The notes below the pieces were generated by a model. That model saw only the letters and a list, made by a program, of their open reading frames with translations. It had not been told where the DNA came from and made no database searches. Source: an uncultured Neglectibacter sp. (GTDB lineage Bacteria > Bacillota > Clostridia > Oscillospirales > Acutalibacteraceae). From it: DNA of 64,000 nucleotides. Position 1 is the stretch's first letter, and every line of letters starts with the position of its first letter. Positions 1 to 64,000 of the stretch are shown here, piece after piece. Made by a program: the position numbers and the translations under genes. The stretch is taken from contig CAMNSA010000005.1 in the NCBI GenBank assembly GCA_946554335.1, positions 62,001-126,000 of the forward strand, given 5' to 3'.

Positions 1-150
1 TTTGGAGGCAAATTCGATCTCCGTCTTAAAGCGCTGCAAAAGCCTTCTCAGTTCAAGCAGCGCCCTTTCTCTTTCGCAGAAGGCCCGGCTTTTCAGAAGT
101 CCCGCTAAAAACCCGCTGACGATCAGCAGGATCGTTCCCAGATATTTCAT
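1..150 (-). CDS. spoIIIAB: Stage III sporulation protein AB (partial, 3' end outside window)
   Basis: The minus-strand frame opens with ATG at 150-148 behind a good Shine-Dalgarno (AGGAGGCGGC) and runs off the window edge after 50 codons. The start MKYLGTILLIVSGFLAGLL is a hydrophobic N-terminal membrane segment, followed by a charged Arg/Glu/Leu-rich helix (around CERERALLELRRLLQRF). This is how SpoIIIAB proteins begin. It lies 43 bp downstream of spoIIIAA, the fixed order of the spoIIIA operon. The operon encodes the mother cell-to-forespore channel that keeps SigG active. The assignment rests on the N-terminus plus synteny, because most of the protein lies outside. Confidence 0.8.
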   Translation of the reverse strand, partial: MKYLGTILLIVSGFLAGLLKSRAFCERERALLELRRLLQRFKTEIEFASK

Positions 151-193
151 GCCGCCTCCTGTTTTCTCGTAAAGCGCCCCCGCTTTCGACCTT

Positions 194-1129
194 TCAAGCG
201 AGCAAGCGCCTCTCCTCTTTGAAAAGCTCCTCAATACTTTTGACACCGCAGACGCTGCCGGGCGCACTTCGGTCTTTTAAAAACACTACGCTGGAAAAGG
301 CGCCTGTCTCCAAAAGCTGCCTGCAAAGGGGCCGCTGTAAAAAATCCTCCCGCCGGGCATGTACGGCGGCAATCACCGCGACGCCGGCGAATATGGCTGA
401 CCTCAACGCCTCCAGATCCTGCGTAGTCAGTTCATCGCAGACAAGATATTGGGGGGATAGCATCCTTAAAGCCGTCTCAAAGGCCGCCTGTTTCGGATAG
501 CCTCTCAGGATATCAGCCCCCGGGCCCAGGTCGAAATCACCGCCCAGCTCCCCCCGTTCGTCCAGCACGGCCAGACGGCAGGGAGAAAGAAAGCGTCCTT
601 CGGAAAGAGCCAAAGAGAGGTCCCGCAGGAGAGTGGTCTTCCCGCTGGAGGGCGGCCCCGCGATCAGCACGCCCTGCTCCATGGGTACTCCTTGCAGAAA
701 GAGCCTGTCCGCGCAGCCTCTTCGCTCTCTGGGGATCCGAAATACCAGAGAGGAGATATCCTTCACTGTTTTGACCCGTTCCCCCTCCCGCACAGCGGTG
801 CCGCAGACGCCCACCCGGTATCCGCTTCTTAAAGAGAGGAAGCCTGAACGGATCTCGTCCTCATGACGGAACACAGATTGTCCGCAAATTTCAAAAAAAA
901 GCTCCCGCAATTCCTTTTTCCCGCACAGTGGCAGGTCGTCCTGCTGCTTTTTCGTCACGCTTCCGTCTTTGCGCAGGAAAAGCATCCCCATACTGCCGCA
1001 CAGGCAAAGAGGCTGCCCCTCCTTCAAACGGATATCAAAGGTAGAGCGCTTGACCTCCTCCGGCAAAGCCCTGAGCCTTGCTTCATATCCGGGAAGCAGT
1101 GAAGCAACCCGGTCAAATTCCCGTTCCAT
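194..1129 (-). CDS. spoIIIAA: Stage III sporulation protein AA, secretion-type ATPase
   Basis: This 311-residue protein has the usual SpoIIIAA length. It carries a Walker A motif GPPSSGKTTLLRDL in its middle, followed by a Walker-B-like stretch (LAVLDERGEL) and an ISQ/Asp-box-like region typical of the GspE/VirB11-related ATPases. SpoIIIAA is the cytoplasmic ATPase that is thought to power the SpoIIIA-SpoIIQ channel from the mother cell. The start is preceded by AAGGAGGG at good spacing. A SigE-type promoter is expected upstream. I see only a weak candidate between 1140 and 1180 and do not list it. spoIIIAB follows after 43 bp. Confidence 0.93.
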   Translation of the reverse strand: MEREFDRVASLLPGYEARLRALPEEVKRSTFDIRLKEGQPLCLCGSMGMLFLRKDGSVTKKQQDDLPLCGKKELRELFFEICGQSVFRHEDEIRSGFLSLRSGYRVGVCGTAVREGERVKTVKDISSLVFRIPRERRGCADRLFLQGVPMEQGVLIAGPPSSGKTTLLRDLSLALSEGRFLSPCRLAVLDERGELGGDFDLGPGADILRGYPKQAAFETALRMLSPQYLVCDELTTQDLEALRSAIFAGVAVIAAVHARREDFLQRPLCRQLLETGAFSSVVFLKDRSAPGSVCGVKSIEELFKEERRLLA

Positions 1130-1204
1130 TTTTTCCCTCCTTGCCCTTTGGGATATTCATAAGTATTGCGGTGAAGCCCAAAATAGAACAAGCCTTCCCA
1201 AGGC

Positions 1205-1246
1205 AAAAAAGCAGGACCCGCTGCGAAAGGCAGCAGATCCTGCTTT
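1205..1246 (-). terminator. Rho-independent terminator after pduL
   Basis: A hairpin at 1210-1244 has arms AGCAGGA / TCCTGCT with an inner GCTGC / GCAGC stem, and a run of T on the minus strand after it. It lies 32 bp beyond the pduL stop codon and separates it from spoIIIAA. Confidence 0.85.
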
Positions 1247-1276
1247 ACTATATGTTTTAAGCTTAAAACAGAAGGA

Positions 1277-1843
1277 TCAGAGAACGATCTCTCCATCCAC
1301 CGTTCCGGGCAGTGCGGCGGCATTGGCCTCATCGGTGTCCACATGCATGGCCAGAGCGTACTTGGGGCTGACGCGGCAAACCACATCACCGAAGGTCAGG
1401 GCTCTGCCGTTGTAATCCACCTTGACAGAGACGATCTGCTTGTCAGTGACGCCGGCTTCTTTTGCCTCATCGGGATTAAAATGGATATGACGCTTGGCGG
1501 CGATCACACCCTTCGTCAGTTCCACCTCTCCGGCAGGACCCTTCAAAACACAGCCGGGAGTCCCCTCCAGATCGCCGGATTCCCGAATGGGAGCGGTAAC
1601 GCCCAGCTTTCTGGCATCGGTCAAAGAGATCTCCACCTGAGTTTCCGGGCGGGTCGGGCCTAAAATAGACATGGACATGGAGCCTTTGGGCCCCACTACC
1701 TCAACCTTTTCCGCACAGGCAAACTGCCCGGGCTGGGAGAGGTCCTTCTTATTGGTCAAGGCAGTGCCCTTTCCGAAAAGTGTTTCCAGATCCTGCGCAG
1801 AGACATGAACATGATGCGCGGAAGTTTCCACCATAACCTTCAT
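1277..1843 (-). CDS. pduL: Phosphate propanoyltransferase / phosphotransacylase PduL
   Basis: The 188-residue protein is typical of PduL. It has two similar halves, each with the His-rich zinc-binding signature of the family: SAHHVHVS near residue 8, AKRHIHFNPDEA near residue 115, and a C-terminal MHVDTDEANA. PduL exchanges CoA and phosphate between acyl-CoA and acyl-phosphate. Here it probably makes acetyl phosphate for ATP formation by acetate kinase. The N-terminus has no long extension of the kind that targets PduL to microcompartments, and no shell genes are nearby, so a cytoplasmic housekeeping role is inferred. It is a single-gene unit with its own promoter and terminator. The Shine-Dalgarno is GAAGGAGG. 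Confidence 0.9.
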   Translation of the reverse strand: MKVMVETSAHHVHVSAQDLETLFGKGTALTNKKDLSQPGQFACAEKVEVVGPKGSMSMSILGPTRPETQVEISLTDARKLGVTAPIRESGDLEGTPGCVLKGPAGEVELTKGVIAAKRHIHFNPDEAKEAGVTDKQIVSVKVDYNGRALTFGDVVCRVSPKYALAMHVDTDEANAAALPGTVDGEIVL

Positions 1844-1883
1844 TGATCGTATCCTCCTTCAAAATTTGCTTTCCTTCCCCATC

Positions 1884-1912
1884 ATTTTACTCCCCATAAC
1901 GGTTTTTTTCAA
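1884..1912 (-). promoter_or_regulatory. SigA-type promoter of pduL
   Basis: Minus strand: -35 TTGAAA (1912-1907), 17-bp spacer, -10 TAAAAT (1889-1884), about 40 bp before the pduL start codon. Confidence 0.65.
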
Positions 1913-1919
1913 CTCTCAA

Positions 1920-1948
1920 TTTACTTTGCAGGCTGATTATGTTAAAAT
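1920..1948 (+). promoter_or_regulatory. Candidate SigA promoter of the uracil-DNA glycosylase gene
   Basis: Plus strand: -35 TTTACT (1920-1925), 17-bp spacer, -10 TAAAAT (1943-1948), 84 bp before the ATG. The -35 matches consensus at four of six bases. Confidence 0.5.
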
Positions 1949-2032
1949 GACAGCAGTTTTCCGCTGTGAAGCCCCGGCAGGATACGGCGCCGGAGCTATG
2001 ACGAGAGTGTTGCTTTATAGGAAAAGGAGAAA

Positions 2033-2617
2033 ATGATGCTGCAAACCTGGGATGAATTGGAAGACGCCTGTCTTGACTGCCGCCGCTGCGGCCTGTGTGA
2101 AAACAGGCACCATGTGGTGTTCGGCACGGGAAACCCGGAAGCAAAGGTCCTTTTTGTAGGCGAAGGCCCCGGAGAACACGAGGACCTGGAGGGGGAACCC
2201 TTTGTGGGCAGAGCCGGCAAGCTTCTGGACAAAATGCTGGCCGCTGTAGATCTGGACCGCCACACCAATGTGTATATCGCCAATATCGTCAAATGCCGCC
2301 CTCCCAAAAACAGGGATCCCCTTCCCGAAGAGCAGGAGGCCTGTATTTCCTGGCTGCGAAACCAATTCGCCCTGATGCGCCCGAAAATTCTGGTATGCCT
2401 GGGAAGGATCGCGGCTATGAAGCTCATCAAGGCGGAATTTAAGATCACCAAAGAGCACGGGATCTTCTTTGAAAAGCCCGGCGTTCTGATGATGGCCACC
2501 CTGCACCCCGCCGCTCTGCTGAGAAATCCCGCTCAAAAGCCTGCGGCCTTTGAGGATTTCCTCAAGCTTAGGGAAAAGATCGACGAGCTTCACTGTGATA
2601 TTGCCAAAGGAAACTGA
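2033..2617 (+). CDS. Family 4 uracil-DNA glycosylase (iron-sulfur type)
   Basis: The 194-residue protein shows the family 4 UDG pattern. There is an N-terminal Cys pair (CLDCRRCGLCENR) for the 4Fe-4S cluster, the uracil pocket motif GEGPGEHED, VKCRPPKNRDP with further cluster ligands nearby, and the C-terminal LHPAALLR loop. It removes uracil from DNA to start base-excision repair. In Clostridia this family often substitutes for or accompanies Ung. The reading frame starts ATG ATG, and the second ATG is an equally good start behind AAAAGGAGA. The gene stands alone between its promoter and a bidirectional terminator. Confidence 0.92.
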   Translation: MMLQTWDELEDACLDCRRCGLCENRHHVVFGTGNPEAKVLFVGEGPGEHEDLEGEPFVGRAGKLLDKMLAAVDLDRHTNVYIANIVKCRPPKNRDPLPEEQEACISWLRNQFALMRPKILVCLGRIAAMKLIKAEFKITKEHGIFFEKPGVLMMATLHPAALLRNPAQKPAAFEDFLKLREKIDELHCDIAKGN

Positions 2618-2628
2618 GAGGAAAGCGC

Positions 2629-2663
2629 AAAAAGATCTCCCGGCCAACGCCGGGAGATCTTTT
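2629..2663. terminator. Bidirectional terminator between convergent genes
   Basis: The near-perfect inverted repeat AAAAGATCTCCCGGC / GCCGGGAGATCTTTT with a four-base loop ends T-rich on both strands. It sits between the udg gene (+) and the flippase-like gene (-), and its last bases touch the latter's stop codon. Confidence 0.9.
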
Positions 2664-3768
2664 ACTTTTCTATGATATTGGGCTCTTCCGCCGCCGGAAT
2701 TTCAGGATTTGTCCCGTGCTTTTTTCGATAAAGAAGCTGATCTCCCACTACCAAAACCGCCCCGGCGATCACCACCAGATAGTAGGTAAAAAACCGCCAC
2801 ACCATCACAGCGGCGTAAAGGTCGTTGTGGACAAAGTAATTCCGGAAAAAGGAGGAAAAGCCAATCTCCTGCGCCCCGGAGGCGCCGGGCATAGGCATAA
2901 AGGAAACGGAGACCTGTAAGAGGCTCTGCACCGCCAGAACCTCAAAATACCCCACAGTTTTGTACCCGAATGCGCGAAACACAAAGTAGATCACGCTCAT
3001 CTGAAGGATAAACTGAGGAATGGAAAGCAGGATCCCCAAAAGAATACTTTTCTTTTTTGACTTGAAGTCGTCCCGGTAGCTTGCGAAATCCGCCTCGAAT
3101 TTATCGATGGAATCCAAGAGCCTGAAGCGGCGCTGTAAAGAGGGAATCTTCGTTACGATGGCCTTTGCCAGCCGGCAGAAGAAATGAAGCACCGGCCTGA
3201 TAAAAAGGCTGGGAAAAAAGATGATGGAGCCGCCGTTGATAATAAGGCCCAGGATAATAAAAGGGATGATCCCCGGATTTTCCCGGGAAAGCTTTGGGTA
3301 AAGACAGAAAAAGGAAATGAGCGAACAAAGAAAAAAGGCGCACTGAAAACAGAAGAACTTGATGATCAACACCGCTGTGGAGGTCCCCACCGGCACTTTG
3401 TCCCGGCGGAGATAGGCGGCCTGCATCGGCTGTCCGCCGGTAGAGCTGGGGGTGATATAGGAATAGTAGATCCCCAAAAGCCCGATCTTCATGCCGGCCA
3501 AAAACTTCAGGCGCACCTTCTGGCTTCGCATCAAAAGACGGATGATCTCCCCCTCCAGCACAAAATAGAGCAGGGTGATCACCACGGCAAGGGTCAAAAA
3601 CCCGGGAGTCAGGCGCGAAATAGTGAAAAACACATTTCCGAATTCCCGGTTGAAAAAGCCAAACAGCAAAAGGGCCAGAATCGTTACCCCGATATAGAGC
3701 ATCCCCCAAGGGATTTTCCGCTTTTTCCGCTGCTCTTCCGGAACCAGCACCTCTTTTTTCTCGTCCAT
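2662..3768 (-). CDS. Lysylphosphatidylglycerol synthase TM-region / flippase-like integral membrane protein
   Basis: The protein is about 368 residues from the chosen start, with roughly eight hydrophobic segments and no soluble aminoacyl-transfer domain. It resembles the stand-alone flippase half of MprF (PF03706, 'UPF0104'): an early TTGGQP-type loop (seen here as SSTGGQPMQA) and a late PMPGASGAQE motif with acidic residues in a membrane region. Members are proposed to translocate lipids, but the substrate here is unknown. The frame remains open 33 codons further upstream. I chose the ATG at 3768 because GAGGTGG precedes it and the residues before it are not hydrophobic. No operon partner is apparent. 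Confidence 0.82.
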   Translation of the reverse strand: MDEKKEVLVPEEQRKKRKIPWGMLYIGVTILALLLFGFFNREFGNVFFTISRLTPGFLTLAVVITLLYFVLEGEIIRLLMRSQKVRLKFLAGMKIGLLGIYYSYITPSSTGGQPMQAAYLRRDKVPVGTSTAVLIIKFFCFQCAFFLCSLISFFCLYPKLSRENPGIIPFIILGLIINGGSIIFFPSLFIRPVLHFFCRLAKAIVTKIPSLQRRFRLLDSIDKFEADFASYRDDFKSKKKSILLGILLSIPQFILQMSVIYFVFRAFGYKTVGYFEVLAVQSLLQVSVSFMPMPGASGAQEIGFSSFFRNYFVHNDLYAAVMVWRFFTYYLVVIAGAVLVVGDQLLYRKKHGTNPEIPAAEEPNIIEK

Positions 3769-3902
3769 CCTGTCGCTTTCCACCTCAGCACATAATAATG
3801 ACGCGGCATCCCACGAAACGGTCACAGAGATATGGCCAATTTTACCATGCTTTGTATGAGAATGCAACCGACAGAATTCTTACGGTTTTCTTGAGGGATC
3901 CC

Positions 3903-4421
3903 CTACCCCAGCAGCTTTACCGTCAGGACGGAAAAGACGATGGCCGTCATATCCCCCAAAAGGGCGGCGGGCACGGTGTACAGCAGCTTTTTGTACCGAC
4001 AGGCGCCGAAATAGACGGACACCGCGTAAAAGGTGGTTTCCGTGGAAGAGGCAAGCACAGAGGCGATCTTCCCCGTCTCGCTGTCCGGACCGAACCGCTT
4101 TAAAAGAGAAAGGCTGAAGGCGGAGGAACCGCTTCCGGTAATAGGGCGCAGCAAGGCCAGAGGCGCGATCTCCGGGGAAACACCCACGGCTTTTGCTCCG
4201 GGAGATACCAAAGTGCAAACCAGGTCTAAAAGCCCGGAGCGCTCCACCATAGTCACTGCCAAAACCAGACCAATCAGAGTGGGAAGCACACGGACGGCGG
4301 CGTGAAGGCCCTCCCCCGCTCCGCTTAAAAAGGTATCGAACACATCCACGCCCTTCAAAAACGCGAAAACAAGGATCCCGCCGATGACGGCGGGCAAAGC
4401 AGCCGCGCCTACCTGTTCCAA
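3903..4421 (-). CDS. spmB: Spore maturation protein B
   Basis: This is a small membrane protein with nucleoside-transporter-gate-like repeats. The conserved signatures RPITGSGSSA and STETTFYAVSVYFG are typical of SpmB. With SpmA it is needed for full dehydration of the spore core. An upstream GTG (4466) would give 187 residues but has no Shine-Dalgarno and a 58-bp overlap with spmA. The TTG at 4421 has GGGAGGG seven bases upstream, gives 172 residues, and overlaps the spmA stop by 13 bp, so I prefer it. It is translationally coupled to spmA. Confidence 0.88.
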   Translation of the reverse strand: MEQVGAAALPAVIGGILVFAFLKGVDVFDTFLSGAGEGLHAAVRVLPTLIGLVLAVTMVERSGLLDLVCTLVSPGAKAVGVSPEIAPLALLRPITGSGSSAFSLSLLKRFGPDSETGKIASVLASSTETTFYAVSVYFGACRYKKLLYTVPAALLGDMTAIVFSVLTVKLLG

Positions 4422-4999
4422 AGTCTTCCCTCCCTTCTTTCCATAAGCTTGCAGAAAAGCACGCACACCAGAAGGGAGGCAGCCGAGGTGATCCAGATCT
4501 CCGGCAGGATCCCAAAGGGCTCGGCGCTGTGACAGGCGCTTCTCATGGCGGCCATATTCACCGGTAAAAGCTGGATGGAAGCGGTGTTGATCACCACAAA
4601 GAGGATCATTCCCTTTGTGGGAACAGCCCCCTGATTCCTCTTCGCCATGGATTCCATAGCGGAAAGTCCCAAGGGCGTCGCGGCATTTCCCAGACCCAGA
4701 AAATTGGCGGAGAGGTTCATGCAGATCTTCCCTTTGATCTCCTCGTTATCCCGGTATTCCGGAAAAAGCCGGTCGATCAGCGGGGAAAAGCCCTGGGCCA
4801 AAAGGGCGCAAAGCCCGCTTTTTTCGGCGATCTTTAAAAATCCCAGCCAGGCGCACATGCTGCCCAGCAGAGAAAAGGACAGTTCTACCGCCTGCTGCGC
4901 TCCCTCCATCACCGCCCCGGAAAGCTCTCCGATTCTTCCGTTTACCAGCGCGCAGACCACACTGGCGGCGATCATTGCAAACCAGATATAATTGAGCAT
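4409..4999 (-). CDS. spmA: Spore maturation protein A
   Basis: The 196-residue membrane protein has the family motif NLSANFLGLGNAATPLGL and an N-terminal MLNYIWFAMIA start, both characteristic of SpmA. It acts with SpmB in spore core dehydration; the mechanism is not settled. The start has GGTGAGGAG immediately upstream. It overlaps spmB and forms a two-gene operon divergent from the M20 dipeptidase gene. A forespore or mother-cell promoter is expected at 5000-5090, but no confident sigma-factor match was found. Confidence 0.93.
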   Translation of the reverse strand: MLNYIWFAMIAASVVCALVNGRIGELSGAVMEGAQQAVELSFSLLGSMCAWLGFLKIAEKSGLCALLAQGFSPLIDRLFPEYRDNEEIKGKICMNLSANFLGLGNAATPLGLSAMESMAKRNQGAVPTKGMILFVVINTASIQLLPVNMAAMRSACHSAEPFGILPEIWITSAASLLVCVLFCKLMERREGRLWNR

Positions 5000-5028
5000 C
5001 TCCTCACCTGCTTTTCTTTGGAATGATA

Positions 5029-5057
5029 TTGACTTTAAAGGGAAAAACGGGTATCGT
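5029..5057 (+). promoter_or_regulatory. Candidate SigA promoter of the M20 dipeptidase operon
   Basis: Plus strand: -35 TTGACT (5029-5034), 17-bp spacer, -10 TATCGT (5052-5057), 34 bp before the ATG at 5092. Confidence 0.5.
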
Positions 5058-5091
5058 AAAGATACAGTGAAACAGAAAGGATCTGATCGGG

Positions 5092-6471
5092 ATGCTGTTC
5101 GGACAAAACATTTTGAAGTATTGGGACGATATTGTAAAGGATCTGGGCGAGATCGTGGCCATCCCCTCGGTATGCGGTGAGCGGGAGGGAGATTTCCCCT
5201 ATGGAAAAGAGCCTGCCAGAGCCATCGACAAGATGATCGAGCTCTCTGAAAAGTACGGTCTCAAAACGAAAAATGTGGACTATTACGCCGCTCATGCCGA
5301 GTATGGAGAAGGCGAAGGAAACGCGGTGGTCATGGCTCATGTGGATGTGGTGCCCGCCGGTGAGGGCTGGGACACGGATCCCTTTACCATGGTCGTCAAG
5401 GGAAACAAGGCTTTTGGCCGCGGAGTGGCCGACAACAAAAGCCCGGCCATTGTGGCGCTGCATTGTCTGAGAGCCTTAAAGGACTTGAATGTCAAGGGAA
5501 ACCGGAAGCTTCGGGTCATTTTCGGCTCCGGAGAGGAGATCGGCATGGGCGACATGGGACATTATTTTGCCAGTGAGCAGCACCCTGACATGGGCTTTAC
5601 CCCGGACGCCGGATACGGGATCTGCAACTGCGAAAAGGGACATCTTGTCTTTTCCGTAACCGGGAAAAACGACAGCTCTCTCATCCGTTCTTTCACCTCC
5701 GGCACCGTTGCCAACGCCGTGCCCTATAAGGCGATCTGCGAGCTTTCCTGCACAGAGGAAGAAGCAGAAAAGCTTTCTTCCGCCGCAAAGGACGCGGAGG
5801 GCTCCTTCGATACCTCCTTTGCGCAGGGCAAGGCCACGGTGGTCTCTCACGGCAGAGCGAGCCATGCGGCAAGCCCCGAAAACGGCTTTAACGCCGCCGC
5901 CTATCTGGTAAAGCTGTTGAGCGCTGTTTTCGGCTCCCAGCGTCTGGGGACCTTCTTCCGGTTTATAGAGGAAAAGATCGGCACCACGACAGACGGCTCT
6001 CTCATTGGAGTCGCCGGCAGCGACGAGCCCAGTGGACCCCTTACCTTCAATTTGGGACTGGTGCAGGTAGAGGGAGACAAGGCAAGCCTCACGGTAGATA
6101 TCCGCTATCCCGCCACCTCCAGCGGAACCAAGCTCATTGACGCCTTGAAAGCGCAGGTGGAGAAATCGGGACTTCAGTTCGTGCTGGGCGACGACACGCC
6201 TCCCCTCTATCTTCCCAAGGAGAGCAGGCTGCTCTCTCTGCTGTCCGGCGCCTATGAGGATGTTACCGGAAAGCCCTGTGAGGTCTTCTCCATGGGCGGA
6301 GGCACCTATGCCCGCCAGATGTTTGGAAAGGGCGTTGCCTTCGGCGCTTCCTTCCCGGACGGTGAGGACAGCCACGCCCACAACTGCAACGAGCGGATCG
6401 ACCTGGAGGAATTGAAGCTTCACGCTCAGATCTGTTTAGAAGCCATGTACCGGATGCTCACGGCGGAATAA
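5092..6471 (+). CDS. M20 family dipeptidase, PepV/Sapep-like
   Basis: The 459-residue metallopeptidase shows the co-catalytic zinc motifs of M20. These are AHVDVVPAG (His, then the catalytic Asp two residues later), GRGVADNKSP (bridging Asp), GSGEEIGMGD (catalytic Glu pair), TPDAGY, and a C-terminal HAHNCNERI. The length and the insert between metal ligands fit the dinuclear dipeptidase PepV/Sapep group, which cleaves N-terminal residues from dipeptides, often beta-Ala or D-amino-acid types. It is cytoplasmic, with no signal peptide. An HD hydrolase gene begins four bases after its stop, so the two are one operon. Confidence 0.9.
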   Translation: MLFGQNILKYWDDIVKDLGEIVAIPSVCGEREGDFPYGKEPARAIDKMIELSEKYGLKTKNVDYYAAHAEYGEGEGNAVVMAHVDVVPAGEGWDTDPFTMVVKGNKAFGRGVADNKSPAIVALHCLRALKDLNVKGNRKLRVIFGSGEEIGMGDMGHYFASEQHPDMGFTPDAGYGICNCEKGHLVFSVTGKNDSSLIRSFTSGTVANAVPYKAICELSCTEEEAEKLSSAAKDAEGSFDTSFAQGKATVVSHGRASHAASPENGFNAAAYLVKLLSAVFGSQRLGTFFRFIEEKIGTTTDGSLIGVAGSDEPSGPLTFNLGLVQVEGDKASLTVDIRYPATSSGTKLIDALKAQVEKSGLQFVLGDDTPPLYLPKESRLLSLLSGAYEDVTGKPCEVFSMGGGTYARQMFGKGVAFGASFPDGEDSHAHNCNERIDLEELKLHAQICLEAMYRMLTAE

Positions 6472-6475
6472 GCGG

Positions 6476-7147
6476 ATGGAATATCAGCATATCACGCCGG
6501 AGGACATTTTCTCAAACGCGGAGGTTCACGCCTATATCCAGTGCGGAAACGACTGTCTGGGCGCCATCGGCTTTACCGAGCACGGCTTCGCCCACTCGAA
6601 GCGCAGCAGCGACGGGGCCAGGGATATTCTTAAGGCCCTGAACTTTCCCCAGCGCACCTGCGAGCTGGCTGCCATTGCCGGGTATCTCCATGACATCGGA
6701 AATACTGTGAACCGGGCAGATCACGCTCACAGCGGTGCTTTGATGGCCTTCACGCTGCTCAACAAGCTGGGGATGCCCCCTGGGGAGATCGCCGCCGTCT
6801 GCTCCGCCATCGGCCACCACGATGAAAAAACCGCCTATCCGGTAAACCCTATCGCTGCTGCCCTGATCCTTTCCGATAAAAGTGACGTGCGCCGTACCCG
6901 CGTAAGGAAGGACGCCGTTCTGGACAACGATATTCACGACAGGGTGAACTACGCAGTGGAAAATGCAAAGCTTCAGATCGACCGGGAAAACGGGACCTGT
7001 ATCTTTCATATTACCATCGAAACGCAAATATGCCCTGTGATGGAATACTTTGAGATTTTCCTGGACAGAATGGTGCTGTGCAACAAGGCCGCAAAGGTGT
7101 TGGGCCTGCAATTTGAACTGATCATCAACCAGGTTCGTCTTCTGTGA
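6476..7147 (+). CDS. HD domain-containing phosphohydrolase-like protein
   Basis: The 223-residue protein carries an HD-type metal site: HSKRSSDGARDILK, then GYLHDIGN (the HD pair), HAHSGAL and IGHHDEK. These give the H...HD...H...D ligand pattern of metal-dependent phosphohydrolases. The substrate cannot be told from sequence. It follows the dipeptidase gene by four bases and shares its transcript, and both end at the terminator at 7153-7198. Related proteins are common as uncharacterised HD proteins in Clostridia. Confidence 0.82.
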   Translation: MEYQHITPEDIFSNAEVHAYIQCGNDCLGAIGFTEHGFAHSKRSSDGARDILKALNFPQRTCELAAIAGYLHDIGNTVNRADHAHSGALMAFTLLNKLGMPPGEIAAVCSAIGHHDEKTAYPVNPIAAALILSDKSDVRRTRVRKDAVLDNDIHDRVNYAVENAKLQIDRENGTCIFHITIETQICPVMEYFEIFLDRMVLCNKAAKVLGLQFELIINQVRLL

Positions 7148-7152
7148 AAAAC

Positions 7153-7198
7153 AAAAAAGTCTGCCGCGGGAGGATACCCTCTGACGGCAGACTTTTTT
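7153..7198. terminator. Bidirectional terminator
   Basis: AAAAAAGTCTGCCG / CGGCAGACTTTTTTT with an 18-base loop lies between the HD gene (+) and the convergent zinc dehydrogenase (-). Confidence 0.9.
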
Positions 7199-7212
7199 TC
7201 TTTTGGAAAAGC

Positions 7213-8238
7213 TTAATTGGGACAGACGACTACTTTGATGGACTCGTCGCTCTTCTGCATGGCGATGGCCTGATCCATCTCCTCCAGAGAGAAGCGATGC
7301 GTGATGATAGAGGAAAAATCCAGCTTCCCGCTGTTAAGAAGCTCCACAGCTCTCTGATGGGTATCCGGATTTACAAAGGAGCCCCGGATGGTCAACTCCT
7401 TTTTATAGACATCGAAAAGGGGCAGCTCAAATTTGGCGTCCACCTTGGGAACGCTGAACAGAACGATGGTCGCTCCCTTAGCGGCAAAGGCAAAGGCGCT
7501 TTTCACCGCGGAGAGATTGCCCACACATTCGATCACCACATCCGCTCCCTCTTTTCCAAGGGCCTCGGAAAGCTTCTTCTGGCAGTCAGCCTCAGTGGGG
7601 TCGATTGCCGCATCCGCGCCGAGGCTCAAGCCTACCCCCCGGCGCTTCAAATTAGGCTCGCTTAAAACCAGCTTCCCGGCGCCGGAAAGCCTGGCAAGCT
7701 GTACCATGATCAGCCCGATGGCGCCGCCGCCCACTATGCACACCGCGTCTCCCGGGCGGATCCCCGCAAGGTCGATGCCGTGCAGACAGCAGGCCGTGGG
7801 CTCTGCCATAGCTCCCGTCTCATAGGAGAGCTTCGGGTCAAGCAGAAAAGCCTGAGAAGCGGGAACCACACTGTACTGGGCGAAACCGCCGTCACGGGTG
7901 ACCCCCACCGCCTCCATGGACTCGCAAAGCTGTTTCTTTCCATTGCGGCAATGCACGCAGCTTCCGCAGTAGATATTGGGGTCGATGGTGACATGATCCC
8001 CCGCCTTGAGCCCGGAGACGCCGGAGCCCACCTCCACCACCTCTCCGGAATACTCATGGCCCAAAACCACAGGCGGGTTCACATCGGCCGATCCCGGCTC
8101 TCCATGATAGATGTGCACATCCGTTCCGCACACGCCGCACACCATGTTTTTCACTACCACCGTGCCGGCCTGCGCCTTGGGCTGCGGCACTTCCCGTACC
8201 TCAAAGGTCTCGTTTTTTACAAAATAGGACGCTTTCAT
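7213..8238 (-). CDS. Zinc-dependent medium-chain alcohol/polyol dehydrogenase
   Basis: From ATG 8238 (AGGGAGGAG six bases upstream) the protein has 341 residues. It shows the catalytic zinc ligands (CGVCGTDVHIYHG and GHEYSG), the four structural-zinc cysteines (CGSCVHCRNGKKQLC), and a Rossmann motif (VGGGAIGLI). This places it in the sorbitol/threonine/butanediol dehydrogenase group of MDR enzymes. The actual substrate is not predictable. The frame is open 15 codons upstream, but those codons lack a ribosome site. It is a single-gene unit between two terminators. Confidence 0.9.
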   Translation of the reverse strand: MKASYFVKNETFEVREVPQPKAQAGTVVVKNMVCGVCGTDVHIYHGEPGSADVNPPVVLGHEYSGEVVEVGSGVSGLKAGDHVTIDPNIYCGSCVHCRNGKKQLCESMEAVGVTRDGGFAQYSVVPASQAFLLDPKLSYETGAMAEPTACCLHGIDLAGIRPGDAVCIVGGGAIGLIMVQLARLSGAGKLVLSEPNLKRRGVGLSLGADAAIDPTEADCQKKLSEALGKEGADVVIECVGNLSAVKSAFAFAAKGATIVLFSVPKVDAKFELPLFDVYKKELTIRGSFVNPDTHQRAVELLNSGKLDFSSIITHRFSLEEMDQAIAMQKSDESIKVVVCPN

Positions 8239-8301
8239 AGCAAACTCCTCCCTTGCGCCCAGAGCACCTGAATACCCGGGCAAAATTATAAAAATGCAGA
8301 A

Positions 8302-8348
8302 AGAAGAGAAATTTCGGAAAGAATACGGCTTCCGAAAGCTTCTCTTCT
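8302..8348 (-). terminator. Terminator of the hydrogenase operon
   Basis: The inverted repeat AGAAGAGAA...TTTCGGAA / TTCCGAAA...TTCTCTTCT is followed on the minus strand by T-rich sequence. It lies 11 bp after the hydA stop. Confidence 0.8.
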
Positions 8349-8358
8349 CTATCTCTGT

Positions 8359-9798
8359 TTACTTCATCATTCCGATGGCGTCACTGATGGTCTTTTCATA
8401 GGCCTCTTTGCCGTATTTGTCCACATCTGCCTTGTTCTTCTCCCCGTGGGTCAGGCATCCCGCGCCGCCGATGCAGCCGTCGACACAGGCCATGCCCTCA
8501 ATGAAATTCCCAGGCAGCACATTTTTAGAGGCCTTCAAAAGGGCCACACGGCAAGCCTCGATTCCGCTGCAGGGAATGGGCTTTAAGTCGAATTCGATCT
8601 CCTGCTCCTTCAAGCCTTCAGCCACCGCGTCGCTGAGGCCGCCGCTTCTGGCAAAGATCCTGCCGTAATAGGAGGCGTTGTCCAGCACATCCTCCTCCAG
8701 AGAGGAGACCTCGATATTACGGCTGTCGAAAAGGGCCTGCAGCTCTTCGAAGGTGATGACAGAATCGATATAGGGCCTCACCTTCTCCTTCTGGAATTCC
8801 ATCTTCTTCGCCGTACAGGGCCCGATGAACACCACCTTTGCGCCGGGCGTAGTCTCTTTGATGTACTTCGCGATAGTCGCCGCAGGAGAGAGATTATGGG
8901 AGATATGTTCTGTGAGCTGCGGGAATTTCTTTTCCACATAGTCCACAAAGGCAGGACAGCAGGAGCTGGTAAGGAAGCCCTTCTCCGCCAGTTCCTTCGA
9001 TTCGGCGTAGGCCACCATATCCGCCCCCAGGGCAGCCTCCACCACATGGAAGAAGCCCAACTCCTTAATGCCGGAGATCACCTGCCCCAGCTTGGCGTAA
9101 GTAAACTGGCTGGAAATGGAGGGAGCGATCACCGCGTAAAGCTTGTAAGCCTCATTGTTCTCGCTCTTCTTGATCAGATCCACCACATCCAGGATAAAGG
9201 ATTTATCCACAATGGCGCCGAAGGGGCACTGGTACACGCAGGCGCCGCAGGAAATGCAGGTATCGTTGTCGATTTGAGCCGCACCGCTTTCTCCCATGCT
9301 GATAGCCTTGATCTTGCAGGCGGTCTCGCAGGGACGCTTGTGATCGATAATGGCGCTGTAAGGACAGACCTTCGCGCACTGACCGCAGTTGACGCATTTG
9401 GATTTGTCAATATGGGCCTTCTGGTTCTCATCAAAGCTGATGGCGCCTCTCGGGCACACATCCTCGCACCGGTGAGCAAGGCAGCCCCGGCAGGCCTCGC
9501 TGACGCTGTAGCCGCTGGCGGGGCACTCGTCGCAGGCGATATCGATCACCTCAATCACATTGGGGTTGCTCTTGTCCCCTCCCATCGCCAGGCGAATACG
9601 CTCCTCCACGATGGCCCGTTCCTTATAGATACAGCAGCGCATGGTGGGCTTATCCTTGACGATCAGCTTGGGCACATTGATGTAAGTGTCCAGCAGCCGG
9701 TCCTCAAAGGCACAGCTTGCCACCTCGCGGAGTACCTTGTATTTCAGATACTGAACCTTGGTGTCGAATTTTCTTTCCTGCAAGGGCTTTGTTGCCAT
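8359..9798 (-). CDS. Monomeric [FeFe] hydrogenase (group B-like)
   Basis: The 479-residue protein begins with a long Cys-rich ferredoxin-like region: 4Fe-4S motifs at C103-C115, C135-C145 and C181-C191, plus C157/C161. The H-cluster domain keeps all signatures: TSSCCPAF (C280, C281), FIGPCTAKKMEF (C328) and EGMACVDGC (C438, C442). It therefore has the four ligands of the 4Fe subcluster and the proton-relay cysteine. It probably produces or oxidises H2 with ferredoxin. The TSSCCPAF and GGAG variants differ from classical group A enzymes and fit the less studied group B. It is the last gene of the operon starting at 13308, 25 bp after the phosphatase gene. Confidence 0.9.
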   Translation of the reverse strand: MATKPLQERKFDTKVQYLKYKVLREVASCAFEDRLLDTYINVPKLIVKDKPTMRCCIYKERAIVEERIRLAMGGDKSNPNVIEVIDIACDECPASGYSVSEACRGCLAHRCEDVCPRGAISFDENQKAHIDKSKCVNCGQCAKVCPYSAIIDHKRPCETACKIKAISMGESGAAQIDNDTCISCGACVYQCPFGAIVDKSFILDVVDLIKKSENNEAYKLYAVIAPSISSQFTYAKLGQVISGIKELGFFHVVEAALGADMVAYAESKELAEKGFLTSSCCPAFVDYVEKKFPQLTEHISHNLSPAATIAKYIKETTPGAKVVFIGPCTAKKMEFQKEKVRPYIDSVITFEELQALFDSRNIEVSSLEEDVLDNASYYGRIFARSGGLSDAVAEGLKEQEIEFDLKPIPCSGIEACRVALLKASKNVLPGNFIEGMACVDGCIGGAGCLTHGEKNKADVDKYGKEAYEKTISDAIGMMK

Positions 9799-9823
9799 GA
9801 TTGCCTCTCCTTTTGCACAACTG

Positions 9824-10996
9824 TTAGAAATAGCTGACTTTAATTCGTTTTCCCATCTTCTTGAGACATTCGCTGAGCTCTTCCACCAAGCGCATTTTAA
9901 TGTTGAAGGTGATGGGCAGATTGGGGTTCTGGTGAGCGGGATTCACGGCCCTGCCCACGAAGAAATTGATGTCGGTAGCCTCCTCAAACAACATGCGGGA
10001 GATGAGAGAAGCGCCGTCGCGCTTATATCCCCACTGGCTGTAGGTCTCGTTGTCGTTGAGAAAATCCTTGGCGTAATCCAACACCTTGCTGATGGTGATC
10101 ACGCCCTCCGTCACCAGGTCCACTCCTTCGATAGAAGCCGTGGGAGGGATCTCAGGGTCCAGGTAGTCCAGATTCGCCACCATGGGCTTATGGAGGAACT
10201 CCGCCGTGATGGTAGAGGTGGTGCCTCCGCAGACGATATGCTTTCCCTCCTTGGAGTGGAACAGCGACTGCATCTTATTCACATCGCTGCGGTCAGCAGG
10301 CGGGCCGATCATCAGGTTGACCTGAGAGCGGTTGCGGATCTTCACCACACATACGGTGGTGTCGTCCCCCGGCTTTCCTCCGTAAAGATGGTTGCACTCT
10401 TCCAGCAAAATAGTGCCGAAGGTCTTGGCGGTATAGCTGGAATCGTACATCTGCTCCAAAAAGGAAATAATATCCTTGCGCTCCCAACCGAAATTCAGGG
10501 AAGCACCGATGCCGGCGTGAATGGCGCCGTCACTGGTAAAGACCATAAAATCGTTTTCCTGAAGCTTGATCCGGGAACGGTAGATCATCTTTCCCTCGAT
10601 CTCTGTCCCGGTTTTGGGGATCTCCACAAACTTTCCGTCCCGCAAAAGAATGAGGAAGGGATTGTCGTACTGGATGATCTCCGCCTCTTCATTTTCGATG
10701 ATGCGGACAATGGTAAAGGTGGAGTAAGCGACCCCGCGCACCGCGCAGATAGGCAAAGTGGCGGCAATGGTGGAAACACAGTCCTCTACCTTCATATTGG
10801 CCGCCATCATGGTAGAAATGATCTTGGAGGTCAGGGAGGAAAGAATGTTGGCCTTTACCCCGCTCCCCATGCCGTCCGCCAGAACGATCACGGTGGAGTT
10901 CTCGCCCTGTTCCACGATCTCCACCCGATCTCCGCAGAGCTGTTCGCCCCACTTGTTTACGCTTACATATCCGATATCGCTGCAAAGATTATTCAT
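9824..10996 (-). CDS. SpoIIE-type PP2C serine phosphatase linked to hydrogenase
   Basis: The 390-residue protein has a PP2C/SpoIIE phosphatase domain in its first 220 residues. The metal-binding aspartates are in VLADGMGSG (D41), FTSDGAIHAG (D156) and GDDTTVCVV (D211, D212). The C-terminal 170 residues are unassigned. No membrane segment is present. Its start overlaps the hydS stop by 8 bp, so translation is coupled. Such phosphatases are known neighbours of group C sensory hydrogenases, where they are thought to relay a hydrogen signal to a phosphoprotein. The target is not evident here. Confidence 0.88.
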   Translation of the reverse strand: MNNLCSDIGYVSVNKWGEQLCGDRVEIVEQGENSTVIVLADGMGSGVKANILSSLTSKIISTMMAANMKVEDCVSTIAATLPICAVRGVAYSTFTIVRIIENEEAEIIQYDNPFLILLRDGKFVEIPKTGTEIEGKMIYRSRIKLQENDFMVFTSDGAIHAGIGASLNFGWERKDIISFLEQMYDSSYTAKTFGTILLEECNHLYGGKPGDDTTVCVVKIRNRSQVNLMIGPPADRSDVNKMQSLFHSKEGKHIVCGGTTSTITAEFLHKPMVANLDYLDPEIPPTASIEGVDLVTEGVITISKVLDYAKDFLNDNETYSQWGYKRDGASLISRMLFEEATDINFFVGRAVNPAHQNPNLPITFNIKMRLVEELSECLKKMGKRIKVSYF

Positions 10997-12662
10997 CGTT
11001 TAAAGAATCCTTCAAATTTGTCAGCGCGATCTTGGTTTCCGCAGTGGTCTCGCCCAACAGGGAGGCAATCTCCTGCACAACGCGCATTTGCTTCTCGATG
11101 ACCTGATCCGTTACCTCGATGGTGTGCTTGCTCAGCTTTTCCTTATCCATACGCTGATGCTCTTCCTCTGTCACATCGCGCATGATGCACATGATGATGC
11201 GGTAGCTTTTATCATAGATCACCGTCTGCTCCACATACTTCTGGTACTCCGCTAAATAGACCTTCTCGTCATGGATGCTGCGTCCGGTGGACATCACATC
11301 CAGGAAAACCTTGGGGTCAAGGATACGAATCACCTGATCGCCCAGCACATCAGAGGCGTTTCGGATATTCATGATCTTTCTGGCGGCAGAGTTGATCTGC
11401 TGCACCTCCAAAGCCTCGTTGAGAACGATAATTCCGTTGGGCGTGTTGTTTATGATGGTGTCCGAGAAGGACTCCGCCTTATCCTTTAAGAAGGGCAGGC
11501 ACATATTGATGTTGGCCTTTCCAAGGTACACAGCCACCGCCTTGTCCCGGCAGGTGTTGTAGCCGCAGGCGCCGCAGTTGAGCTCCTGCTCGGGAGAGTT
11601 CTTCCCCATCTTGTGAAGGATCTCCTCGATATCATTTTGCCCGGGCATCTGACGGTGCAGGCCGATAAAACGATGGTCCTTGATAAGCTCCTGAGAGTCC
11701 GGCTGAGCCACTGCAAAATCCTTTTTGCCCGCATACTGGTTTACCGTTATGTAGTCCCGGACAGGCAGGCGTCTGGTTCTCTCCATGGCGGGGCCGCCGA
11801 TACAGCTTCCGGCACAGATGGACATTTCAATAAAGCACTTGTGAAGCTTTCCGGCCTTGATATCCTCCAGGGCGGAAATACAGCTGTCGATCCCATCCAC
11901 CGCCAGATAAGTGTACTCCTTGGAGTCCTGATCCATGGAACGCAGGATCCCTCCCGAAGTGGGAAACAGACGGGACCGGCTTTCCTCCAGATGGTCCTCC
12001 CCCGTCTCAACGGTGATATTTTCCTCTTGCAGCCACTGGGAAAGCTCTTCAAAGGTGAGCGCACAGTCCACATCTCCCGGATAGGCTTCCGCCTCCGCCT
12101 TTTTAGAGATACACGGGCCGATGAATACGGTTTTGGCCTGGGGGCGGTCGTTTTTGATCTTCCTACAGTGGGCCTGCATGGGAGACAGCACCGAAGCCAG
12201 ATACGGCAGTACCTCCGGATAGTATTTCTCAATGAGCAGATTGACCGAATGGCAGCAGGAGGAGATGATCACATCCTGTCTGCCCTCCCGGACCAGGTTT
12301 TCATACTCTTTTTTTACGATGGAGGCGCCCACGGCGGTTTCCTCCACCGCGGAAAAGCCCAGCTGCTTTAATGCCTTCTCCATTGTTGCGATGGTCGCGC
12401 CGGTGTAATTTGCCACGAAGGAGGGCGCAAGACTTACCACGGTCTCCCCGCTTTTGATCAGCTCCAAAGCGGAGGGCACATCGTTGCGGATCTCTTTCGC
12501 GTTCTGCGGACACACCACAAAGCACTGGCCGCAAAGAATACATTCATCGCTGACGATCTGCGCCTGCCCGGAGGAGAATTTAATGGACTTCACCGGACAA
12601 TGGCGAATACACTTATAGCAGTTGGCGCAGTTGGATTTTTTCAGTTTTAAATAGTCAGTCAT
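10989..12662 (-). CDS. hydS: Sensory [FeFe] hydrogenase with PAS domain (HydS, group C)
   Basis: Domains in order over 557 residues: two N-terminal 4Fe-4S motifs (C12-C22, C41-C51), an H-cluster domain with ISSCCHS (C136, C137), FIGPCISKKAE (C184) and EMSICAGSC (C283, C287), a further 4Fe-4S motif (C363, C366, C371, C388), a PAS domain at about 400-500, and a C-terminal helical, probably coiled-coil tail. All H-cluster cysteines are kept. The Pro after the first motif is replaced by His, and the proton-path region is altered, as expected for a sensor rather than a bulk catalyst. The PAS domain and tail probably pass the signal to the coupled phosphatase. It overlaps both neighbours by 8 bp. 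Confidence 0.9.
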   Translation of the reverse strand: MTDYLKLKKSNCANCYKCIRHCPVKSIKFSSGQAQIVSDECILCGQCFVVCPQNAKEIRNDVPSALELIKSGETVVSLAPSFVANYTGATIATMEKALKQLGFSAVEETAVGASIVKKEYENLVREGRQDVIISSCCHSVNLLIEKYYPEVLPYLASVLSPMQAHCRKIKNDRPQAKTVFIGPCISKKAEAEAYPGDVDCALTFEELSQWLQEENITVETGEDHLEESRSRLFPTSGGILRSMDQDSKEYTYLAVDGIDSCISALEDIKAGKLHKCFIEMSICAGSCIGGPAMERTRRLPVRDYITVNQYAGKKDFAVAQPDSQELIKDHRFIGLHRQMPGQNDIEEILHKMGKNSPEQELNCGACGYNTCRDKAVAVYLGKANINMCLPFLKDKAESFSDTIINNTPNGIIVLNEALEVQQINSAARKIMNIRNASDVLGDQVIRILDPKVFLDVMSTGRSIHDEKVYLAEYQKYVEQTVIYDKSYRIIMCIMRDVTEEEHQRMDKEKLSKHTIEVTDQVIEKQMRVVQEIASLLGETTAETKIALTNLKDSLNDE

Positions 12663-13053
12663 AGGAGTGACCCTTCTTCGCTTCTGATTTCTGAATAAAT
12701 TTCTCTCTCTTTACGAGAAAGCGCTCATGCCGCCCCTCTCCGATCTTCCCCGACTCATCCCGGGCGGCGACGGAGAACACCAGGCGGCGCCCGTCCACCT
12801 CCACAAGGCGGCTTTCGGCAAAAACCTTCATTCCCACCGGTGTGGCGGAAAGATGGCGGATCTCCATCATAGTGCCTACCGAGGTCTCGTCCTCCCCCAA
12901 ATACGGGAGGACGCTGCGGCTGGCAGCCGCCTCCATCAGGGCGATCATGGACGGCGTGGAAAACACCGGCAAATCACCGCTGCCTACCGCGGCGGCGGTA
13001 TTGGAGGCGTCCACCACACTGCTTGCTTTCCCCTCTATCCCTGTTTTGAGCAT
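12655..13053 (-). CDS. Hot-dog thioesterase, FlK-like
   Basis: The 132-residue protein has the single hot-dog fold signature of the fluoroacetyl-CoA thioesterase-like group: FSTPSMIALMEAAA (helix with catalytic Glu) and a central SVGTMMEIRHLSATPVG strand. Members hydrolyse acyl-CoA or otherwise bind acyl thioesters, and the physiological substrate is unknown. It lies inside the hydrogenase operon, 6 bp after the [2Fe-2S] gene and overlapping hydS by 8 bp. It is therefore transcribed and translated with a redox system rather than with acyl metabolism. Why it is here is an open question. Confidence 0.85.
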   Translation of the reverse strand: MLKTGIEGKASSVVDASNTAAAVGSGDLPVFSTPSMIALMEAAASRSVLPYLGEDETSVGTMMEIRHLSATPVGMKVFAESRLVEVDGRRLVFSVAARDESGKIGEGRHERFLVKREKFIQKSEAKKGHSYD

Positions 13054-13059
13054 CCTGTC

Positions 13060-13308
13060 TCAGGCCTTCTTAACACGAGGCAGAATCTCTTTCTCAAAGA
13101 AATCCTTTGTGGTTTCGGGAGTCAGAGAATAGAGCTTGTCGTCCAGAGTGACATTGACGCCGTTTACACAGTTGCCCATGCAGAAGGTGCCGCCCAGCTC
13201 TACCTGATCCTTCAAATTATTTTCCGCTACCAGATACTGAAGCTGTTCCACGATCTGGCGGGAGCCTTTCAGATGGCAGGAACTGCCAATACAAATCGTA
13301 ACTTTCAT
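13060..13308 (-). CDS. Thioredoxin-like [2Fe-2S] ferredoxin (NuoE C-terminal type)
   Basis: The 82-residue protein has the four-cysteine spacing of thioredoxin-fold 2Fe-2S proteins: CIGSSC at residues 6-11 and CMGNC at 43-47. It corresponds to the C-terminal domain of NuoE/HydC and is free-standing here. It is first in the operon with the thioesterase, HydS, phosphatase and hydrogenase, so a role in electron delivery or in the hydrogen sensor is likely. The start has AAGGAGG eight bases upstream. No diaphorase (NuoF-like) partner is in the window. Confidence 0.87.
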   Translation of the reverse strand: MKVTICIGSSCHLKGSRQIVEQLQYLVAENNLKDQVELGGTFCMGNCVNGVNVTLDDKLYSLTPETTKDFFEKEILPRVKKA

Positions 13309-13338
13309 GGATAGATCCTCCTTAAATTGTTTTTGAGA

Positions 13339-13380
13339 AGAGAGCCTGTGCGCGCCTTGTTAAGGCGCGCAGGCTCCTCT
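13339..13380 (-). terminator. Strong hairpin between the kinase gene and the hydrogenase operon
   Basis: GAGCCTG-GCGCGCCTT / AAGGCGCGC-AGGCTC has a three-base loop. T-tracts are modest on the minus strand (TCTTCTC) and better on the plus strand (CTCTTTTT). It probably terminates or attenuates the rex-adhE-kinase transcript before the [2Fe-2S] gene. No clear promoter lies between it and 13308, so partial readthrough is possible. Confidence 0.65.
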
Positions 13381-13387
13381 TTTTGAT

Positions 13388-14140
13388 TTATTCGTACTCT
13401 ACCACATTGACCCAGTGCATCAAAAACTCCTGCTCCTCGGGCTTGCCCTTGACGGACTGGGAAGCAGCCACGATGGGCAGCCATTTCTGCACATACTGCT
13501 TCGCTGTGTCGCTCTTTTTACAGAACAGCTCCAGATACTTTTCCGCACCCTCAATATCGCCGCTGAGCCAGAACAGCAGATAGGTACGGGCCGCGTCGGC
13601 ACTGGCGTTTCCCTGGGTGGCATGAGCCCAGTCCAGAATGGTGTAATGCTCGCCGTCCTCGCTGATCACCACATTGGTGGGGTTAAAATCGCCGTGGCAG
13701 AGCTTATTGTGCTTGGGCATGCTCTCAAGTCTTGCGTCCAACTCGTACCGGGTGGTAGCGTCCAAACCCGTCTGGGCGATCTTGCGCTTCATCTTGTCCT
13801 TCAGGCGATTGAGCATCGGAGCGGTCTTGCTGTGCATCTCCAACTGGATGTCCACAAACCTCTCCAGATACTTATCCTTCTTCTCGTGATCCTCTTCCAT
13901 CAGGCGGGCCAAAGTTTTCCCCTCGGCGTAGTCGGTGACGATCGCCCATTTTCCGTCGATCTTAGTGACCTCCTCGACACAGGGAATGGACAGGCCGGTC
14001 TCCTCCACACGGGCAATATTCAGCGCCTCGTTGAGCACATCCGCCTTGGAATAATTCTCATCAAACACCTTGATGGCATACTTGCCGTCACGATAGATGG
14101 TTTTGGAAGTTCTGACAGCGATTACCTTTTCCAGTTTCAT
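13388..14140 (-). CDS. Aminoglycoside/choline-kinase-like phosphotransferase
   Basis: The 250-residue protein belongs to the APH/choline kinase fold. It has the catalytic loop LCHGDFNPTNVV (Asp and Asn ligands) and the magnesium-binding ILDWAHATQG. A small N-lobe with Lys (YAIKVF) and Glu completes the site. Members phosphorylate small hydroxylated molecules, but substrates are not predictable. It starts 16 bp after the adhE stop, so it is in the adhE transcript. The family is also annotated as antibiotic resistance, yet nothing here supports that role. Confidence 0.85.
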   Translation of the reverse strand: MKLEKVIAVRTSKTIYRDGKYAIKVFDENYSKADVLNEALNIARVEETGLSIPCVEEVTKIDGKWAIVTDYAEGKTLARLMEEDHEKKDKYLERFVDIQLEMHSKTAPMLNRLKDKMKRKIAQTGLDATTRYELDARLESMPKHNKLCHGDFNPTNVVISEDGEHYTILDWAHATQGNASADAARTYLLFWLSGDIEGAEKYLELFCKKSDTAKQYVQKWLPIVAASQSVKGKPEEQEFLMHWVNVVEYE

Positions 14141-14156
14141 TGTTATGCTCCTCCCA

Positions 14157-16763
14157 TTATTTGCCGTAATAGGCCTTCAGATAGATTTCTTTGATCTCGC
14201 TCATCAGGGGATATCTGGGGTTCGCGCCGGTACACTGGTCATTAAAGGCGTTTTCCACCATCTCGTCCAGCGTATCCAGGAAGTACTTCTCGTCTACGCC
14301 ATAATCCTTGATGGTCTTCTTGATGCCGATCTTCTTCTTCAGATCCTCCAGAGCCTTGATGAAGTTTTCAAAGACCTCGTCGTCGTTCTTGCCCTGGATC
14401 CCGGCAAAACGGGCCGCCTCTACATAGCGCTCCTTGGCGTGGGGATACTGATACTGTGAGAAGGTCCCCATCTTGGTGGGCACATCCGCCGCGTTGTAGC
14501 GAATGACTTCTGTGAGGATCAGAGCGTTGGCAATACCGTGGGGCAGGTGATGATAGGCGCCCAGCTTGTGAGCCATGGAGTGGTTCACACCCAGGAAGGC
14601 GTTGGCAAAAGCCATACCGGCCATGCAGGAGGCCTCCGCCATCTTCTCCCGGGCAATGGGATCGTTGGCGCCGTTCTCATAGGCGGAAGGCAGATAGTCA
14701 AACACTGTCTTGATCGCCTTCAAAGCCAAGCCGTCGGTAAACTGAGTGGCCATGATGGACACATAAGCCTCGATGGCGTGAGTCATCACATCGATACCGG
14801 AGGCGCTGGTAAGGCCCTTGGGAGCGTTCATCATATTGTCCACATCCACAATGGCCATATTGGGCAGCAGCTCATAGTCTGCCAGAGGCCATTTCGTGCC
14901 GGTCTTCTCGTCGGTGATAATGGCAAAGGGAGTCACCTCCGAGCCGGTACCGGCAGAGGTGGGAATGGCCACAAACAGAGCCTTTTCGCCCATCTTCGGG
15001 AACTTGTAGATCCTCTTGCGGATATCCATGAAGTCCATGGCCATGCTCTCGAAGTCGGCGTCCGGATGCTCGTAAAGCACCCACATGATCTTCGCGGCGT
15101 CCATGGCGGAGCCGCCGCCCAGGGCGATGATCACATCCGGCTCAAAGTCACGGATCTGCTTGGTGCCCTCCAAAGCGTTTGCCAAAGTGGGGTCAGGCTG
15201 AACATTCCAGAAGCAGGAATACTGAATTCCCATTTCATCCAGCTTATCGGTGATCGGCTTGGTGTAGCCGTTCTGATACAGAAAGGTATCGGTGACGATA
15301 AAGGCCTTTTTCTTGTGATACTCCGTCTTCAGCTCATCCAGGGCAACGGGCATACAGCCCTTTTTGAAGTAAACCTTCTCAGGAACTCTGAACCACAGCA
15401 TGTTCTCTCTCCTCTCGGCAACCGTTTTGATATTAATCAGATGCTTGACGCCCACATTTTCGGAAACGGAGTTTCCGCCCCAGGAGCCGCAGCCCAAGGT
15501 GAGAGAAGGAGCCAGCTTGAAGTTGTAAAGGTCGCCGATGCCGCCCTGTGAGGAAGGCGTGTTTACCAGGATCCGGCAGGTCTTCATCGCTGCCTGATGC
15601 TTTGCCATCTTTTCCTTTTCGGAAACATGGATATAGAGAGAAGAGGTGTGCCCGTAGCCGCCGTCTGCCACCAGCTGCTCTGCCTTTTTAATGGCGTCGT
15701 CAAAGTCCTTTGCCTTGTACATGGCAAGCACGGGAGAAAGCTTTTCATGGGCGAATTCCTCGGAAATGTCTACGCTTTCCACCTCGCCGATGATGATCTT
15801 TGTGGTTTCGGGCACCTCAACTCCGGCCAAGGCGGCAATGGTGTGGGCCTTTTGACCTACGATCTTGGCGTTCAGAGCGCCGTTGATGATGATCGTCTTG
15901 CGCACCTTTTCGGTTTCGGCCTTGTTGAGGAAATAGCAGCCGCGCTTTTTGAATTCCTCTTTGACAGCCTTATAGACCTTATCCAGGACGATGACAGATT
16001 GCTCAGAAGCACAGATCATACCGTTGTCAAAGGTCTTGGAATGGATGATGGAGTTGACGGCCAAGATCACATCCGCCGTGTCATCGATGATGGCAGGAGT
16101 ATTGCCCGCGCCTACGCCCAGCGCCGGAGTGCCGGAGGAATAGGCCGCTTTCACCATGCCAGGGCCGCCGGTAGCCAAAATGATATCGGCTTCCCGCATC
16201 ACGGTGTTGGTAAGCTCCAGAGAGGGCACGTCGATCCAGCCAAACAGGCCTTCGGGAGCGCCTGCCTTGACCGCCGCCTCCAAAACCACCTTCGCGGCCT
16301 CGATGGTGCACTTCTTTGCACGGGGGTGAGGGCTGATGATGATGCCGTTGCGGGTCTTTAATGCCAGAAGAGTTTTGAAGATCGCGGTAGAGGTGGGGTT
16401 CGTGGTGGGAATGACCGCCGCGATCACACCGATGGGCTCAGCGATCTTTTTGATCCCAAACGCGGGGTCTTCCTCTACAACACCGCAGGTCTTGGTATTC
16501 TTGTAGGTGTTGTAGATGTACTCGGCCGCGTAATGGTTCTTAATCACCTTGTCCTCTACCACGCCCATACCGGTTTCTTCCACCGCCATTTTAGCCAGCG
16601 GAATACGCTGCTGATTGGCCGCCATGGCCGCCGCGCGGAAGATTTTGTCCACCTGCTCCTGGGTGTAGGAAGCGTAGAGCTTCTGGGCTTCCCGGACGCG
16701 GGAAAGCATTCTCTCGAAAGTTTCCGCGCTGTCCACAACTTCGTAAGTCATTTTGGTGTTCAT
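14157..16763 (-). CDS. adhE: Bifunctional acetaldehyde-CoA / alcohol dehydrogenase
   Basis: From ATG 16763 the protein has 868 residues, the normal AdhE size. The N-terminal aldehyde dehydrogenase half contains the catalytic Cys in FDNGMICASEQ. The C-terminal half is an iron-dependent alcohol dehydrogenase with GGGSAMDAAKIMW (NAD binding) and metal ligands in DVMTHAIEAY, NHSMAHKLGAYHH and LPHGIANA. It converts acetyl-CoA to ethanol and reoxidises two NADH. The frame remains open another 82 codons through rex, but only the chosen start has an SD (GGATGGAGAG). It lies directly downstream of rex (26 bp), and control by Rex is expected. Confidence 0.97.
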   Translation of the reverse strand: MNTKMTYEVVDSAETFERMLSRVREAQKLYASYTQEQVDKIFRAAAMAANQQRIPLAKMAVEETGMGVVEDKVIKNHYAAEYIYNTYKNTKTCGVVEEDPAFGIKKIAEPIGVIAAVIPTTNPTSTAIFKTLLALKTRNGIIISPHPRAKKCTIEAAKVVLEAAVKAGAPEGLFGWIDVPSLELTNTVMREADIILATGGPGMVKAAYSSGTPALGVGAGNTPAIIDDTADVILAVNSIIHSKTFDNGMICASEQSVIVLDKVYKAVKEEFKKRGCYFLNKAETEKVRKTIIINGALNAKIVGQKAHTIAALAGVEVPETTKIIIGEVESVDISEEFAHEKLSPVLAMYKAKDFDDAIKKAEQLVADGGYGHTSSLYIHVSEKEKMAKHQAAMKTCRILVNTPSSQGGIGDLYNFKLAPSLTLGCGSWGGNSVSENVGVKHLINIKTVAERRENMLWFRVPEKVYFKKGCMPVALDELKTEYHKKKAFIVTDTFLYQNGYTKPITDKLDEMGIQYSCFWNVQPDPTLANALEGTKQIRDFEPDVIIALGGGSAMDAAKIMWVLYEHPDADFESMAMDFMDIRKRIYKFPKMGEKALFVAIPTSAGTGSEVTPFAIITDEKTGTKWPLADYELLPNMAIVDVDNMMNAPKGLTSASGIDVMTHAIEAYVSIMATQFTDGLALKAIKTVFDYLPSAYENGANDPIAREKMAEASCMAGMAFANAFLGVNHSMAHKLGAYHHLPHGIANALILTEVIRYNAADVPTKMGTFSQYQYPHAKERYVEAARFAGIQGKNDDEVFENFIKALEDLKKKIGIKKTIKDYGVDEKYFLDTLDEMVENAFNDQCTGANPRYPLMSEIKEIYLKAYYGK

Positions 16764-16781
16764 GAGACTCTCCATCCTTTT

Positions 16782-16797
16782 CAAAATAATTATTTTG
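16782..16797. promoter_or_regulatory. 16-bp perfect palindrome between rex and adhE
   Basis: CAAAATAATTATTTTG is a perfect palindrome over the rex stop codon and just before the adhE ribosome site. It resembles but does not match the published clostridial Rex operator (TTGTTAANNNNTTAACAA, from memory), so the function is uncertain. Confidence 0.35.
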
Positions 16798-17428
16798 TAC
16801 TGAATTTTTCTTTCAGATGGTTGGACAAAAGTGCAAGGGAAACAGCCATGTTCTCGTTTTGCACCAGGATCCCTTCGGGCACCTCCAAATGGACATTGGC
16901 AAAATTCCAGATGGCCAGAATCCCGCTTCGAATCAGCAGATCGCACACCGCCTGGGCATAGTCTCCCGGGACCGTGATGATCCCGATGTGTACCTTTACC
17001 CTTTCGCACAGCGCCTCCAGCTTATCCATGGGCAATATAGGCTTGCCTCCCACTTCTTCCTCCGGGCCGGGGTCGATGTCAAACGCAGCCAGGATATTGA
17101 GGCCGTACTGCAGAAAGCCGTCATAGGAAAGCAGCGCTTTCCCCAATTTCCCTGCCCCTACTAAAATCGCGTCGTCAGCATTATCATAGCCCAAGAATTC
17201 CTCCAGCTCCCGGATCAGATCCTGACGGACATATCCCACCTTAGGCCGGCCCGAGGTGCTGATGGAGGCAAGGTCTTTCCTCACCACCACCTGGTTGAGA
17301 TTAAGGGCCTGTGAAATTCCGGTAGCCGAGATATGCTTCGGTCCGCCGTCGCCGGACTGCTTCAGAAAGTTGAGATAGACGGGAAGCCTTTGCAGGGTCT
17401 GCTTGGAAACGCATCGGCTGGGCATCAT
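16790..17428 (-). CDS. rex: Redox-sensing transcriptional repressor Rex
   Basis: From ATG 17428 the protein has 212 residues, the normal Rex size. An N-terminal winged helix (RCVSKQTLQRLPVYLNFL, then ISQALNLNQVVVRKDLA as recognition helix) precedes a Rossmann domain with VGAGKLGKALL. The typical C-terminal segment IWNFANVHLEVPE is also present. Rex senses the NADH/NAD+ ratio and represses fermentation genes when NADH is low. A second ATG three bases on is as good a start behind GAGGTGAA. The frame extends 54 codons further upstream without a ribosome site and is AT-rich there. It heads the adhE transcript. Confidence 0.95.
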   Translation of the reverse strand: MMPSRCVSKQTLQRLPVYLNFLKQSGDGGPKHISATGISQALNLNQVVVRKDLASISTSGRPKVGYVRQDLIRELEEFLGYDNADDAILVGAGKLGKALLSYDGFLQYGLNILAAFDIDPGPEEEVGGKPILPMDKLEALCERVKVHIGIITVPGDYAQAVCDLLIRSGILAIWNFANVHLEVPEGILVQNENMAVSLALLSNHLKEKFSTK

Positions 17429-17454
17429 TTCACCTCGCTCTCCACTTTGATAAT

Positions 17455-17483
17455 ATTTTAACACAAGGAAAAGCAAAAGTAAA
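17455..17483 (-). promoter_or_regulatory. Candidate promoter of rex-adhE
   Basis: Minus strand: -35 TTTACT (17483-17478), 17-bp spacer, -10 TAAAAT (17460-17455), 27 bp before the rex ATG. The sequence AATAATTAT at 17489-17497, just upstream of the -35, also forms the core of the palindrome before adhE. Confidence 0.5.
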
Positions 17484-17596
17484 TTGTCAATAATTATATA
17501 TCGATAAAAAAATAGCGATATTGATCTGTCTATTTTGATACCGCGCTCCGGAAAGGAAAAAAGCCGCGGTAAATTCAACCAGTTTTTCAAAAAAAG

Positions 17597-17625
17597 AACC
17601 GAAAAAACTGAGTATCTTTTCGGTT
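17597..17625 (-). terminator. Terminator of the birA-bioY-DUF1284 operon
   Basis: The hairpin AACCGAAAA / TTTTCGGTT is followed by seven T on the minus strand. The region 17429-17727 holds only this terminator and the rex promoter. Confidence 0.8.
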
Positions 17626-17727
17626 GCCTGGCTATATTTTATTATACTTTTCAGGTGAAAGCAAGCAGAAAAAGAAAAAATCCGGAGAAAACTATCCCCA
17701 AACAGAAGAAGTCCCTTCGGGAAGAGT

Positions 17728-18144
17728 TCAGCCTTTGGGAGAACGAAGCCTTTTCCCTGCCTCGATCAGCTTTTCCCGGCTGCAAAGGCCCTCTGCTTTC
17801 CACCTGCATTTTCCGCATACCACTTCAAATTCTTCCTCTGTGATCCCCGCAAGCCTCTCCGCGATCTCACCCCACCGGTACAGCTCCCCTGCCGCAAGCC
17901 CCAGGACTTCGATGGCCGCCCGGTCTCTGTCCAATACATTTTCCGTTCCCAGAAGGCAGCGGGAACCCGGCAGAAGGTTGGGACAGGCAAGGCAGACATC
18001 ATCATCCCGTTCCAAAAGCAGGAAACTGCCGTCAGTCTCCTGCTGCTTTTGTATGTTTCTCATGTTCTTTACAAAATCCCCGCTATACCCTTTGCCGGCG
18101 AAAAGAGACAGGCAAAACAGGTGATGGCCTCTCAGGCGGATCAT
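17728..18144 (-). CDS. DUF1284 domain protein (cysteine-rich)
   Basis: The 138-residue protein begins MIRLRGHHLFCLSLF, the signature of DUF1284. It has paired cysteines (CLACPNLL, C-GKCRW, GLC) that may bind iron-sulfur or zinc. No function is established. Its ATG overlaps the bioY TGA (ATGA), so it is translationally coupled to biotin uptake, but a biotin role is not shown. The frame stays open far upstream in the bioY region, which I treat as a shadow. Confidence 0.85.
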   Translation of the reverse strand: MIRLRGHHLFCLSLFAGKGYSGDFVKNMRNIQKQQETDGSFLLLERDDDVCLACPNLLPGSRCLLGTENVLDRDRAAIEVLGLAAGELYRWGEIAERLAGITEEEFEVVCGKCRWKAEGLCSREKLIEAGKRLRSPKG

Positions 18145-18695
18145 TCCACCGTCACCAGCTTCCCGTGTTTCAGGCTGATGAGAGCTGCTTGAGCGACGCC
18201 GTAAGCAAAAATCACGGAAACGGCGTCCTTCAAAAGGAAGGGCGCGCTGACGGTGAGAAAGCCTGTGGCCAAAGGAATACCGGCCACCAGGGCATATTGC
18301 AAAACACCGAGAGCGTGGCAGAGGATCACCCCAAAAAGTCCAAACAGGACAGGAAGCAGTTTCTTCCATCTGGTCCCCAGGCCGCAGAGAAAAGTAAGAG
18401 GGAAAAATCCCCATAAAAAACCGCCTGTCATTCCCAGGAAGACGCCGAATCCGCCGCTGAACCCCGCAAATACCGGCAGCCCCACCACCCCCAAAGCAAG
18501 ATAAACTCCCAGCGCCGCCGTGCCGTATTTCATCCCCAGCACAAAGCCGCACAGGGCCACCGCAAAGGTTTGCAGCGTCACCGGAACGCCGCTGGGCATC
18601 GGCAGGGAAATCTGGGAAAAAACTGCCAGCAGGGCGGAAAACACCCCGGTAAGCACCATAGCCTGAAGCTTATTTTTAAAATAGATTTTTTTCAT
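18141..18695 (-). CDS. bioY: Biotin ECF transporter substrate-specific component
   Basis: The 184-residue, six-helix membrane protein has typical BioY features: SLPMPSGVPVTLQTFAVAL early on, a GGFLWGF loop and a C-terminal APFLLKDAVSV. BioY captures biotin and works with shared EcfA/EcfT energising subunits encoded elsewhere. The ATG at 18695 has AGAGAGGG upstream; a TTG seven codons earlier is possible but weaker. It lies 45 bp downstream of birA and overlaps DUF1284. Its expression probably follows the BirA-controlled promoter at 19786-19814. Confidence 0.93.
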   Translation of the reverse strand: MKKIYFKNKLQAMVLTGVFSALLAVFSQISLPMPSGVPVTLQTFAVALCGFVLGMKYGTAALGVYLALGVVGLPVFAGFSGGFGVFLGMTGGFLWGFFPLTFLCGLGTRWKKLLPVLFGLFGVILCHALGVLQYALVAGIPLATGFLTVSAPFLLKDAVSVIFAYGVAQAALISLKHGKLVTVE

Positions 18696-18740
18696 TTTGG
18701 AGCCCTCTCTTTTCAAGCCAATCTTCTATCTAAAAAGGGA

Positions 18741-19751
18741 TCAGATGTCCCCCTGTTTCAAAGCCTTCAAAAAGTCTTTTTTTAAGGTCACTTCCCCGGC
18801 GGAAAGGTGCTTTTTCTCTCCCGCCCGAGTCCAGACGATCAGGCGCACCTCATCGTCCACGCCCAGCACTAAGCCCTGTTCTGAGACGCCGCCCTGGGTA
18901 AATGTGACCTCAAGTCCGGTGAGCAGAGAGCGCTTTCGGTATTCCTCCAAAAAGGCGCGCTCCGGCAAAGCGGAGTAGTATTCAAAGAAATGATTGAGGA
19001 TCCCGGCGGCAAGAGAGGTCATGGCTCCTTTGGGCAGTTCTTCCGAAAACAGGGCGCCGGCCATCTCTCTGAGCTCTTCCGGAAAGCCTCCCGTCGGCTC
19101 CAGCAAATTGACTCCGATCCCCAGAACTGCGTAATGCAGGCCATTATTCTCAAAGTCCACCGACGCTTCCGTGAGGATCCCGCAGACCTTTTTCCCCTTT
19201 ACATACACGTCGTTGACCCATTTGATCTGCCCGGGAAGCCCGGAAATCTCTTCCGCCGCTTTTGCCACCGCCACCGCCGCCGCCGTGGTGATGGAAAGGG
19301 ACTCTTCCGCGGAAAATTTGGGATGCAGGAGAACGCTCATATAAAGCCCGGTCCCTTTCGGGGAGAGGAAGGAGCGCCCCAGCCTTCCTTTTCCCATGGA
19401 CTGCTGCCGAGCGATAACAACCATTCCTTCCGCTCCGCCCTTCTCGGCGATCTCCTTCAGCACCGTATTGGTAGAGGTCACCTGCTCCCGCACATCGATC
19501 ACGACTATCCTGGCCGCGCCTTTGAGCTTTTCCCGGATCGCGGCAGGAGAAAGGACATTTTCCTCAGATTTCAGAAAATAGCCCCGGTTGGTGGCTGCCT
19601 CGATCTCATATCCTTCTTCTCTCAGCTTTTCCACCGCTTTCCAGACAGAATTCCTGCTGAGCCCAAGCTTAGCCGCCATCTTTTCACCGGAAACGGGAGC
19701 CTGCGCCTCTTCCAGGATCTCCAGCACCTTTGAGGCCGCCGTCTCGTTCAT
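18741..19751 (-). CDS. birA: Bifunctional biotin ligase / biotin operon repressor
   Basis: From ATG 19751 the protein has 336 residues. The N-terminal winged helix (AAKLGLSRNSVWKAVEKLREEGY) is followed by the biotin protein ligase core with GKGRLGRSFLSPKGTGLY (ATP/biotin loop) and IKWVNDVYV. A C-terminal SH3-like cap ends the protein. It attaches biotin to carboxylase carrier domains and, because it keeps the DNA-binding domain, can repress biotin genes. A BirA-box-like operator covers its own promoter, which suggests autoregulation of birA-bioY. The frame is open 21 codons further upstream, but that region holds the promoter. Confidence 0.94.
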   Translation of the reverse strand: MNETAASKVLEILEEAQAPVSGEKMAAKLGLSRNSVWKAVEKLREEGYEIEAATNRGYFLKSEENVLSPAAIREKLKGAARIVVIDVREQVTSTNTVLKEIAEKGGAEGMVVIARQQSMGKGRLGRSFLSPKGTGLYMSVLLHPKFSAEESLSITTAAAVAVAKAAEEISGLPGQIKWVNDVYVKGKKVCGILTEASVDFENNGLHYAVLGIGVNLLEPTGGFPEELREMAGALFSEELPKGAMTSLAAGILNHFFEYYSALPERAFLEEYRKRSLLTGLEVTFTQGGVSEQGLVLGVDDEVRLIVWTRAGEKKHLSAGEVTLKKDFLKALKQGDI

Positions 19752-19785
19752 ATACTTTCCACCCCCGCTTTGATCTGCTTTTCCC

Positions 19786-19814
19786 AGAATACAGGAAGAG
19801 CTTTGAATTGTCAA
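19786..19814 (-). promoter_or_regulatory. SigA promoter of birA-bioY
   Basis: Minus strand: -35 TTGACA (19814-19809), exactly 17-bp spacer, -10 TATTCT (19791-19786), about 35 bp before the birA ATG. Confidence 0.75.
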
Positions 19815-19840
19815 CTATCGATTTTCCAAATGGGTGACAA
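19808..19840 (-). promoter_or_regulatory. BirA-box-like operator over the birA promoter
   Basis: On the minus strand TTGTCACCC, 15 bp, then AGTTGACAA. The two 9-bp half-sites are inverted and match the remembered Gram-positive BirA box (TTGTTAACC-N15-GGTTAACAA) at 7 of 9 positions each. The second half-site contains the -35 hexamer, so bound BirA would block RNA polymerase. Confidence 0.65.
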
Positions 19841-19861
19841 TTCATTTTGATCCCTGTTTGA

Positions 19862-19902
19862 TGCAAAAAAACTGATCCCCCGGCAAAACCGAGGGATCAT
19901 CA
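19862..19902 (-). terminator. Terminator after glnS
   Basis: The hairpin TGATCCCTCGG / CCGGGGGATCA (19873-19899) is followed by seven T on the minus strand, a few bases after the glnS stop. Confidence 0.88.
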
Positions 19903-19906
19903 ATTT

Positions 19907-21595
19907 TTATTTTCCGGGCTTGAAGCTGTCCTTCAGTTTGACGGAGCGGTTAAAGACCAACGCGTCCGGACGGCTGTCCCGATTGTCCACGCAGAAATAC
20001 CCCTCCCGCATGAACTGGAAGCTCTCCCCGGGCTTTGCATCCTGCAAAGAGCGTTCTGCCTTACAGCCAGTCAGCACCCTGAGAGAATCCCTGTTGAGAT
20101 AGTCGAGGAAATTCCCCTCGTCCGGGTTTTCCACCGTAAAGAGGTTGTCGTAGACGCGCACCTCGCACTCCAGGGCGTTTTCAGCGTCTACCCAGTGAAG
20201 GGTCGCACCCTTTACCTTGCGCCCGTCGGCGGGGTCGCCGCCCCGGCTTTCCGGGTCATAGCTCGCCAAAACCTCTGTGATATTTCCGGCCTCGTCCGTT
20301 TCAAAGCCGGTGCAGCGAATGAGATAAGCCCCCTTGAGTCTGCACTCCGGCCCATCGGGATAAAGCCGCTTGTATTTGGGCACCGGCTCCTTGAGGAAGT
20401 CTTCCCGATCGATCCACAGATGTCTGGAGAAGGAGACTGTGCGCACGCCGTCCTCCGGTTTATTGGGATTGTTCTCTACCGTCAGCTCTTCTGTCTGCCC
20501 CTCGGGATAGTTTGTGATGGTGAGCTTGACAGGATGCAGCACAGCCATCACCCGCCTGGCGTTCTGGTTCAGATCTTCTCTGAGGCAATGCTCCAGGAAG
20601 GAATACTCCACGGTGGAATTCACTTTGGAAACGCCGTTTCTCTCACTGAAGCTCCGGATAGAGGCCGGCGTATAGCCCCGTCGGCGCAGGCCGCAGAGCG
20701 TGGGCATTCTGGGGTCGTCCCAGCCGTCCACATAGCCCTCCTCCACCAGAGTTCTCAGCTTACGCTTGCTCATAACGGTGTTGTTGATGCCCAGACGGGC
20801 AAATTCGATCTGCCTGGGCTTGGAGGGCAGCGTGACGTTTTCGATCACCCAGTTATAGAAGGGCCGGTGGTCTTCAAATTCCAGAGAACACAGAGAGTGA
20901 GTGATGCACTCCATGGCGTCTTCAAAGGGATGAGCGTAGTCATACATGGGATAGATGCACCATTTGTCCCCGGTTCTGTGATGCTTCATATGGTTGATGC
21001 GGTAAATCACCGGATCGCGCATATTGAAGTTGCCGGAAGCAAGGTCAATCTTCGCCCGCAGGGTCATTTTACCGTCCTCAAATTCTCCCGCCCGCATCCG
21101 GCGAAACAGCTGGAGGCTCTCCTCCTTCGGCCTGTCCCGGTAAGGGCTGGTAGCGGGCGTAGTAAGGTCGCCGCGCATTTCCTTCATCTGCTCAGGAGAG
21201 AGCTCGCACACATAGGCAAGGCCCTTTTCGATCAGCTCCTCCGCCCCCTTATACATCTCCTCAAAATAGTCGGAGGCGTAATAGAAGCGGTCCTCCCAAT
21301 CGTAGCCCAGCCAGTGAATGTCCTCCTTGATGGCGTCCACGTATTCCACGTCTTCTTTGGTGGGGTTCGTGTCGTCCATGCGCAGATTACAGATCCCGCC
21401 GAAGCGCTGGGCCGTTCCGAAATCGATGTAGATAGCCTTGGCATGGCCGATGTGCAGGTATCCGTTGGGCTCGGGAGGAAAACGAGTGTGCACCTTCATC
21501 CCCTCAGTCCGCCCGCCGGGGGCCATATCTTCCTTTACAAAATCATCGATAAAATTAGTAGAAGCGACTTCTTCAATTTTTTTCTCTTCACTCAT
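19907..21595 (-). CDS. glnS: Glutaminyl-tRNA synthetase
   Basis: The 562-residue class I synthetase has the HIGH motif as PPEPNGYLHIGHAKAI near residue 41 and the KMSKS-type loop VMSKRKLRTL near 275. The C-terminal half has the two beta-barrel anticodon-binding domains (TKYKRLYPDGPECRLKGAYLI-type region). The catalytic pocket GICNLRMDDTNPTKED is that of GlnRS rather than GluRS. Bacterial GlnRS was acquired from eukaryotes and is present only in some Firmicutes. It lies 21 bp after gltX and is co-transcribed with it. Confidence 0.96.
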   Translation of the reverse strand: MSEEKKIEEVASTNFIDDFVKEDMAPGGRTEGMKVHTRFPPEPNGYLHIGHAKAIYIDFGTAQRFGGICNLRMDDTNPTKEDVEYVDAIKEDIHWLGYDWEDRFYYASDYFEEMYKGAEELIEKGLAYVCELSPEQMKEMRGDLTTPATSPYRDRPKEESLQLFRRMRAGEFEDGKMTLRAKIDLASGNFNMRDPVIYRINHMKHHRTGDKWCIYPMYDYAHPFEDAMECITHSLCSLEFEDHRPFYNWVIENVTLPSKPRQIEFARLGINNTVMSKRKLRTLVEEGYVDGWDDPRMPTLCGLRRRGYTPASIRSFSERNGVSKVNSTVEYSFLEHCLREDLNQNARRVMAVLHPVKLTITNYPEGQTEELTVENNPNKPEDGVRTVSFSRHLWIDREDFLKEPVPKYKRLYPDGPECRLKGAYLIRCTGFETDEAGNITEVLASYDPESRGGDPADGRKVKGATLHWVDAENALECEVRVYDNLFTVENPDEGNFLDYLNRDSLRVLTGCKAERSLQDAKPGESFQFMREGYFCVDNRDSRPDALVFNRSVKLKDSFKPGK

Positions 21596-21616
21596 CAGAA
21601 TAACTCCGTTCCTGTT

Positions 21617-23062
21617 TTAGAATTTTGCAAGTCCCTCTTCCAGCCTGCGCAAAGCCTCTTCCCTTCCCAAAATCCTCAGGATCTCCATTGCCCCGCCGGG
21701 GGTCACCAGAGTCCCTGCAGCGGCGATGCGCACCGGCCACAGGAGAGTGCCGTTTTTCACTTCCAGTTTTTCCGCCAGCCCGATCAGGCTGTCATGGATC
21801 GCAGTAAGCTCCCAGGAGGGGAGCTGTCGCAAAGTCTCCAAAGCGGCGGAAAGCATCTGCGGAGAATTTTCCAGAGTGGTCTTGCTCTTCTTATTCACAA
21901 AGTATTCCACAGGATAATCCGGCAGCTCCCGGAAGAAGGACAAAAGCGCAGGGATCTCCTTAAACTTGCTGATACGCGCCTTCAGGATAGAGGCCAGCAC
22001 CTGCCAGGGCTCCTCCTCTTCTCCGAATACCTCCCGGTAATAGGGCATGGCGCGGGCAGTGAACTCCTCATCGCTCATGGCCTTGATATACTCGCCGTTA
22101 AACCAGTTGAGCTTATCGTAATCGAACACCGCGGGAGACTTGCTGATCCTTTCCACGGAAAAGCTTTTTCTCAGCTCTTCCAGCGTGAAAATTTCCCGGT
22201 TGTCCTTGGGGCACCATCCCAAAAGTGCGATGTAGTTAGTGATGACCGGGGCGAGATATCCCTCCTCCAGAAGCCCTTCAAAGCTGGTGGAACCGTGGCG
22301 CTTGGAGAGCTTGGAAACACTGCCGTCCTCGTTTTTGCCCATAATGAGAGGCAGATGGACATAGGTGGGGATCTCCCAGCCGAAAGCCTCGTACAGCAGA
22401 TTGTATTTTGGGGTGGAGGTCAGATACTCGCAGCCGCGCACCACATGGGTGATGTGCATCAGGTGGTCGTCGATTACATTGGCGAAATTATAGGTGGGAT
22501 AACCGTCCGCCTTTAACAGCACCTGGTCTTCGATCTCTTTGTTTTCAATGGTGATGTCCCCGAACACTGAATCGTGGAAAGTGGTGGCGCCGGTCAGGGG
22601 CACTTTCTGGCGGATCACATAGGGCATGCCCGCCTTTAACAACCTGTCCACTTCCTCCTGAGGAAGATCCCGGCAGTGACGGTCATATCCGCCGAATCCC
22701 TCTTCGTTGTGCAGGGATTCCAGCCTCTCCTTGGTGCAGAAACAGTAATAGGCCTTCCCCTCTTTTACCAGCTGGTGAGCGTAAGGGGCATAAAGATCCC
22801 TGCGCTGGCTCTGGATATAGGGGCCGTATTCCCCCTCTTTTCCGGGACCCTCGTCGTACTCCATGCCCACGGCTTCCAGAGTTTTATAGATCACATCCTC
22901 CGCACCCTCTACCAGGCGCTCCTGGTCGGTATCCTCAATGCGCAGGACAAAAGTCCCGCCCTGGGACTTCGCAACCAGATATTCATACAGGGCCGTTCTC
23001 AAATTGCCCACATGCATAAAGCCCGTGGGACTGGGGGCGTACCTGGTCCTTACCATTGCCAT
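21617..23062 (-). CDS. gltX: Glutamyl-tRNA synthetase
   Basis: From ATG 23062 the protein has 481 residues. The HIGH motif is seen as YAPSPTGFMHVGNLR at the N-terminus and the KMSKS loop as SKLSKRHGS near residue 250. Bacterial-type GluRS features include FVLRIEDTDQERL and the alpha-helical anticodon-binding C-terminus. An alternative start is the second ATG two codons later. The frame is open 58 codons further upstream, past the promoter, so that extension is not used. It leads the gltX-glnS operon. Confidence 0.95.
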   Translation of the reverse strand: MAMVRTRYAPSPTGFMHVGNLRTALYEYLVAKSQGGTFVLRIEDTDQERLVEGAEDVIYKTLEAVGMEYDEGPGKEGEYGPYIQSQRRDLYAPYAHQLVKEGKAYYCFCTKERLESLHNEEGFGGYDRHCRDLPQEEVDRLLKAGMPYVIRQKVPLTGATTFHDSVFGDITIENKEIEDQVLLKADGYPTYNFANVIDDHLMHITHVVRGCEYLTSTPKYNLLYEAFGWEIPTYVHLPLIMGKNEDGSVSKLSKRHGSTSFEGLLEEGYLAPVITNYIALLGWCPKDNREIFTLEELRKSFSVERISKSPAVFDYDKLNWFNGEYIKAMSDEEFTARAMPYYREVFGEEEEPWQVLASILKARISKFKEIPALLSFFRELPDYPVEYFVNKKSKTTLENSPQMLSAALETLRQLPSWELTAIHDSLIGLAEKLEVKNGTLLWPVRIAAAGTLVTPGGAMEILRILGREEALRRLEEGLAKF

Positions 23063-23109
23063 TTTGATCACCCTATCCTCATTTTCCGTGATTGGTAACT
23101 TGATTAAAT

Positions 23110-23139
23110 ATAATACACCTAAAATGGGGTGTTTGGCAA
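23110..23139 (-). promoter_or_regulatory. Candidate promoter of gltX-glnS
   Basis: Minus strand: -35 TTGCCA (23139-23134), 18-bp spacer, -10 TATTAT (23115-23110), 47 bp before the gltX start. Confidence 0.5.
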
Positions 23140-23187
23140 CAAAAATCTTTCCTTTTCTCAGGATTTCGGAAAGCCTGTGATCATATC

Positions 23188-23943
23188 CTACCGTTCTCCC
23201 TGCTTTTTCAGGTAGAGCACATACTCCTCCAGACACATTTTGAGGCGCTTCATCTCCTTCGCGTGGGTCCTGCCCACATAGCGGTAGTGCCAGCTCTCTT
23301 TTTCGATCCCGGTCAGCTCCGCCTTCTCCTTCTGATACCGCTCTATAAAGCCATACTCCGCCGCGTGCTCTGAAAGCCAGGCATAGGCCTTTGTGGTTTC
23401 AAAGTGGTCGCTCACCTCGTTCAGATCTATGGCCAGTCCCGTTTGATGCTCGCTGTGCCCCGGCGTCTGGATGGTTTTTTTCGCCTCCTGTAAAGCTTTC
23501 TCCTCACTAAAACCCAGCCGAAGGTTTTCCTCCTTCGCCTCATTGAGGATCCTTCTCTGCTGTTCCTCGCTGCGATATCCGGAAGCCACCCAAAACCATA
23601 CATCCTCTTTTTTTGCCGCCTCGCACATGGCGGAATAGTCCGCATACAGCTTCAGATCCACCACCTCGTCGTCCACCATTCCGGGGGTGACCCGGTAGTT
23701 TTCGGGAAGAGGCACCCAGCCGTTCACCAACACCAAAAGGGGATCTTCCAGCTGACAGTAGTTCTTAAAAGGATTCTCCTGCTCTACCTCTGCCGCCGCC
23801 TGCTGCGTTTCCACTTTCTTCGGAATATAGAGGAACTCGAAACAGCTTAACAGAAGGGAAAGTAAAACGCCGGTTGTCAGGATCCCAAAGGCGAGTCGGC
23901 CTGTAAATGGATCCTCCTTGCTCTTCTCCGTTTCTTTTTTCAT
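23188..23943 (-). CDS. D-alanyl-D-alanine carboxypeptidase, VanY/M15B family
   Basis: The 250-residue protein from ATG 23943 (GGAGGTG upstream) has an N-terminal transmembrane anchor (LAFGILTTGVLLSLLLSC) and an extracellular M15B domain. The zinc site is seen as SGYRSEEQQ, PGHSEHQTGLAIDL (His and Asp) and ESWHYRYVG (catalytic Glu and His). It trims the terminal D-Ala of peptidoglycan stem peptides. No vanHAX or two-component genes lie beside it, so it is a housekeeping carboxypeptidase rather than a resistance determinant. Confidence 0.92.
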   Translation of the reverse strand: MKKETEKSKEDPFTGRLAFGILTTGVLLSLLLSCFEFLYIPKKVETQQAAAEVEQENPFKNYCQLEDPLLVLVNGWVPLPENYRVTPGMVDDEVVDLKLYADYSAMCEAAKKEDVWFWVASGYRSEEQQRRILNEAKEENLRLGFSEEKALQEAKKTIQTPGHSEHQTGLAIDLNEVSDHFETTKAYAWLSEHAAEYGFIERYQKEKAELTGIEKESWHYRYVGRTHAKEMKRLKMCLEEYVLYLKKQGER

Positions 23944-24028
23944 TCTGCGCACCTCCGGTTTTCTCTTTGCGGACCACTCCGCTCCACTATTTTTCACAAA
24001 ATTCGGAGAAATAACCTTTTCCTTTGTC

Positions 24029-24057
24029 TTTTCATCCTCTGCGTGAAGTGCTATACT
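24029..24057 (+). promoter_or_regulatory. Candidate promoter of the amidotransferase-GNAT operon
   Basis: Plus strand: -35 TTTTCA (24029-24034), 17-bp spacer, -10 TATACT (24052-24057), 72 bp before the start codon. Confidence 0.45.
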
Positions 24058-24129
24058 GTTTGGGAATCGATCTCATTCCGGCAGAATATACTTACCATAC
24101 GCCGCTGGGCGCGGGGATCATAGGAAAGG

Positions 24130-24792
24130 ATGAGGCGGATGAAACGGATCTTTGTATGGGGAGACCCAAAGCTCTATCAAAACTACAAAGAGGCTTTGGA
24201 GTTCTCCGGAGCGCTCCCTGTTTTTTCAAAAATCCCGGAGGAAAACGCCCTTGACTGTGACGGGCTCCTCCTTCCGGGAGGAGGCGATCTGGACCCAGAG
24301 CGCTACGGAGAAAAAAATCTGGGAGAAAGCAAGGGCATAGAACCCGATCGTGATATAGCAGAGCTTGCCCTCATCTCCCTGTTTTCCAAAGCGGGAAAGC
24401 CGATTTTAGGCATCTGCCGCGGTTGTCAGGTGCTGAACGCCGCCTTTGGAGGGACCCTTGTGCAGCATCTTCCCACTGCCCAAAGCCACCGGCATGACGA
24501 AAAGACGGGCGACCAGGTCCATCTGGTGAAGGCCGGGGAAAAAAGCTTTCTCTTCCCTCTTCATGGCGCTTGTTTCCCGGTAAACAGCGCTCACCATCAG
24601 GCGGTCAAAAAGCTCGCTCCCGGGTTTCACTCCGCAGCTTTCGCCGAAGACGGCACAATAGAGGCCATTGCGGATCCGAAGAGAAAAATCTACGGTGTGC
24701 AGTGGCACCCGGAGCGCATGAGCTTTCATCACAAGAGGGACGACACAGTGGACGGAAAAAAAATCTTTGAATTTTTCCTCGGCCTCTGCTGA
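24130..24792 (+). CDS. Gamma-glutamyl-gamma-aminobutyrate hydrolase-type class I amidotransferase
   Basis: The 220-residue protein is a peptidase C26 family member. It has the nucleophile elbow GICRGCQVLNAAFGG (Cys in GICRGCQ), the early LLPGGGDLDP motif and the catalytic VQWHPER near the C-terminus. Members hydrolyse gamma-glutamyl compounds in polyamine or amino-acid breakdown. No synthetase partner lies beside it. A GNAT acetyltransferase gene follows after 20 bp in the same operon. An ATG three codons later (24139) is an alternative start. Confidence 0.88.
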   Translation: MRRMKRIFVWGDPKLYQNYKEALEFSGALPVFSKIPEENALDCDGLLLPGGGDLDPERYGEKNLGESKGIEPDRDIAELALISLFSKAGKPILGICRGCQVLNAAFGGTLVQHLPTAQSHRHDEKTGDQVHLVKAGEKSFLFPLHGACFPVNSAHHQAVKKLAPGFHSAAFAEDGTIEAIADPKRKIYGVQWHPERMSFHHKRDDTVDGKKIFEFFLGLC

Positions 24793-24812
24793 GAAAAACA
24801 AGGGAGAAAAGC

Positions 24813-25427
24813 ATGACAACAAAAGAGCAGGATATCGCCATACGCCTGGCAAAAACGGAGGACGCAGAAGCACTTTTGAATATCTATGCCCCCTATATCA
24901 CAGATACGGCGGTGACCTTTGAGTATGAGGTGCCCGCGCTTTCGGAATTTCAAGAGAGGATCTCCCATACGCTGGAACGCTTCCCCTATCTTCTGGCCGT
25001 CTCTCAGGGAAAGATCCTGGGCTACACCTACGCCGGGCCCTTCCATTCCCGGGCAGCCTACAACTGGGCGGCGGAAGCCTCCATCTACATAGACCGCTCT
25101 CACCGTCAAAAGGGGATCGGCAAAAAGCTTTACCAAACTTTGGAAAAAACCCTTGCCCTGCAAAGCATCTTAAACCTGAATGTCTGTATCGCCTGTCCCC
25201 ATCGGGAGGACGAATACCTTTCCCGGGACAGTCTGAGGTTTCACAAAAAAATGGGCTTTCATACAGCGGGACATTTTCACCAGTGCGGCTATAAGTTTGG
25301 AAGATGGTACGACATGGTTTGGATGGAAAAGAGCTTAGGCCCTCATCCCTCTGCGCCCAAGGAGGCAAAGTCATTTCCCGAAGTGCGCAGCCGGGCGGAA
25401 AAGCTGCGGTTATTTTCGGAAGAATAA
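24813..25427 (+). CDS. GNAT N-acetyltransferase, phosphinothricin acetyltransferase-like
   Basis: This 204-residue GNAT resembles the PAT/MdeA subgroup: IRLAKTEDAEALLNIYAPYI at the start, SIYIDRSHRQKGIGKKLYQ (acetyl-CoA pyrophosphate loop R/Q-x-x-G-x-G), NVCIACPHRED and LRFHKKMGFHTAGHF. PAT-like enzymes acetylate amino-group-bearing small molecules such as methionine sulfoximine-type compounds. The natural substrate is unknown. About 25 residues beyond the GNAT core look disordered. It is the second gene of the operon and ends at a terminator. Confidence 0.87.
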   Translation: MTTKEQDIAIRLAKTEDAEALLNIYAPYITDTAVTFEYEVPALSEFQERISHTLERFPYLLAVSQGKILGYTYAGPFHSRAAYNWAAEASIYIDRSHRQKGIGKKLYQTLEKTLALQSILNLNVCIACPHREDEYLSRDSLRFHKKMGFHTAGHFHQCGYKFGRWYDMVWMEKSLGPHPSAPKEAKSFPEVRSRAEKLRLFSEE

Positions 25428-25428
25428 A

Positions 25429-25470
25429 GGGAGATAAGAGCGTTAAGGCAAGCGCTGCTCCCCTCTTTTT
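25429..25470 (+). terminator. Terminator after the GNAT gene
   Basis: The hairpin GGGAG...AGCG / CGCT...CTCCC is followed by CTCTTTTT on the plus strand, immediately after the stop codon. Confidence 0.72.
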
Positions 25471-25513
25471 ATGTATGAGGAATTAAAAGCAGAACGGACA
25501 GGAAAACAGCAAA

Positions 25514-25546
25514 GCCCCCGGCATAAAGCCAGGGGCAATTTTATTT
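25514..25546. terminator. Second hairpin between convergent units
   Basis: GCCCC-GGC / GCC-GGGGC with T-rich flanks on both sides. It probably terminates the solute-binding protein transcript (-) and backs up the terminator at 25429-25470 (+). Confidence 0.7.
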
Positions 25547-25625
25547 CCATTTCAGAATATTAGTATTTTATCTGACCTTCTGCAAAGTCGCAGCCGCCGC
25601 TTCTGAAAGGCCGACGGCAAACGGC

Positions 25626-26933
25626 TCACTTCTGCTTCTTCAAAGCCGCGGCCTGCAGCGCGTCGAACTCCGCCATGCACTCCTCTACAGAAGCGCCCTC
25701 CAACAGCTTGCGCACGATGAGACAGGTATTTCCCCACTGTTCTACATTCATGCCCGCGTTGGAGCCCAGCACATATTCTCCCTCTTCGATTCGGTCGTTC
25801 AAAGGCTTCAGCGCCGGTACACAGTCCACCTTCACATTTTGGGAGGGAGAAATGACCCGGTTGGTCTCAGAAAACAGCTGAAGCGCTTCGTCAGAGGTGA
25901 TGACATTCATCACCTGCATCGCGTCCTCCTTGTGCTCCGCGTTGGCGCTTACCGCCCAGCCGGTCATAGGCATGACCGGCATCTGCCCCCGGCTGCTTGG
26001 GAAACCGATGACCTGCATTTCAAAATCTGTCTTGCCATAGGCCGTCTCTGTATTGGCGGCTCCCCAATAGGCCATGACGATAGGTGTTTTTCCTGCCAGG
26101 AAATCCGGCCCCTCTCCCTCGATTGCCTCGCTGACCAGCGCCTTTTCAGCGTCCACATAGCCATTGTCGATCAGGGTTTGGAGAAACTCAAAGCCCGGGC
26201 GCATATAATCGCTGTACTTAGCCTCTCCGCTGTTGAGGGCGTCAATTTCCGCCTGGGTGTTTCCACCGTTGTACAGGTCGGCATAGGCCTGCGCCAGCAC
26301 AAAGGTCTCCAGCCACCAGCGGTTGGCTCCAATGGGAGTCTCGATTCCATTCTGACGGAATACACGGCAACATTCTAAAAACTCCTCCGGCGTCTGAGGA
26401 AGAGAGAGTTGGTATTTTTTAAACAGGTCCACATTGAGGAACAGACCGTAGGCCACCACCTCCTGGGGAATGGCCACCAGCTTGCCGTCCACCGTATTTG
26501 CCACGCGGATGATCTCGCGCAGGTTCTTGACGCTTTCCAGCCCGGAGAGATCCTCCAACTGCCCCTCAGAACCCAATGCCAGGATCACATCCGGGTTGAG
26601 CAGATACAGGTCGTCCATGCTGCTGCGCGCCCGGTCCAGGGCCACTTCATCATAGGTCCTGTCCTGATAATCTTCTGCGGTGTAGGTCCAATAATCCACC
26701 GTGACTCCCAGCTTCTCTTCCGCCATGGACACTGTCAGATCTGCGGCGGTGCGGGCAACATTTTCCGCGTCAGGGTTGGTTTTCTCCATGGGACTGAAAA
26801 GATTGACCACCCGTTTTTGCCCTTCTGTCCGGGAAATCAGATTCGTGGGATCTTTTTCGCTTTCACAGGCGGCCAGGTACAGAAGGACCGCCGCCGCGAG
26901 ACAGGCGGCAAGGAATTGTTTCATACCTTTCAT
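25626..26933 (-). CDS. Extracellular solute-binding lipoprotein coupled to a sensor kinase
   Basis: The 435-residue family 1 solute-binding protein has a lipoprotein signal peptide ending in the lipobox YLAAC (Cys near residue 23). Its two-lobed periplasmic-binding architecture suggests a sugar or oligosaccharide ligand, with aromatic residues such as ANRWWLETF and YWGAANTETAY lining the cleft. Its start overlaps the stop of the hybrid kinase gene (ATGA), so the two are translationally coupled. No ABC permease or ATPase lies nearby. A role as ligand-presenting partner of the sensor kinase, rather than in transport, is inferred. Confidence 0.88.
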   Translation of the reverse strand: MKGMKQFLAACLAAAVLLYLAACESEKDPTNLISRTEGQKRVVNLFSPMEKTNPDAENVARTAADLTVSMAEEKLGVTVDYWTYTAEDYQDRTYDEVALDRARSSMDDLYLLNPDVILALGSEGQLEDLSGLESVKNLREIIRVANTVDGKLVAIPQEVVAYGLFLNVDLFKKYQLSLPQTPEEFLECCRVFRQNGIETPIGANRWWLETFVLAQAYADLYNGGNTQAEIDALNSGEAKYSDYMRPGFEFLQTLIDNGYVDAEKALVSEAIEGEGPDFLAGKTPIVMAYWGAANTETAYGKTDFEMQVIGFPSSRGQMPVMPMTGWAVSANAEHKEDAMQVMNVITSDEALQLFSETNRVISPSQNVKVDCVPALKPLNDRIEEGEYVLGSNAGMNVEQWGNTCLIVRKLLEGASVEECMAEFDALQAAALKKQK

Positions 26934-29485
26934 GGATTTTCTTTCCTCCAGTTCAAATGGCCGATGGCCTTTTTCAAAGTCTCCATATTCAAGGGCTTGG
27001 GAACATGGGAATCCATACCAGCGTCCAGGGCGGCCTTTTCATCCTCCGCAAAGGCGTTGGCCGTCATGGCGATGATAGGGATCCGCTTCGCGTCCTCCCG
27101 TTCCAGAGCGCGGATAGCCCGGGTAGCCTCATGGCCGTTCATCACCGGCATCTGAACATCCATCAGGATCACATCAAACTCTCCGGGCTCTGAGTTTTGG
27201 AAGCGTTCTAAGGCCAAACGCCCATTGACGGCGATCTCACAGGCTGCTCCCTCCAGATCCAGCAGCTCGGTGAGGATCTCCGCGTTGATCTCGTTATCCT
27301 CGGCGGCCAGGAAGTGCATTCCCTCCAGGCTTCCGGCTGCTTCCGCCTCCGGCTGAGAGTTGTTCCGACTCCACAACTCCTCCATCTTGGAACGAAGAGC
27401 GGAGACGAAAAAGGGCTTTGTCAGAGCGTCGGTATGGGGCATCTGCATAGCCTCCTCCATGCCGGAGGCGTCAAATTCCGACAACAGCAGCAGCACAACA
27501 GGGTCCGGCAGGGCGGAGCGGATCGCTTTTGCCGTCTGAAATCCACATTCCTCCCAATCCACCAGCACCATCTGGAAACTTTCATCGTTTTTCAGCCGCC
27601 GGAAAGCCTCCTCCTGCTCGACTGTGACTACCTCTACGCCGGTGTTCTCCATCAGAGCTGGGATATTTTCTTTATCGTTCAGCGTCCCCACCACGGACAG
27701 AATACGGGAAATACCGTGCTCTTCCCAGATCCGGCGGTCAGAGGTTTCCTCCTGGATACGCAGCTCCAGCTCTACCTGGAAGAGGCTTCCCTTGTTCACC
27801 TCACTGGTCACCTCGATGGTGCCGCCCATCAGCTCTACAATACTCTTGGTGATGGCCATGCCCAGCCCGGTGCCCTGCACTTTGTTGGTGGTGCTGTTCT
27901 CCGCCCGGGTAAAGGCGTCAAAAATGGTTTTCAGATACTCCTGGGTCATGCCATAGCCGTTGTCCTCCACCTCAAAGCGGATATGCTCGTACTGGCTGGA
28001 ACGCTGCTTCAGTCCTATGACGCGGAACCAGATGTTCCCTTTCTCCGGTGTGTACTTCACGGCGTTGGAGAGCAGGTTGATCATGATCTGATTGAGGCGG
28101 GTCTCATCCCCTATCAGATACTCGTGACGGATGCCGGTCACTTTGGTGTGGAAAGTCTGATGCTTCGACTTGGCCATGGGCTGAATAATGGAGTCCGCAG
28201 AAGCGATCACATCACTGAGGGTGAAGGGCTCCAGATTCAGCACCACTTTCCCGCTTTCGATCTTGGAAATGTCCAGGATATCGTTGATCAGGCTGAGCAG
28301 ATGCTGTCCGGAAGCTGTGATCTTCTTGGTGTACTCCCGCACTTTAGAGGGGTTCTCCGCGTCTCTGGAAAGCAAGGTGGTAAAGCCCAGTACTGCGTTC
28401 ATGGGTGTGCGGATATCGTGAGACATATTGGACAGGAAAGTGGTCTTGGACTCGCTGGCGATCTGCGCGGCCTTAAGCGCCTCAGAAAGCTGTTGGTTAT
28501 ATAGCTGCCGCTCCTCCTCCTGCTTTTTCCGCAGCTTCTCCTGCTGGCGCCGGTTCCGGTGATACAAAGCGACGCACAGAAAGAAGGAAATCAGCAGAGA
28601 GACGACCACGATCCAGATATTCTGGTTGACGGTCTTTCCCTCCTGCTGGATAGCCTCCAAGGGTACATATCCCACCAGAAAGAGAGTGCCGTCACTGACG
28701 GCCCAGATATAGTTGAGAGCGTCCGCCGAACGGATGCTGTGGTAAAACAGGACATCTTCCCCGCTCTTCAAACATTCGGTGATCTCCTCTCGGATCTTTG
28801 TATCCTGAATATCGTTGGCGCGGTAAAAATCATCCAGATTCAGATGTCCTGCGCTGCGCTGTCCCATGCCCTTGGGCTTGAGGACAAAACGCTCGCTTTG
28901 GGCGTCCATGATGTACAGCGACGCCTGTTTATTGTAGAATCCATCGGGAAGAGACCGGTCAATAGCGTCGTAGATATACTCGGCGTAAAGCGTTCCGATC
29001 AGCTCTCCCTCCCGCTCTACCGGACATTTCAGAGTATAGGCCCAGGTGCCCATGTAATTCACATAGGATTGGGACATGGGCATATCGGAAACCGATCCGC
29101 CTGAGGAAAAATTCAATTCCTCCTCCGTAAAGCGCTCTCCTGTGTTGGAGATCCCCTCTGTTTCCCCGGCGAGGATCAGGGAGAGCTTGACCATGGCCTG
29201 ATTTCTCTGATACCCGCGGATATAGGCCTCCGGATCCTCCGAGCCGGCCACTTCCCGGGCGATCAGCGACTGAAAGTCCGACTGACTGCGAAGAATGGCC
29301 TCGATCGTGCTTTGGATCAGGTCCAGGCTCTCGCTTAAGTTCTGGATAGCGGAATTGGACATCTCTCGTGTCACCTTATTGGAAACAGTGGAAACAATGA
29401 CTCCAAACACGGAAAAAATCAAGATGATCAAAAAGAGCCAAGAGAGGCCTCTGACCTTTTTGGGCCCGTTCACTTTGGCTTTCAT
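26930..29485 (-). CDS. Membrane hybrid histidine kinase with extracellular sensor
   Basis: Over 851 residues: TM1 at about 14-34, an extracellular Cache-like sensor region (about 40-288), TM2 at about 289-308, a coiled linker, HisKA with FLSNMSHDIRTPMN (phospho-acceptor H356), HATPase motifs NLLSNAVKYTP, VEDNGYGM and GTGLGMA, a degenerate receiver (about 592-704) and a full receiver (about 723-845) with LMDVQMP (D776). The intermediate receiver lacks a clear phospho-acceptor in the standard place. No HPt domain or response regulator is encoded next to it. The coupled lipoprotein downstream probably supplies the ligand. Confidence 0.9.
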   Translation of the reverse strand: MKAKVNGPKKVRGLSWLFLIILIFSVFGVIVSTVSNKVTREMSNSAIQNLSESLDLIQSTIEAILRSQSDFQSLIAREVAGSEDPEAYIRGYQRNQAMVKLSLILAGETEGISNTGERFTEEELNFSSGGSVSDMPMSQSYVNYMGTWAYTLKCPVEREGELIGTLYAEYIYDAIDRSLPDGFYNKQASLYIMDAQSERFVLKPKGMGQRSAGHLNLDDFYRANDIQDTKIREEITECLKSGEDVLFYHSIRSADALNYIWAVSDGTLFLVGYVPLEAIQQEGKTVNQNIWIVVVSLLISFFLCVALYHRNRRQQEKLRKKQEEERQLYNQQLSEALKAAQIASESKTTFLSNMSHDIRTPMNAVLGFTTLLSRDAENPSKVREYTKKITASGQHLLSLINDILDISKIESGKVVLNLEPFTLSDVIASADSIIQPMAKSKHQTFHTKVTGIRHEYLIGDETRLNQIMINLLSNAVKYTPEKGNIWFRVIGLKQRSSQYEHIRFEVEDNGYGMTQEYLKTIFDAFTRAENSTTNKVQGTGLGMAITKSIVELMGGTIEVTSEVNKGSLFQVELELRIQEETSDRRIWEEHGISRILSVVGTLNDKENIPALMENTGVEVVTVEQEEAFRRLKNDESFQMVLVDWEECGFQTAKAIRSALPDPVVLLLLSEFDASGMEEAMQMPHTDALTKPFFVSALRSKMEELWSRNNSQPEAEAAGSLEGMHFLAAEDNEINAEILTELLDLEGAACEIAVNGRLALERFQNSEPGEFDVILMDVQMPVMNGHEATRAIRALEREDAKRIPIIAMTANAFAEDEKAALDAGMDSHVPKPLNMETLKKAIGHLNWRKENP

Positions 29486-29566
29486 GAAAGTCCCCCTCTT
29501 TTCCCGCTTCAGGCAAGCTTATAAACAAAGGCGGAAAGCCGACGCTTCCGCAAGATATTGTAAAAC

Positions 29567-29595
29567 ATTATAGCATTGGCAGGTGAAAAAATCAA
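29567..29595 (-). promoter_or_regulatory. SigA promoter of the kinase-lipoprotein operon
   Basis: Minus strand: -35 TTGATT (29595-29590), 17-bp spacer, -10 TATAAT (29572-29567), 81 bp before the kinase ATG. Confidence 0.78.
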
Positions 29596-29670
29596 CGATT
29601 TGAGTGAAGAAGAGATGGGGCTTAATCGCGCCGGGAAAACGGAGGGAATCGTTCACAACGGATCTCTATG

Positions 29671-29709
29671 GAAAAAGTGCTGCAAAATTTCATTTCACAG
29701 CACTTTTTC
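29671..29709 (-). terminator. Terminator after the HAD gene
   Basis: GAAAAAGTGCTG / CAGCACTTTTTC is a 12-bp perfect stem with a 15-base loop, 44 bp beyond the HAD stop codon. Confidence 0.8.
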
Positions 29710-29752
29710 GCAAAGAAGCAGCCATCGGAGGGCCGTTCGCGCTTTTACCGGC

Positions 29753-30580
29753 TCATCCGTCGCTGCTCCTAAGGATATCGCAGATCTCCCTTACACTGTT
29801 AAAGGTAAAGCGGGGCTTGATCGTTCCGTTTTGAATCTCTTCTGCGGTCGCCTCTCCGGTCAATACACAAATGGAAGCCACACCGGCGTTGACTCCCGCC
29901 GCTATATCCGTATAGAGCCTGTCCCCCACAACTACTGTCTGATCGATTTCACAGCCGAATTTCTCACGGACAATCTGGACCATCGTCGGTTCAGGCTTCC
30001 CCAGAAACACAGGCCACTTACCCGTCGCGTTTCGAATCATTTGACAGATGGAACCGCAGTCCGGTATGAAGCCGAAGCTGACGGGGCAGACCCAATCCGG
30101 ATTTGTGGCAAGATAGGTTACTTCCTGCGTACTCAGAATTTCACAGGTATTACGCAGCTTGGCAGTAGTCAACTCCGTATCAAAGCCCACTAAAACAGCA
30201 TCCACCCGTTCAACGCCTTCCGTGACACGGATTCCGGATACCCGCAGCTCTTCCACAAGGCTCTTTGTCCCCTGACAATACACTTTTGCGCCAGGCATGT
30301 TTTTTAAAAGCCATAAAATTGCTGCCTGGGAAGAGGTAAAGAACTCCTCTTCCCCTGCCTCAATGCCCATTCGACGGACCTTCTCAACGTACTCGATCAC
30401 AGATTTGGAAGAATTGTTTGTGATAAACACATATCTTCCGCCCCGCTCCCTGATCGCAGAAAGCAGGTCAAGGGTCCCGTCAAACAGGGTCTCCTCTTCG
30501 TAGATCGTTCCGTCCATATCGAAAAGCCAGAGCTTTTTATTTCTGATTTCCCCGGCATAAACGCCAAAATAGTCTTTCAT
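29753..30580 (-). CDS. HAD-IIA family phosphatase, NagD-like
   Basis: The 275-residue protein has the HAD motifs in order: LFDMDGTIYEE (nucleophile Asp, motif I), VFITNNSSKS (motif II), GKPEPTMVQIV (Lys, motif III) and VVGDRLYTDIAAG (motif IV). The C2 cap between motifs II and III identifies the NagD/PNPase-like HAD-IIA subgroup, which dephosphorylates sugar phosphates, glycerol phosphate or nucleotides. Its ATG overlaps the stop of the upstream nucleotidyltransferase gene. The pair probably acts in one pathway that activates or recycles an alcohol or sugar phosphate. Confidence 0.9.
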   Translation of the reverse strand: MKDYFGVYAGEIRNKKLWLFDMDGTIYEEETLFDGTLDLLSAIRERGGRYVFITNNSSKSVIEYVEKVRRMGIEAGEEEFFTSSQAAILWLLKNMPGAKVYCQGTKSLVEELRVSGIRVTEGVERVDAVLVGFDTELTTAKLRNTCEILSTQEVTYLATNPDWVCPVSFGFIPDCGSICQMIRNATGKWPVFLGKPEPTMVQIVREKFGCEIDQTVVVGDRLYTDIAAGVNAGVASICVLTGEATAEEIQNGTIKPRFTFNSVREICDILRSSDG

Positions 30581-31302
30581 CGGTCCTCCGCAAAGAGAGC
30601 CTGGGCCTCTGCCAGATCCTCATGGTTGTCGATCTCAAGCCACCGGCCCTGAAGAGGACACGCCTGAAAAATCACCTTTGCAAGGGCGTCATTCAACGCG
30701 ACCTCGCTCCACAGCTTCAGTTCTCTTTTCTTTTCGATATACTCCCGGCAACATTCCAGGAAGGCTTCGCCCCCTTCTTCTGAAAACTTATAGACATCAA
30801 TAGAGCTGCCCAGGGCGGCCTCCGGCGTGATTTGCTTGGAGATCGCGGTGAGCCTGCCGTCCTGTTCAACCACTTTCATAGATTCTTCGATATACCGCCC
30901 CATATCTACCACAATGGCGTTTGGCGCCTGATGCTCCAAAAGGGCCGTGATCACGGAAGAATCGTAAAACACATCCGCGTTCATCATAAGGAACGGCTCC
31001 AACACCCCATCGGGAAACATGGATCTGATCCCCAGATATGCAGAATACATATTGTTTGTCGCCGCATAATCGACGGATTCCACGATATGCGTTTCCGGCC
31101 AAAGGTCATGGACCGCCTTTTCCAGAGCATCAGCCTTATACCCGGAGATGACAGTAATATCAAAAACGCCGTTTTCATGAAGATTTTCTATCTGTTTCAG
31201 CAGGATCGGCTGGCCATTTACCGGAACCAGCGATTTCGGTATCTCGTTTGTGATCGGCGCAAGTCGGCTGCCAAAGCCGGCCGCAAGGATAAGTGCTTTC
31301 AT
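30577..31302 (-). CDS. LicC-like nucleotidyltransferase (phosphocholine/alditol-phosphate type)
   Basis: The 241-residue protein begins MKALILAAGFGSRLAPIT, the sugar-phosphate nucleotidyltransferase signature, followed by PKSLVPVNGQPILLKQIE and the metal-binding MMNADVFYD. Its compact length and lack of a left-handed helix domain suggest a LicC-like cytidylyltransferase that makes CDP-choline, CDP-ethanolamine or a CDP-polyol. It overlaps the HAD gene by 4 bp. Such products decorate cell-surface polymers. No transferase or polymerase lies adjacent, so the substrate cannot be assigned. Confidence 0.85.
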   Translation of the reverse strand: MKALILAAGFGSRLAPITNEIPKSLVPVNGQPILLKQIENLHENGVFDITVISGYKADALEKAVHDLWPETHIVESVDYAATNNMYSAYLGIRSMFPDGVLEPFLMMNADVFYDSSVITALLEHQAPNAIVVDMGRYIEESMKVVEQDGRLTAISKQITPEAALGSSIDVYKFSEEGGEAFLECCREYIEKKRELKLWSEVALNDALAKVIFQACPLQGRWLEIDNHEDLAEAQALFAEDR

Positions 31303-31414
31303 CTCACATTTCCCCCACTGTCTCTCATAGATTTTTTGGCATCCCGCACTAAGGTCCGCCCCGCGCAGGCCACAGGCTGTCCCGCAGTACGGAGGAGCCT
31401 TCCTGAAAATAAAG

Positions 31415-31442
31415 AAAAACCCCCGATCCTTCGGAGGTTTTT
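31415..31442 (-). terminator. Terminator after tRNA-Leu
   Basis: AACC-CCGA / TCGG-GGTT hairpin with a T-run on the minus strand, 37 bp beyond the tRNA 3' end. Confidence 0.85.
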
Positions 31443-31478
31443 CATACGCCGTCCTGTATCAAAAACGGCGCTCCAAGA

Positions 31479-31562
31479 TGGTGCGCGAGACGGGACTTGA
31501 ACCCGTACGTCGAAGACACACGCACCTCAAACGTGCCTGTCTGCCAGTTCCAGCACTCGCGC
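31479..31562 (-). tRNA. tRNA-Leu (GAG)
   Basis: The 84-nt minus-strand tRNA has acceptor GCGCGAG / CTCGCGC, an encoded CCA, the class II long variable arm (GTGTCTTCGACGT) and a T-arm with GGTTCAAGTCC. The anticodon stem CACGT / GCGTG holds the loop TTGAGGT, which places GAG at positions 34-36. It has its own consensus promoter and terminator. Confidence 0.95.
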
Positions 31563-31578
31563 TCGACCAACGACTGGA

Positions 31579-31607
31579 ATTATACCATTGGCAAGCGTCT
31601 TTGTCAA
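31579..31607 (-). promoter_or_regulatory. Consensus SigA promoter of tRNA-Leu
   Basis: Minus strand: TTGACA (31607-31602), 17-bp spacer, TATAAT (31584-31579), both hexamers perfect, 17 bp before the tRNA. Confidence 0.9.
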
Positions 31608-31675
31608 GGAAAAATAAAAAATTCACTCCGAGAGCTAAGGCCCGGCAAAGCAGGAAGGCCGCGCAGAGGCTGTGT

Positions 31676-32374
31676 CTATAAATAGCAGAAATAGATGGTG
31701 GTGCCCAGAACGGAATCGTAGTAGGATCTGTAAACCCCGCTGCCGGTGATCACAGAGTTCTGCCCCACCACATTGGCAGGACAGACACTGCCGTTTTCCA
31801 AAAGATATCTGGCGTTCGCGATGGTGCGGCTGTCCGGCGTTTTGTAGATCGACCCGTCCCAGGTGGGAGAATACTGTCCGGGTTGGTAGATCACCTCCCG
31901 GATGGTATTGGGATAATAGGCGCTTGTGACCCGGTTGAGCACCACGCTGCCCACCAGACGCTGGACCCAGTCAGGGAACCAGCTGCATCCCGCCTCCGCG
32001 TAGATGATACGGGAGAGCAGGTCCAGATCTTCTCCCGTATATTTGGGTTTCTTCCCTTCCGCCGCCTCAATGGCCGCTAAGATCTCCTTTGCACTGGTGT
32101 ATTTGGTGAAATAATCTGTCTTTGTCTGCTCAAGGCCCATCTCATCGATCTTGAAATTGCGCTGCTGCTCGTAGATGGCCCCCACCTGCATGGCGTAGGG
32201 GCTTCCATCCTTCAATGCCCGTTTGATCGCGGCCATATAGTCTACCTTTGGATCATATCCCGTCACATCGATATACTTGGAAACCCCGGCGGCATCAGCG
32301 GACATTCCGCCGATCCCCACGAGTCCCGTGAAAAGCAGGACGGCTGTCAGACTGAAAGCAATCAATTTTCTCAT
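31676..32374 (-). CDS. SleB/CwlJ-type cell wall hydrolase
   Basis: The 232-residue protein has a signal peptide (MRKLIAFSLTAVLLFTGLVG, cleavage near residue 29) and a C-terminal hydrolase_2 domain as in the germination enzymes SleB and CwlJ. The catalytic Glu is in SRIIYAEAGCSWF, followed by LVGSVVLNRV and YQPGQYSP. It lacks the N-terminal peptidoglycan-binding repeats of full SleB. It is probably exported and cleaves spore cortex or vegetative wall. The SD is AAAGGAGA. A leader with a nine-codon frame precedes it. Confidence 0.88.
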   Translation of the reverse strand: MRKLIAFSLTAVLLFTGLVGIGGMSADAAGVSKYIDVTGYDPKVDYMAAIKRALKDGSPYAMQVGAIYEQQRNFKIDEMGLEQTKTDYFTKYTSAKEILAAIEAAEGKKPKYTGEDLDLLSRIIYAEAGCSWFPDWVQRLVGSVVLNRVTSAYYPNTIREVIYQPGQYSPTWDGSIYKTPDSRTIANARYLLENGSVCPANVVGQNSVITGSGVYRSYYDSVLGTTIYFCYL

Positions 32375-32393
32375 GCATGTTCTCCTTTGATTC

Positions 32394-32423
32394 TTAGTTT
32401 CCGCAACTCCTTGCGGGGGACAT
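32394..32423 (-). CDS. Possible nine-residue leader peptide before the SleB-like gene
   Basis: A near-perfect Shine-Dalgarno (AAAGGAGGTGA) precedes an ATG at 32423 that opens a frame of nine codons (MSPARSCGN) and a TAA. A hairpin, CCGCAA / TTGCGG with a GGAG loop, lies inside the frame. It stops 20 bp before the SleB-like start. It may be a leader peptide or a decoy ribosome site. Expression is not shown. Confidence 0.3.
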   Translation of the reverse strand: MSPARSCGN

Positions 32424-32597
32424 TCTTCACCTCCTTTAGCGTGTCACACTGCCGTCCATTTTATTCCTTCCAAAGGAAATATTCCCAAAAATCCTGTCGG
32501 TCACTGCCCACATTTTTTTATTTTTTGTTTTTTTCCAAAAGCTTCCGGAAAAAAGCAGACAAAATGGGAAAATCGTGATATGCTTTTATAAGACAGA

Positions 32598-32617
32598 GCC
32601 TGTGCAAACGCGCAGGC
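32598..32617 (+). promoter_or_regulatory. Leader hairpin before the GH30 gene
   Basis: GCCTGTGC / GCGCAGGC with an AAAC loop lies directly before the ribosome site (AAAGGGAG) of the glycosidase. No U-tract follows, so it is not a terminator. Confidence 0.45.
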
Positions 32618-32637
32618 CAGAAAGGGAGTAAAACGAT

Positions 32638-34116
32638 ATGAAATGCCAACAGATCATCACCTACAGCGCAAACGGAAAAGCTTATCCTCAGGAAAAGGAG
32701 CTGCCAGTCACTCTGGAGGCGGACGAGCCCAGACACCTGGAATCAGGCGTACTCAACCTCTATCCTGATATCACCTACCAGACTATCGAAGGCTTCGGCG
32801 GCGCCATGACGGAAACCTCCGCCTATCTGCTGTCTCAGATGACCCCTCAGATGAGGAAGCAGGCGCTGGAGAAGTTTTTCAGCATGGAAGGCTGCCGTAT
32901 GAGATTTATCCGTGTTCCCATGGACAGCTGCGACTACTCCCTGGAGGAATACACCGCCGTAAAAGATCCGATGAAGGACCCGGAACTTTCCACCTTCTCC
33001 CTTGAGCGGGATCAAAAGTATATCCTGCCCGTTCTCAAGGAGGCCATTTTCCTTTCAAAGGAGCCCATCTCCGTGCTTTTGAGCCCCTGGTCTCCCCCAG
33101 CCTGCTGGAAAACGCCTCCCGTCAGACCAAAAAACGACAAAGCGGTATACGGAGAACTGCCCGGAGCGCCGGAGAAAAGCATTGATTACACCACTCCCTC
33201 CCGCTGCAACGGCGGCAGCCTGAAGCCGGAGTATTACGCCTCCTGGGCAAAATATCTGACGCTGTTTGTCACTTCCTACCTCAAAGAGGGGATCCCGGTA
33301 ACCATGATGTCCATTCAGAACGAGTCCATCGCGGCCACCAACTGGGACAGCTGCGTCTGGACCGCCCAGGAACAGAAGGCCTTTCTGAAGGATCACCTCT
33401 ATCCGGAGTTTGAAAAGAACGGTCTTGTGGGCAAGGTCGGGATCTATATCTGGGACCACAACAAGGAACGGGTGCTGGAATACGCCCGAGAGATCCTGGA
33501 CGAGGTCACTGACAAAATGGTAGAGGGCTTTGCCTTCCACTGGTATTCCGGAGACCATTTCGAGGCGGTGGAGATGGCCGGGCAGAAGTTTCCGGGGAAA
33601 GTTTTGATGCTCAGCGAGTGCTGCGGCCTTCACGCGCCGGGACGCGTGGGAACGTTGGGCACAGAAGAGCTTGGAAAGACGCCCCAGGCTGTGGAATACG
33701 AGGACGCGGTAGACTATGCCCACGACATCATCGGCAACCTGAACGCCGGCATGAGCCGCTGGATCGACTGGAACCTCTGCGTGGACAAAGACGGAGGCCC
33801 CCGCCATGTGCCGGGCGGCTTTACCGCCAGCATGATCGTCAATGACGATCACAGCTTCCGCACCAATCTGACCTACGAATTTATCCGACACTTCTCTCAC
33901 TATATCCTGCCGGGAGCGGTGCGCATCGGCTTTTCCAGATGTGACAGTCGAATTGAAATGACGGCCGCCAAAAATCCTGACGGGACTGCGGCGGTAGTGC
34001 TGCTGAACAAAGGAAATGAGGACTTAGGCTACGCCATCCGCGTATGCGATAGAGTCATTCGCGTCCAGGCGCCTGCCAGAACTTTGAGTACACTGTTGCT
34101 GGATCTTCGGGACTGA
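32638..34116 (+). CDS. Glycoside hydrolase family 30 (glucosylceramidase-like)
   Basis: The 492-residue protein matches the GH30 (beta/alpha)8 barrel plus C-terminal beta domain. The catalytic acid/base is in SIQNES (E229) and the nucleophile in MLSECC (E327). Other family markers are YQTIEGFGGAMTETSAY and SPWSPPACWKT. It lacks a signal peptide, so it acts in the cytoplasm on imported beta-glucosides or related oligosaccharides. It is transcribed alone, with the neighbouring genes on the other strand, and its transcript probably ends at the hairpin at 34259. Confidence 0.92.
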   Translation: MKCQQIITYSANGKAYPQEKELPVTLEADEPRHLESGVLNLYPDITYQTIEGFGGAMTETSAYLLSQMTPQMRKQALEKFFSMEGCRMRFIRVPMDSCDYSLEEYTAVKDPMKDPELSTFSLERDQKYILPVLKEAIFLSKEPISVLLSPWSPPACWKTPPVRPKNDKAVYGELPGAPEKSIDYTTPSRCNGGSLKPEYYASWAKYLTLFVTSYLKEGIPVTMMSIQNESIAATNWDSCVWTAQEQKAFLKDHLYPEFEKNGLVGKVGIYIWDHNKERVLEYAREILDEVTDKMVEGFAFHWYSGDHFEAVEMAGQKFPGKVLMLSECCGLHAPGRVGTLGTEELGKTPQAVEYEDAVDYAHDIIGNLNAGMSRWIDWNLCVDKDGGPRHVPGGFTASMIVNDDHSFRTNLTYEFIRHFSHYILPGAVRIGFSRCDSRIEMTAAKNPDGTAAVVLLNKGNEDLGYAIRVCDRVIRVQAPARTLSTLLLDLRD

Positions 34117-34258
34117 TCAGGAAACAGCGACCAGGATCAAAAAGCCGCGCTTACAAAGAAGTCCCCGACGAAATGCTGAGTGTTCTAAAGGACAGCAGTC
34201 TGTGAACAGATGGGAGTTCGTCATACAAATTCCATGCTTGCTACGGTATAAGACAAAA

Positions 34259-34304
34259 CCACCCGAAGAAGAGAAAAGCAACTCTTTTTCGGGTGGTAGT
34301 TTTT
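34259..34304 (+). terminator. Terminator downstream of the GH30 gene
   Basis: CCACCCGAA...AAGAG / CTCTT...TTCGGGTGG is followed by TAGTTTTTATT. It lies inside the 381-bp element. Confidence 0.8.
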
Positions 34305-34313
34305 ATTATATAT

Positions 34314-34486
34314 AGTGATATTCTGTGCTACGGCACAGAGTGATATTTTTACTTCGTAAAAGTGATATTGAAACCTGCAGTTTCAGTGATATTATATTTG
34401 CCGTTAAACTGCCGCAGGCAATATCGCTTTGCGTAAACAAAATATCACTGCAAGGCAATATCACTCGCCGCAAGGCGAATATAACT
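34314..34486. repeat. Fishbone hairpin array: eight 9-bp repeats with intervening mini-hairpins
   Basis: Four direct copies of AGTGATATT (34314, 34339, 34361, 34385) are followed by four inverted copies: AATATCGCT (34419), AATATCACT (34441 and 34457) and AATATAACT (34478). Between neighbours lie small hairpins: CTGTGC-TACG-GCACAG, TTTAC-TTC-GTAAA, GAAAC-CTGCA-GTTTC, a larger central stem-loop, TTG...CAA, TGC-AAG-GCA and CGCC-GCAA-GGCG. Pairing of outer with outer and inner with inner copies gives a long stem with opposed side hairpins, a series of four-way junctions. No coding sequence is present. Confidence 0.7.
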
Positions 34487-34514
34487 GTCGGAGTGTCCTT
34501 CCGGACACTCCGAC
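34487..34514. repeat. 12-bp perfect hairpin closing the array
   Basis: GTCGGAGTGTCC / GGACACTCCGAC with a TTCC loop lies directly after the last array copy and before the right inverted repeat. It lacks a U-tract on either strand. It may serve as a weak terminator for the transporter gene (-). Confidence 0.6.
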
Positions 34515-34549
34515 AAGTCGGGGACTTCTTTGTGTTATGGAAGAAAGGG

Positions 34550-36169
34550 TCAAGCTTTTTCCTTCTTTTTCCCATTTACCAGCTTGATGACGAACAGGGT
34601 TCCTACCATCAAAAGCACCGCCACCGGCAGGGCGATGAGGGCATTGGGGAAGAAACCCGCCACCAGGTAAGCGACGAAGCTCACCCCTGCCGCCGTCAAG
34701 GCGTAGGGCAGCTGGGTGGACACATGATCCACATGGTCGCACTGGGCGCCGGCGGAAGCCATAATGGTGGTATCGGAAATGGGCGAGCAATGGTCGCCGC
34801 ACACCGCTCCGGCCATGCAGGCGGAAACACACACCACGCCCAGCGGGTCCGTCAGGGGGAACACACTCAGGGTGATGGGGATCAGGATCCCGAAGGTGCC
34901 CCAGCTGGTGCCGGTGGCAAAGGCCAGGAAACAGCCAATGAGGAACACCACAGCGGGCAGAAACGCCTGGAACGCTCCGGCAGAGCCCTTTACAACGGTC
35001 TCCACAAATTCCTTTGCTCCCAGAGAATCCGTCATGGCCTTCAGAGACCAGGCAAAGGTCAAGATCAAAATAGCGGGCACCATGGCACGAAAGCCCTCAG
35101 GGATACAGTTCATGGTCTCGCGGAAAGTCATGGTGCGGCGCAGGCAGTAATAAAGGATCGTAAAGCCAAGGGCAAACACGGAGCCCAGCATCAGGCCCAC
35201 GGAAGCGTCTGAATTGGAGAAGGCATCCACAAAAGAGGTGCCGGTAAAGAATCCGCCGGAGTAGATCATGCCGATGACACAGCAGACGATCAGCACCAGG
35301 ATGGGCAGCACCAGATCCAGCACGATCCCCTTTTCCTCTTCCTCCTGACCTTCCAGATTGGCGTAGGGATTTTTGCCGGAGAACAGGTCTCCCTTCTCTC
35401 TGGCGTTATCTTCAAAATGGGCCATCGGACCAAACTCCACCTTCATCAGCACCATGCCCACCATCATCACAACGGTGAGGATCGCGTAAAAGTTGAAGGG
35501 AATCGCCTGGATAAACAGGGAAAGACCGTTCCCATCCTCCACATAGCTGGCCACCGCCGCGGCCCAGGAGGAGATGGGAGCGATGATACACACAGGCGCC
35601 GCGGTAGCATCGATCAGATAAGCAAGCTTCACACGGGAAACCTTGTGCTTGTCAGTGACTGGACGCATTACGGAACCCACGGTCAGGCAGTTGAAATAGT
35701 CGTCAATAAAGATGAGCACGCCCAGAACAACGGTGGCAAGCTGTGCTCCGGCTCTGGTCTTGATATGCTTCGCCGCCCAGCGGCCGAAGGCTGCGGAACC
35801 GCCCGCCTTGTTCATCAGGCAGACCATGGCGCCCAGGATCACCAAAAACACTAGAATTCCGATGTTGTATCCGGAGGACAGGACACTGACGATACCGCCG
35901 GAAAACACATGCAGCACCGTGCCCTCAAAGGAATAGCCGGAATAGAGCAGACCGCCCATTAAAATTCCCACAAACAGAGAGGAATACACCTCTTTTGTGA
36001 TCAGGGCCAGGGCGATGGCCACTACGGGCGGAAGCAGCGACCAGGCCGTGGCATAAAATCCGCCTTGGGCCTCCGCGCTTTCTCCATTCCCCAATACCGC
36101 GGGGATCACCACTGCCGCCAACAGGATCACGGCAAGCAAGATCCCCTTTACCAGATTGGACTTCTTCAT
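34550..36169 (-). CDS. NhaC-family antiporter, probable lysine transporter LysW
   Basis: The 539-residue membrane protein from ATG 36169 (GAGGGAGAG upstream) has about 12 hydrophobic segments of the NhaC/LysW superfamily, including FIDDYFNCLTVG, GTSWGTFGI and CGDHCSPISDTTIMAS. By sequence alone it would be called a Na+/H+ antiporter. A lysine riboswitch lies directly upstream, and such riboswitch-controlled NhaC proteins were proposed to be lysine transporters (LysW). Uptake rather than export is implied by the OFF logic of the switch. It is transcribed alone. Confidence 0.85.
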   Translation of the reverse strand: MKKSNLVKGILLAVILLAAVVIPAVLGNGESAEAQGGFYATAWSLLPPVVAIALALITKEVYSSLFVGILMGGLLYSGYSFEGTVLHVFSGGIVSVLSSGYNIGILVFLVILGAMVCLMNKAGGSAAFGRWAAKHIKTRAGAQLATVVLGVLIFIDDYFNCLTVGSVMRPVTDKHKVSRVKLAYLIDATAAPVCIIAPISSWAAAVASYVEDGNGLSLFIQAIPFNFYAILTVVMMVGMVLMKVEFGPMAHFEDNAREKGDLFSGKNPYANLEGQEEEEKGIVLDLVLPILVLIVCCVIGMIYSGGFFTGTSFVDAFSNSDASVGLMLGSVFALGFTILYYCLRRTMTFRETMNCIPEGFRAMVPAILILTFAWSLKAMTDSLGAKEFVETVVKGSAGAFQAFLPAVVFLIGCFLAFATGTSWGTFGILIPITLSVFPLTDPLGVVCVSACMAGAVCGDHCSPISDTTIMASAGAQCDHVDHVSTQLPYALTAAGVSFVAYLVAGFFPNALIALPVAVLLMVGTLFVIKLVNGKKKEKA

Positions 36170-36188
36170 GTTCTCTCCCTCACTTAAC

Positions 36189-36216
36189 AAAAAAAGTCAT
36201 GACAACTGTCATGACT
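36189..36216 (-). terminator. Riboswitch-controlled terminator
   Basis: AGTCATGAC / GTCATGACT, loop of four, then seven T on the minus strand, just before the ribosome site of the transporter. It forms the off state of the lysine riboswitch. Confidence 0.88.
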
Positions 36217-36404
36217 CCACCCCGCAATCTGAATCACAACAGCGCTCCGCCCTCAAAGGAGGGCGACAGTCTGTGAGATCTTCTCCCACAGCCCGGCAAA
36301 AAGGGAGCCAGACCAGCCCTTTCACCTCGGCGAACTCCCCTTTCTCCCCTTTTCCCGTCTGAAGGAATGTCAAAAAGGATACTGATGTCATTCGCGCCTC
36401 TATC
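36189..36404 (-). promoter_or_regulatory. Lysine riboswitch (L-box) with expression platform
   Basis: The aptamer spans about 36404-36265 on the minus strand. It has the L-box signatures AGAGGCGCGAA...AGTA, AAAGGGGAG-TTCGCCGA, AGGGCTGGTCTGGC and CCGGGCTGTGGG. P1 pairs GATAG (36404-36400) with CTGTC (36269-36265). The 3' strand of P1, ACTGTC, is also complementary to GACAGT (36210-36205) in the terminator stem. Lysine binding should therefore free the terminator and switch the transporter gene off. Confidence 0.9.
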
Positions 36405-36418
36405 ATGCTAACGAGATA

Positions 36419-36447
36419 ATAGTAGTGGAAAATTCCGGAAAAGTCAA
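36419..36447 (-). promoter_or_regulatory. SigA promoter of the riboswitch-transporter transcript
   Basis: Minus strand: -35 TTGACT (36447-36442), 17-bp spacer, -10 TACTAT (36424-36419), 15 bp before the aptamer. Confidence 0.65.
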
Positions 36448-36500
36448 CTGTTTTCTTCCAAAACAGCCCAAATTCGAGGTTTTGGGCGTCGGATACTCAA

Positions 36501-36542
36501 AAGGGTCCTTACCCCCTTGCTTAAAAGGGAATAAGGACCCTT
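36501..36542 (-). terminator. Terminator after the mannitol dehydrogenase-family gene
   Basis: AAGGGTCCTTA / TAAGGACCCTT with inner CCCTT / AAGGG pairs and a TTTT tail on the minus strand, 30 bp beyond the stop codon. Confidence 0.85.
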
Positions 36543-36572
36543 GCTAACGACTGATTCCTAAAATCATCAAAC

Positions 36573-38189
36573 TCAGTTCAAATGTTCCGCGAGGGTCTCT
36601 CGTACCGCGCCCGGTCCCTTCAACATTTGCTCAAAAAGGGTGAGCACCCGGTCCGCGAGGCCGACTTCCCACAGATCGACGCCGAAAATGGAGGCGTCCT
36701 TCAAAATAGGTGAAGCCTTTTCCTTCAAAGTTTCCAAAGAAGCGCCGAAGCTCACCCCGGAAAGTGCTTCCCGCAAGGCAGAAAGCCGGGGATCCGCGCT
36801 TACGGAAAAGCTTTCCCCACTGTCGTCTATTCCCAAAAGATACCGCAGCCACCCGGCGAACACCAGGGGAATTCCAATCAAAGAGTCCACAGAAAGCTCT
36901 TCGGAAGCGAGATAGGCCTTCACGGTTTCCCCGTACCGGACAGAGAGCTTTTGGGAGGTGTCAGTGGCGATACGCTGCGGGGTGTCCGGCAAAAACGGGT
37001 TGGGGATCCGCACAGAGACCACCTCACTCAGGAATTTCTGAGGGGAAAGCACCTTCGGGTCTGTCACTACCGGAAGTCCCTCCACTTTGCCGATGCGCTC
37101 ACAGAGCTTTTTCAAAAGGGGATCCTTCATTTCCTCGGAAATAAGCGTATATCCCATCAGACATCCGAACACCGCCAGGGCCGTATGCAGAGGATTCAGG
37201 CAGGTACATACCTTCATGCGTTCGCAGGCGTTCACAGTGTCTCGGCTGGTGAAGAGAAAGCCCCCCTTATCAAGGGGCGGGCGGCCGTTTGGAAACGCGT
37301 CCTCGATTACCAGATATTCACACTCCTCCGCGTTGACAAAGGGTGCGGTGTAGGAGTTCTTTCCAGTGACCACCGGCTCCATTTCCTCCAAACCATCCCC
37401 TTGCAGAAGAGCACAGACAGAGGGATCCGGCCTTGGTGTGATCTTGTCGATCATCGTCCAGGGGAAGGAGACCCGCTTTGGGTCGCTGAGATAGGAAAGA
37501 AAGCCCTTTTGGACCTTTCCTCTTTCTTCCCAGACTTTCCCAAAGGCCTCCATTGCGGAAAACAGCTTTTCCCCGTTATGCGAGCAGTTATCCATGCTCA
37601 CCATGGCAAGGGGAAGCTCTCCGTTTTGAAAGCGTTCATACAAGAGAGAGGCGAGCCGTCCCAAATAGGTCATCGGCGCTTTGGGACCGTTTTCAAAATC
37701 GGCCTTCACAGCCGGAAGGGGGGCGCCGTTTTGATCCGCAAACACATAGCCCTTCTCCGTAATGGTAAAGGAGGCCATCTGAAGAGAGGGGTTCCGAAAG
37801 ATCTCGCGAAGCCGTGCAAAATCTTCCGATCCGGCATCCACTGCCGAAAGCGCTTCCGTCACACTTGCGATGACCTGCTTTTGAGCGGTGCCGTCCGCCT
37901 TGAGGGTCACGAGAATACTCAGATCATCAAAGGGCGAATATGCCCGGGACAAGATCTCCTCGTCATATCCCTCCGCCACGATGACGCCTCTGGAAACTAC
38001 GCCCGCATCCAAAAGCTCCTGCTGCACTCTGGCCTGAAAGGCGCGAAAAATATTGCCCGCTCCGAAATGAACCCAAAAAGGATCCTTTCCAGTCTCCTTT
38101 TTCACTTTCTCCCGGGAAAAGCGGGGCAGAGAAATGCCTCTGTCCTCCCAGAGCGCTCTGTTCTGAATCCCCAAGTCATTCAGCTTCAT
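36573..38189 (-). CDS. Mannitol dehydrogenase family, probable fructuronate reductase
   Basis: The 538-residue polyol-specific dehydrogenase has the N-terminal nucleotide-binding motif HFGAGNIFRAFQARVQQ and the catalytic region around SMDNCSHNGEKL, CTCLNPLHTALAVFGCLMGY and IGIPLVFAGWLRYLL. Length and motifs fit UxuB-like D-mannonate oxidoreductases, which reduce fructuronate to mannonate in hexuronate breakdown. No uxuA or uxaC gene is nearby. A hybrid sensor kinase gene ends 29 bp upstream, and the two are probably co-transcribed. The SD is AGGGGAGACG. Confidence 0.85.
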   Translation of the reverse strand: MKLNDLGIQNRALWEDRGISLPRFSREKVKKETGKDPFWVHFGAGNIFRAFQARVQQELLDAGVVSRGVIVAEGYDEEILSRAYSPFDDLSILVTLKADGTAQKQVIASVTEALSAVDAGSEDFARLREIFRNPSLQMASFTITEKGYVFADQNGAPLPAVKADFENGPKAPMTYLGRLASLLYERFQNGELPLAMVSMDNCSHNGEKLFSAMEAFGKVWEERGKVQKGFLSYLSDPKRVSFPWTMIDKITPRPDPSVCALLQGDGLEEMEPVVTGKNSYTAPFVNAEECEYLVIEDAFPNGRPPLDKGGFLFTSRDTVNACERMKVCTCLNPLHTALAVFGCLMGYTLISEEMKDPLLKKLCERIGKVEGLPVVTDPKVLSPQKFLSEVVSVRIPNPFLPDTPQRIATDTSQKLSVRYGETVKAYLASEELSVDSLIGIPLVFAGWLRYLLGIDDSGESFSVSADPRLSALREALSGVSFGASLETLKEKASPILKDASIFGVDLWEVGLADRVLTLFEQMLKGPGAVRETLAEHLN

Positions 38190-38218
38190 GCTTCTCGTCT
38201 CCCCTTTTCGATTCGTCC

Positions 38219-41200
38219 TTATCGCTTCAGGACCTTGTCCAGTGTTTCAAACAGCACAGGAATATTGATAGGCTTCGCGATATGGGCGTTCATGCCGTTG
38301 CGCAGGGCAGCCTGCCTGTCCTCTTCAAAGGCATTTGCCGTCATGGCGATGATCGGGATCTGAGCCAGGTCACGGTCCGGAAGATTCCGGATGGTCCTGC
38401 TCGCTTCATGACCGTCCATCACCGGCATCTGAACATCCATAAGGATCAGCTGGTAATACCCGGGCTTAGAGCGCCCCACCATCTCCACTGCGATCTTTCC
38501 GTTTCCGGCAATCTCCACCTGAAATCCGGCCTCCTTCAGAATCTCTTCCGCGATCTCCTGATTGAGCTCGTTATCCTCTACCAGCAGGATCCTGCCGGTG
38601 TGCCGGGGAGGCTTCAGAACCGTTTCATTCTCCGTTTCCTTTGTCTTCACCGTCACTACGGAATCCAGGCACCGCCTGAGCTCAGAGAGAAACAGGGGCT
38701 TGCTGCAAAAAGCGGTCACGCCCGCCTGCTTGGCCTCCTCCTCAATATCGGACCAGTCATAGGCCGTAAGTACGATGATCGGGGTATCTTCCCCTGTCTC
38801 CATGCGGATCCTTCTGGCCACCTCGATCCCGTTCATGTCCGGAAGGAGCCAGTCGATGATATACACGGAATAATTGTCATTTCGCGTGATGGACTGATGC
38901 GTGCGCAGCACCGCCTCTTTTCCGGAAAGCGTCCATTCTGCCCTCATTCCGAACTGCTGCAGCATGCAGGAAACCGTGTCGCAGGTGTTAAAGTCGTCAT
39001 CCACCACCAGGGCGCGGCAGTCCTTCAGCGCCTCGATCACTTGAGACTCTTCCGTGAGCTCATACAGCCGGAAGGTAAACAGCACCCGGATCTCAGTTCC
39101 TACCCCCAGCTCGCTTTTCACCTCGATCACGCCGTTCATCATATCCACGATATTCTTGGTGATGGCCATGCCAAGGCCCGTACCCTGGATTCCGCTGATG
39201 GTGGAATTGCTCTCCCGCTCAAAGGGATCGAAGATCCGCTCCACGAACTCCTCACTCATGCCGACACCAGTATCCTTAATCAGGAATTCGTAACTGGCGC
39301 AGCCCTCCGGCGCCTCCGGCGTTTCCATCACACGGATGCTGATTTCTCCCCCGGGAGGCGTATACTTTACGGCGTTGCTCAGAAGATTAAGCAGTACCTG
39401 ATTGAGCCTTAATTTATCGCAGTAGATCTCCTCGTGCTGGACATCCACCGCATCCATATAGAGCTCCAGCTGCTTCGCGTGGACATCCCCCTGCACGATA
39501 TTTCTCAGGCCGTGCAGGATCTCCGGCAGGCTGCAGGGTTTTTCCTCCAGATACATCTTTCCGCTTTCGATCCGGCTCATGTCCAGCACATCGTTAATGA
39601 GGCTCAGCAAATGGTTGCCGGAGGTCATGATCTTTTTTAGATACCCCTCTACCTGGTCCTTGTGCTCGATATGGTTGATCGCCAGAGAAGTGAAGCCCAC
39701 AATGGCGTTCATAGGTGTGCGGATATCGTGAGACATATTGGAAAGGAAGACTGTCTTTGCCTTGCTGGCCTGCCTGGCCTGCATCAGAGCATCTTCCAAA
39801 AGGCTTTTCTTTTCCATCTCCAGGCGAGTTTCCTCGTCCACGCTGCGAAATCCGAGAATCACGCTTTGGCTGTCTTCCCATTCGCCCAGGCGCACTGCCT
39901 TCATCTGGAAATAGCGAACCTCGCCGTTGCACAAGGTCCGGTAGTTAAGATAAAACACTCGCTTGTCGAAAAGCTCTTTGCTCAAGCCCTCGGAAGTCAG
40001 GGCCTGTTGGAATACTTCCCGATCGTCCGGATGGACGCATCGGCTGAGATATTCCTCCATGCACCGGTCCAGGGAAAGCTCGCCGGAAAACACGGGAGCG
40101 AGCATCTGATACCTGCAGTCGTTCATGCGAAGCGCATCGCCGTTTCCCGTTTTGAGGTCGAAGAAGCACACCAGATTATAATCGATGCTCAGCGCTTCCA
40201 CCAGCTCTGTCTGACGGCGCTCACGCTCCAGCTTCTCCTTCTCCTCCTGCAGCTTCTGGGTGGTGATGTCCAGAAGGAAGCGCTGATAAAACAGCTCTCC
40301 ATCCTCCTCCACCAGCTTTACATTGCCCATGACATGAAGGAGCTTATTGTCTCTGTGCAGCACACGGTACTCCACGCTCACATTGTCGCCGGGATTCTGA
40401 AGGGACTTGATCTGACGCCGAAGCTCCGGCTTATCCTCGTCCAATACAGAGGCGGCCACCATATCAAAGCCGCTGGCCTCCAGCTCTTCCTTGGACTCGT
40501 AATCCAGAATCTTCAAAGCGGCCCGATTGACGCTGAGGACCCGAGACCCGTCGAGGGTGTGGCACATCACGCCGGCGTCCATTGTGGTGAACAGCGTTTC
40601 CAGAGTCTGGTTCTTTCGAATGATCTCCTGTTCGTAGTCCCTCTCTTTAGTCACATCGATACCGATACCTACCGTACCGGCTACACTGCCGTCATAATCG
40701 TAAAGAGGAGATTTATAGGTGGTGAGCTGCCGCAGGCCCTCGCCGGTCTGGATAGTCTCCTCGGAAATGCAGGTCTCACGCTTGCTCATGACCTCCCGCT
40801 CAGACTCGATACAGGCGGGGTCGTCCTGCTCCACATCCCAGATATAGGCGTGACCTCTCCCCTGCACCTGCTCCTTGGTCTTGTTGACCACCTGGCAGAA
40901 GCTGTCATTCACCTTTTCGTGGATTCCGTCCTTGGTTTTATACCAGACAAGGTTTGGCACGCTGTTGATGGTAGCCTCCAAATACTGCCTCGCTTCCCAG
41001 AGGTCCTTTTCCTGTTTGGAGCGCTGCTGCCACCGTAAAAAACGGAACCGGATCTCTTCCTTCTCCATAGGGAGCACCCAGAGTTCGGACGCTCTGGAAA
41101 AGCAACCGCTGAGAAGAGGAAGCTGCTCCTTTTCCGCAAGAAGGATCACTTCCCCCAGCTTTCCCATTTCCGAAAGCGCCGGAAGAACATCCTCCTCCCG

Positions 41201-41368
41201 GCTGTCTGACAGATTCCAGACCACTACATCTGTTTTCTGCATCGCACCCTGAGGCAGTCCCAGGGAAAACTCATGGGTGAAGTTTTCCAAAACCGGCATC
41301 TCCCGGATCACATCAAAAGCCGCGCAGGGAGAGCCTGCCAAATAAAACTGTAACCGGCAATGATACAT
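38219..41368 (-). CDS. Cytoplasmic multi-PAS hybrid histidine kinase with two receivers
   Basis: From ATG 41368 (AGGAGGAAACAGGT upstream) the protein has 1049 residues and no transmembrane segment. Domains in order: a degenerate receiver-like region (1-120), three PAS-type domains (about 125-245, 255-370, 390-515), HisKA with FLSNMSHDIRTPMN (His near 547), HATPase motifs NLLSNAVKYTPP, IKDTGVGM and GTGLGMA, receiver 1 with YIIDWLLPDMNG, and receiver 2 with LMDVQMPVMDG. It probably senses an intracellular signal. No HPt or response-regulator gene is adjacent. The downstream mannonate-type dehydrogenase may be part of what it controls, which is inference. Confidence 0.88.
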   Translation of the reverse strand: MYHCRLQFYLAGSPCAAFDVIREMPVLENFTHEFSLGLPQGAMQKTDVVVWNLSDSREEDVLPALSEMGKLGEVILLAEKEQLPLLSGCFSRASELWVLPMEKEEIRFRFLRWQQRSKQEKDLWEARQYLEATINSVPNLVWYKTKDGIHEKVNDSFCQVVNKTKEQVQGRGHAYIWDVEQDDPACIESEREVMSKRETCISEETIQTGEGLRQLTTYKSPLYDYDGSVAGTVGIGIDVTKERDYEQEIIRKNQTLETLFTTMDAGVMCHTLDGSRVLSVNRAALKILDYESKEELEASGFDMVAASVLDEDKPELRRQIKSLQNPGDNVSVEYRVLHRDNKLLHVMGNVKLVEEDGELFYQRFLLDITTQKLQEEKEKLERERRQTELVEALSIDYNLVCFFDLKTGNGDALRMNDCRYQMLAPVFSGELSLDRCMEEYLSRCVHPDDREVFQQALTSEGLSKELFDKRVFYLNYRTLCNGEVRYFQMKAVRLGEWEDSQSVILGFRSVDEETRLEMEKKSLLEDALMQARQASKAKTVFLSNMSHDIRTPMNAIVGFTSLAINHIEHKDQVEGYLKKIMTSGNHLLSLINDVLDMSRIESGKMYLEEKPCSLPEILHGLRNIVQGDVHAKQLELYMDAVDVQHEEIYCDKLRLNQVLLNLLSNAVKYTPPGGEISIRVMETPEAPEGCASYEFLIKDTGVGMSEEFVERIFDPFERESNSTISGIQGTGLGMAITKNIVDMMNGVIEVKSELGVGTEIRVLFTFRLYELTEESQVIEALKDCRALVVDDDFNTCDTVSCMLQQFGMRAEWTLSGKEAVLRTHQSITRNDNYSVYIIDWLLPDMNGIEVARRIRMETGEDTPIIVLTAYDWSDIEEEAKQAGVTAFCSKPLFLSELRRCLDSVVTVKTKETENETVLKPPRHTGRILLVEDNELNQEIAEEILKEAGFQVEIAGNGKIAVEMVGRSKPGYYQLILMDVQMPVMDGHEASRTIRNLPDRDLAQIPIIAMTANAFEEDRQAALRNGMNAHIAKPINIPVLFETLDKVLKR

Positions 41369-41412
41369 ACCTGTTTCCTCCTGTATCATCAATTTGTCTA
41401 TAGAAGCTCCAG

Positions 41413-41435
41413 AAAAAAGTCCGGACGCTTTCCGG
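41413..41435 (-). terminator. Terminator after the 338-residue unknown
   Basis: CCGGA-AAGCG-TCCGG followed by ACTTTTTTC on the minus strand, 47 bp beyond the stop. Confidence 0.6.
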
Positions 41436-41481
41436 CGTGCGGGAAATAAGGGAGCGATCCTCCCGGATCAAAGCCGTCCCT

Positions 41482-42498
41482 TCAGTCGTCATACCAGGCT
41501 TCCAGAGTGTCAAAATCCACCCCGTTCGCCTCTGAGTTTCCGTGTCCGGCCACAAGATCGATCAAATACAGATCCTCATAGTTCGCCCTGCTGGATTCAA
41601 AGGCAGACTGATCCACCTTTTGCGAGCCCAATAGATAGGTCCCCTTCTCCGGAGATTCCACATTCCACTGACTTTCCATGCAAAAGATATTGCTTTCAAA
41701 TGAACCGAGGGTATCCCACGGCTCATACTCATAAAAATTATGCGGGCCGTTCCCATCCGGTGTTCTGGTAAATCGGGTAAGGTAGATCGTACCGTCCTTC
41801 CCCTTGGCGATTCCAACGGAACCTCCGTTGCCGCCTACCTCCTGGTAAAGGACCCCATCCTTCAACAGACTGGGACCGTCCTCGAGAAAGGTAAAAACAC
41901 AATAAGCCACATAACGGGTCCCATTGGCGGCCTCTGCTTCATATGCCGCCAGAAAATCCTCACAACCGTCCCCGTCAAAATCGCTGAGACAACCCAGGGG
42001 CTCAAAATCATAGCGCTTCACAAACTGCCGGGAGTCTTCGATCCAGTCAATGGCCTCATCCAGACAGTCGCCCAGGCTCCAAACCTTACCGGGCACGAGA
42101 GGCGCCGCATTGGAAGCAGGAGCAGGCGCGGATGAGGGAGTGAGCGTGGAGCTTTCCGCAGAAACGGAAGACTCCGGCGCAGAAGTCGGCGTCTGCCGGG
42201 AAGCGGCGCTGCTGACAGCGCCTGGCGCAGACGGCGAAGAGGACTGAGGCCGATTGCCTCCGCCCCCGATGAGAACGCCGATCAACACAGCGCAAAGCAG
42301 CAGGCTCACTACGGCGACTACGATCACCAAAACCACCCATTTAGGCTGTTTGGGCTTTGCCGGAAATCCGGGGTTTTGGGGATTCTGCCACTGCTCCGGC
42401 CGGTATTGCCCTTGAGGCTGCTGGCATTGCCCCTGCGGTCCGGGCTGATGCCGGTTCCCAGGGTCTTGCGGGGTTTGAAGGTCTGGACCTTGATTCAT
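41482..42498 (-). CDS. Unknown membrane-anchored extracellular protein
   Basis: The family is not recognised. The 338 residues comprise a Gln/Pro/Gly-rich cytoplasmic N-terminus (about 1-52), one transmembrane helix (about 54-77, VVLVIVVAVVSLLLCAVLIG), a Ser/Ala/Pro-rich linker (about 83-135), and an extracellular domain of about 200 residues. That domain contains DFDGDGCEDF, an EF-hand or FG-GAP-like calcium loop, and several Trp/Tyr-rich strands. The topology (N-in, no lipobox) suggests a surface protein with a flexible stalk, possibly ligand binding. It is a single-gene unit. Similar layouts occur in many Gram-positive surface proteins of unknown role. Confidence 0.7.
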   Translation of the reverse strand: MNQGPDLQTPQDPGNRHQPGPQGQCQQPQGQYRPEQWQNPQNPGFPAKPKQPKWVVLVIVVAVVSLLLCAVLIGVLIGGGGNRPQSSSPSAPGAVSSAASRQTPTSAPESSVSAESSTLTPSSAPAPASNAAPLVPGKVWSLGDCLDEAIDWIEDSRQFVKRYDFEPLGCLSDFDGDGCEDFLAAYEAEAANGTRYVAYCVFTFLEDGPSLLKDGVLYQEVGGNGGSVGIAKGKDGTIYLTRFTRTPDGNGPHNFYEYEPWDTLGSFESNIFCMESQWNVESPEKGTYLLGSQKVDQSAFESSRANYEDLYLIDLVAGHGNSEANGVDFDTLEAWYDD

Positions 42499-42629
42499 AC
42501 AACGCGCTTCCTTTCTCGCTTACTTCGCCCGATAAAGCGGCTTTATCGCTGCTATTTTAGCATAATCAGGAAAAAATTTCCACATCAAACTTTCGCCTGC
42601 TTCGGCCCTATAAAAAGGCAGACCTATCG

Positions 42630-42673
42630 GGCTCCGCAAAGGCTCCGCAAAGGCTCCGCAAAGGCTCCGCCTT
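42630..42673. repeat. Tandem repeat, 11 bp x 4
   Basis: The unit GGCTCCGCAAA occurs three times perfectly and a fourth time as GGCTCCGCCTT. It is intergenic, between the unknown protein gene and the Gfo/Idh terminator. Confidence 0.85.
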
Positions 42674-42683
42674 AGGAAATTTG

Positions 42684-42718
42684 GGAAAAAGCCGCAAAAG
42701 AAACTCAGGGCTTTTTCC
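42684..42718 (-). terminator. Terminator after the Gfo/Idh gene
   Basis: GGAAAAAGCC / GGCTTTTTCC stem with a 15-base loop, 10 bp beyond the stop codon. Confidence 0.7.
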
Positions 42719-42727
42719 TTTCGTACC

Positions 42728-43780
42728 TTACTGCTGCCCCCATCGGACCGGGTACAGGGAATTCACCTCTACCGGGGTCCGCGTTTTGGCAGACTCCATA
42801 ATGGCGAGGATCGTCAGGGTTGTGTTGGCCGCATCGTATACGGTGACAGGGAATTCCTTTCCGGATAGAACACAGTCCACGAAAGCGCGGATGCTCTCAA
42901 AGGCAAAGCCCTTCGGCTGCCCGAAAATAGAATTCTGTACGATGATATCCGGGACGATCACCTTGTCCTCTGTGTATTGCTGAATGAGGTTGTGGTTGCT
43001 GGCGTCGATGCTGATCATGCCCTTTGTTCCGGTGATATTACACTTGATATCGTTGACGCAGGGGTTCCCGTTGGGAGTGATCCACCCGTTTTCCATCTGC
43101 ACCACAGCGCCCTTGGAGAATTCCAGCGTGGTGAGATAGACGTCCGTGGTATCCACTCCCATTTTTTGCAGGACTCCGGCGCGGCTGGCGCAGTACACCC
43201 GTTTGACGTCGTCCTGGAACAGCCAGCGCAGTGTATCCAGGCTGTGGCTCCCCAGGAACCACATGATCGAGGAATCAGCGGCCCAGGGAAGCAGATCAGT
43301 CGCCACCCACTTGATGTCGTTCAAGCGAAAATACCCGCTGTAAGGCTCCCCCAGTTCTCCCCGCTGGATGGCCTGATAGGCCGCGTGGAAGGGCGGACTG
43401 AAGCGGTTGTGCAGGTCTACCATTGCCCGCACGCCGTTTTTCTCAATAGCCTCCACCATGATCCGGACCTCTTCGGCGGTAGTGGCCAGAGGCTTTTCAA
43501 TCAGGATATCCTTTTTTGCCTGTGCCGCGGCCACGGCGATCTCGCAGTGAGAAAAGTCCGGCGTCACAATGGCAACCGCGTCTATATCCGCTTTTTCAAG
43601 CATCTCTCTGTAGTCGCTAAACCAGTTGGGAATCCCGTACTTTTTCCCGGTTTCCTCCGCCAAAGCGGCGTTTTGATCGCAAACCGCATTGACCGAGACG
43701 AAGGGATGCGCCTGATAGATCCGGATATGATTCTGTCCCCAAGTGCCGAGTCCAACAACTCCCATTTTCAGTTTCTGCAC
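42728..43780 (-). CDS. Gfo/Idh/MocA family oxidoreductase
   Basis: The 350-residue protein has the N-terminal Rossmann motif VVGLGTWGQNH, the conserved EKPLATTAEE (Lys/Pro of the NAD pocket) and a C-terminal beta-sheet substrate domain. Members act on inositol, sugars or sugar acids; the substrate here is unknown. I chose GTG 43780, which has GGAGG eight bases upstream. An ATG at 43801 lies in frame, but the promoter's likely transcription start (near 43806) would leave it almost leaderless. It is a single-gene unit. Confidence 0.85.
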   Translation of the reverse strand: MQKLKMGVVGLGTWGQNHIRIYQAHPFVSVNAVCDQNAALAEETGKKYGIPNWFSDYREMLEKADIDAVAIVTPDFSHCEIAVAAAQAKKDILIEKPLATTAEEVRIMVEAIEKNGVRAMVDLHNRFSPPFHAAYQAIQRGELGEPYSGYFRLNDIKWVATDLLPWAADSSIMWFLGSHSLDTLRWLFQDDVKRVYCASRAGVLQKMGVDTTDVYLTTLEFSKGAVVQMENGWITPNGNPCVNDIKCNITGTKGMISIDASNHNLIQQYTEDKVIVPDIIVQNSIFGQPKGFAFESIRAFVDCVLSGKEFPVTVYDAANTTLTILAIMESAKTRTPVEVNSLYPVRWGQQ

Positions 43781-43812
43781 AGCAAAAACCTCCAATCCCA
43801 TAAATTTTCTCC

Positions 43813-43841
43813 ATTGTAGCACGAAGAGAGGCTTTTGTATA
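43813..43841 (-). promoter_or_regulatory. Candidate promoter of the Gfo/Idh gene
   Basis: Minus strand: -35 TATACA (43841-43836), 17-bp spacer, -10 TACAAT (43818-43813). Confidence 0.55.
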
Positions 43842-43943
43842 TATCCAAAAGCAACGGAAATGCAGGAAATTTCTTCAGTGAGAGATCCAGAATCCGGATA
43901 AAGGAAAAAATCTGACTTTTGATGCGCGACATAATACTGAAAA

Positions 43944-44513
43944 CTATAACAATGCACCAAACAGTACATCCATGATAGCATCATACCGTGGTTTAAAAGT
44001 ATGCTTTGTCCGCTCGCTCAGATCGTTATAATCATGTTCAAAATACCTGATCCATTCTTCGATAGAGCCCGTGCTAATTTTATGGTATTTGAAAGCAGCG
44101 CCGAAACACATCGGTATATTATCGTAATGTGAAATGATATCGGCATCGGCAACACATAGTTCTTCTATATTTTCGGCGTACTTGCTGTTCCTATGGTGGA
44201 GAACACAGCGGAGCACCTTTCCTTTTCTGTCATCCGGATAGCCGTATTCACTCAAAAGTTTATCAGCGATCATTTTTCCGTTTATATGATGCTCCCCACG
44301 AGTTCCGGCTTCTGAAACCAAGGCGATATCATGCAATAAAGCGCCAAGCTCCACCGTTTCTTTATCAGCGCCGTATGTATCAGCCAGTATAAGCGCTTCC
44401 TTAACGACAAGCCTAATATGCTGTTCCCAATAATCAAAATGATCGGGCGCTTTATCAGAATACGCTTTATTTGCAAGCATAAGCTTATCTCTTATGAATT
44501 CGATTACAGTCAT
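43944..44513 (-). CDS. HD domain protein (uncharacterised), AT-rich
   Basis: The 189-residue protein carries the HD motif ALLHDIALV with downstream HHINGK and VLHHRNSKY, and Asp near 124 (ADADIIS), a plausible metal-ion site. Substrates of this group include nucleotides and small phosphate esters, but none can be assigned. The gene is visibly richer in A+T and uses codons such as ATA and AAA more than its neighbours. It sits beside a tRNA-repeat region, so recent acquisition is plausible. No partner gene is adjacent. Confidence 0.82.
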   Translation of the reverse strand: MTVIEFIRDKLMLANKAYSDKAPDHFDYWEQHIRLVVKEALILADTYGADKETVELGALLHDIALVSEAGTRGEHHINGKMIADKLLSEYGYPDDRKGKVLRCVLHHRNSKYAENIEELCVADADIISHYDNIPMCFGAAFKYHKISTGSIEEWIRYFEHDYNDLSERTKHTFKPRYDAIMDVLFGALL

Positions 44514-44538
44514 CTTTACTCCTCCATTGTATTGTTTT

Positions 44539-44581
44539 GGGGAAACTTCTCTTAATAAATCGCAGGTTCAAATCCTGTACT
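44539..44581 (+). repeat. Direct repeat A containing a tRNA T-arm-like segment
   Basis: This copy holds AAACTTCTCTTAATAAAT followed by TCGCAGGTTCAAATCCTGT and ACT. The 19-nt core equals the T-arm region of the intact tRNA-Pro at 44941-45017, but in opposite orientation. It pairs with repeat B at 44853. Confidence 0.8.
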
Positions 44582-44852
44582 GGATAAAAAATATCGAAAG
44601 GAAGCCCTTACCCGGAAAAACTTGATAGCGCCGCGAAGGCGTTGTGATGTGCGCAAGCGACTTTTAGTCGCTGCAAGCGAGCAGCCGCAGCAAGCGTGAG
44701 TTTTTCCGGAAAGGAGCCGCAGACGAGCGTAACAGGCGGCATTTCTGTAAAGAAATGTCGTCGCAAGAGCGAGTCTTGCGGCGACGCGGTCGAGGTGAGC
44801 AGGATAAGAGACGCCCCCACTTCGTGTGGCTGTCTCCTTGAAGTTTCCCTTC
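44582..44852. other. Highly structured non-coding region between the direct repeats
   Basis: No supported gene. Predicted helices include a long-range stem CCGGAAAAACT (44612-44622) / AGTTTTTCCGG (44699-44709), AGCGAC / GTCGCT, CATTTCT / AGAAATG, the 12-bp hairpin GTCGTCGCAAGA / TCTTGCGGCGAC (44757-44785) and GTTTCCC-TTC-GGGAAAC at its right edge. A degenerate copy of the tRNA-Pro 3' end (GGTCGAGGTGA) occurs at 44788-44798. It may be a structured RNA or a non-autonomous element. Confidence 0.45.
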
Positions 44853-44893
44853 GGGAAACTTCTCTTAATGAATCGCAGGTTCAAATCCTGTAC
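44853..44893 (+). repeat. Direct repeat B containing a tRNA T-arm-like segment
   Basis: 41 nt identical to the corresponding part of repeat A except one base (AATGAAT instead of AATAAAT), 314 bp away. It ends eight bases before the terminator of tRNA-Pro. Confidence 0.8.
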
Positions 44894-44900
44894 TAAACAA

Positions 44901-44941
44901 AAACACTGAAAGAAAGCCACAAGGGCTTTCTTTCAGTGTTT
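44901..44941 (-). terminator. Terminator after tRNA-Pro
   Basis: AAACACTGAAAGAAAGCC / GGCTTTCTTTCAGTGTTT is an 18-bp stem, with TTTTTG following on the minus strand, immediately after the tRNA CCA. Confidence 0.88.
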
Positions 44942-45017
44942 GGTCGAGGTGACAGGATTTGAACCTGCGACTTCTACGTCCCGAACGTAGCGCTCTACCA
45001 AACTGAGCCACACCTCG
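44941..45017 (-). tRNA. tRNA-Pro (CGG)
   Basis: 77-nt minus-strand tRNA: acceptor CGAGGTG / CACCTCG, encoded CCA, anticodon stem CTACG / CGTAG with loop TTCGGGA (anticodon CGG), T-arm GCAGGTTCAAATCCTGT. Confidence 0.96.
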
Positions 45018-45057
45018 TAAAAACAAGCCTCGGTTTTAAGCGTTAAACCCGAGGCTT
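45018..45057 (-). terminator. Hairpin between tRNA-Gln and tRNA-Pro
   Basis: AAGCCTCGG / CCGAGGCTT followed by GTTTTTA on the minus strand. It may terminate after tRNA-Gln or act as a processing signal, because no clear separate promoter for tRNA-Pro is seen. Confidence 0.75.
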
Positions 45058-45058
45058 T

Positions 45059-45132
45059 TGGCAGCGGTACCAGGATTTGAACCCAGACAAACAGAGTCAG
45101 AGTCTGCTGTGCTACCATTACACAATACCGCT
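45059..45132 (-). tRNA. tRNA-Gln (CTG)
   Basis: 74-nt minus-strand tRNA: acceptor AGCGGTA / TACCGCT, discriminator G, encoded CCA, anticodon stem GCAGA / TCTGT with loop CTCTGAC (anticodon CTG), T-loop TTCAAAT. A glutamine tRNA fits the presence of GlnRS in the same window. Confidence 0.94.
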
Positions 45133-45162
45133 TTATATGCTGTCTTCACAACAGCAACATTT

Positions 45163-45190
45163 ATTATACCGAAATTTCTTCAAAAGTCAA
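45163..45190 (-). promoter_or_regulatory. SigA promoter of tRNA-Gln (and tRNA-Pro)
   Basis: Minus strand: TTGACT (45190-45185), 16-bp spacer, TATAAT (45168-45163), 31 bp before tRNA-Gln. Confidence 0.8.
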
Positions 45191-45245
45191 GGGGAGAATG
45201 AAAAAAACTTTATTCTTTTGCGCACACTAAAAGTGGGTGATGCGT

Positions 45246-45458
45246 ATGAATTACCGGGATTTACAGGATCTCATCGACCAAAGCAGGGTCTCCCGCGACT
45301 ATTTCTTCTCTCTCCCCTCACGGACTCAAATGCAGCTATGGCGGCATGACAGTCTGGTGACGGGCCATAGAGAGCTGCTTTCCTACGCGGACTTTTTCTC
45401 GCGGGTATCACAAAGAGAACAACGCCTTGCAGAAGGACAGAATAAGCCGGTAAAGTGA
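45246..45458 (+). CDS. Small uncharacterised protein
   Basis: From ATG 45246 the frame gives 70 residues (GTG 45237 and ATG 45240 are alternatives). The protein is polar and helix-rich, with the segment RDYFFSLPSRTQMQLWRH and no membrane or metal-binding motif. A weak GGGTG stands before it, and a good terminator follows directly after the stop. Both support a real transcription unit. I do not recognise the family. Confidence 0.5.
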   Translation: MNYRDLQDLIDQSRVSRDYFFSLPSRTQMQLWRHDSLVTGHRELLSYADFFSRVSQREQRLAEGQNKPVK

Positions 45459-45463
45459 AAAGG

Positions 45464-45488
45464 CAGAGCCCGCAAAATGCGGGCTCTG
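45464..45488. terminator. Terminator between the small gene and the carboxylesterase
   Basis: CAGAGCCCGC / GCGGGCTCTG with a five-base loop, then TTTC on the plus strand. It can also serve the convergent carboxylesterase gene. Confidence 0.85.
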
Positions 45489-45506
45489 TTTCTTTATCAA
45501 GAATAA

Positions 45507-47054
45507 TCAGTGCTGAATGGGGGCTTCCGGCTCTTCCTCGCCGAAGCGGGGCGCGACAGCGTACACAGCGTCCACCAGATTGTGGTCAAAGTTATGCTTC
45601 AGTTCGCAAACCCTGTCAAACAGCATAACTGCTTCATCTCCCGGCTTGCTCGCGGGCCACTGGGGCAAAGCAGCATGTCCGGGATCGCCGTATTTTGCGA
45701 AATTGACCCACGCGCCGAACACCTGCTCCTCCAAACGGTCGGATACGCCAGGCTCGTTGCACACCGGCACCTTGTCTGTGTTATGGAAGGTATAGGGGAT
45801 TTCCGCGCAGTGCCAGGCCACATGTCCGCCGTCATAGGGGAATTCATAGGTAAACAGGTAAGAGTAAACCGGCGCGCTGTTGTGGGAAGCCTTTTCGATG
45901 AAGTCCTTTGTGGGGGCGCGGAACAGCGTATCCACAAACAGAAGGTCTGTGATATCCTTTTGAGGATAGGCAGCCCGGAACAACCGCAAAAAACGTTCCG
46001 TGTTCTCCCCGTACTTCTTTTTCAGCAGCTCCAGCTTCTTTTCCTCGGGCATGGAGGCCTTTGCGGCAATGGCGGGGCCGAAGGAGAATTCTCCAAATAC
46101 GGTGCCCACCATCAGCGGGATGGTCCTGGCGTGCTCAGTAAAGCCCACCACTCTGGGATCGCCCATATAGAACTCGTTGGGAATCGGCGTATTGCCTACA
46201 TACTCCCCCGCCTTCTCCAGCGCGGGAGAAACCTTGTTATAGGCTTCTGCCAAGATAGAATAAGGTACGCCTTCCAGCTCTTCCGCCTCCTTGAGGCCCA
46301 GCTCTGCGAGAAGGGCGTTCACGATCTTCGTGCCGTCCACCTTCTTTTCGGGAACAAAGCCGTCGATCACACCGCTTTGCACGATGCCCTTGTGGAACAG
46401 GCCGTCCGCCGCGGGGGTCTGCATCAGGGCCCACACCTTCATGCCGCCTCCGGACTGTCCGAAGAGAGTGACATTTTCAGGGTCACCGCCGAAGTTCTCA
46501 ATATTGTCATGGATCCACTGGAGGGCCGCCACCATATCATCGTTTCCGGCATTGCCGGAATTACGGTACTTTTCCCCGAAGGAAGAGAGATCCAGATATC
46601 CTAAGATATTCAGGCGGTGATTGATGGAAACCACCACCACATCGCCGTACTTGCTCATATTTTCCCCGTCATAAGCCACATGTTCTATGGAGGATCCGGC
46701 GGCAAACCCGCCGCCGTGCAGCCAGACCAGCACAGGCTTTTTCGCCTTGGGGTCAACAGACTGCGTCCACACATTGAGATACTGACAATTTTCGTCAAAG
46801 GGCCAGTACCTATGGGGGATCATCACCTCGCCGCTGGGCGTATCCTGATGCAGCAGCGGGCAGACAAAGCCATAGGAAAGGGCGTCCTTGACCCCGTCCC
46901 AGGGTTCGACAGGCTCTGGCGCCTGGAAACGCTTAGCGTCAGCGTATTTGATGCCGTGGAAGGTGTAGGTGCCGTCCTGGATAAAGCCTCTGAGCTTTCC
47001 GGCCTTCGTTTGGACCACCGGTTCGTTTTTGGAACAGACAAACTGTCTTGCCAT
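45507..47054 (-). CDS. Type B carboxylesterase
   Basis: The 515-residue alpha/beta hydrolase has the oxyanion-hole motif VWLHGGGFAAGS, the nucleophile elbow TLFGQSGGGMKV (Ser in GQSGG), the acidic member within the central third and the catalytic His near VAWHCAEIPY. It lacks a signal peptide, so it is probably cytoplasmic. Type B esterases hydrolyse esters of alcohols and aryl or acyl compounds, and gut anaerobes use them on plant-derived esters. The ribosome site GGAG lies 13 bases before the ATG, slightly far. It is a single-gene unit. Confidence 0.9.
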   Translation of the reverse strand: MARQFVCSKNEPVVQTKAGKLRGFIQDGTYTFHGIKYADAKRFQAPEPVEPWDGVKDALSYGFVCPLLHQDTPSGEVMIPHRYWPFDENCQYLNVWTQSVDPKAKKPVLVWLHGGGFAAGSSIEHVAYDGENMSKYGDVVVVSINHRLNILGYLDLSSFGEKYRNSGNAGNDDMVAALQWIHDNIENFGGDPENVTLFGQSGGGMKVWALMQTPAADGLFHKGIVQSGVIDGFVPEKKVDGTKIVNALLAELGLKEAEELEGVPYSILAEAYNKVSPALEKAGEYVGNTPIPNEFYMGDPRVVGFTEHARTIPLMVGTVFGEFSFGPAIAAKASMPEEKKLELLKKKYGENTERFLRLFRAAYPQKDITDLLFVDTLFRAPTKDFIEKASHNSAPVYSYLFTYEFPYDGGHVAWHCAEIPYTFHNTDKVPVCNEPGVSDRLEEQVFGAWVNFAKYGDPGHAALPQWPASKPGDEAVMLFDRVCELKHNFDHNLVDAVYAVAPRFGEEEPEAPIQH

Positions 47055-47172
47055 AAAACATTCATCTCCTTGTTTATATTTTGACGCATCCTTTTCTATA
47101 TCATATCAAAAAATTTTCCTGTCCGAAAGGGGAATTTTCTCTTCAGAAAAACTTTCCCTACAGTAGTCCCTT

Positions 47173-47931
47173 TCAGGTGCGCACCGGGATTCCTTCCCGA
47201 GACAGATACGCTTTCAACTCTGGAATGGTCACTTCCTTAAAGTGGAAAAGAGAGGCCGCCAGCACGGCGTCCGCGCTGCCAAAACGAAAGGCGTCTGCAA
47301 AGTGGGAAAGAGCTCCTGCCCCACCGGAGGCGATCACTGGGATGGAGACAGCCTGAGAGACGGCCCTGGTCAATTCCAGATCATATCCGTTTTTTACTCC
47401 GTCGCAGTCCATGCTGGTGAGCAGCAGTTCCCCCGCCCCCAGCGCCTGGGCCTCCTTCGCCCACTCTACCGCATCCTTTCCCGTATCTACCCGACCGCCG
47501 TTTAAATACAGGGTCCAGTTGCCCTTTGAGGAGCGCTTGGCGTCCATCGCCACCACCACGCACTGGCTGCCGAATTTCTCAGCCGCCCGGGAAATGAGAG
47601 CGGGGTCCTTGAGCGCGGCGGAATTCACGGACACCTTGTCCGCCCCCGCCCGCAGGATCCGGGTGAAATCCTCCACGGTGCGGATCCCTCCGCCCACCGT
47701 GAAGGGGATGAAAATGCTGTCGGCCACTCGGGAGACGATGTCCGCCATAATGTCCCGGCTGTCCGAGGAGGCGGTGATATCCAGAAGCACCAGCTCGTCC
47801 GCTCCCTGGCGGTCATATTCCATCGCAGCCTCTACAGGATCGCCTGCGTCCCGCAGATCCACGAAGTTCGTACCCTTTACCACCCTGCCATTTTTCAGAT
47901 CCAGACAGGGAATAATCCGCTTCGCGTACAT
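47173..47931 (-). CDS. hisF: Imidazole glycerol phosphate synthase cyclase subunit
   Basis: The 252-residue (beta/alpha)8 barrel begins [23 protein letters not shown], the HisF signature with catalytic Asp in CLDLKNG. It also has the second catalytic Asp in [13 protein letters not shown]. It closes the imidazole ring with ammonia from HisH and releases AICAR. It lies 6 bp downstream of hisH. The other his genes are not in the window. Confidence 0.96.
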
Positions 47932-47937
47932 ATCAGC

Positions 47938-48561
47938 CTACCCCTCTTTCTCCACCGCTTCCAAAAAATTGCGCAGGATCTGAAGGCCCGTACTCCCGCT
48001 TTTCTCCGGATGGAACTGACAGGCGAACAGGTTCCCCTTCTGCACCGCGGCATGGATCTCCGTGCCGTATTCCACCGAGGCCGTCACAAGGGAAGGGTCG
48101 TCAGCCTTGAGATAATAGGAGTGGACAAAGTAGACATAGGGTTCCGGAGAAGTCCCCTTGAAAAGGCCGCTTCCCCCCCGTAAAAGCTTTAGAGAGTTCC
48201 AGCCCATGTGGGGGATCTTTAAGCCGGGCTTTTGAGGGATGTGAAGGATTTTCCCGGGCAAGATCCCCAGCCCTTTGACTCCGGGAGACTCCTCGCTGCC
48301 TTCAAACAGGAGCTGAAGCCCCAGGCAGATCCCCAAAAAAGGCCGGCCGGACTGGATGTACCGGCAAATTGCCTCAGTGAGGCCTCGCTCCTCCAAAGCC
48401 GCCATGGCGGAGCCGAAAGCGCCTACCCCCGGCAGGATCACGCCCTTCGCCTCCTCAAGCCCCCGGGGGCTATCCGTCAGTCTGATCTGCGCCCCAAGAT
48501 GCGTCAAAGCCTTTCGCACGCTTTGGAGATTTCCGGCTCCGTAGTCGATCAGGGCGATCAT
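47938..48561 (-). CDS. hisH: Imidazole glycerol phosphate synthase glutaminase subunit
   Basis: The 207-residue class I amidotransferase has the nucleophile in GICLGLQLLFEGSEE and the His/Glu pair in QFHPEKSG. It feeds ammonia to HisF in the fifth step of histidine synthesis. The ATG at 48561 has GAGGTG at the correct spacing; a GTG three codons earlier is not favoured. It pairs with hisF in the order hisH-hisF. Confidence 0.96.
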   Translation of the reverse strand: MIALIDYGAGNLQSVRKALTHLGAQIRLTDSPRGLEEAKGVILPGVGAFGSAMAALEERGLTEAICRYIQSGRPFLGICLGLQLLFEGSEESPGVKGLGILPGKILHIPQKPGLKIPHMGWNSLKLLRGGSGLFKGTSPEPYVYFVHSYYLKADDPSLVTASVEYGTEIHAAVQKGNLFACQFHPEKSGSTGLQILRNFLEAVEKEG

Positions 48562-48586
48562 ATGCTTCACCTCGCTGGTTAGTGGT

Positions 48587-48628
48587 CAGTCGTCAGATTT
48601 CAGTCGTTAGATTTCAGTCGTTAGAGAA
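48587..48628. repeat. 14-bp tandem repeat upstream of hisH
   Basis: Three units: CAGTCGTCAGATTT, CAGTCGTTAGATTT and CAGTCGTTAGAGAA. Related units occur at 59750-59777. Confidence 0.75.
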
Positions 48629-48691
48629 TGGCGTTAAAGAGCCCCTTGGCTTCCACTGACGGGAAAGCCTGGAAATCCGCGATCCGGGTTG

Positions 48692-50188
48692 TTACACGAT
48701 CCAGTCCATACTGCGGTTTACCGCCGCTTTCCAGCGGGCAAGCTCCTTTTCAAGGCGTTCCTCATCCCGCTGGGGAGTGAACACTGTTTGAAGCTTCCAC
48801 ACGGCGGAAAGCTCTTTCAGGTCCTCCCAGACGCCCACGGTGAGCCCGGCCATCATAGCGGAGCCCAGAGCCGTTGTTTCCAGGCACTGAGGGCGGCAGA
48901 CCTTGAGGTTCAGAAGATCCGCCTGGTGCTGCATCAAAAAGCGGCTGCGGGAAGCTCCGCCGTCTACGCGCAGCTCAGTGATAGGCGTTTTCGATTCCTG
49001 TTCCATGGTTTTCACCAGATCGTAGCTTTCCAAGGCAATGCTCTCCAGCACAGCCCGGCAGAGATGGGCCCGCTTCGTGCCTCTGGTAATGCCCAAAAGG
49101 GCGCCTCTTGCATACATATTCCAGTAGGGCGCGCCCAGGCCGGTAAAGGCGGGCACAAAGGTGACGCCGCCGGTATCCTCCACCATCTCCGCCAGAAGAT
49201 CCGCCTCCTGAGGCGTCTTGATGAGCTCCATCTCGTCCCGAAGCCACTTGATGGCAGAGCCCGCGTTGAAAGCGCTGCCCTCTAAAGCGTAGGTCACCTG
49301 GCCGCCGATCTTCCAGGCGATGGTGGTCAAAAGCCCGTTTTCCGACTGCACCGGAGTGCCGCCGGTATTCATCAGCACAAAACAGCCTGTGCCATAAGTG
49401 TTTTTCGCCATTCCCCGCTCAAAGCAGCACTGGCCGAACAGAGCGGCGTGCTGGTCTCCCGCCATACCCGCAATGGGGATCTCCGCCCCCAGGACGGAGG
49501 GCTGACACATTCCCACCAGCTCGCCGGATTCCACCACCCGGGGCAAAGCGCTTCTGGGAACGCCTAATTCCTTGAGCATATCGTCGTCCCAGCGCAGCTT
49601 GTGAATGTCAAACAGCATGGTGCGGGAAGCGTTGGAGACATCCGTTACATAGGAGGCTCCCTCCGTGAGAGAATACACCAGCCAGGTGTCGATGGTGCCG
49701 AAGCGCAGTCTTCCCTTATTGGCAAGCTCCTTCGCGGCGGGAACATTTTTCAGGATCCATTTCATCTTCGTGCCCGCGAAATAGGGGTCGATAATGAGCC
49801 CGGTGGTGCTGCGGATATACTCCTCCATCCCGGCGGCCTTCAGGCGCTCGCACTCCGCAGCGGTGCGTCTGCACTGCCAGACAATGGCGTTGCAGATGGG
49901 GATCCCGGTGGCCGCGTCCCAGGCCACGGTGGTCTCCCGCTGGTTGGTAATACTGATGGCGGCGATATCCTGGGCGGTGATCCCCGCCTCCCCCACGGCC
50001 TGCCGCATGGCAAACAGGGTGGTTTGCAGGATCTCCACTGCGTCGTGCTCCACGAAGCCCGGCTGCGGGTAGATCTGTTTAAACTCCTTCTGCCCCATTC
50101 CCGCTATGCTGCCGAAGGCGTCAAACAGGACGGCCCGGGAACTGGTCGTGCCCTGGTCCAAAGACAGGATGTACTTTCCCACTACCAT
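48692..50188 (-). CDS. glpK: Glycerol kinase
   Basis: The 498-residue FGGY kinase has the N-terminal phosphate loop LSLDQGTTSSRAVLFD, the glycerol-binding NQRETTVAWD, and the C-terminal signature ELRVDGGASRSRFLMQHQADLL. It phosphorylates glycerol to glycerol 3-phosphate. The His-containing loop used for PTS phosphorylation in Firmicutes appears as FGQCCFERGMAKNTYGTG, without the usual His in the motif, so PTS control may be absent. The SD is AAGGAGTGAG. glpF or glpD is not adjacent. Confidence 0.96.
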   Translation of the reverse strand: MVVGKYILSLDQGTTSSRAVLFDAFGSIAGMGQKEFKQIYPQPGFVEHDAVEILQTTLFAMRQAVGEAGITAQDIAAISITNQRETTVAWDAATGIPICNAIVWQCRRTAAECERLKAAGMEEYIRSTTGLIIDPYFAGTKMKWILKNVPAAKELANKGRLRFGTIDTWLVYSLTEGASYVTDVSNASRTMLFDIHKLRWDDDMLKELGVPRSALPRVVESGELVGMCQPSVLGAEIPIAGMAGDQHAALFGQCCFERGMAKNTYGTGCFVLMNTGGTPVQSENGLLTTIAWKIGGQVTYALEGSAFNAGSAIKWLRDEMELIKTPQEADLLAEMVEDTGGVTFVPAFTGLGAPYWNMYARGALLGITRGTKRAHLCRAVLESIALESYDLVKTMEQESKTPITELRVDGGASRSRFLMQHQADLLNLKVCRPQCLETTALGSAMMAGLTVGVWEDLKELSAVWKLQTVFTPQRDEERLEKELARWKAAVNRSMDWIV

Positions 50189-50260
50189 ACGCTCTCACTC
50201 CTTTTTATCGTTATCGTTCAGGGCTTTGCTTTCCAATGTCCTTTTTACCGGCAGGACAAC

Positions 50261-50776
50261 TCACTTTCCCAGCGCCCGCCTGAGCCGGGAGAAGATATCC
50301 TTCCTCCCCACATGCAGCAGCTTATAGCTTCGAAGCCACGAGGGCTCCAGCTTTTCCAGCACCACCTGGGGAGATTTGTACTCCGAGAGTTTTTTCTCTG
50401 TACTCAACGCCGTTAAAAGCTCCTGAAACTCCCGGTGGGTGATCTCCCCTTCTATGCTGGGCTTCAAAGAGCGGTAATTCCCCGGCATCGTGAACTGATA
50501 GGCATAGAGGAAATCCGCCCACTGAGAAAACTCCGTGAGATGCACTTCCTCCTCCGGCACATCCAAGATGAGCTTCACAGAGCCGGACACCTTCCCGAAG
50601 GTTCTTTGCTTCTTGCCCTTGATGACGCCGAAAATGGGGCACTCACAGGAAAGCCCCAGCATATCGATGAGGGCGGCGTATTCACCCTTGAGCCTGAGGT
50701 TGGGCTTGGCGCGGTAAACGCTGCCCGATTTTAAAATATCCAGCACTAATCTGGACTGATAAGTTTCTATGATCAT
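50261..50776 (-). CDS. Uncharacterised protein downstream of ADP-ribosylglycohydrolase (DUF3841-like)
   Basis: From ATG 50776 (AAGGTGTG upstream) the protein has 171 residues. It opens with IIETYQSRLVLDILKSGSVYRA, which weakly recalls DUF3841-type proteins, but I do not assign a function. There is no membrane segment or clear catalytic motif. It follows the ADP-ribosylglycohydrolase gene after 61 bp on the same strand, so they may be one unit. The frame extends upstream over the ADP-ribosylglycohydrolase end, which I take as a shadow. Confidence 0.6.
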   Translation of the reverse strand: MIIETYQSRLVLDILKSGSVYRAKPNLRLKGEYAALIDMLGLSCECPIFGVIKGKKQRTFGKVSGSVKLILDVPEEEVHLTEFSQWADFLYAYQFTMPGNYRSLKPSIEGEITHREFQELLTALSTEKKLSEYKSPQVVLEKLEPSWLRSYKLLHVGRKDIFSRLRRALGK

Positions 50777-50837
50777 AAAACACACCTTTCTGCCCTGCCG
50801 AAGCCAAGGCGGAAACTGTCTCACTTCATTTGGGGCG

Positions 50838-51680
50838 TTAAATTTGCGTTGGTTCAATTTCTCCCTTTTTGAGAGCTTCCGGGGAGAGAGTCGCCCACTC
50901 ATAGAGAAAGGTGTCAAATTCCCCGTTTTCATTGGGCTTGATGAGAAACCTCCGCAAAAGCTCCTCCTCCGGAAAGCCCGTGCCCTGATAAAAGGCGTCC
51001 GCGATCCCGCCTGCGATACAGGCCACGGTGTCCGTGTCGCATTTTACGCGATACACATTCCGGATGCAGCTTTCCCAGTCCTCACTTTCCAAAAAGCACC
51101 GGATGGCCAAGGGCATGGTGCCTTTGGCGGTGACATCGAATTTTCCGAAAGGGCGGTAAAAGGCGACGGGCCGGTGGATCCGGTAGCCGTACCTTTTGTG
51201 AAGATACCGGGCAATGGTCCTTTTGGACTCTCCGGTACGGGCCAGGTACACAGCGGCGGCGGTAGCCATAGCCGCCTTTTCCCCCTCCGGATGGTTATGG
51301 GTGCAGTCAGAACTGAGCTTTGCCTGCCGTTCTACCTCTTCCAGAGTATCAAAATAGGAGCCGATGAAGCTCACCCGCATGGCGGATCCGTTCCCATAGC
51401 TATAATAGCCTTTTTCCGAAAAGGTGGTGAACCAGTTGATAAAGAGATTCCCATACCCCACCTTGGAATACCTTCTGCCGAATCTGCCGTAGGCCTTTGC
51501 GTAGGGGATCCGGTTGAGCACCGCGTATTTGGTAGCGACGGTGAGCACCGTATCGTCCGTGAAAGTGCTGGCGCCCCCGAACAGGTCCACCCGTTTAGGG
51601 TCAAAGTCTGTAGGCCTGGTAAACTCAAACCGGGAACCGGCAATATCTCCTAAGATCGCTCCATACACGAATACACTCAC
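50838..51680 (-). CDS. ADP-ribosylglycohydrolase family protein
   Basis: The 280-residue DraG/ARH-type protein has the two Mg-binding clusters: FTDDTVLT in the N-terminal third and KCDTDTVACIAGGIADA in the C-terminal third. The N-terminus GAILGDIAGSRFEF is typical. Members remove ADP-ribose from proteins or nucleic acids, or hydrolyse ADP-ribosyl metabolites. No nitrogen-fixation partner is present, so a regulatory or toxin-countering role is possible. It is the first of a two-gene unit. Confidence 0.92.
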   Translation of the reverse strand: MSVFVYGAILGDIAGSRFEFTRPTDFDPKRVDLFGGASTFTDDTVLTVATKYAVLNRIPYAKAYGRFGRRYSKVGYGNLFINWFTTFSEKGYYSYGNGSAMRVSFIGSYFDTLEEVERQAKLSSDCTHNHPEGEKAAMATAAAVYLARTGESKRTIARYLHKRYGYRIHRPVAFYRPFGKFDVTAKGTMPLAIRCFLESEDWESCIRNVYRVKCDTDTVACIAGGIADAFYQGTGFPEEELLRRFLIKPNENGEFDTFLYEWATLSPEALKKGEIEPTQI

Positions 51681-51810
51681 CCATCCGCCCTAAAATCAAT
51701 TTTCTTCTTTCTTCTTTGAAAGAAGAATACCATATTCTTTCCACTTTTACCAGACTCAGAAGGAAGAAAGATAGAATTATTTTTATTTCACTTTCCGAAA
51801 ACGGGAAAAA

Positions 51811-51848
51811 GACCCCGGGCTTTCCCGAAAACGGGAAAGCCCGGAGTC
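51811..51848 (-). terminator. Terminator of the ctsR-mcsA-mcsB-clpC operon
   Basis: CCGGGCTTTCCC / GGGAAAGCCCGG with a GAC/GTC extension, then TCTTTTT on the minus strand, 25 bp after clpC. Confidence 0.88.
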
Positions 51849-51873
51849 CTGTACTTTTTTGAGGTTCAGCCGC

Positions 51874-54330
51874 TCACTCTGTCTCCCGGAAGGTAAAGCT
51901 TTCGCCTTCATGAGTGCACAGATATTTTTTCCCGGCGCTGATCCTCCCCTCCAGCATCTGCTCGGATACCGGGTCCTCGATCTTGCTCTGGATCACTCTG
52001 CGCAGGGGCCTCGCGCCATAGAGGGGGTCATACCCAAGCTGCGCCACCGCGTCCACCGCTTCAGGCGTGAAGGAGAGGGAGATCTCCATTTCGCTTAGCT
52101 TCTCCTGAAGCTTTGAAAGCATCTTTTCCGCGATCTTTCCCGTATCCTCTCTCGTAAGCTTGTGAAAGACGATAATGTCATCCACACGGTTTAGGAACTC
52201 CGGCTTAAAGAGCTTTTTCAGCTCTCCCATCACAAGGTCCTTGGTGCGCTCAAAATCGGAGCTTTCGCTTTCCTCTCCGGCAAAGCCCAGGCTCTTCTGG
52301 CGCTCTGTGATCAGCTTGGCGCCCACATTGGAGGTCATGATGATCACCGTGTTTTTGAAGTCTACTGTCCTGCCCTGAGAATCGGTGACCCGGCCATCCT
52401 CCAGCACCTGCAAAAGGATATTGAACACATCGGGGTGGGCCTTCTCAATCTCGTCGAACAGCACTACGGAGTAGGGCTTTCTGCGCACGGCCTCGGTGAG
52501 CTGGCCGCCCTCGTCAAAGCCCACATATCCGGGAGGCGACCCCACCAGACGGGACACCGTGTGCTTCTCCATATATTCTGACATATCAAAGCGGATCATG
52601 GCCTTTTCATCGCCGAACATGGCTTCTCCCAGAGCCTTGCACAGCTCCGTCTTGCCCACGCCCGTAGGGCCCAAAAACAGGAAGGAGCCGATGGGGCGGT
52701 TTTTGTCCTTCAGGCCCACTCTGCCCCGGCGGATAGCCTTGGAAATGGCGGTGACCGCCTCCTGCTGTCCCACCACCCGGCGGTGCAGAGTATCCTCCAG
52801 GCGCAAAAGGCGCTGGCTTTCCTCCTCCGTCAGCTGCGAGACGGGGATCCCCGTCCACATGGCCACGATCTCCGCGATGTCCTCCGGACCTACCACGCTG
52901 CCGGAGCGCTCGTTCTTCGCGCTCCACTCGTCCCGGGCCTTTTCCAGCTTTTCGGAAAGCTCCTTCTGCTGATCCCGTAAAGAGGCGGCCCGTTCAAAGT
53001 CCTGGGTATTCACCGCGGCGGCCTTATCCAGCTCCAGCTCTTTGAGCTTCTTTTCCAGCTCCTGAAGGTTGTCCGGCGCCGTAAAGGCCCGCAGCCTCAC
53101 TCTGGAAGCGGCCTCGTCGATGAGGTCGATGGCCTTATCCGGCAGGAAGCGGTCCGCAATATAGCGGGAGGAGAGCTTCACAGCGGCCTCAATGGCCTCC
53201 TTGGTGATCTCTACCTTGTGATGAGCTTCGTACCGGTCCTTGAGCCCCTCCAGGATCTCCAAAGTCTCCTCCTCGCTGGGTTCGCCCACAGTGACAGGCT
53301 GGAACCGGCGCTCCAGGGCCGCATCCTTTTCGATATGCTTGCGGTATTCGTCAATGGTGGTGGCGCCGATCACCTGAAAATCGCCTCTGGCCAAAGCGGG
53401 CTTCAGGATATTGGCTGCGTCCGCGGAGCCCTCTGCGGAACCGGCGCCGATGATGGTATGCAGCTCGTCGATAAAGAGGATCACATTCCCGTCCGTCTTT
53501 ACCTCGTCAATAGCCTTCTTGATCCGCTCCTCAAAGTCGCCCCGGTATTTGGCCCCTGCCACCATGCCTGTGAGGTCTAAAGAGATCAGGCGCTTGTCCT
53601 TCAAGGGCTCCGGCACATCCCCGGAGTGGATCTTTAAGGCAAGGCCCTCGGCTACCGCCGTTTTTCCCACGCCGGGTTCGCCGATCAGGACCGGGTTATT
53701 CTTGGTGCGCCGGGAGAGGATCTGCACTACCCGTTCGATCTCGTTCTGTCGTCCGATAACGGGATCGATCTTTCCCTCTCCCGCCAGTCGGGTCAAATCT
53801 CTTCCAAACTGCTCCAGCGCCTTATTTCCGGCTCCGCCTCCTTCCCCACGCTCTGCCGCTTCCTGGGCTTTGGCCGTGAAGGCCGCGCCGTTTAAGGCCC
53901 CGGAAAGCTCGGAGACGATCCGGTTGGGATCCACTCCCAGCGCCTGAAGGAAACGCATCGCATAGCTCTGGCCATCCTCCAAAATGGCAATGAGAAGATG
54001 CTCTGTGCCCACATAGGAGGTGTGCAGCCGTACGCCGACGATAGCGGCCACCTGAAGGATCCGCTTGGTGCGGGGAGTAAAATCATCTACACTGAGAGAA
54101 GTGGGCACGCCGGAGCCGATCTTTTCCCGGATCAGCCCCAGATAATTTTCAGCGGTAACCCCCAGCTTATTGAGCACCGTTGAGGCGACGCCTGTGCCCT
54201 CCTTCAGGATACCCAGCACCAGGTGTTCGCTGCCAATATAGTCGTGGCCCAGCTCCTGGGCGCTTTCGATCGCCAGGTTCAAGGCCTGATTTGCCTTTTC
54301 TGTAAAACCGTTAAAATGATACATCATCAT
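51874..54330 (-). CDS. clpC: ATP-dependent Clp protease ATP-binding subunit ClpC
   Basis: The protein of about 818 residues has two ClpN repeats (AIESAQELGHDYIGSEHLVL), AAA1 with GEPGVGKTAVAEG, a UVR-containing middle domain, and AAA2 with GPTGVGKTELCKA. The AAA2 Walker B is VVLFDEIEKAHPDV. It unfolds substrates for ClpP and works with the arginine kinase McsB. Three ATG codons in a row (54330, 54327, 54324) follow AAAGG, and any could be the start. It ends the CtsR operon. Confidence 0.97.
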   Translation of the reverse strand: MMMYHFNGFTEKANQALNLAIESAQELGHDYIGSEHLVLGILKEGTGVASTVLNKLGVTAENYLGLIREKIGSGVPTSLSVDDFTPRTKRILQVAAIVGVRLHTSYVGTEHLLIAILEDGQSYAMRFLQALGVDPNRIVSELSGALNGAAFTAKAQEAAERGEGGGAGNKALEQFGRDLTRLAGEGKIDPVIGRQNEIERVVQILSRRTKNNPVLIGEPGVGKTAVAEGLALKIHSGDVPEPLKDKRLISLDLTGMVAGAKYRGDFEERIKKAIDEVKTDGNVILFIDELHTIIGAGSAEGSADAANILKPALARGDFQVIGATTIDEYRKHIEKDAALERRFQPVTVGEPSEEETLEILEGLKDRYEAHHKVEITKEAIEAAVKLSSRYIADRFLPDKAIDLIDEAASRVRLRAFTAPDNLQELEKKLKELELDKAAAVNTQDFERAASLRDQQKELSEKLEKARDEWSAKNERSGSVVGPEDIAEIVAMWTGIPVSQLTEEESQRLLRLEDTLHRRVVGQQEAVTAISKAIRRGRVGLKDKNRPIGSFLFLGPTGVGKTELCKALGEAMFGDEKAMIRFDMSEYMEKHTVSRLVGSPPGYVGFDEGGQLTEAVRRKPYSVVLFDEIEKAHPDVFNILLQVLEDGRVTDSQGRTVDFKNTVIIMTSNVGAKLITERQKSLGFAGEESESSDFERTKDLVMGELKKLFKPEFLNRVDDIIVFHKLTREDTGKIAEKMLSKLQEKLSEMEISLSFTPEAVDAVAQLGYDPLYGARPLRRVIQSKIEDPVSEQMLEGRISAGKKYLCTHEGESFTFRETE

Positions 54331-54384
54331 CCATCCTTTCCATTCCATTCTTGCCGGAAGGAGCTTTCTTAATACAGGGAAGGC

Positions 54385-55422
54385 TCATACTGCCTCCCGC
54401 AGCGCCCCACAGGCCTTTCGCACCATCTGAGCCCTGCAGGCGTCCCGCTCTCGCTCTTCCATTGTCTTTCCCTCCCGGGACATCAGCGTGGCGGGCTGCG
54501 TGTGGACGGTCAAAGCGTTCACAGCTCCCCAGTCAAGGCCCTTTAACACCCCTGAGGCAATCCCTACGCGCACTAAGGACATGGCCTCCAGAAACTCGGA
54601 GGTGGAAAGCACCTTGGCGTGCTGCAAAATTCCCGCCGCCCGGCAGATCTGGTCCTGAAAGGCAAGCCTTTCGCCCATCTGATGTCTCAGCTTTCGCTCC
54701 TCTTCAATGAGCTGCATGGAAACGGCATTTAAATTGTCCACCGCCTCACGCTCACTGAGGCCCAGGGTGATCTGGTTGGAGAGCTGATACATGCTTCCCA
54801 TCACCTGAGAGCCCTCGCCGTAGGTCCCGCGAAGGGTAAGCCCCAGCTTGGAAAGATTCTCCGAAAGCCGGGCCATGCTGCCGTTTTCCGCCGTTGCCGG
54901 CAGATGGAGCATGACGGAGGCTCTCATCCCGGTACCCAGATTGGTGGGACACTGGGTGAGAAAGCCGAATTCCCTGTCAAAGGCAAATTTCAGGCTCTCC
55001 GAAAGGACCGTTTCCACCCGGTCCGCCGTTTCCAAGGCTTCTTTCAGGGAAAGACCCTCCCGCATCACCTGAAGGCGCAGGTGATCTTCCTCGTTGATCA
55101 TCAGGCAGACGCTTTCATCCCCGGAAAGCAGGATCCCCTTTTCTCCCTTGGCGGAGAGAAATTCCGGACTGATGAGGTGGCGTTCCGCTAAAGACACTGC
55201 CTGCTCCTGTGTGAGGCTGTTAAGAGCGAGGAAGGAAAAATCCCTGGACAAAACCGAGTTTCCGGAAAGCAAAGCGTTCTTTACCCGATCTTCCACCTCC
55301 TTGAGCTCCTTTTGAGAGGCCCTCGCGGGGAACGGGTATTCCGAAAGGTTTCTGGCAAGTCTCACCCTGGTGCTCACCGCCACATCGGCGCAGGGCCCTG
55401 CCTTTTCATACCATTTATCCAT
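54385..55422 (-). CDS. mcsB: Protein-arginine kinase McsB
   Basis: The 345-residue protein resembles the phosphagen kinase catalytic domain: STRVRLARNLSEYPFP near the start, the nucleotide-binding FLTQCPTNLGTGMRASVMLHLP and the loop GTYGEGSQVMGSMYQLSN. It phosphorylates arginine on aberrant proteins, marking them for ClpC-ClpP. It overlaps the mcsA stop by 8 bp and is followed by clpC. Confidence 0.97.
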   Translation of the reverse strand: MDKWYEKAGPCADVAVSTRVRLARNLSEYPFPARASQKELKEVEDRVKNALLSGNSVLSRDFSFLALNSLTQEQAVSLAERHLISPEFLSAKGEKGILLSGDESVCLMINEEDHLRLQVMREGLSLKEALETADRVETVLSESLKFAFDREFGFLTQCPTNLGTGMRASVMLHLPATAENGSMARLSENLSKLGLTLRGTYGEGSQVMGSMYQLSNQITLGLSEREAVDNLNAVSMQLIEEERKLRHQMGERLAFQDQICRAAGILQHAKVLSTSEFLEAMSLVRVGIASGVLKGLDWGAVNALTVHTQPATLMSREGKTMEERERDACRAQMVRKACGALREAV

Positions 55423-55924
55423 TCTCCTCCAACTCCTTTATCTCGTCTCTGAGCACAGCGGCCCGCTCAAAGTTCTGGGCCTCCACCGCCTCTTTTAACA
55501 GGCGCTTCTTCTCTTCAAGGGGAGAGCTTTTCACCGCCACGATAGGCCCGGGCTGCTCGGTCACCCGCAAGGCGCTGCCTCCCGGGGTCTTTCCCACATG
55601 CTTCGCTGTACCGTGGATACGCTGGATCACCGGGAGCAGCTTTTCCCGGAACACGCTGTAACAGTTTGCGCAGCCCACCTTACCTGTTTTGGAGATCTCC
55701 TCAAAGGTGGAGCCGCATTTCTCACAGCACAGGGTATCCCGCGCCCGTTCCTGCTTCCCGATGAGCCCGGTAAGCAAGCTTCCCAGACCCCAGCTTTCCA
55801 AAAAATCCTCATAGCCCTTTTCCCGCGCGCAGTCCGCACACAGGTGATACTCTTTCAGTCTTCCCCCCACCACCATTTTCAGGTAGGTGGTGGCGACCTT
55901 TTTTCCGCAGCTCTCACACAGCAT
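55415..55924 (-). CDS. mcsA: McsB activator protein McsA
   Basis: From ATG 55924 the protein has 169 residues. It has zinc-finger pairs CESCGKK, CADCAREKG, CCEKCG and CANCYS, and a C-terminal UVR motif (EEKKRLLKEAVEAQNFERAAVLRDEIKEL region). McsA binds metal and activates McsB. It overlaps ctsR by 11 bp and mcsB by 8 bp, so the genes are coupled. Confidence 0.95.
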   Translation of the reverse strand: MLCESCGKKVATTYLKMVVGGRLKEYHLCADCAREKGYEDFLESWGLGSLLTGLIGKQERARDTLCCEKCGSTFEEISKTGKVGCANCYSVFREKLLPVIQRIHGTAKHVGKTPGGSALRVTEQPGPIVAVKSSPLEEKKRLLKEAVEAQNFERAAVLRDEIKELEENG

Positions 55925-56390
55925 AGCCGGAGCCCTCCTGATTCCTGCTGACCAGCAGCATATTTTTGTAAATGGCCGCGCGCACCCTGTTTTGAATATC
56001 CTTGGGAAGCCCCCCCAAGGACTGCTCGGACACCGCCGCAAGGATCATCGACCCCACGCCTTTGGAAAGTACGCCGCTTTGCACCATATTCTCCGTCATG
56101 GCCCGGGCCGCGCCAATATCCAGGGAATCTCCCACCGCGTTAATGATATGCATCATCACATCGGATTTAGAAAGCTGCCTGCGGGTGATGCGGATATAGC
56201 CGCCGCCTCCCCGCCTGCTCTCTACCAGGTATCCCTGCTCCGGCGTGAAGCGGGAGGTGAGCACATAGTTGATCTGGCTGGGGACGCAGCCCAGAAGATT
56301 TGCCAGCTCGTTTCGCTGGATCTCGGCGATCCCGTCCGTCTCCTTCAAAAGCTCCAGAATATAATTGGCCACGCTGTCACTGATCCGCAT
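55914..56390 (-). CDS. ctsR: Transcriptional repressor CtsR
   Basis: The 158-residue protein has the CtsR N-terminal winged helix ending in the glycine-rich wing VESRRGGGGYIRI and a C-terminal dimerisation domain. CtsR represses clp genes until stress, when arginine phosphorylation or heat releases it. Two CtsR operators flank the consensus promoter just upstream, so the operon is autoregulated. Confidence 0.95.
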   Translation of the reverse strand: MRISDSVANYILELLKETDGIAEIQRNELANLLGCVPSQINYVLTSRFTPEQGYLVESRRGGGGYIRITRRQLSKSDVMMHIINAVGDSLDIGAARAMTENMVQSGVLSKGVGSMILAAVSEQSLGGLPKDIQNRVRAAIYKNMLLVSRNQEGSGYAV

Positions 56391-56416
56391 AAGACCGCCT
56401 CCTGCCTTGATTTGTC

Positions 56417-56433
56417 TTTGACTTTCTTTGACT
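56417..56433 (-). promoter_or_regulatory. CtsR operator downstream of the promoter
   Basis: AGTCAAAGAAAGTCAAA on the minus strand, a full match to the CtsR direct-repeat heptad (RGTCAAANANRGTCAAA). Confidence 0.92.
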
Positions 56434-56443
56434 TTCTGTGTTC

Positions 56444-56472
56444 ATTATAAGAAACTGACGATCCCCTGTCAA
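56444..56472 (-). promoter_or_regulatory. Consensus promoter of the CtsR operon
   Basis: Minus strand: TTGACA (56472-56467), 17-bp spacer, TATAAT (56449-56444); both hexamers are perfect. Confidence 0.9.
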
Positions 56473-56489
56473 AGTCAAAGAAAGTCAAA
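56473..56489 (+). promoter_or_regulatory. CtsR operator upstream of the -35
   Basis: The same 17-bp AGTCAAAGAAAGTCAAA on the plus strand, directly next to the -35. The two operators point toward each other around the promoter. Confidence 0.92.
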
Positions 56490-56574
56490 TATGAATTATT
56501 TCCCTCTGCTATCTCTTTTAAGCTCTCATTTACTCTCATTTTCTCCTGATTTCATATTTTTAAATCCAATCGGA

Positions 56575-56601
56575 ACCTTTTCTCCGCTTTGCCATAAGAT
56601 A
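56575..56601 (+). promoter_or_regulatory. Candidate SigK promoter of the Cys-rich peptide
   Basis: AC at 56575-56576, 16-bp spacer, CATAAGATA at 56593-56601, matching the SigK pattern AC-N16/17-CATANNNTA. It lies 57 bp before the start codon. Confidence 0.55.
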
Positions 56602-56610
56602 AGAGTGTAA

Positions 56611-56636
56611 AGGCGATCACGCTGTAAAGATCGCCT
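56611..56636 (+). promoter_or_regulatory. Leader hairpin before the Cys-rich peptide
   Basis: AGGCGATC / GATCGCCT with a 10-base loop lies between the SigK-like promoter and the ribosome site. Confidence 0.5.
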
Positions 56637-56658
56637 AAGTGAAAGGAGGCGTGCTTCA

Positions 56659-56790
56659 ATGTGTAACGGAGGTTGCTCTTGGATCATCATCATCATCCTT
56701 ATCCTTCTGTGCTGCGGCGGCTGTGGTTTCGGCGGTTTTAACAACAATAACAACGACTGCGGTTGTGGCAACTGCGGCGGCTGCTGCTGA
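56659..56790 (+). CDS. Small hydrophobic Gly/Cys-rich protein, probable spore protein
   Basis: The ATG at 56659 follows AAAGGAGGC and opens a 43-residue frame. It has a short N-terminal head (MCNGGCSW), one run of about 12 Ile/Leu residues that could span a membrane, then a Cys/Gly/Asn-rich tail (CCGGCGFGGF, CGCGNCGGCC). The layout recalls small Cys-rich and YjcZ-like spore-coat or forespore proteins of Clostridia. A SigK-like promoter and a leader hairpin lie upstream. A strong bidirectional terminator lies 34 bp downstream. The identity as a coat protein is inferred. Confidence 0.7.
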   Translation: MCNGGCSWIIIIILILLCCGGCGFGGFNNNNNDCGCGNCGGCC

Positions 56791-56824
56791 CGCCACCCAC
56801 CTTTTGAAATCACCTGACCGAAAA

Positions 56825-56860
56825 GGAGGGCGCCGTTTCCCTTTGGAAACGGCGCCCTCC
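56825..56860. terminator. Very strong bidirectional terminator
   Basis: GGAGGGCGCCGTTTCC / GGAAACGGCGCCCTCC is a 16-bp perfect stem with a four-base loop. TTTT follows on the minus strand. It ends the TSCPD-gene transcript and probably that of the Cys-rich peptide. Confidence 0.88.
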
Positions 56861-56901
56861 CACAATATTTCCGCGGCTTTGGCTTTCCCGCCAAGGCTGC
56901 T

Positions 56902-57150
56902 TTATTTTTCCAACGCTTCCGAAAGAGCCATTGCCAGCTGGGCAGGACAGGAGGTGGGCTTAAAACCGCACTTGATATCCTTGCAGCGCTTGATATACTC
57001 CTCCACCTTCATCCCCTTGGCCAGGGCGGCCACGCCCTGAGTATTGCCGCTGCATCCGCCGGTGAACTCCACCGTCTGGATCACGCCGTCCTCCACCACC
57101 GCGTGGATCTTCCGGGAACACACGCCCCGGGGAACATAATTGATCTCCAT
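56902..57150 (-). CDS. TSCPD domain protein (TIGR03905 family)
   Basis: The 82-residue protein has the family's Cys motifs: VPRGVCSRKI, TGGCSGNTQGV, IKCGFKPTSCPAQLA. The TSCPD domain is also found at the C-terminus of class II ribonucleotide reductase, where it binds metal. The free-standing form has no established function. The SD is GAGGAGGATCC. It is a single-gene unit before the strong terminator. Confidence 0.88.
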   Translation of the reverse strand: MEINYVPRGVCSRKIHAVVEDGVIQTVEFTGGCSGNTQGVAALAKGMKVEEYIKRCKDIKCGFKPTSCPAQLAMALSEALEK

Positions 57151-57231
57151 TTGGATCCTCCTCTCTTTTTTGCTTTCTTCCTTAGAACTCTCTGCTTTTC
57201 TCCGATACTATAACAGAACTCCCCCGTTGTG

Positions 57232-58140
57232 TCAAACCTCTTCCTCTCCGGAGTGCTGCAGAAGCCTCTGAGGAACGAATCTGTGCATAGAGACATTGAA
57301 AAGCACGATGGAAAGGATCCAGAGAAGCACCGAAAGGCCCAAAAGGAACAGAGCGCTGAGTTTGATGGCTCCGGTGAGCTGGATCAGGTACAGCAGAAGG
57401 AAAGGAAGCAGCAAGTAACCCATGGTCTGCAGGCCCTCCCCCACGCTTGCCACCCGGTCGATGATGAGGCTTAAAAACACCACGGAGAAAAAAGCCAGCG
57501 CCGGCATAAGCAGCAACAGTAAAATCAGCCAGTTCAGATTCAGGAAGAAGGGCGCAAGCAGCACCAGATCCGCTACGGAGACCGTAAGGGCAAATACCAG
57601 GAAGGAGATCAGGGAAAGCAGGACAGAAAGCACCGTACATCCAAATACCTTGGAGTGATACAGAGATCTCGCGCTCATGGAGGAAAGCAGCACCGTTTCC
57701 AGGGTACCCGCCTCCTTTTCTCCCAAAAAGGACACGGAGGCGCAGGCCACCGAGCAGATCACCGGAACGCTTAAAAACAGGGCAGGGCAGATCAGGGTGG
57801 TGAAGGCGGAAAACCAAGCCTGCCGGTAGTTAAGGCCCTGTGGGGAATCCAGAAGCTCCAGCACCTGCCGGGGCGCCCCGCTTCCCGCCGGAACGGGAAG
57901 CAAGGCGATCACCATGGAATACACCAGCGGCGATACCATAAGAAGCGCGAAGGGGGTGAGCATCAAAAGGGAGCGGATGCCCTTTCGCTTCCACAACGCC
58001 CCCAGGTCCTTTTTCACCATAAGCAGCTGTGAGCCGGTCAAAAATTTAGAAAGGCTGAGCTTCTTCTCCTGGCTCTTCGGCCGCTGTCCGGAGCCTGTCC
58101 GCCGGGAGCTTCTCCCGGACCGGTTCATTTCGCGGTTCAT
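57232..58140 (-). CDS. ABC-2 type transporter permease
   Basis: The 302-residue protein has about six transmembrane helices, starting near residue 55, and the conserved EKEAGTLETVLLSS turn of ABC-2 permeases. Substrates of this class include peptides, antibiotics and sodium. The first 50 residues are basic and low-complexity. They lie in the part of the gene that overlaps the ATPase C-terminus, yet a good Shine-Dalgarno (GAGGAGGAAG) precedes this start. It forms an exporter with the ATPase. Confidence 0.88.
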   Translation of the reverse strand: MNREMNRSGRSSRRTGSGQRPKSQEKKLSLSKFLTGSQLLMVKKDLGALWKRKGIRSLLMLTPFALLMVSPLVYSMVIALLPVPAGSGAPRQVLELLDSPQGLNYRQAWFSAFTTLICPALFLSVPVICSVACASVSFLGEKEAGTLETVLLSSMSARSLYHSKVFGCTVLSVLLSLISFLVFALTVSVADLVLLAPFFLNLNWLILLLLLMPALAFFSVVFLSLIIDRVASVGEGLQTMGYLLLPFLLLYLIQLTGAIKLSALFLLGLSVLLWILSIVLFNVSMHRFVPQRLLQHSGEEEV

Positions 58141-59056
58141 CTTCCTCCTCCTCTCTTTTCAGTCCTTTTTCCATATACTGCCGATAGATCTCCTCCAAAG
58201 TGGGCTTTCGCAGCTTGGCTTCAATGATCTTCCCACCGCTCAGAACCACCTGAGAGATGAGCTGCGGCATTTCCTTTTCCGATTGGATCTCCTTACACCA
58301 GAATCCATCCTCATAGGAGAAGCCTTCGAGGGAACTTCCGTCCTCAGAAAAACGCAGAAGCGCCCGGTAATTCAGGCCCACCGTCTGTCTCAGACTCTCT
58401 AAGCTCCCCTTCAGACCGATCGCTCCATCCCGAAATACGGCAAAGGAGTCGCAGAGGCTTTCGGCAAAAAAGAAGTTTCCTGTACACAACAGCACCGTAA
58501 GACCCTCCTCCCCCACCAGATCCGTCAAAAGACTGCGCACGGCTTCTCTTCCCTCATAATCCATTCCCATAGGCAGCTCGTCCAGCAAAAGGACCTTGGG
58601 GAAGTGCATCAGCGCTCGGGCGAGAGAGGCCCTGCGCGCCGCGCTGGTGGGCAGCCGGGAGGCCGGCTGATCCCGCCAGGGGAATATCTCCAGACGGTGC
58701 ATTAAAAAAGAGGCCCGGTCCTGAGCGTCGCTTTGAGACACACTCCCCAGTCCCGCGAAAAAACGCAGGTTTTCTCCCAGGGTCATGTGAGCGTAAAGCT
58801 GGGAGGTAGGGAGAGAAACCCCCAGTAAGCTATGAAGCCTCCCCCCCTCCACCAAGGGAGAGCAGCCCATTACCGCGCATTCTCCCCGGTCCGGACGAAG
58901 CAGGCCGGAAAGCAGGCGCAATAGGGTGGTTTTCCCGCAGCCCTTTTCTCCCACACAGGCGAACAGCGCCCCCTGAGGCACCTGAAGGTTCAGGCCCTGT
59001 AAGGCAGTGCGTTCTCCGAATTGCTTGGTAAGGTCAAAGGCTGTGACCGCGTCCAT
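58046..59056 (-). CDS. ABC transporter ATPase with degenerate signature motifs
   Basis: From ATG 59056 the protein has 336 residues: Walker A GEKGCGKTTLL, Walker B VLLLDELPMGMD (Asp-Glu kept), but the ABC signature is PTSAARRASLARAL rather than LSGGQ. The H-loop position reads TGNFFF with no His. It may be a regulatory or weakly hydrolysing subunit. The C-terminal tail is Glu/Arg-rich and overlaps the permease gene by 95 bp. A second start (59062) sits too close to the SD. The HD hydrolase gene ends 38 bp upstream. Confidence 0.88.
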   Translation of the reverse strand: MDAVTAFDLTKQFGERTALQGLNLQVPQGALFACVGEKGCGKTTLLRLLSGLLRPDRGECAVMGCSPLVEGGRLHSLLGVSLPTSQLYAHMTLGENLRFFAGLGSVSQSDAQDRASFLMHRLEIFPWRDQPASRLPTSAARRASLARALMHFPKVLLLDELPMGMDYEGREAVRSLLTDLVGEEGLTVLLCTGNFFFAESLCDSFAVFRDGAIGLKGSLESLRQTVGLNYRALLRFSEDGSSLEGFSYEDGFWCKEIQSEKEMPQLISQVVLSGGKIIEAKLRKPTLEEIYRQYMEKGLKREEEEDEPRNEPVREKLPADRLRTAAEEPGEEAQPF

Positions 59057-59094
59057 ATCCATTCCCCCTGAAAATCGATGACATTCTCTCTTTG

Positions 59095-59697
59095 TCAATC
59101 CTGCTCATTGGTCGCCTTCGCGCTTGCTGCTTCCCGCTCTCTGAGATAAGTGGCCTCCAGATCGGACAGGTGGAGCTTTACCGCCAGCGGGTATTTGTCA
59201 AAGGCTCCGTTTAAAGCGAAGCTTCCTCCGCGCACGGACTCGTCGAAGCCGCCCATATGCCAGCGCACCGCCACGGCCTCCTGGGTCTTTAAGCGCACAA
59301 AACGCTCGATAAGGTACACGGATTTCTCCCCATGACCATAGGGGAAGGCGTCCTCAACCATATAATAGGGCTTTTTCTCCCAGGCGCCTGTCACCTCGTT
59401 TTTCACATTTCTCGTAGAGGCCTTATAGAACTGAGCCTTGCACACATCGTGCAGCAGAGCGCACAGGGCGAAGCTTTCCTCGCTGTCGCCCTCCTCAAAA
59501 TACCGTTCCCGCATGACCCTATACACATTGAGGCTGTGGATGACCAGGCCATGAGGACAGGACAAATGGAATTTCGTACTGGCAGGCGCGGTGAAAAAAT
59601 CCGTGGTTTTGAGCCAGGCAAGAAGCTTATCGCTGTTTTCCCTGGTAATACATCGATTGTAAATTTCGCAGAATTCAAGTTCGTACTGATTTTCCAT
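59095..59697 (-). CDS. HD domain hydrolase
   Basis: The 200-residue protein from ATG 59697 (GGGAGGG upstream) has the HD motif ALLHDVCKAQF, with metal-ligand residues upstream in HGLVIHSLNVYR and downstream in GHGEKSVYLIERF and WHMGGFD. It resembles clostridial HD hydrolases of unknown substrate. The frame extends 42 codons upstream into the promoter, which I leave out. It precedes the ABC genes and is likely in the same transcript. Confidence 0.82.
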   Translation of the reverse strand: MENQYELEFCEIYNRCITRENSDKLLAWLKTTDFFTAPASTKFHLSCPHGLVIHSLNVYRVMRERYFEEGDSEESFALCALLHDVCKAQFYKASTRNVKNEVTGAWEKKPYYMVEDAFPYGHGEKSVYLIERFVRLKTQEAVAVRWHMGGFDESVRGGSFALNGAFDKYPLAVKLHLSDLEATYLREREAASAKATNEQD

Positions 59698-59719
59698 CGC
59701 GATCCCTCCCATGTGAGCC

Positions 59720-59748
59720 AGTATAACAAAAAAAACGTTCTTTCGCAA
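59720..59748 (-). promoter_or_regulatory. Promoter of the HD-ABC transcript
   Basis: Minus strand: -35 TTGCGA (59748-59743), 17-bp spacer, -10 TATACT (59725-59720). The 14-bp repeat family begins directly upstream. Confidence 0.6.
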
Positions 59749-59749
59749 T

Positions 59750-59777
59750 AAGTTGTTAGATTTTAGTCGTTGGATGT
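59750..59777. repeat. 14-bp repeat, two units related to those before hisH
   Basis: AAGTTGTTAGATTT and TAGTCGTTGGATGT match the CAGTCGTTAGATTT consensus at 12 and 11 of 14 positions. Confidence 0.55.
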
Positions 59778-59884
59778 CAGATAAGGGCAAGGGCCTAAGG
59801 ACTCTGGGGCAAGGGGGGACCAAGGTCGCCGCCAGCTAACCACTCAAATCAAACAACTTAAAGCTAAAACCCCTGGTGATCAAA

Positions 59885-59910
59885 ATCCCCCCGGCGAAAG
59901 CCGGGGGGAT
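59885..59910 (-). terminator. Terminator after the M18 aminopeptidase
   Basis: ATCCCCCCGGC / GCCGGGGGGAT with a GAAA loop, TTTTGAT following on the minus strand. Confidence 0.88.
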
Positions 59911-59915
59911 ACATC

Positions 59916-61328
59916 TTATTTCGCTTCAAAATAAGCCTTAACGCCCAGATAAGTCATATACACATCCAGCTTGGAGACCACCTCGAAGGGGGCGTGCATG
60001 GAAAGCACCGGGACGCCAATATCGATCACGTCAGCGTTGAGTCTGGACACATCCAGCGCCACGGTCCCGCCGCCGCCCTGGTCCACCTTGCCCAGCTCCC
60101 CGATCTGCCAAATAACTCCGGCCTTGTCAAGGACGGACCGCACCCAGCCCAAAAACTCGGCGGAAGCATCGTTGCTGCCGCTTTTGCCTCTCGAGCCCGT
60201 ATACTTGGCAACGCCTACGCCGCGGTTGAGGTAGCAGGAGTTCTGAGGCTCATAGGCCCCCGCGTAGGTGGGGTCAAAGGCCGCGGTCACATCGGCGGAA
60301 AGACAGCTGGAAAGAGACCACACGCGCCGGGGAGAAAGCCCCTCGCTCTCCGCCAGATCGGCTACAAAGTATCTGAGGTACTCAGAGGCAAGGCCCGTGT
60401 TCCCCACACTGCCGATCTCCTCCTTATCCGCCAGGCACACCACCGCCGTTTTCTCCGGCGCCTTGCAGGAGAGAATGGCTTCCAAAGCAGGATAGGCGCA
60501 CACCCGGTCGTCATGTCCGTAAGCGCCGATCATGCTGCGGTCAAAGCCGATATCCACGGCCTGGAACGCAGGCACAAAGGAGATCTCCGCAGAGATCAGG
60601 TCTTCTTCCACAATGCCGTACCGATCGTTTAAGATCTTCATGATGTTGAGCTTATAGAGGTCAGCGCCCTCCTCACTGTCATAGGGCAGGCTTCCCGCCA
60701 GAATATTCAGATCTTCGCCGGTAAAGGCGTCGGAAAGCTTCTTGGCCATCTGATCCTTCCCCAGATGAGGCAGGATGTCCGTGATGGTGAACTGAGGCTC
60801 GCCGGGCTTTTCGCCCAGGCAGACGGTGATCTCGCTGCCGTCCTTGCGCACGATCTTGCCGTGCATGGAAAGGGGAATGGCCGTCCACTGATACTTCTTG
60901 ATGCCGCCGTAGTAGTGGGTCTTTAAAAGGGCCAGCTCATTGGACTCATACAGCGGTATGGGCTTCAGGTCGATCCTGGGGTTATCGATATGAGCGGCCG
61001 CAATGCGCACGCCCTCGCTTGCCCCCTTCTTGCCGATCACCGCGAGGCAGATCGCCTTGCCGCGGTTGTTGTAATACACCTTGTCCCCGGGCTGGTAATG
61101 ACGATTGGGATCAAAGGGGACAAAGCCCTGCTTTTCGGCGGCCTTCACGGAAAAGTCTACGGACTCCCGCTCTGTTTTCGCCGCGTTTAGGAACGCCTTA
61201 TATCCCTCGGCGAATTTCTCCGCCTTTTTCATTCCCTTTTCCCCCGCCTTTTTCGGGCCGCTGGTCTTATCCCGAAGCAGCACTTCGGAAAGCTTCTTTA
61301 CATTTTTCTTTTCCTGTCCTCTTGCCAT
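59916..61328 (-). CDS. M18 family aminopeptidase
   Basis: The 470-residue metallo-aminopeptidase has the M18 zinc ligands: His in RIAAAHIDNPRID, Asp in YGHDDRV, the Glu pair in ADKEEIGSVGNTG, Asp in LSADVTAAFDP and His in LSMHAPFEVVSK. Tetrahedral M18 enzymes remove N-terminal acidic or neutral residues from peptides in the cytoplasm. It stands alone between its terminator and the GNAT gene, with no shared transcript apparent. Confidence 0.95.
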   Translation of the reverse strand: MARGQEKKNVKKLSEVLLRDKTSGPKKAGEKGMKKAEKFAEGYKAFLNAAKTERESVDFSVKAAEKQGFVPFDPNRHYQPGDKVYYNNRGKAICLAVIGKKGASEGVRIAAAHIDNPRIDLKPIPLYESNELALLKTHYYGGIKKYQWTAIPLSMHGKIVRKDGSEITVCLGEKPGEPQFTITDILPHLGKDQMAKKLSDAFTGEDLNILAGSLPYDSEEGADLYKLNIMKILNDRYGIVEEDLISAEISFVPAFQAVDIGFDRSMIGAYGHDDRVCAYPALEAILSCKAPEKTAVVCLADKEEIGSVGNTGLASEYLRYFVADLAESEGLSPRRVWSLSSCLSADVTAAFDPTYAGAYEPQNSCYLNRGVGVAKYTGSRGKSGSNDASAEFLGWVRSVLDKAGVIWQIGELGKVDQGGGGTVALDVSRLNADVIDIGVPVLSMHAPFEVVSKLDVYMTYLGVKAYFEAK

Positions 61329-61447
61329 CTTTACGCTTCCTCTCTGTCAATTTTACAGGCTCCGGCCGCTTTCCCCGCAAAGGATCTCTGCCGGCTTCCC
61401 GATTTTTTAAAACCTATCCTACACTTTACTCCCCCTGGAAAGAAAAG

Positions 61448-62377
61448 TCAATTCAAAAGCTCCTTTTGAGCCATATCGTAATAACAATAGATCCGGTATC
61501 CTGCCGGACCGTAGAGCCTTTGAAGCCCGGAATAGGTATAGCCGATAAAGCTCTTCGCAAGTCCTCTCTCCTTCAAATAAGCCGTGCCCTCTGCCACCAG
61601 GCGTTTGGCGACGCCCTGCCCCTGATGGCGGGAAGCTACCGCCGTACACCCGATGCTTCCGGTGTTTTCTCCCTCGCCCTCGGTACTCACCAGCACGGCC
61701 CCCAGCACTTCCCCCTCCCGAACCGCCAGAAGCGCCCGGGTATTGGAACTTTCCTCGTACAAGGACAACGGCTGATAAAAGGGAAGAAATTCCTCCTCCG
61801 CGTCCTGCACACAGAAAAGGACCTGAGGCAGGTCTTCCGGAACGCCGAACCGGAAAGCAATGCCCTCAAAACGCTTCTCAAGCCCAATTTTATTGAGATC
61901 GACCTCGGACAGTTCCGCGATCAAATCGAAGCAGTTTCCCTCTCCCCAGCTGTGGGAATAGCCCCTTTTGTGGAAAAAGCCGGTAAAATCCTCCTTGAGA
62001 AGCTCCTTTGGCAGCGCTTCCTCCCACAGCGGCTGGGAAAAGGGCATGACGGCGGTGGGAACGCCCGGCGTCAGGTAATCCTCTCCGGCGCCGATGTGGA
62101 TGGTCGCTTCCCCCTTCTCTCGAAGAAAGGTTTCCGCCTGTTCCAAAAGGGAGCTGCCGATCCCCCGGCGGCGGCTGTCCTCGTCCACACACAACAGATA
62201 GACTGTGCCTTCGTGAAGCACACAGGCGCCGTTCAGCCTTCCGTCCTCCCGCCTGCTCTCGAACACCTGATTTTCAGGGTTGGACAAAAGGCTTCGCGCC
62301 GTCTGCTCTTTTCGTATGACAAAGGGAAAGTTTCTCCGGAAAAGGCGGTAAAGCTCTTCTCCCAATTTCTCTCTCAC
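61448..62377 (-). CDS. Tandem GNAT acetyltransferase
   Basis: The 309-residue protein has two GNAT domains. The N-terminal domain (about 1-150) carries DEDSRRRGIGSSLLEQAE as its acetyl-CoA loop. The C-terminal domain (about 165-305) carries VASRHQGQGVAKRLVAEG and ends GYTYSGLQRLYGPAGYRI. Such tandem GNATs resemble mycothiol-synthase-like proteins, but Clostridia lack mycothiol, so the substrate is unknown. Its ATG overlaps the stop of the transglycosylase gene (ATGA). Confidence 0.85.
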   Translation of the reverse strand: MREKLGEELYRLFRRNFPFVIRKEQTARSLLSNPENQVFESRREDGRLNGACVLHEGTVYLLCVDEDSRRRGIGSSLLEQAETFLREKGEATIHIGAGEDYLTPGVPTAVMPFSQPLWEEALPKELLKEDFTGFFHKRGYSHSWGEGNCFDLIAELSEVDLNKIGLEKRFEGIAFRFGVPEDLPQVLFCVQDAEEEFLPFYQPLSLYEESSNTRALLAVREGEVLGAVLVSTEGEGENTGSIGCTAVASRHQGQGVAKRLVAEGTAYLKERGLAKSFIGYTYSGLQRLYGPAGYRIYCYYDMAQKELLN

Positions 62378-62943
62378 GGCGATCTCCCTTCTTTGTAAAG
62401 CGCCTCATAGCGCTTCAAGGCGCTGTTCACTTTTTTCACATAGCTGTCTGTTTCGGGATATGGGATGGTGTGCAGGCTCTCGCCGTCGCTGGAATACTGC
62501 TCCTGGGAAAGCCAGCCCCCCACATTTCCCATGCCCGCGTTATAGGCGCACAAAGCCACATCCAGGCTCTCGTACTGATCCAGCAGAAGCCGGAGCAGCG
62601 CGCAGCCGCAATGAATATTGTCAGAGGGATCGAATGGATCCTGCCCTCCGTTCTCAGGAGGATAAAGGGAAGCGATCCATTGGAAGGTGGAGGGAGTCAG
62701 CTGCATCAGCCCCTGGGCTCCCGCCCGGGACACCGCTTTTTCCCGGAATCCGCTTTCCGTGCGGATCACCGCATAGACAAGCAGCGGATCCAGGGCGAAT
62801 TCTTCAGCCTCACGCTCCACCAGCTCTTCATACTGTCTGGGATAGAGGAACTTCATGGCGCTTTTCGTGATCCCGGGGCCGAATCCAATTCCCACCGCCG
62901 CGATCACCAAAAGAACCAGCAGAACTCCCAGCCGTCTTTTCAT
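62374..62943 (-). CDS. Lytic transglycosylase (SLT domain)
   Basis: The 189-residue protein has an N-terminal membrane or signal segment (LGVLLVLLVIAAVGIGFG) and a Slt70-type domain: VIRTESGFREKAVSRAGAQGLMQL with the catalytic Glu, and ALCAYNAGMGNV. It cleaves peptidoglycan glycan chains. It lies 12 bp after the Sua5-CoaE fusion gene and overlaps the GNAT gene by 4 bp, so all three are co-transcribed. Confidence 0.92.
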   Translation of the reverse strand: MKRRLGVLLVLLVIAAVGIGFGPGITKSAMKFLYPRQYEELVEREAEEFALDPLLVYAVIRTESGFREKAVSRAGAQGLMQLTPSTFQWIASLYPPENGGQDPFDPSDNIHCGCALLRLLLDQYESLDVALCAYNAGMGNVGGWLSQEQYSSDGESLHTIPYPETDSYVKKVNSALKRYEALYKEGRSP

Positions 62944-62955
62944 ACTCGTTTCCTC

Positions 62956-64000
62956 CTACAGCTCCCAAAGCGCGGACTCCACCTGAGAAGAAAGGGTCTC
63001 CTTCTCCTCGTTTTCTATCACACAGTCTGCCCGATTGAGATAAAAAGACTCCTCTCTCTGGGCGTTCATCCGGGCAAGAGCCTGTTCCTCCGTAATGGGA
63101 TCCCGCTCAAGGATCCTCCTAAGGCGGGTCTCCTTTCCGGCCGTCACCACCAGGATCCGGCGGCAGGCGCTGTCAAGCCCCGCCTCGAACAGGGTGGGCG
63201 CGTCCAAAAAGACAAGGGGGCTGCTTTGAGCCTCCTTCAAGGCACTTCGCACCGCCTGTAAAATTCTGGGAAAAGTGATCTCCTCCAGCCGCTTTTTCCC
63301 CTGGGGAGTCGAAAAGGCTCGAGCGGCGAGGGCCTTTCTGTCTAAGATCCCATCAGGGGCGACCTCTTCCCCGAAGGCTTTTCTCAACCCTTCGATACAT
63401 CCTTCATCATAGACCGCCGGACTGCGGGTCAAGGCGTCGCAGTCAATGACCGGAAACCCCTTCTCCCGCAAAAGTACTCCCACAGTGGACTTTCCCGCTC
63501 CGGTAGGCCCGGTAAGGCCCACCACACAGGGTCCCTCCGGCTTCTCTACTCGAAAGGCCGCCGCGCGGATCAGCCGGTTATACACCGCAAGGCCCATTCC
63601 CCGTTTGGAAGGACAATGGCCCCAGGCCTCCTTGGCTCCCAGCTCATCCAGACGGCACAGAGCGGAAAACAGCCTGTGGGCCTGAGTCTCCTGATCGTAG
63701 CGGCCGCCAAGGCTCACAAAAGGGCCCTGCAAAAAGGCTTCGTCCTCCTGAAAGCATAGGGCAAAGGCGTCCTTCTGCCGGTTCACATATTCTCCGAATT
63801 CCTCTGGGGAAGCGTCCAGCAGCGTCAGCCGGGCTTTCGGGGCATAGTGCTTGTATTTCATGCCGGGTGAGGCGGCTTTTCTTCCCGTTTCCAGCATTTT
63901 CAGCACGGCGCTGTCCACCCCGATGTCCGGCAGCACCCGGGAAAGCTGCTCCACGGTAACTCCGCCGGGGCGCAGCACCTTAGGCGTCTCTTCGGCAAGG
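62956..64000 (-). CDS. coaE: Sua5 C-terminal domain fused to dephospho-CoA kinase (partial, 5' end outside window)
   Basis: The frame remains open to the window edge without a stop, so the start lies outside. The visible N-terminal 130 residues look like the end of threonylcarbamoyl-AMP synthase: VLRPGGVTVEQL (YrdC end), ASPGMKYKHYAPKARL and a Sua5 domain ending near MGLAVYNRLIRAAAFR. A CoaE domain follows, with Walker A VGLTGPTGAGKSTVG and the CoA-kinase segments DALTR and LDAPTLFEAGLD. The fused protein would make threonylcarbamoyl-AMP for tRNA t6A and phosphorylate dephospho-CoA. It is followed by the transglycosylase gene in 12 bp. GTG 63978 is unlikely to be the true start. Confidence 0.88.
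   Translation of the reverse strand, partial: LAEETPKVLRPGGVTVEQLSRVLPDIGVDSAVLKMLETGRKAASPGMKYKHYAPKARLTLLDASPEEFGEYVNRQKDAFALCFQEDEAFLQGPFVSLGGRYDQETQAHRLFSALCRLDELGAKEAWGHCPSKRGMGLAVYNRLIRAAAFRVEKPEGPCVVGLTGPTGAGKSTVGVLLREKGFPVIDCDALTRSPAVYDEGCIEGLRKAFGEEVAPDGILDRKALAARAFSTPQGKKRLEEITFPRILQAVRSALKEAQSSPLVFLDAPTLFEAGLDSACRRILVVTAGKETRLRRILERDPITEEQALARMNAQREESFYLNRADCVIENEEKETLSSQVESALWEL

Follow-up and report, generated by a model that had tools for sequence, protein, structure and literature searches.

Within the window, by which we mean the whole 64,000-nucleotide stretch of Neglectibacter DNA that was analysed, an array of short repeats separated by mini-hairpins is flanked by a glycosidase-like frame and an NhaC-like frame, both named by reading. 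What is such an array, and does it act as RNA, as DNA, or as part of something larger? The original prediction left two possibilities, a DNA substrate for a structure-specific nuclease or transposase, or a transcribed RNA.

The repeat-hairpin array and its pairing

The array is present in the sequence as it had been described. Four exact copies of AGTGATATT, a direct-repeat family on the plus strand, start at positions 34314, 34339, 34361 and 34385 of the window; in minus-strand order they are R'8 (34314-34322), R'7 (34339-34347), R'6 (34361-34369) and R'5 (34385-34393). They are followed by four inverted copies: AATATCGCT at 34420-34428 (R4, AGCGATATT on the minus strand), AATATCACT at 34441-34449 (R3) and again at 34457-34465 (R2), and AATATAACT at 34478-34486 (R1, AGTTATATT on the minus strand). 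All four were placed by sequence, with alignment for R4, R3 and R1 and an inverted-repeat search for R2. Every gap between copies is filled by one small hairpin. Those at 34323-34338 (CTGTGC-TACG-GCACAG), 34348-34360 (TTTACTTCGTAAA) and 34370-34384 (GAAACCTGCAGTTTC) are documented by sequence, alignment and covariation, and hairpin 1 (CGCC-GCAA-GGCG, 34466-34477) by sequence and alignment. A centre segment (34392-34402), identified as an inverted repeat and by covariation, pairs with 34474-34484, i.e., with R1 and the 5' arm of hairpin 1. Folding is strong as well: the stretch 34250-34540, which includes two strong flanking hairpins besides the array, is more stable than each of 200 dinucleotide shuffles, whether folded as RNA (z -11.0 and -10.8 for the two strands) or as plus-strand DNA (z -10.3).

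An alignment of 31 arrays (A1; 47 items, of which 36 were parsed and five near-duplicates removed) gives a consensus that comprises six local hairpins plus a long stem, in which the first repeat with its hairpin arm pairs with the centre. Compensated double changes are observed at 19 of 41 pairs, in 168 cells, a result reached in 0 of 500 shuffles; columns 5 and 110, for example, hold A-U in 12 arrays, C-G in 10 and U-A in 9 of the 31. The local hairpins thus covary strongly, bearing out the proposal that the spacers change in sequence and keep their pairing. The companion proposal, a fishbone in which outer copies pair with outer and inner with inner, was rejected as the main fold: covariation in A1 is strong for the local hairpins and the stem between first repeat and centre, but weak for nested R:R' pairing, with 2 double-change cells. 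The A1 set was gathered by exact copies of AGTGATATT and is biased for this particular comparison, since three of the four R' copies are invariant (31/31) by construction and are therefore unable to show compensated changes. In a set gathered without exact copies (82 rows, 33 of them informative, most elements being read on both strands), no other register outdoes the nested one in 29 of 33 rows, and its total is reached by 0 of 2000 random assignments. Because shared descent of the two arms by inverted duplication gives the same outcome, nested copy-to-copy pairing is weakly supported, and chains of four-way junctions are a possible form of the array.

Relation to Gut-1 and occurrence in other genomes

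The layout had been thought to belong to no named family, which proved incorrect. One arm of the array (34416-34487, minus strand) matches the Rfam family Gut-1 (RF01706) at 52.9 bits (E 1e-9), above the gathering cut-off of 50 bits, while the other arm (34313-34397, plus strand) scores 46.5 bits and falls below it. With one match on each strand and the arms facing, the "fishbone" amounts to two Gut-1 arms in inverted orientation. Gut-1 is presented by Weinberg et al. (2010) as a likely noncoding RNA. The order of repeats and hairpins is the same in the window array and in this family, and one arm passes its covariance model. In contrast to Gut-1, the unit described here consists of two inverted arms with ends, often with a gene; it is dispersed mobile DNA with DNA-type loops, and it also occurs in animal-gut Clostridia genomes, beyond human metagenomes.

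As expected, similar arrays exist elsewhere. Gut-1 matches were detected in 9 of 40 genomes (the window's own and eight relatives), above the cut-off in seven. Four genomes hold 29 to 34 matches each, so that gut Clostridia reach dozens of copies per genome; in the window's own genome, the window copy is joined by a further two-arm array and a partial match. Neighbouring arms less than 120 bp apart face each other in one shared orientation in 86 of 90 pairs (462 loci, some places being counted twice). An exact three-copy pattern retrieved at least 116 stretches. Among the 80 matches listed, 79 have titles that name Clostridia, Clostridiales, Oscillospiraceae, Ruminococcus or Bacillota, and the majority of these come from animal guts; the other, from Planktothricoides (L177), was rejected as an unrelated 14-bp tandem repeat. 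A search of phage and plasmid collections returned two unannotated faecal scaffolds and none, respectively, and viral contigs yielded 6 and 114 stretches with three-copy patterns, the looser GTGAAAT pattern being expected to take in chance matches.

Arrays are found in two settings. Some come directly after a terminator that belongs to a tRNA or tmRNA gene, and others lie within terminator loops in the vicinity of protein genes. Of 57 scanned loci, 27 include a tRNA or tmRNA gene, a count in which some places appear twice and not all genes are adjacent to the array. At the tRNA-Val locus of two species of one genus (L495:1557-1836 and L491; the genus of G027), the arrays carry different words, TGATGT and TGATAT, and the terminator hairpin is altered too; in a third species the terminator is visible and the contig stops a few bases on. 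Two tRNA-side arrays (L106 and L176) have an inverted copy of a tRNA T-arm-like sequence in their right flank.

Individual loci display further variations. L038 and L041 are nearly identical around their arrays, but in the left arm hairpins 1 to 3 have been exchanged for different ones that keep the pairing. One genome contains one-arm arrays (L061, L062, L065, L067 and L069), some immediately before start codons, with other dispersed repeats alongside.

Loops of the DNA type

Among array hairpins read in repeat orientation with stems of at least 4, 85 of 155 triloops are of the form C(TNC)G and 90 of 149 tetraloops of the form C(TNNC)G; with stems of at least 6, these counts are 23/52 and 61/98. 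Control hairpins with stems of at least 6, strands mixed, give 35/364 and 18/324, the reverse forms numbering 40 and 18. On the other strand the array loops read C(GNA)G and C(GNNA)G, which we take to be the exceptionally stable DNA mini-hairpins of the GCGAAGC type. The loops obey this DNA rule on one strand and do not follow RNA loop rules. Their statistics argue against selection at the RNA level. The array probably acts as DNA and is linked to mobility, in keeping with the first of the two possibilities raised at the outset.

The second possibility corresponds to the reading attached to Gut-1, a noncoding RNA gene whose transcript would contain the array and whose hairpins would function as RNA. 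The Gut-1 score above the Rfam cut-off and the strong covariation are what one would expect of such a gene, yet it is an unlikely explanation of the window array in view of the two inverted arms, the many dispersed copies and the mobile-element ends. The loops argue in the same direction: besides following the DNA mini-hairpin rule, they exhibit no GNRA preference (only 48 of the 90 tetraloops on the other strand) and no UUCG (C(TTCG)G, 0). In protein-linked units, moreover, the array is often followed by a promoter-like site. The plain small-RNA reading was demoted to an alternative on account of the loops, the inverted arms and the mobile ends; for some copies, a noncoding RNA is possible.

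An element inserted in a split terminator

The end of the feature at 34486 was correctly predicted, but the feature itself is larger. The array belongs to an insertion of 347 bp (34170-34516, minus strand, delimited by reading the junctions), in which no gene was recognised, and this insertion splits an intrinsic terminator spanning 34153-34533. The terminator arms, 34153-34169 and 34517-34533 (GTCGGGGACTTCTTTGT), form a 17-bp perfect inverted repeat with an arm score of 28.4; the second arm emerged from the inverted repeat, the flank-arm test and the junction reading alike. On the minus strand the element is composed of an end hairpin, the array, a second hairpin and the far end. The end hairpin, hp0 (TGTCGGAGTGTCC GGAA GGACACTCCGACA, 34486-34515, minus strand), provides one terminal repeat with its outer half, and the far terminal repeat (34170-34195, plus strand) matches it imperfectly (34178-34194 with 34494-34510, 82% complementary); both were assigned from the inverted repeat and the junctions. 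A terminator-like hairpin within the element (34258-34297, plus strand), found as an inverted repeat and by a terminator scan, is followed by a T run on the plus strand. The two junctions share a TT core.

Such insertions recur. In the arm test, performed on 47 arrays (the window and the 46 of 83 pattern-found arrays that were parsed), flanking arms score at least 18 in 11 cases, one of which (L106) is a tRNA T-arm sequence and no terminator, against 1.75% of 400 cross-locus flank pairings, the best of which reaches 27.1. Seventeen cases picked from this test, seven of them scoring below 18, were read at their junctions: the element opens with a hairpin whose outer half resembles the far end, inverted, and TT or NTT was seen by eye at both junctions in about ten of the 17, the others being ambiguous. 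Examples are ATT/ATT (L123, L131, L122 and L163), AAT/AAT (L127) and TTT/TTT (L152). L152 and L163 are the nearest relatives of the window element, with the right-hand hairpin, the tail and the far end alike. Related insertions have their ends in common; their terminal repeats are imperfect, their core is mostly TT, and their targets are terminator loops. Matches to the L130 locus number 2 to 31 per genome in 15 of 15 genomes, and the limits of many of them fall close to those of the element (query about 698-705 and 1053-1061); flank homology beside them was observed in one stretch (G074) among the matches listed. An empty site was found neither in the genus (nine loci read) nor in 15 related genomes, and recombinase-type ends were not recognised at the many arrays standing 3' of tRNA or tmRNA genes.

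The window element has the attributes of a MITE: it has no transposase gene, it possesses inverted terminal repeats, although imperfect ones, and it exhibits a target duplication (2-3 bp, read by eye and ambiguous in some relatives) and dispersed copies, few of them in its own genome. To MITEs and to BOX, BIME and REP repeats the array elements are similar in being small, dispersed and gene-less, with inverted terminal repeats and hairpins. They differ in their serine-recombinase-like ends, in targeting terminator loops, and in a repeat word that varies by family and tracks a partner protein.

Two other insertions may be mentioned here. An element with the same type of hp0 and the repeat word GTTATGA is found at L379:3100-3650, also in a terminator loop, and at L385-L387. 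A further terminator insertion, 1.2 kb long and bounded by its own inverted ends GGTTGGTTCTCATAAGGAAG / CCTTATGAGAATAAACC, is located at L466:10150-11351.

A DUF4368 recombinase as candidate mover

A larger relative of these elements was identified in the genome of L152. At L470 (10913-19141), 8.2 kb of DNA interrupt a terminator, TAAAAAAAGCACCC / GGGTGCTTTTTTTA, and encode a 570-residue protein with Resolvase, Recombinase, Zn_ribbon_recom and DUF4368 domains, i.e., a large serine recombinase, together with TnpW, a Mob_Pre relaxase, VanZ, an FtsW-family match, PadR, TnpV and DUF6809. The end hairpins of this element were compared with those of L145, an array element found in a different genome: 28 of 28 letters are identical on the left and 28 of 30 on the right. 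As a recombinase element and an array element have nearly the same end hairpins, we infer that the window copy is probably a non-autonomous passenger of a DUF4368-type recombinase. No recombinase gene lies within 34170-34516, and the window element's own recombinase was not found; its genome contains two recombinases. Among 36 loci, credible terminator arms around a recombinase element were seen at L470 only, and such arms were seen at none of 20 further regions, 14 of which have a recombinase-like frame by pattern. Other cargo travels likewise: at L465:13387-14302, a lone GNAT acetyltransferase gene, with no array, is enclosed between ends of the same type in a split terminator.

Tn4451 carries tnpV and tnpX, and the DUF4368 recombinase, TnpV, TnpW and Mob_Pre relaxase of L470 are reminiscent of Tn4451/Tn5397-like (TnpX/TndX) elements. 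Unlike in these, the targets here are intrinsic terminators and the array elements are non-autonomous. Durrant et al. (2022; PMC10083194) describe the DUF4368-rich recombinase clade as multi-targeting, and one of their examples has a TT core, so that many targets and this core are points of resemblance; the word "terminator" does not occur in the main text of that paper. A TnpX/TndX-type large serine recombinase of this clade, supplied by a larger relative, would probably insert the element at the TT of an intrinsic terminator loop, the element ends serving as half sites and the terminator palindrome as the target.

A different mover is conceivable, namely a single-strand (HUH/Y1) transposase acting on a BIME/REP-like repeat, with the recombinase ends acquired as a later vehicle. 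It is compatible with the conserved linear word that accompanies a hairpin on one strand, the variable copy number and one-arm arrays, the DNA-type loops and the tRNA-side copies without recognised recombinase ends. We nevertheless hold it to be improbable: inspection by eye of the recurrent array neighbours listed revealed no Y1 gene, and the sequences of the array hairpins are unconserved, whereas those of REP hairpins are conserved.

A four-helix-bundle protein linked to the array

The largest cluster of frames shared between array loci is a four-helix-bundle protein, present at 11 loci that correspond to 8 places. It was assigned to PF05635 (S23/IVP) and matches PDB 2rld (five chains) with an E-value of 9e-30. 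In the 8 places its gene follows the array in one direction, 12-124 bp downstream; at L142 the gene has the array on its opposite side, and near other loci several PF05635 genes lack an array in their vicinity. A PF05635 search gave 56 matches in 15 of 16 genomes, mostly picked as array-bearing, against 0 of 14 control genomes. Inspected by eye, 23 of 30 PF05635 loci have an array directly upstream, six places being already known from the array side; those without are L511, L526, L536, L537, L539, L513, where the array is not adjacent, and L512, at a contig end in the window's own genome. An automatic detector reports an array at 16 of 28 PF05635 loci versus 7 of 240 control windows. Applied to a phylum-wide sample, it finds one at 1 of 28 PF05635 genes, and hence the link to the array holds for one branch of the family. 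The window element has no PF05635 frame, either by reading the frames of 34170-34516 or by the PF05635 search.

The repeat words encountered are GTGATATT and kin, AATGATGT, AGCTAAAT, GTGAAAT, GTGAAGT/AATGAAG, TGATAT/GCGATAT, GTTATGA and ATGAATTG; words other than GTnnTATT, whose clade includes the four-helix proteins of L470 (2341-2706) and L173, are for example AATGATGTT and AGCTAAAT. They follow the protein. On a tree of 23 proteins, with some long branches, few firmly supported ones (5 of 20 starred) and several rows that are long or short fragments, the word has 8 states and requires 7 changes, the minimum, the lowest of 300 shuffles being 11; the word labels were assigned by reading before the tree was made, some of them lumped (GTnnTATT as one). 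The host genome, on the same tree, requires 19 changes versus a shuffled mean of 18.7. With four rows removed, 5 states require 4 changes, the lowest shuffle being 7. A permissive promoter pattern, used with no shuffled control, matches 15 of 23 units; its first hexamer starts at the last repeat in ten, and four of the 15 matches lie inside the array or the gene. L540 is the sole unit read that combines array, PF05635 gene and split terminator: the other terminator arm was sought in seven gene-bearing units with hp0 and left arm (four places, three of them twice), and only L540 has it.

A precedent is provided by the 23S rRNA intervening sequences. The S23 element of Coxiella is described as selfish, with heptamer repeats upstream of a gene whose protein family has no known function (PMC4990558). 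The features in common are the S23-family protein, the position of a selfish element inside the hairpin of another sequence, and the upstream heptamers. In contrast, the arrays lie outside rRNA, each is built of eight words with hairpins and DNA-type loops, and the words vary with the protein clade; the Rfam scan of the window detected no rRNA, and the window site is not 23S rRNA. Neither arrays beside S23 proteins nor recombinase insertion into terminators was found among the literature matches listed, mostly open papers.

A joint account of the array

Retention by the host as a spare terminator or insulator cassette, where genes and tRNAs end, would fit the location of the sites and the terminator-like hairpins of 34050-34620 (4 found versus 0.5 expected), but is very unlikely, as the same element stands beside unrelated genes with target duplications and the repeat words track the protein tree and not the host.

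We favor instead, as the probable explanation, a non-autonomous mobile element with the array at its core, in an account that joins recombinase insertion at terminators with a cognate four-helix protein. Fuller arrays stand directly upstream of the S23/IVP-family gene. Each protein lineage having its own repeat word, the repeats are most likely candidate specific binding sites of that protein, spaced by DNA mini-hairpins on one strand. A promoter-like site starting at the last repeat in about ten of the 23 units suggests autoregulatory binding as the likeliest immediate role. The predicted binding would control the protein's own gene and tag every copy of the element in trans. In the window copy, the array is present and the protein gene absent. 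The simplest account is a selfish unit of array and cognate protein that uses at least two vehicles, one of them the serine-recombinase ends, and leaves protein-less copies behind.

More tentatively, and with slightly less than even confidence, this could be generalised to a two-part selfish system: an array of words spaced by DNA mini-hairpins, read by a cognate S23-family protein and changing with it by lineage, for which serine recombinases and tRNA-end sites would be interchangeable vehicles. We know of no earlier ligand of S23/IVP proteins, and such a system would give the family what is apparently its first; the family is without known function in PMC4990558, and this function would become directly testable, as each protein of the branch comes with an array of candidate binding words. 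Furthermore, an Rfam "noncoding RNA" would be re-filed as half of a mobile DNA element, and transcription terminators would be natural landing sites for multi-targeting serine recombinases.

Other features of the window

Beyond the array, an ordinary lysine riboswitch (36232-36410) lies upstream of the NhaC-like transporter frame, and 42630-42670 and 48586-48625 are short tandem repeats, the units being 11 and 14 bp long.
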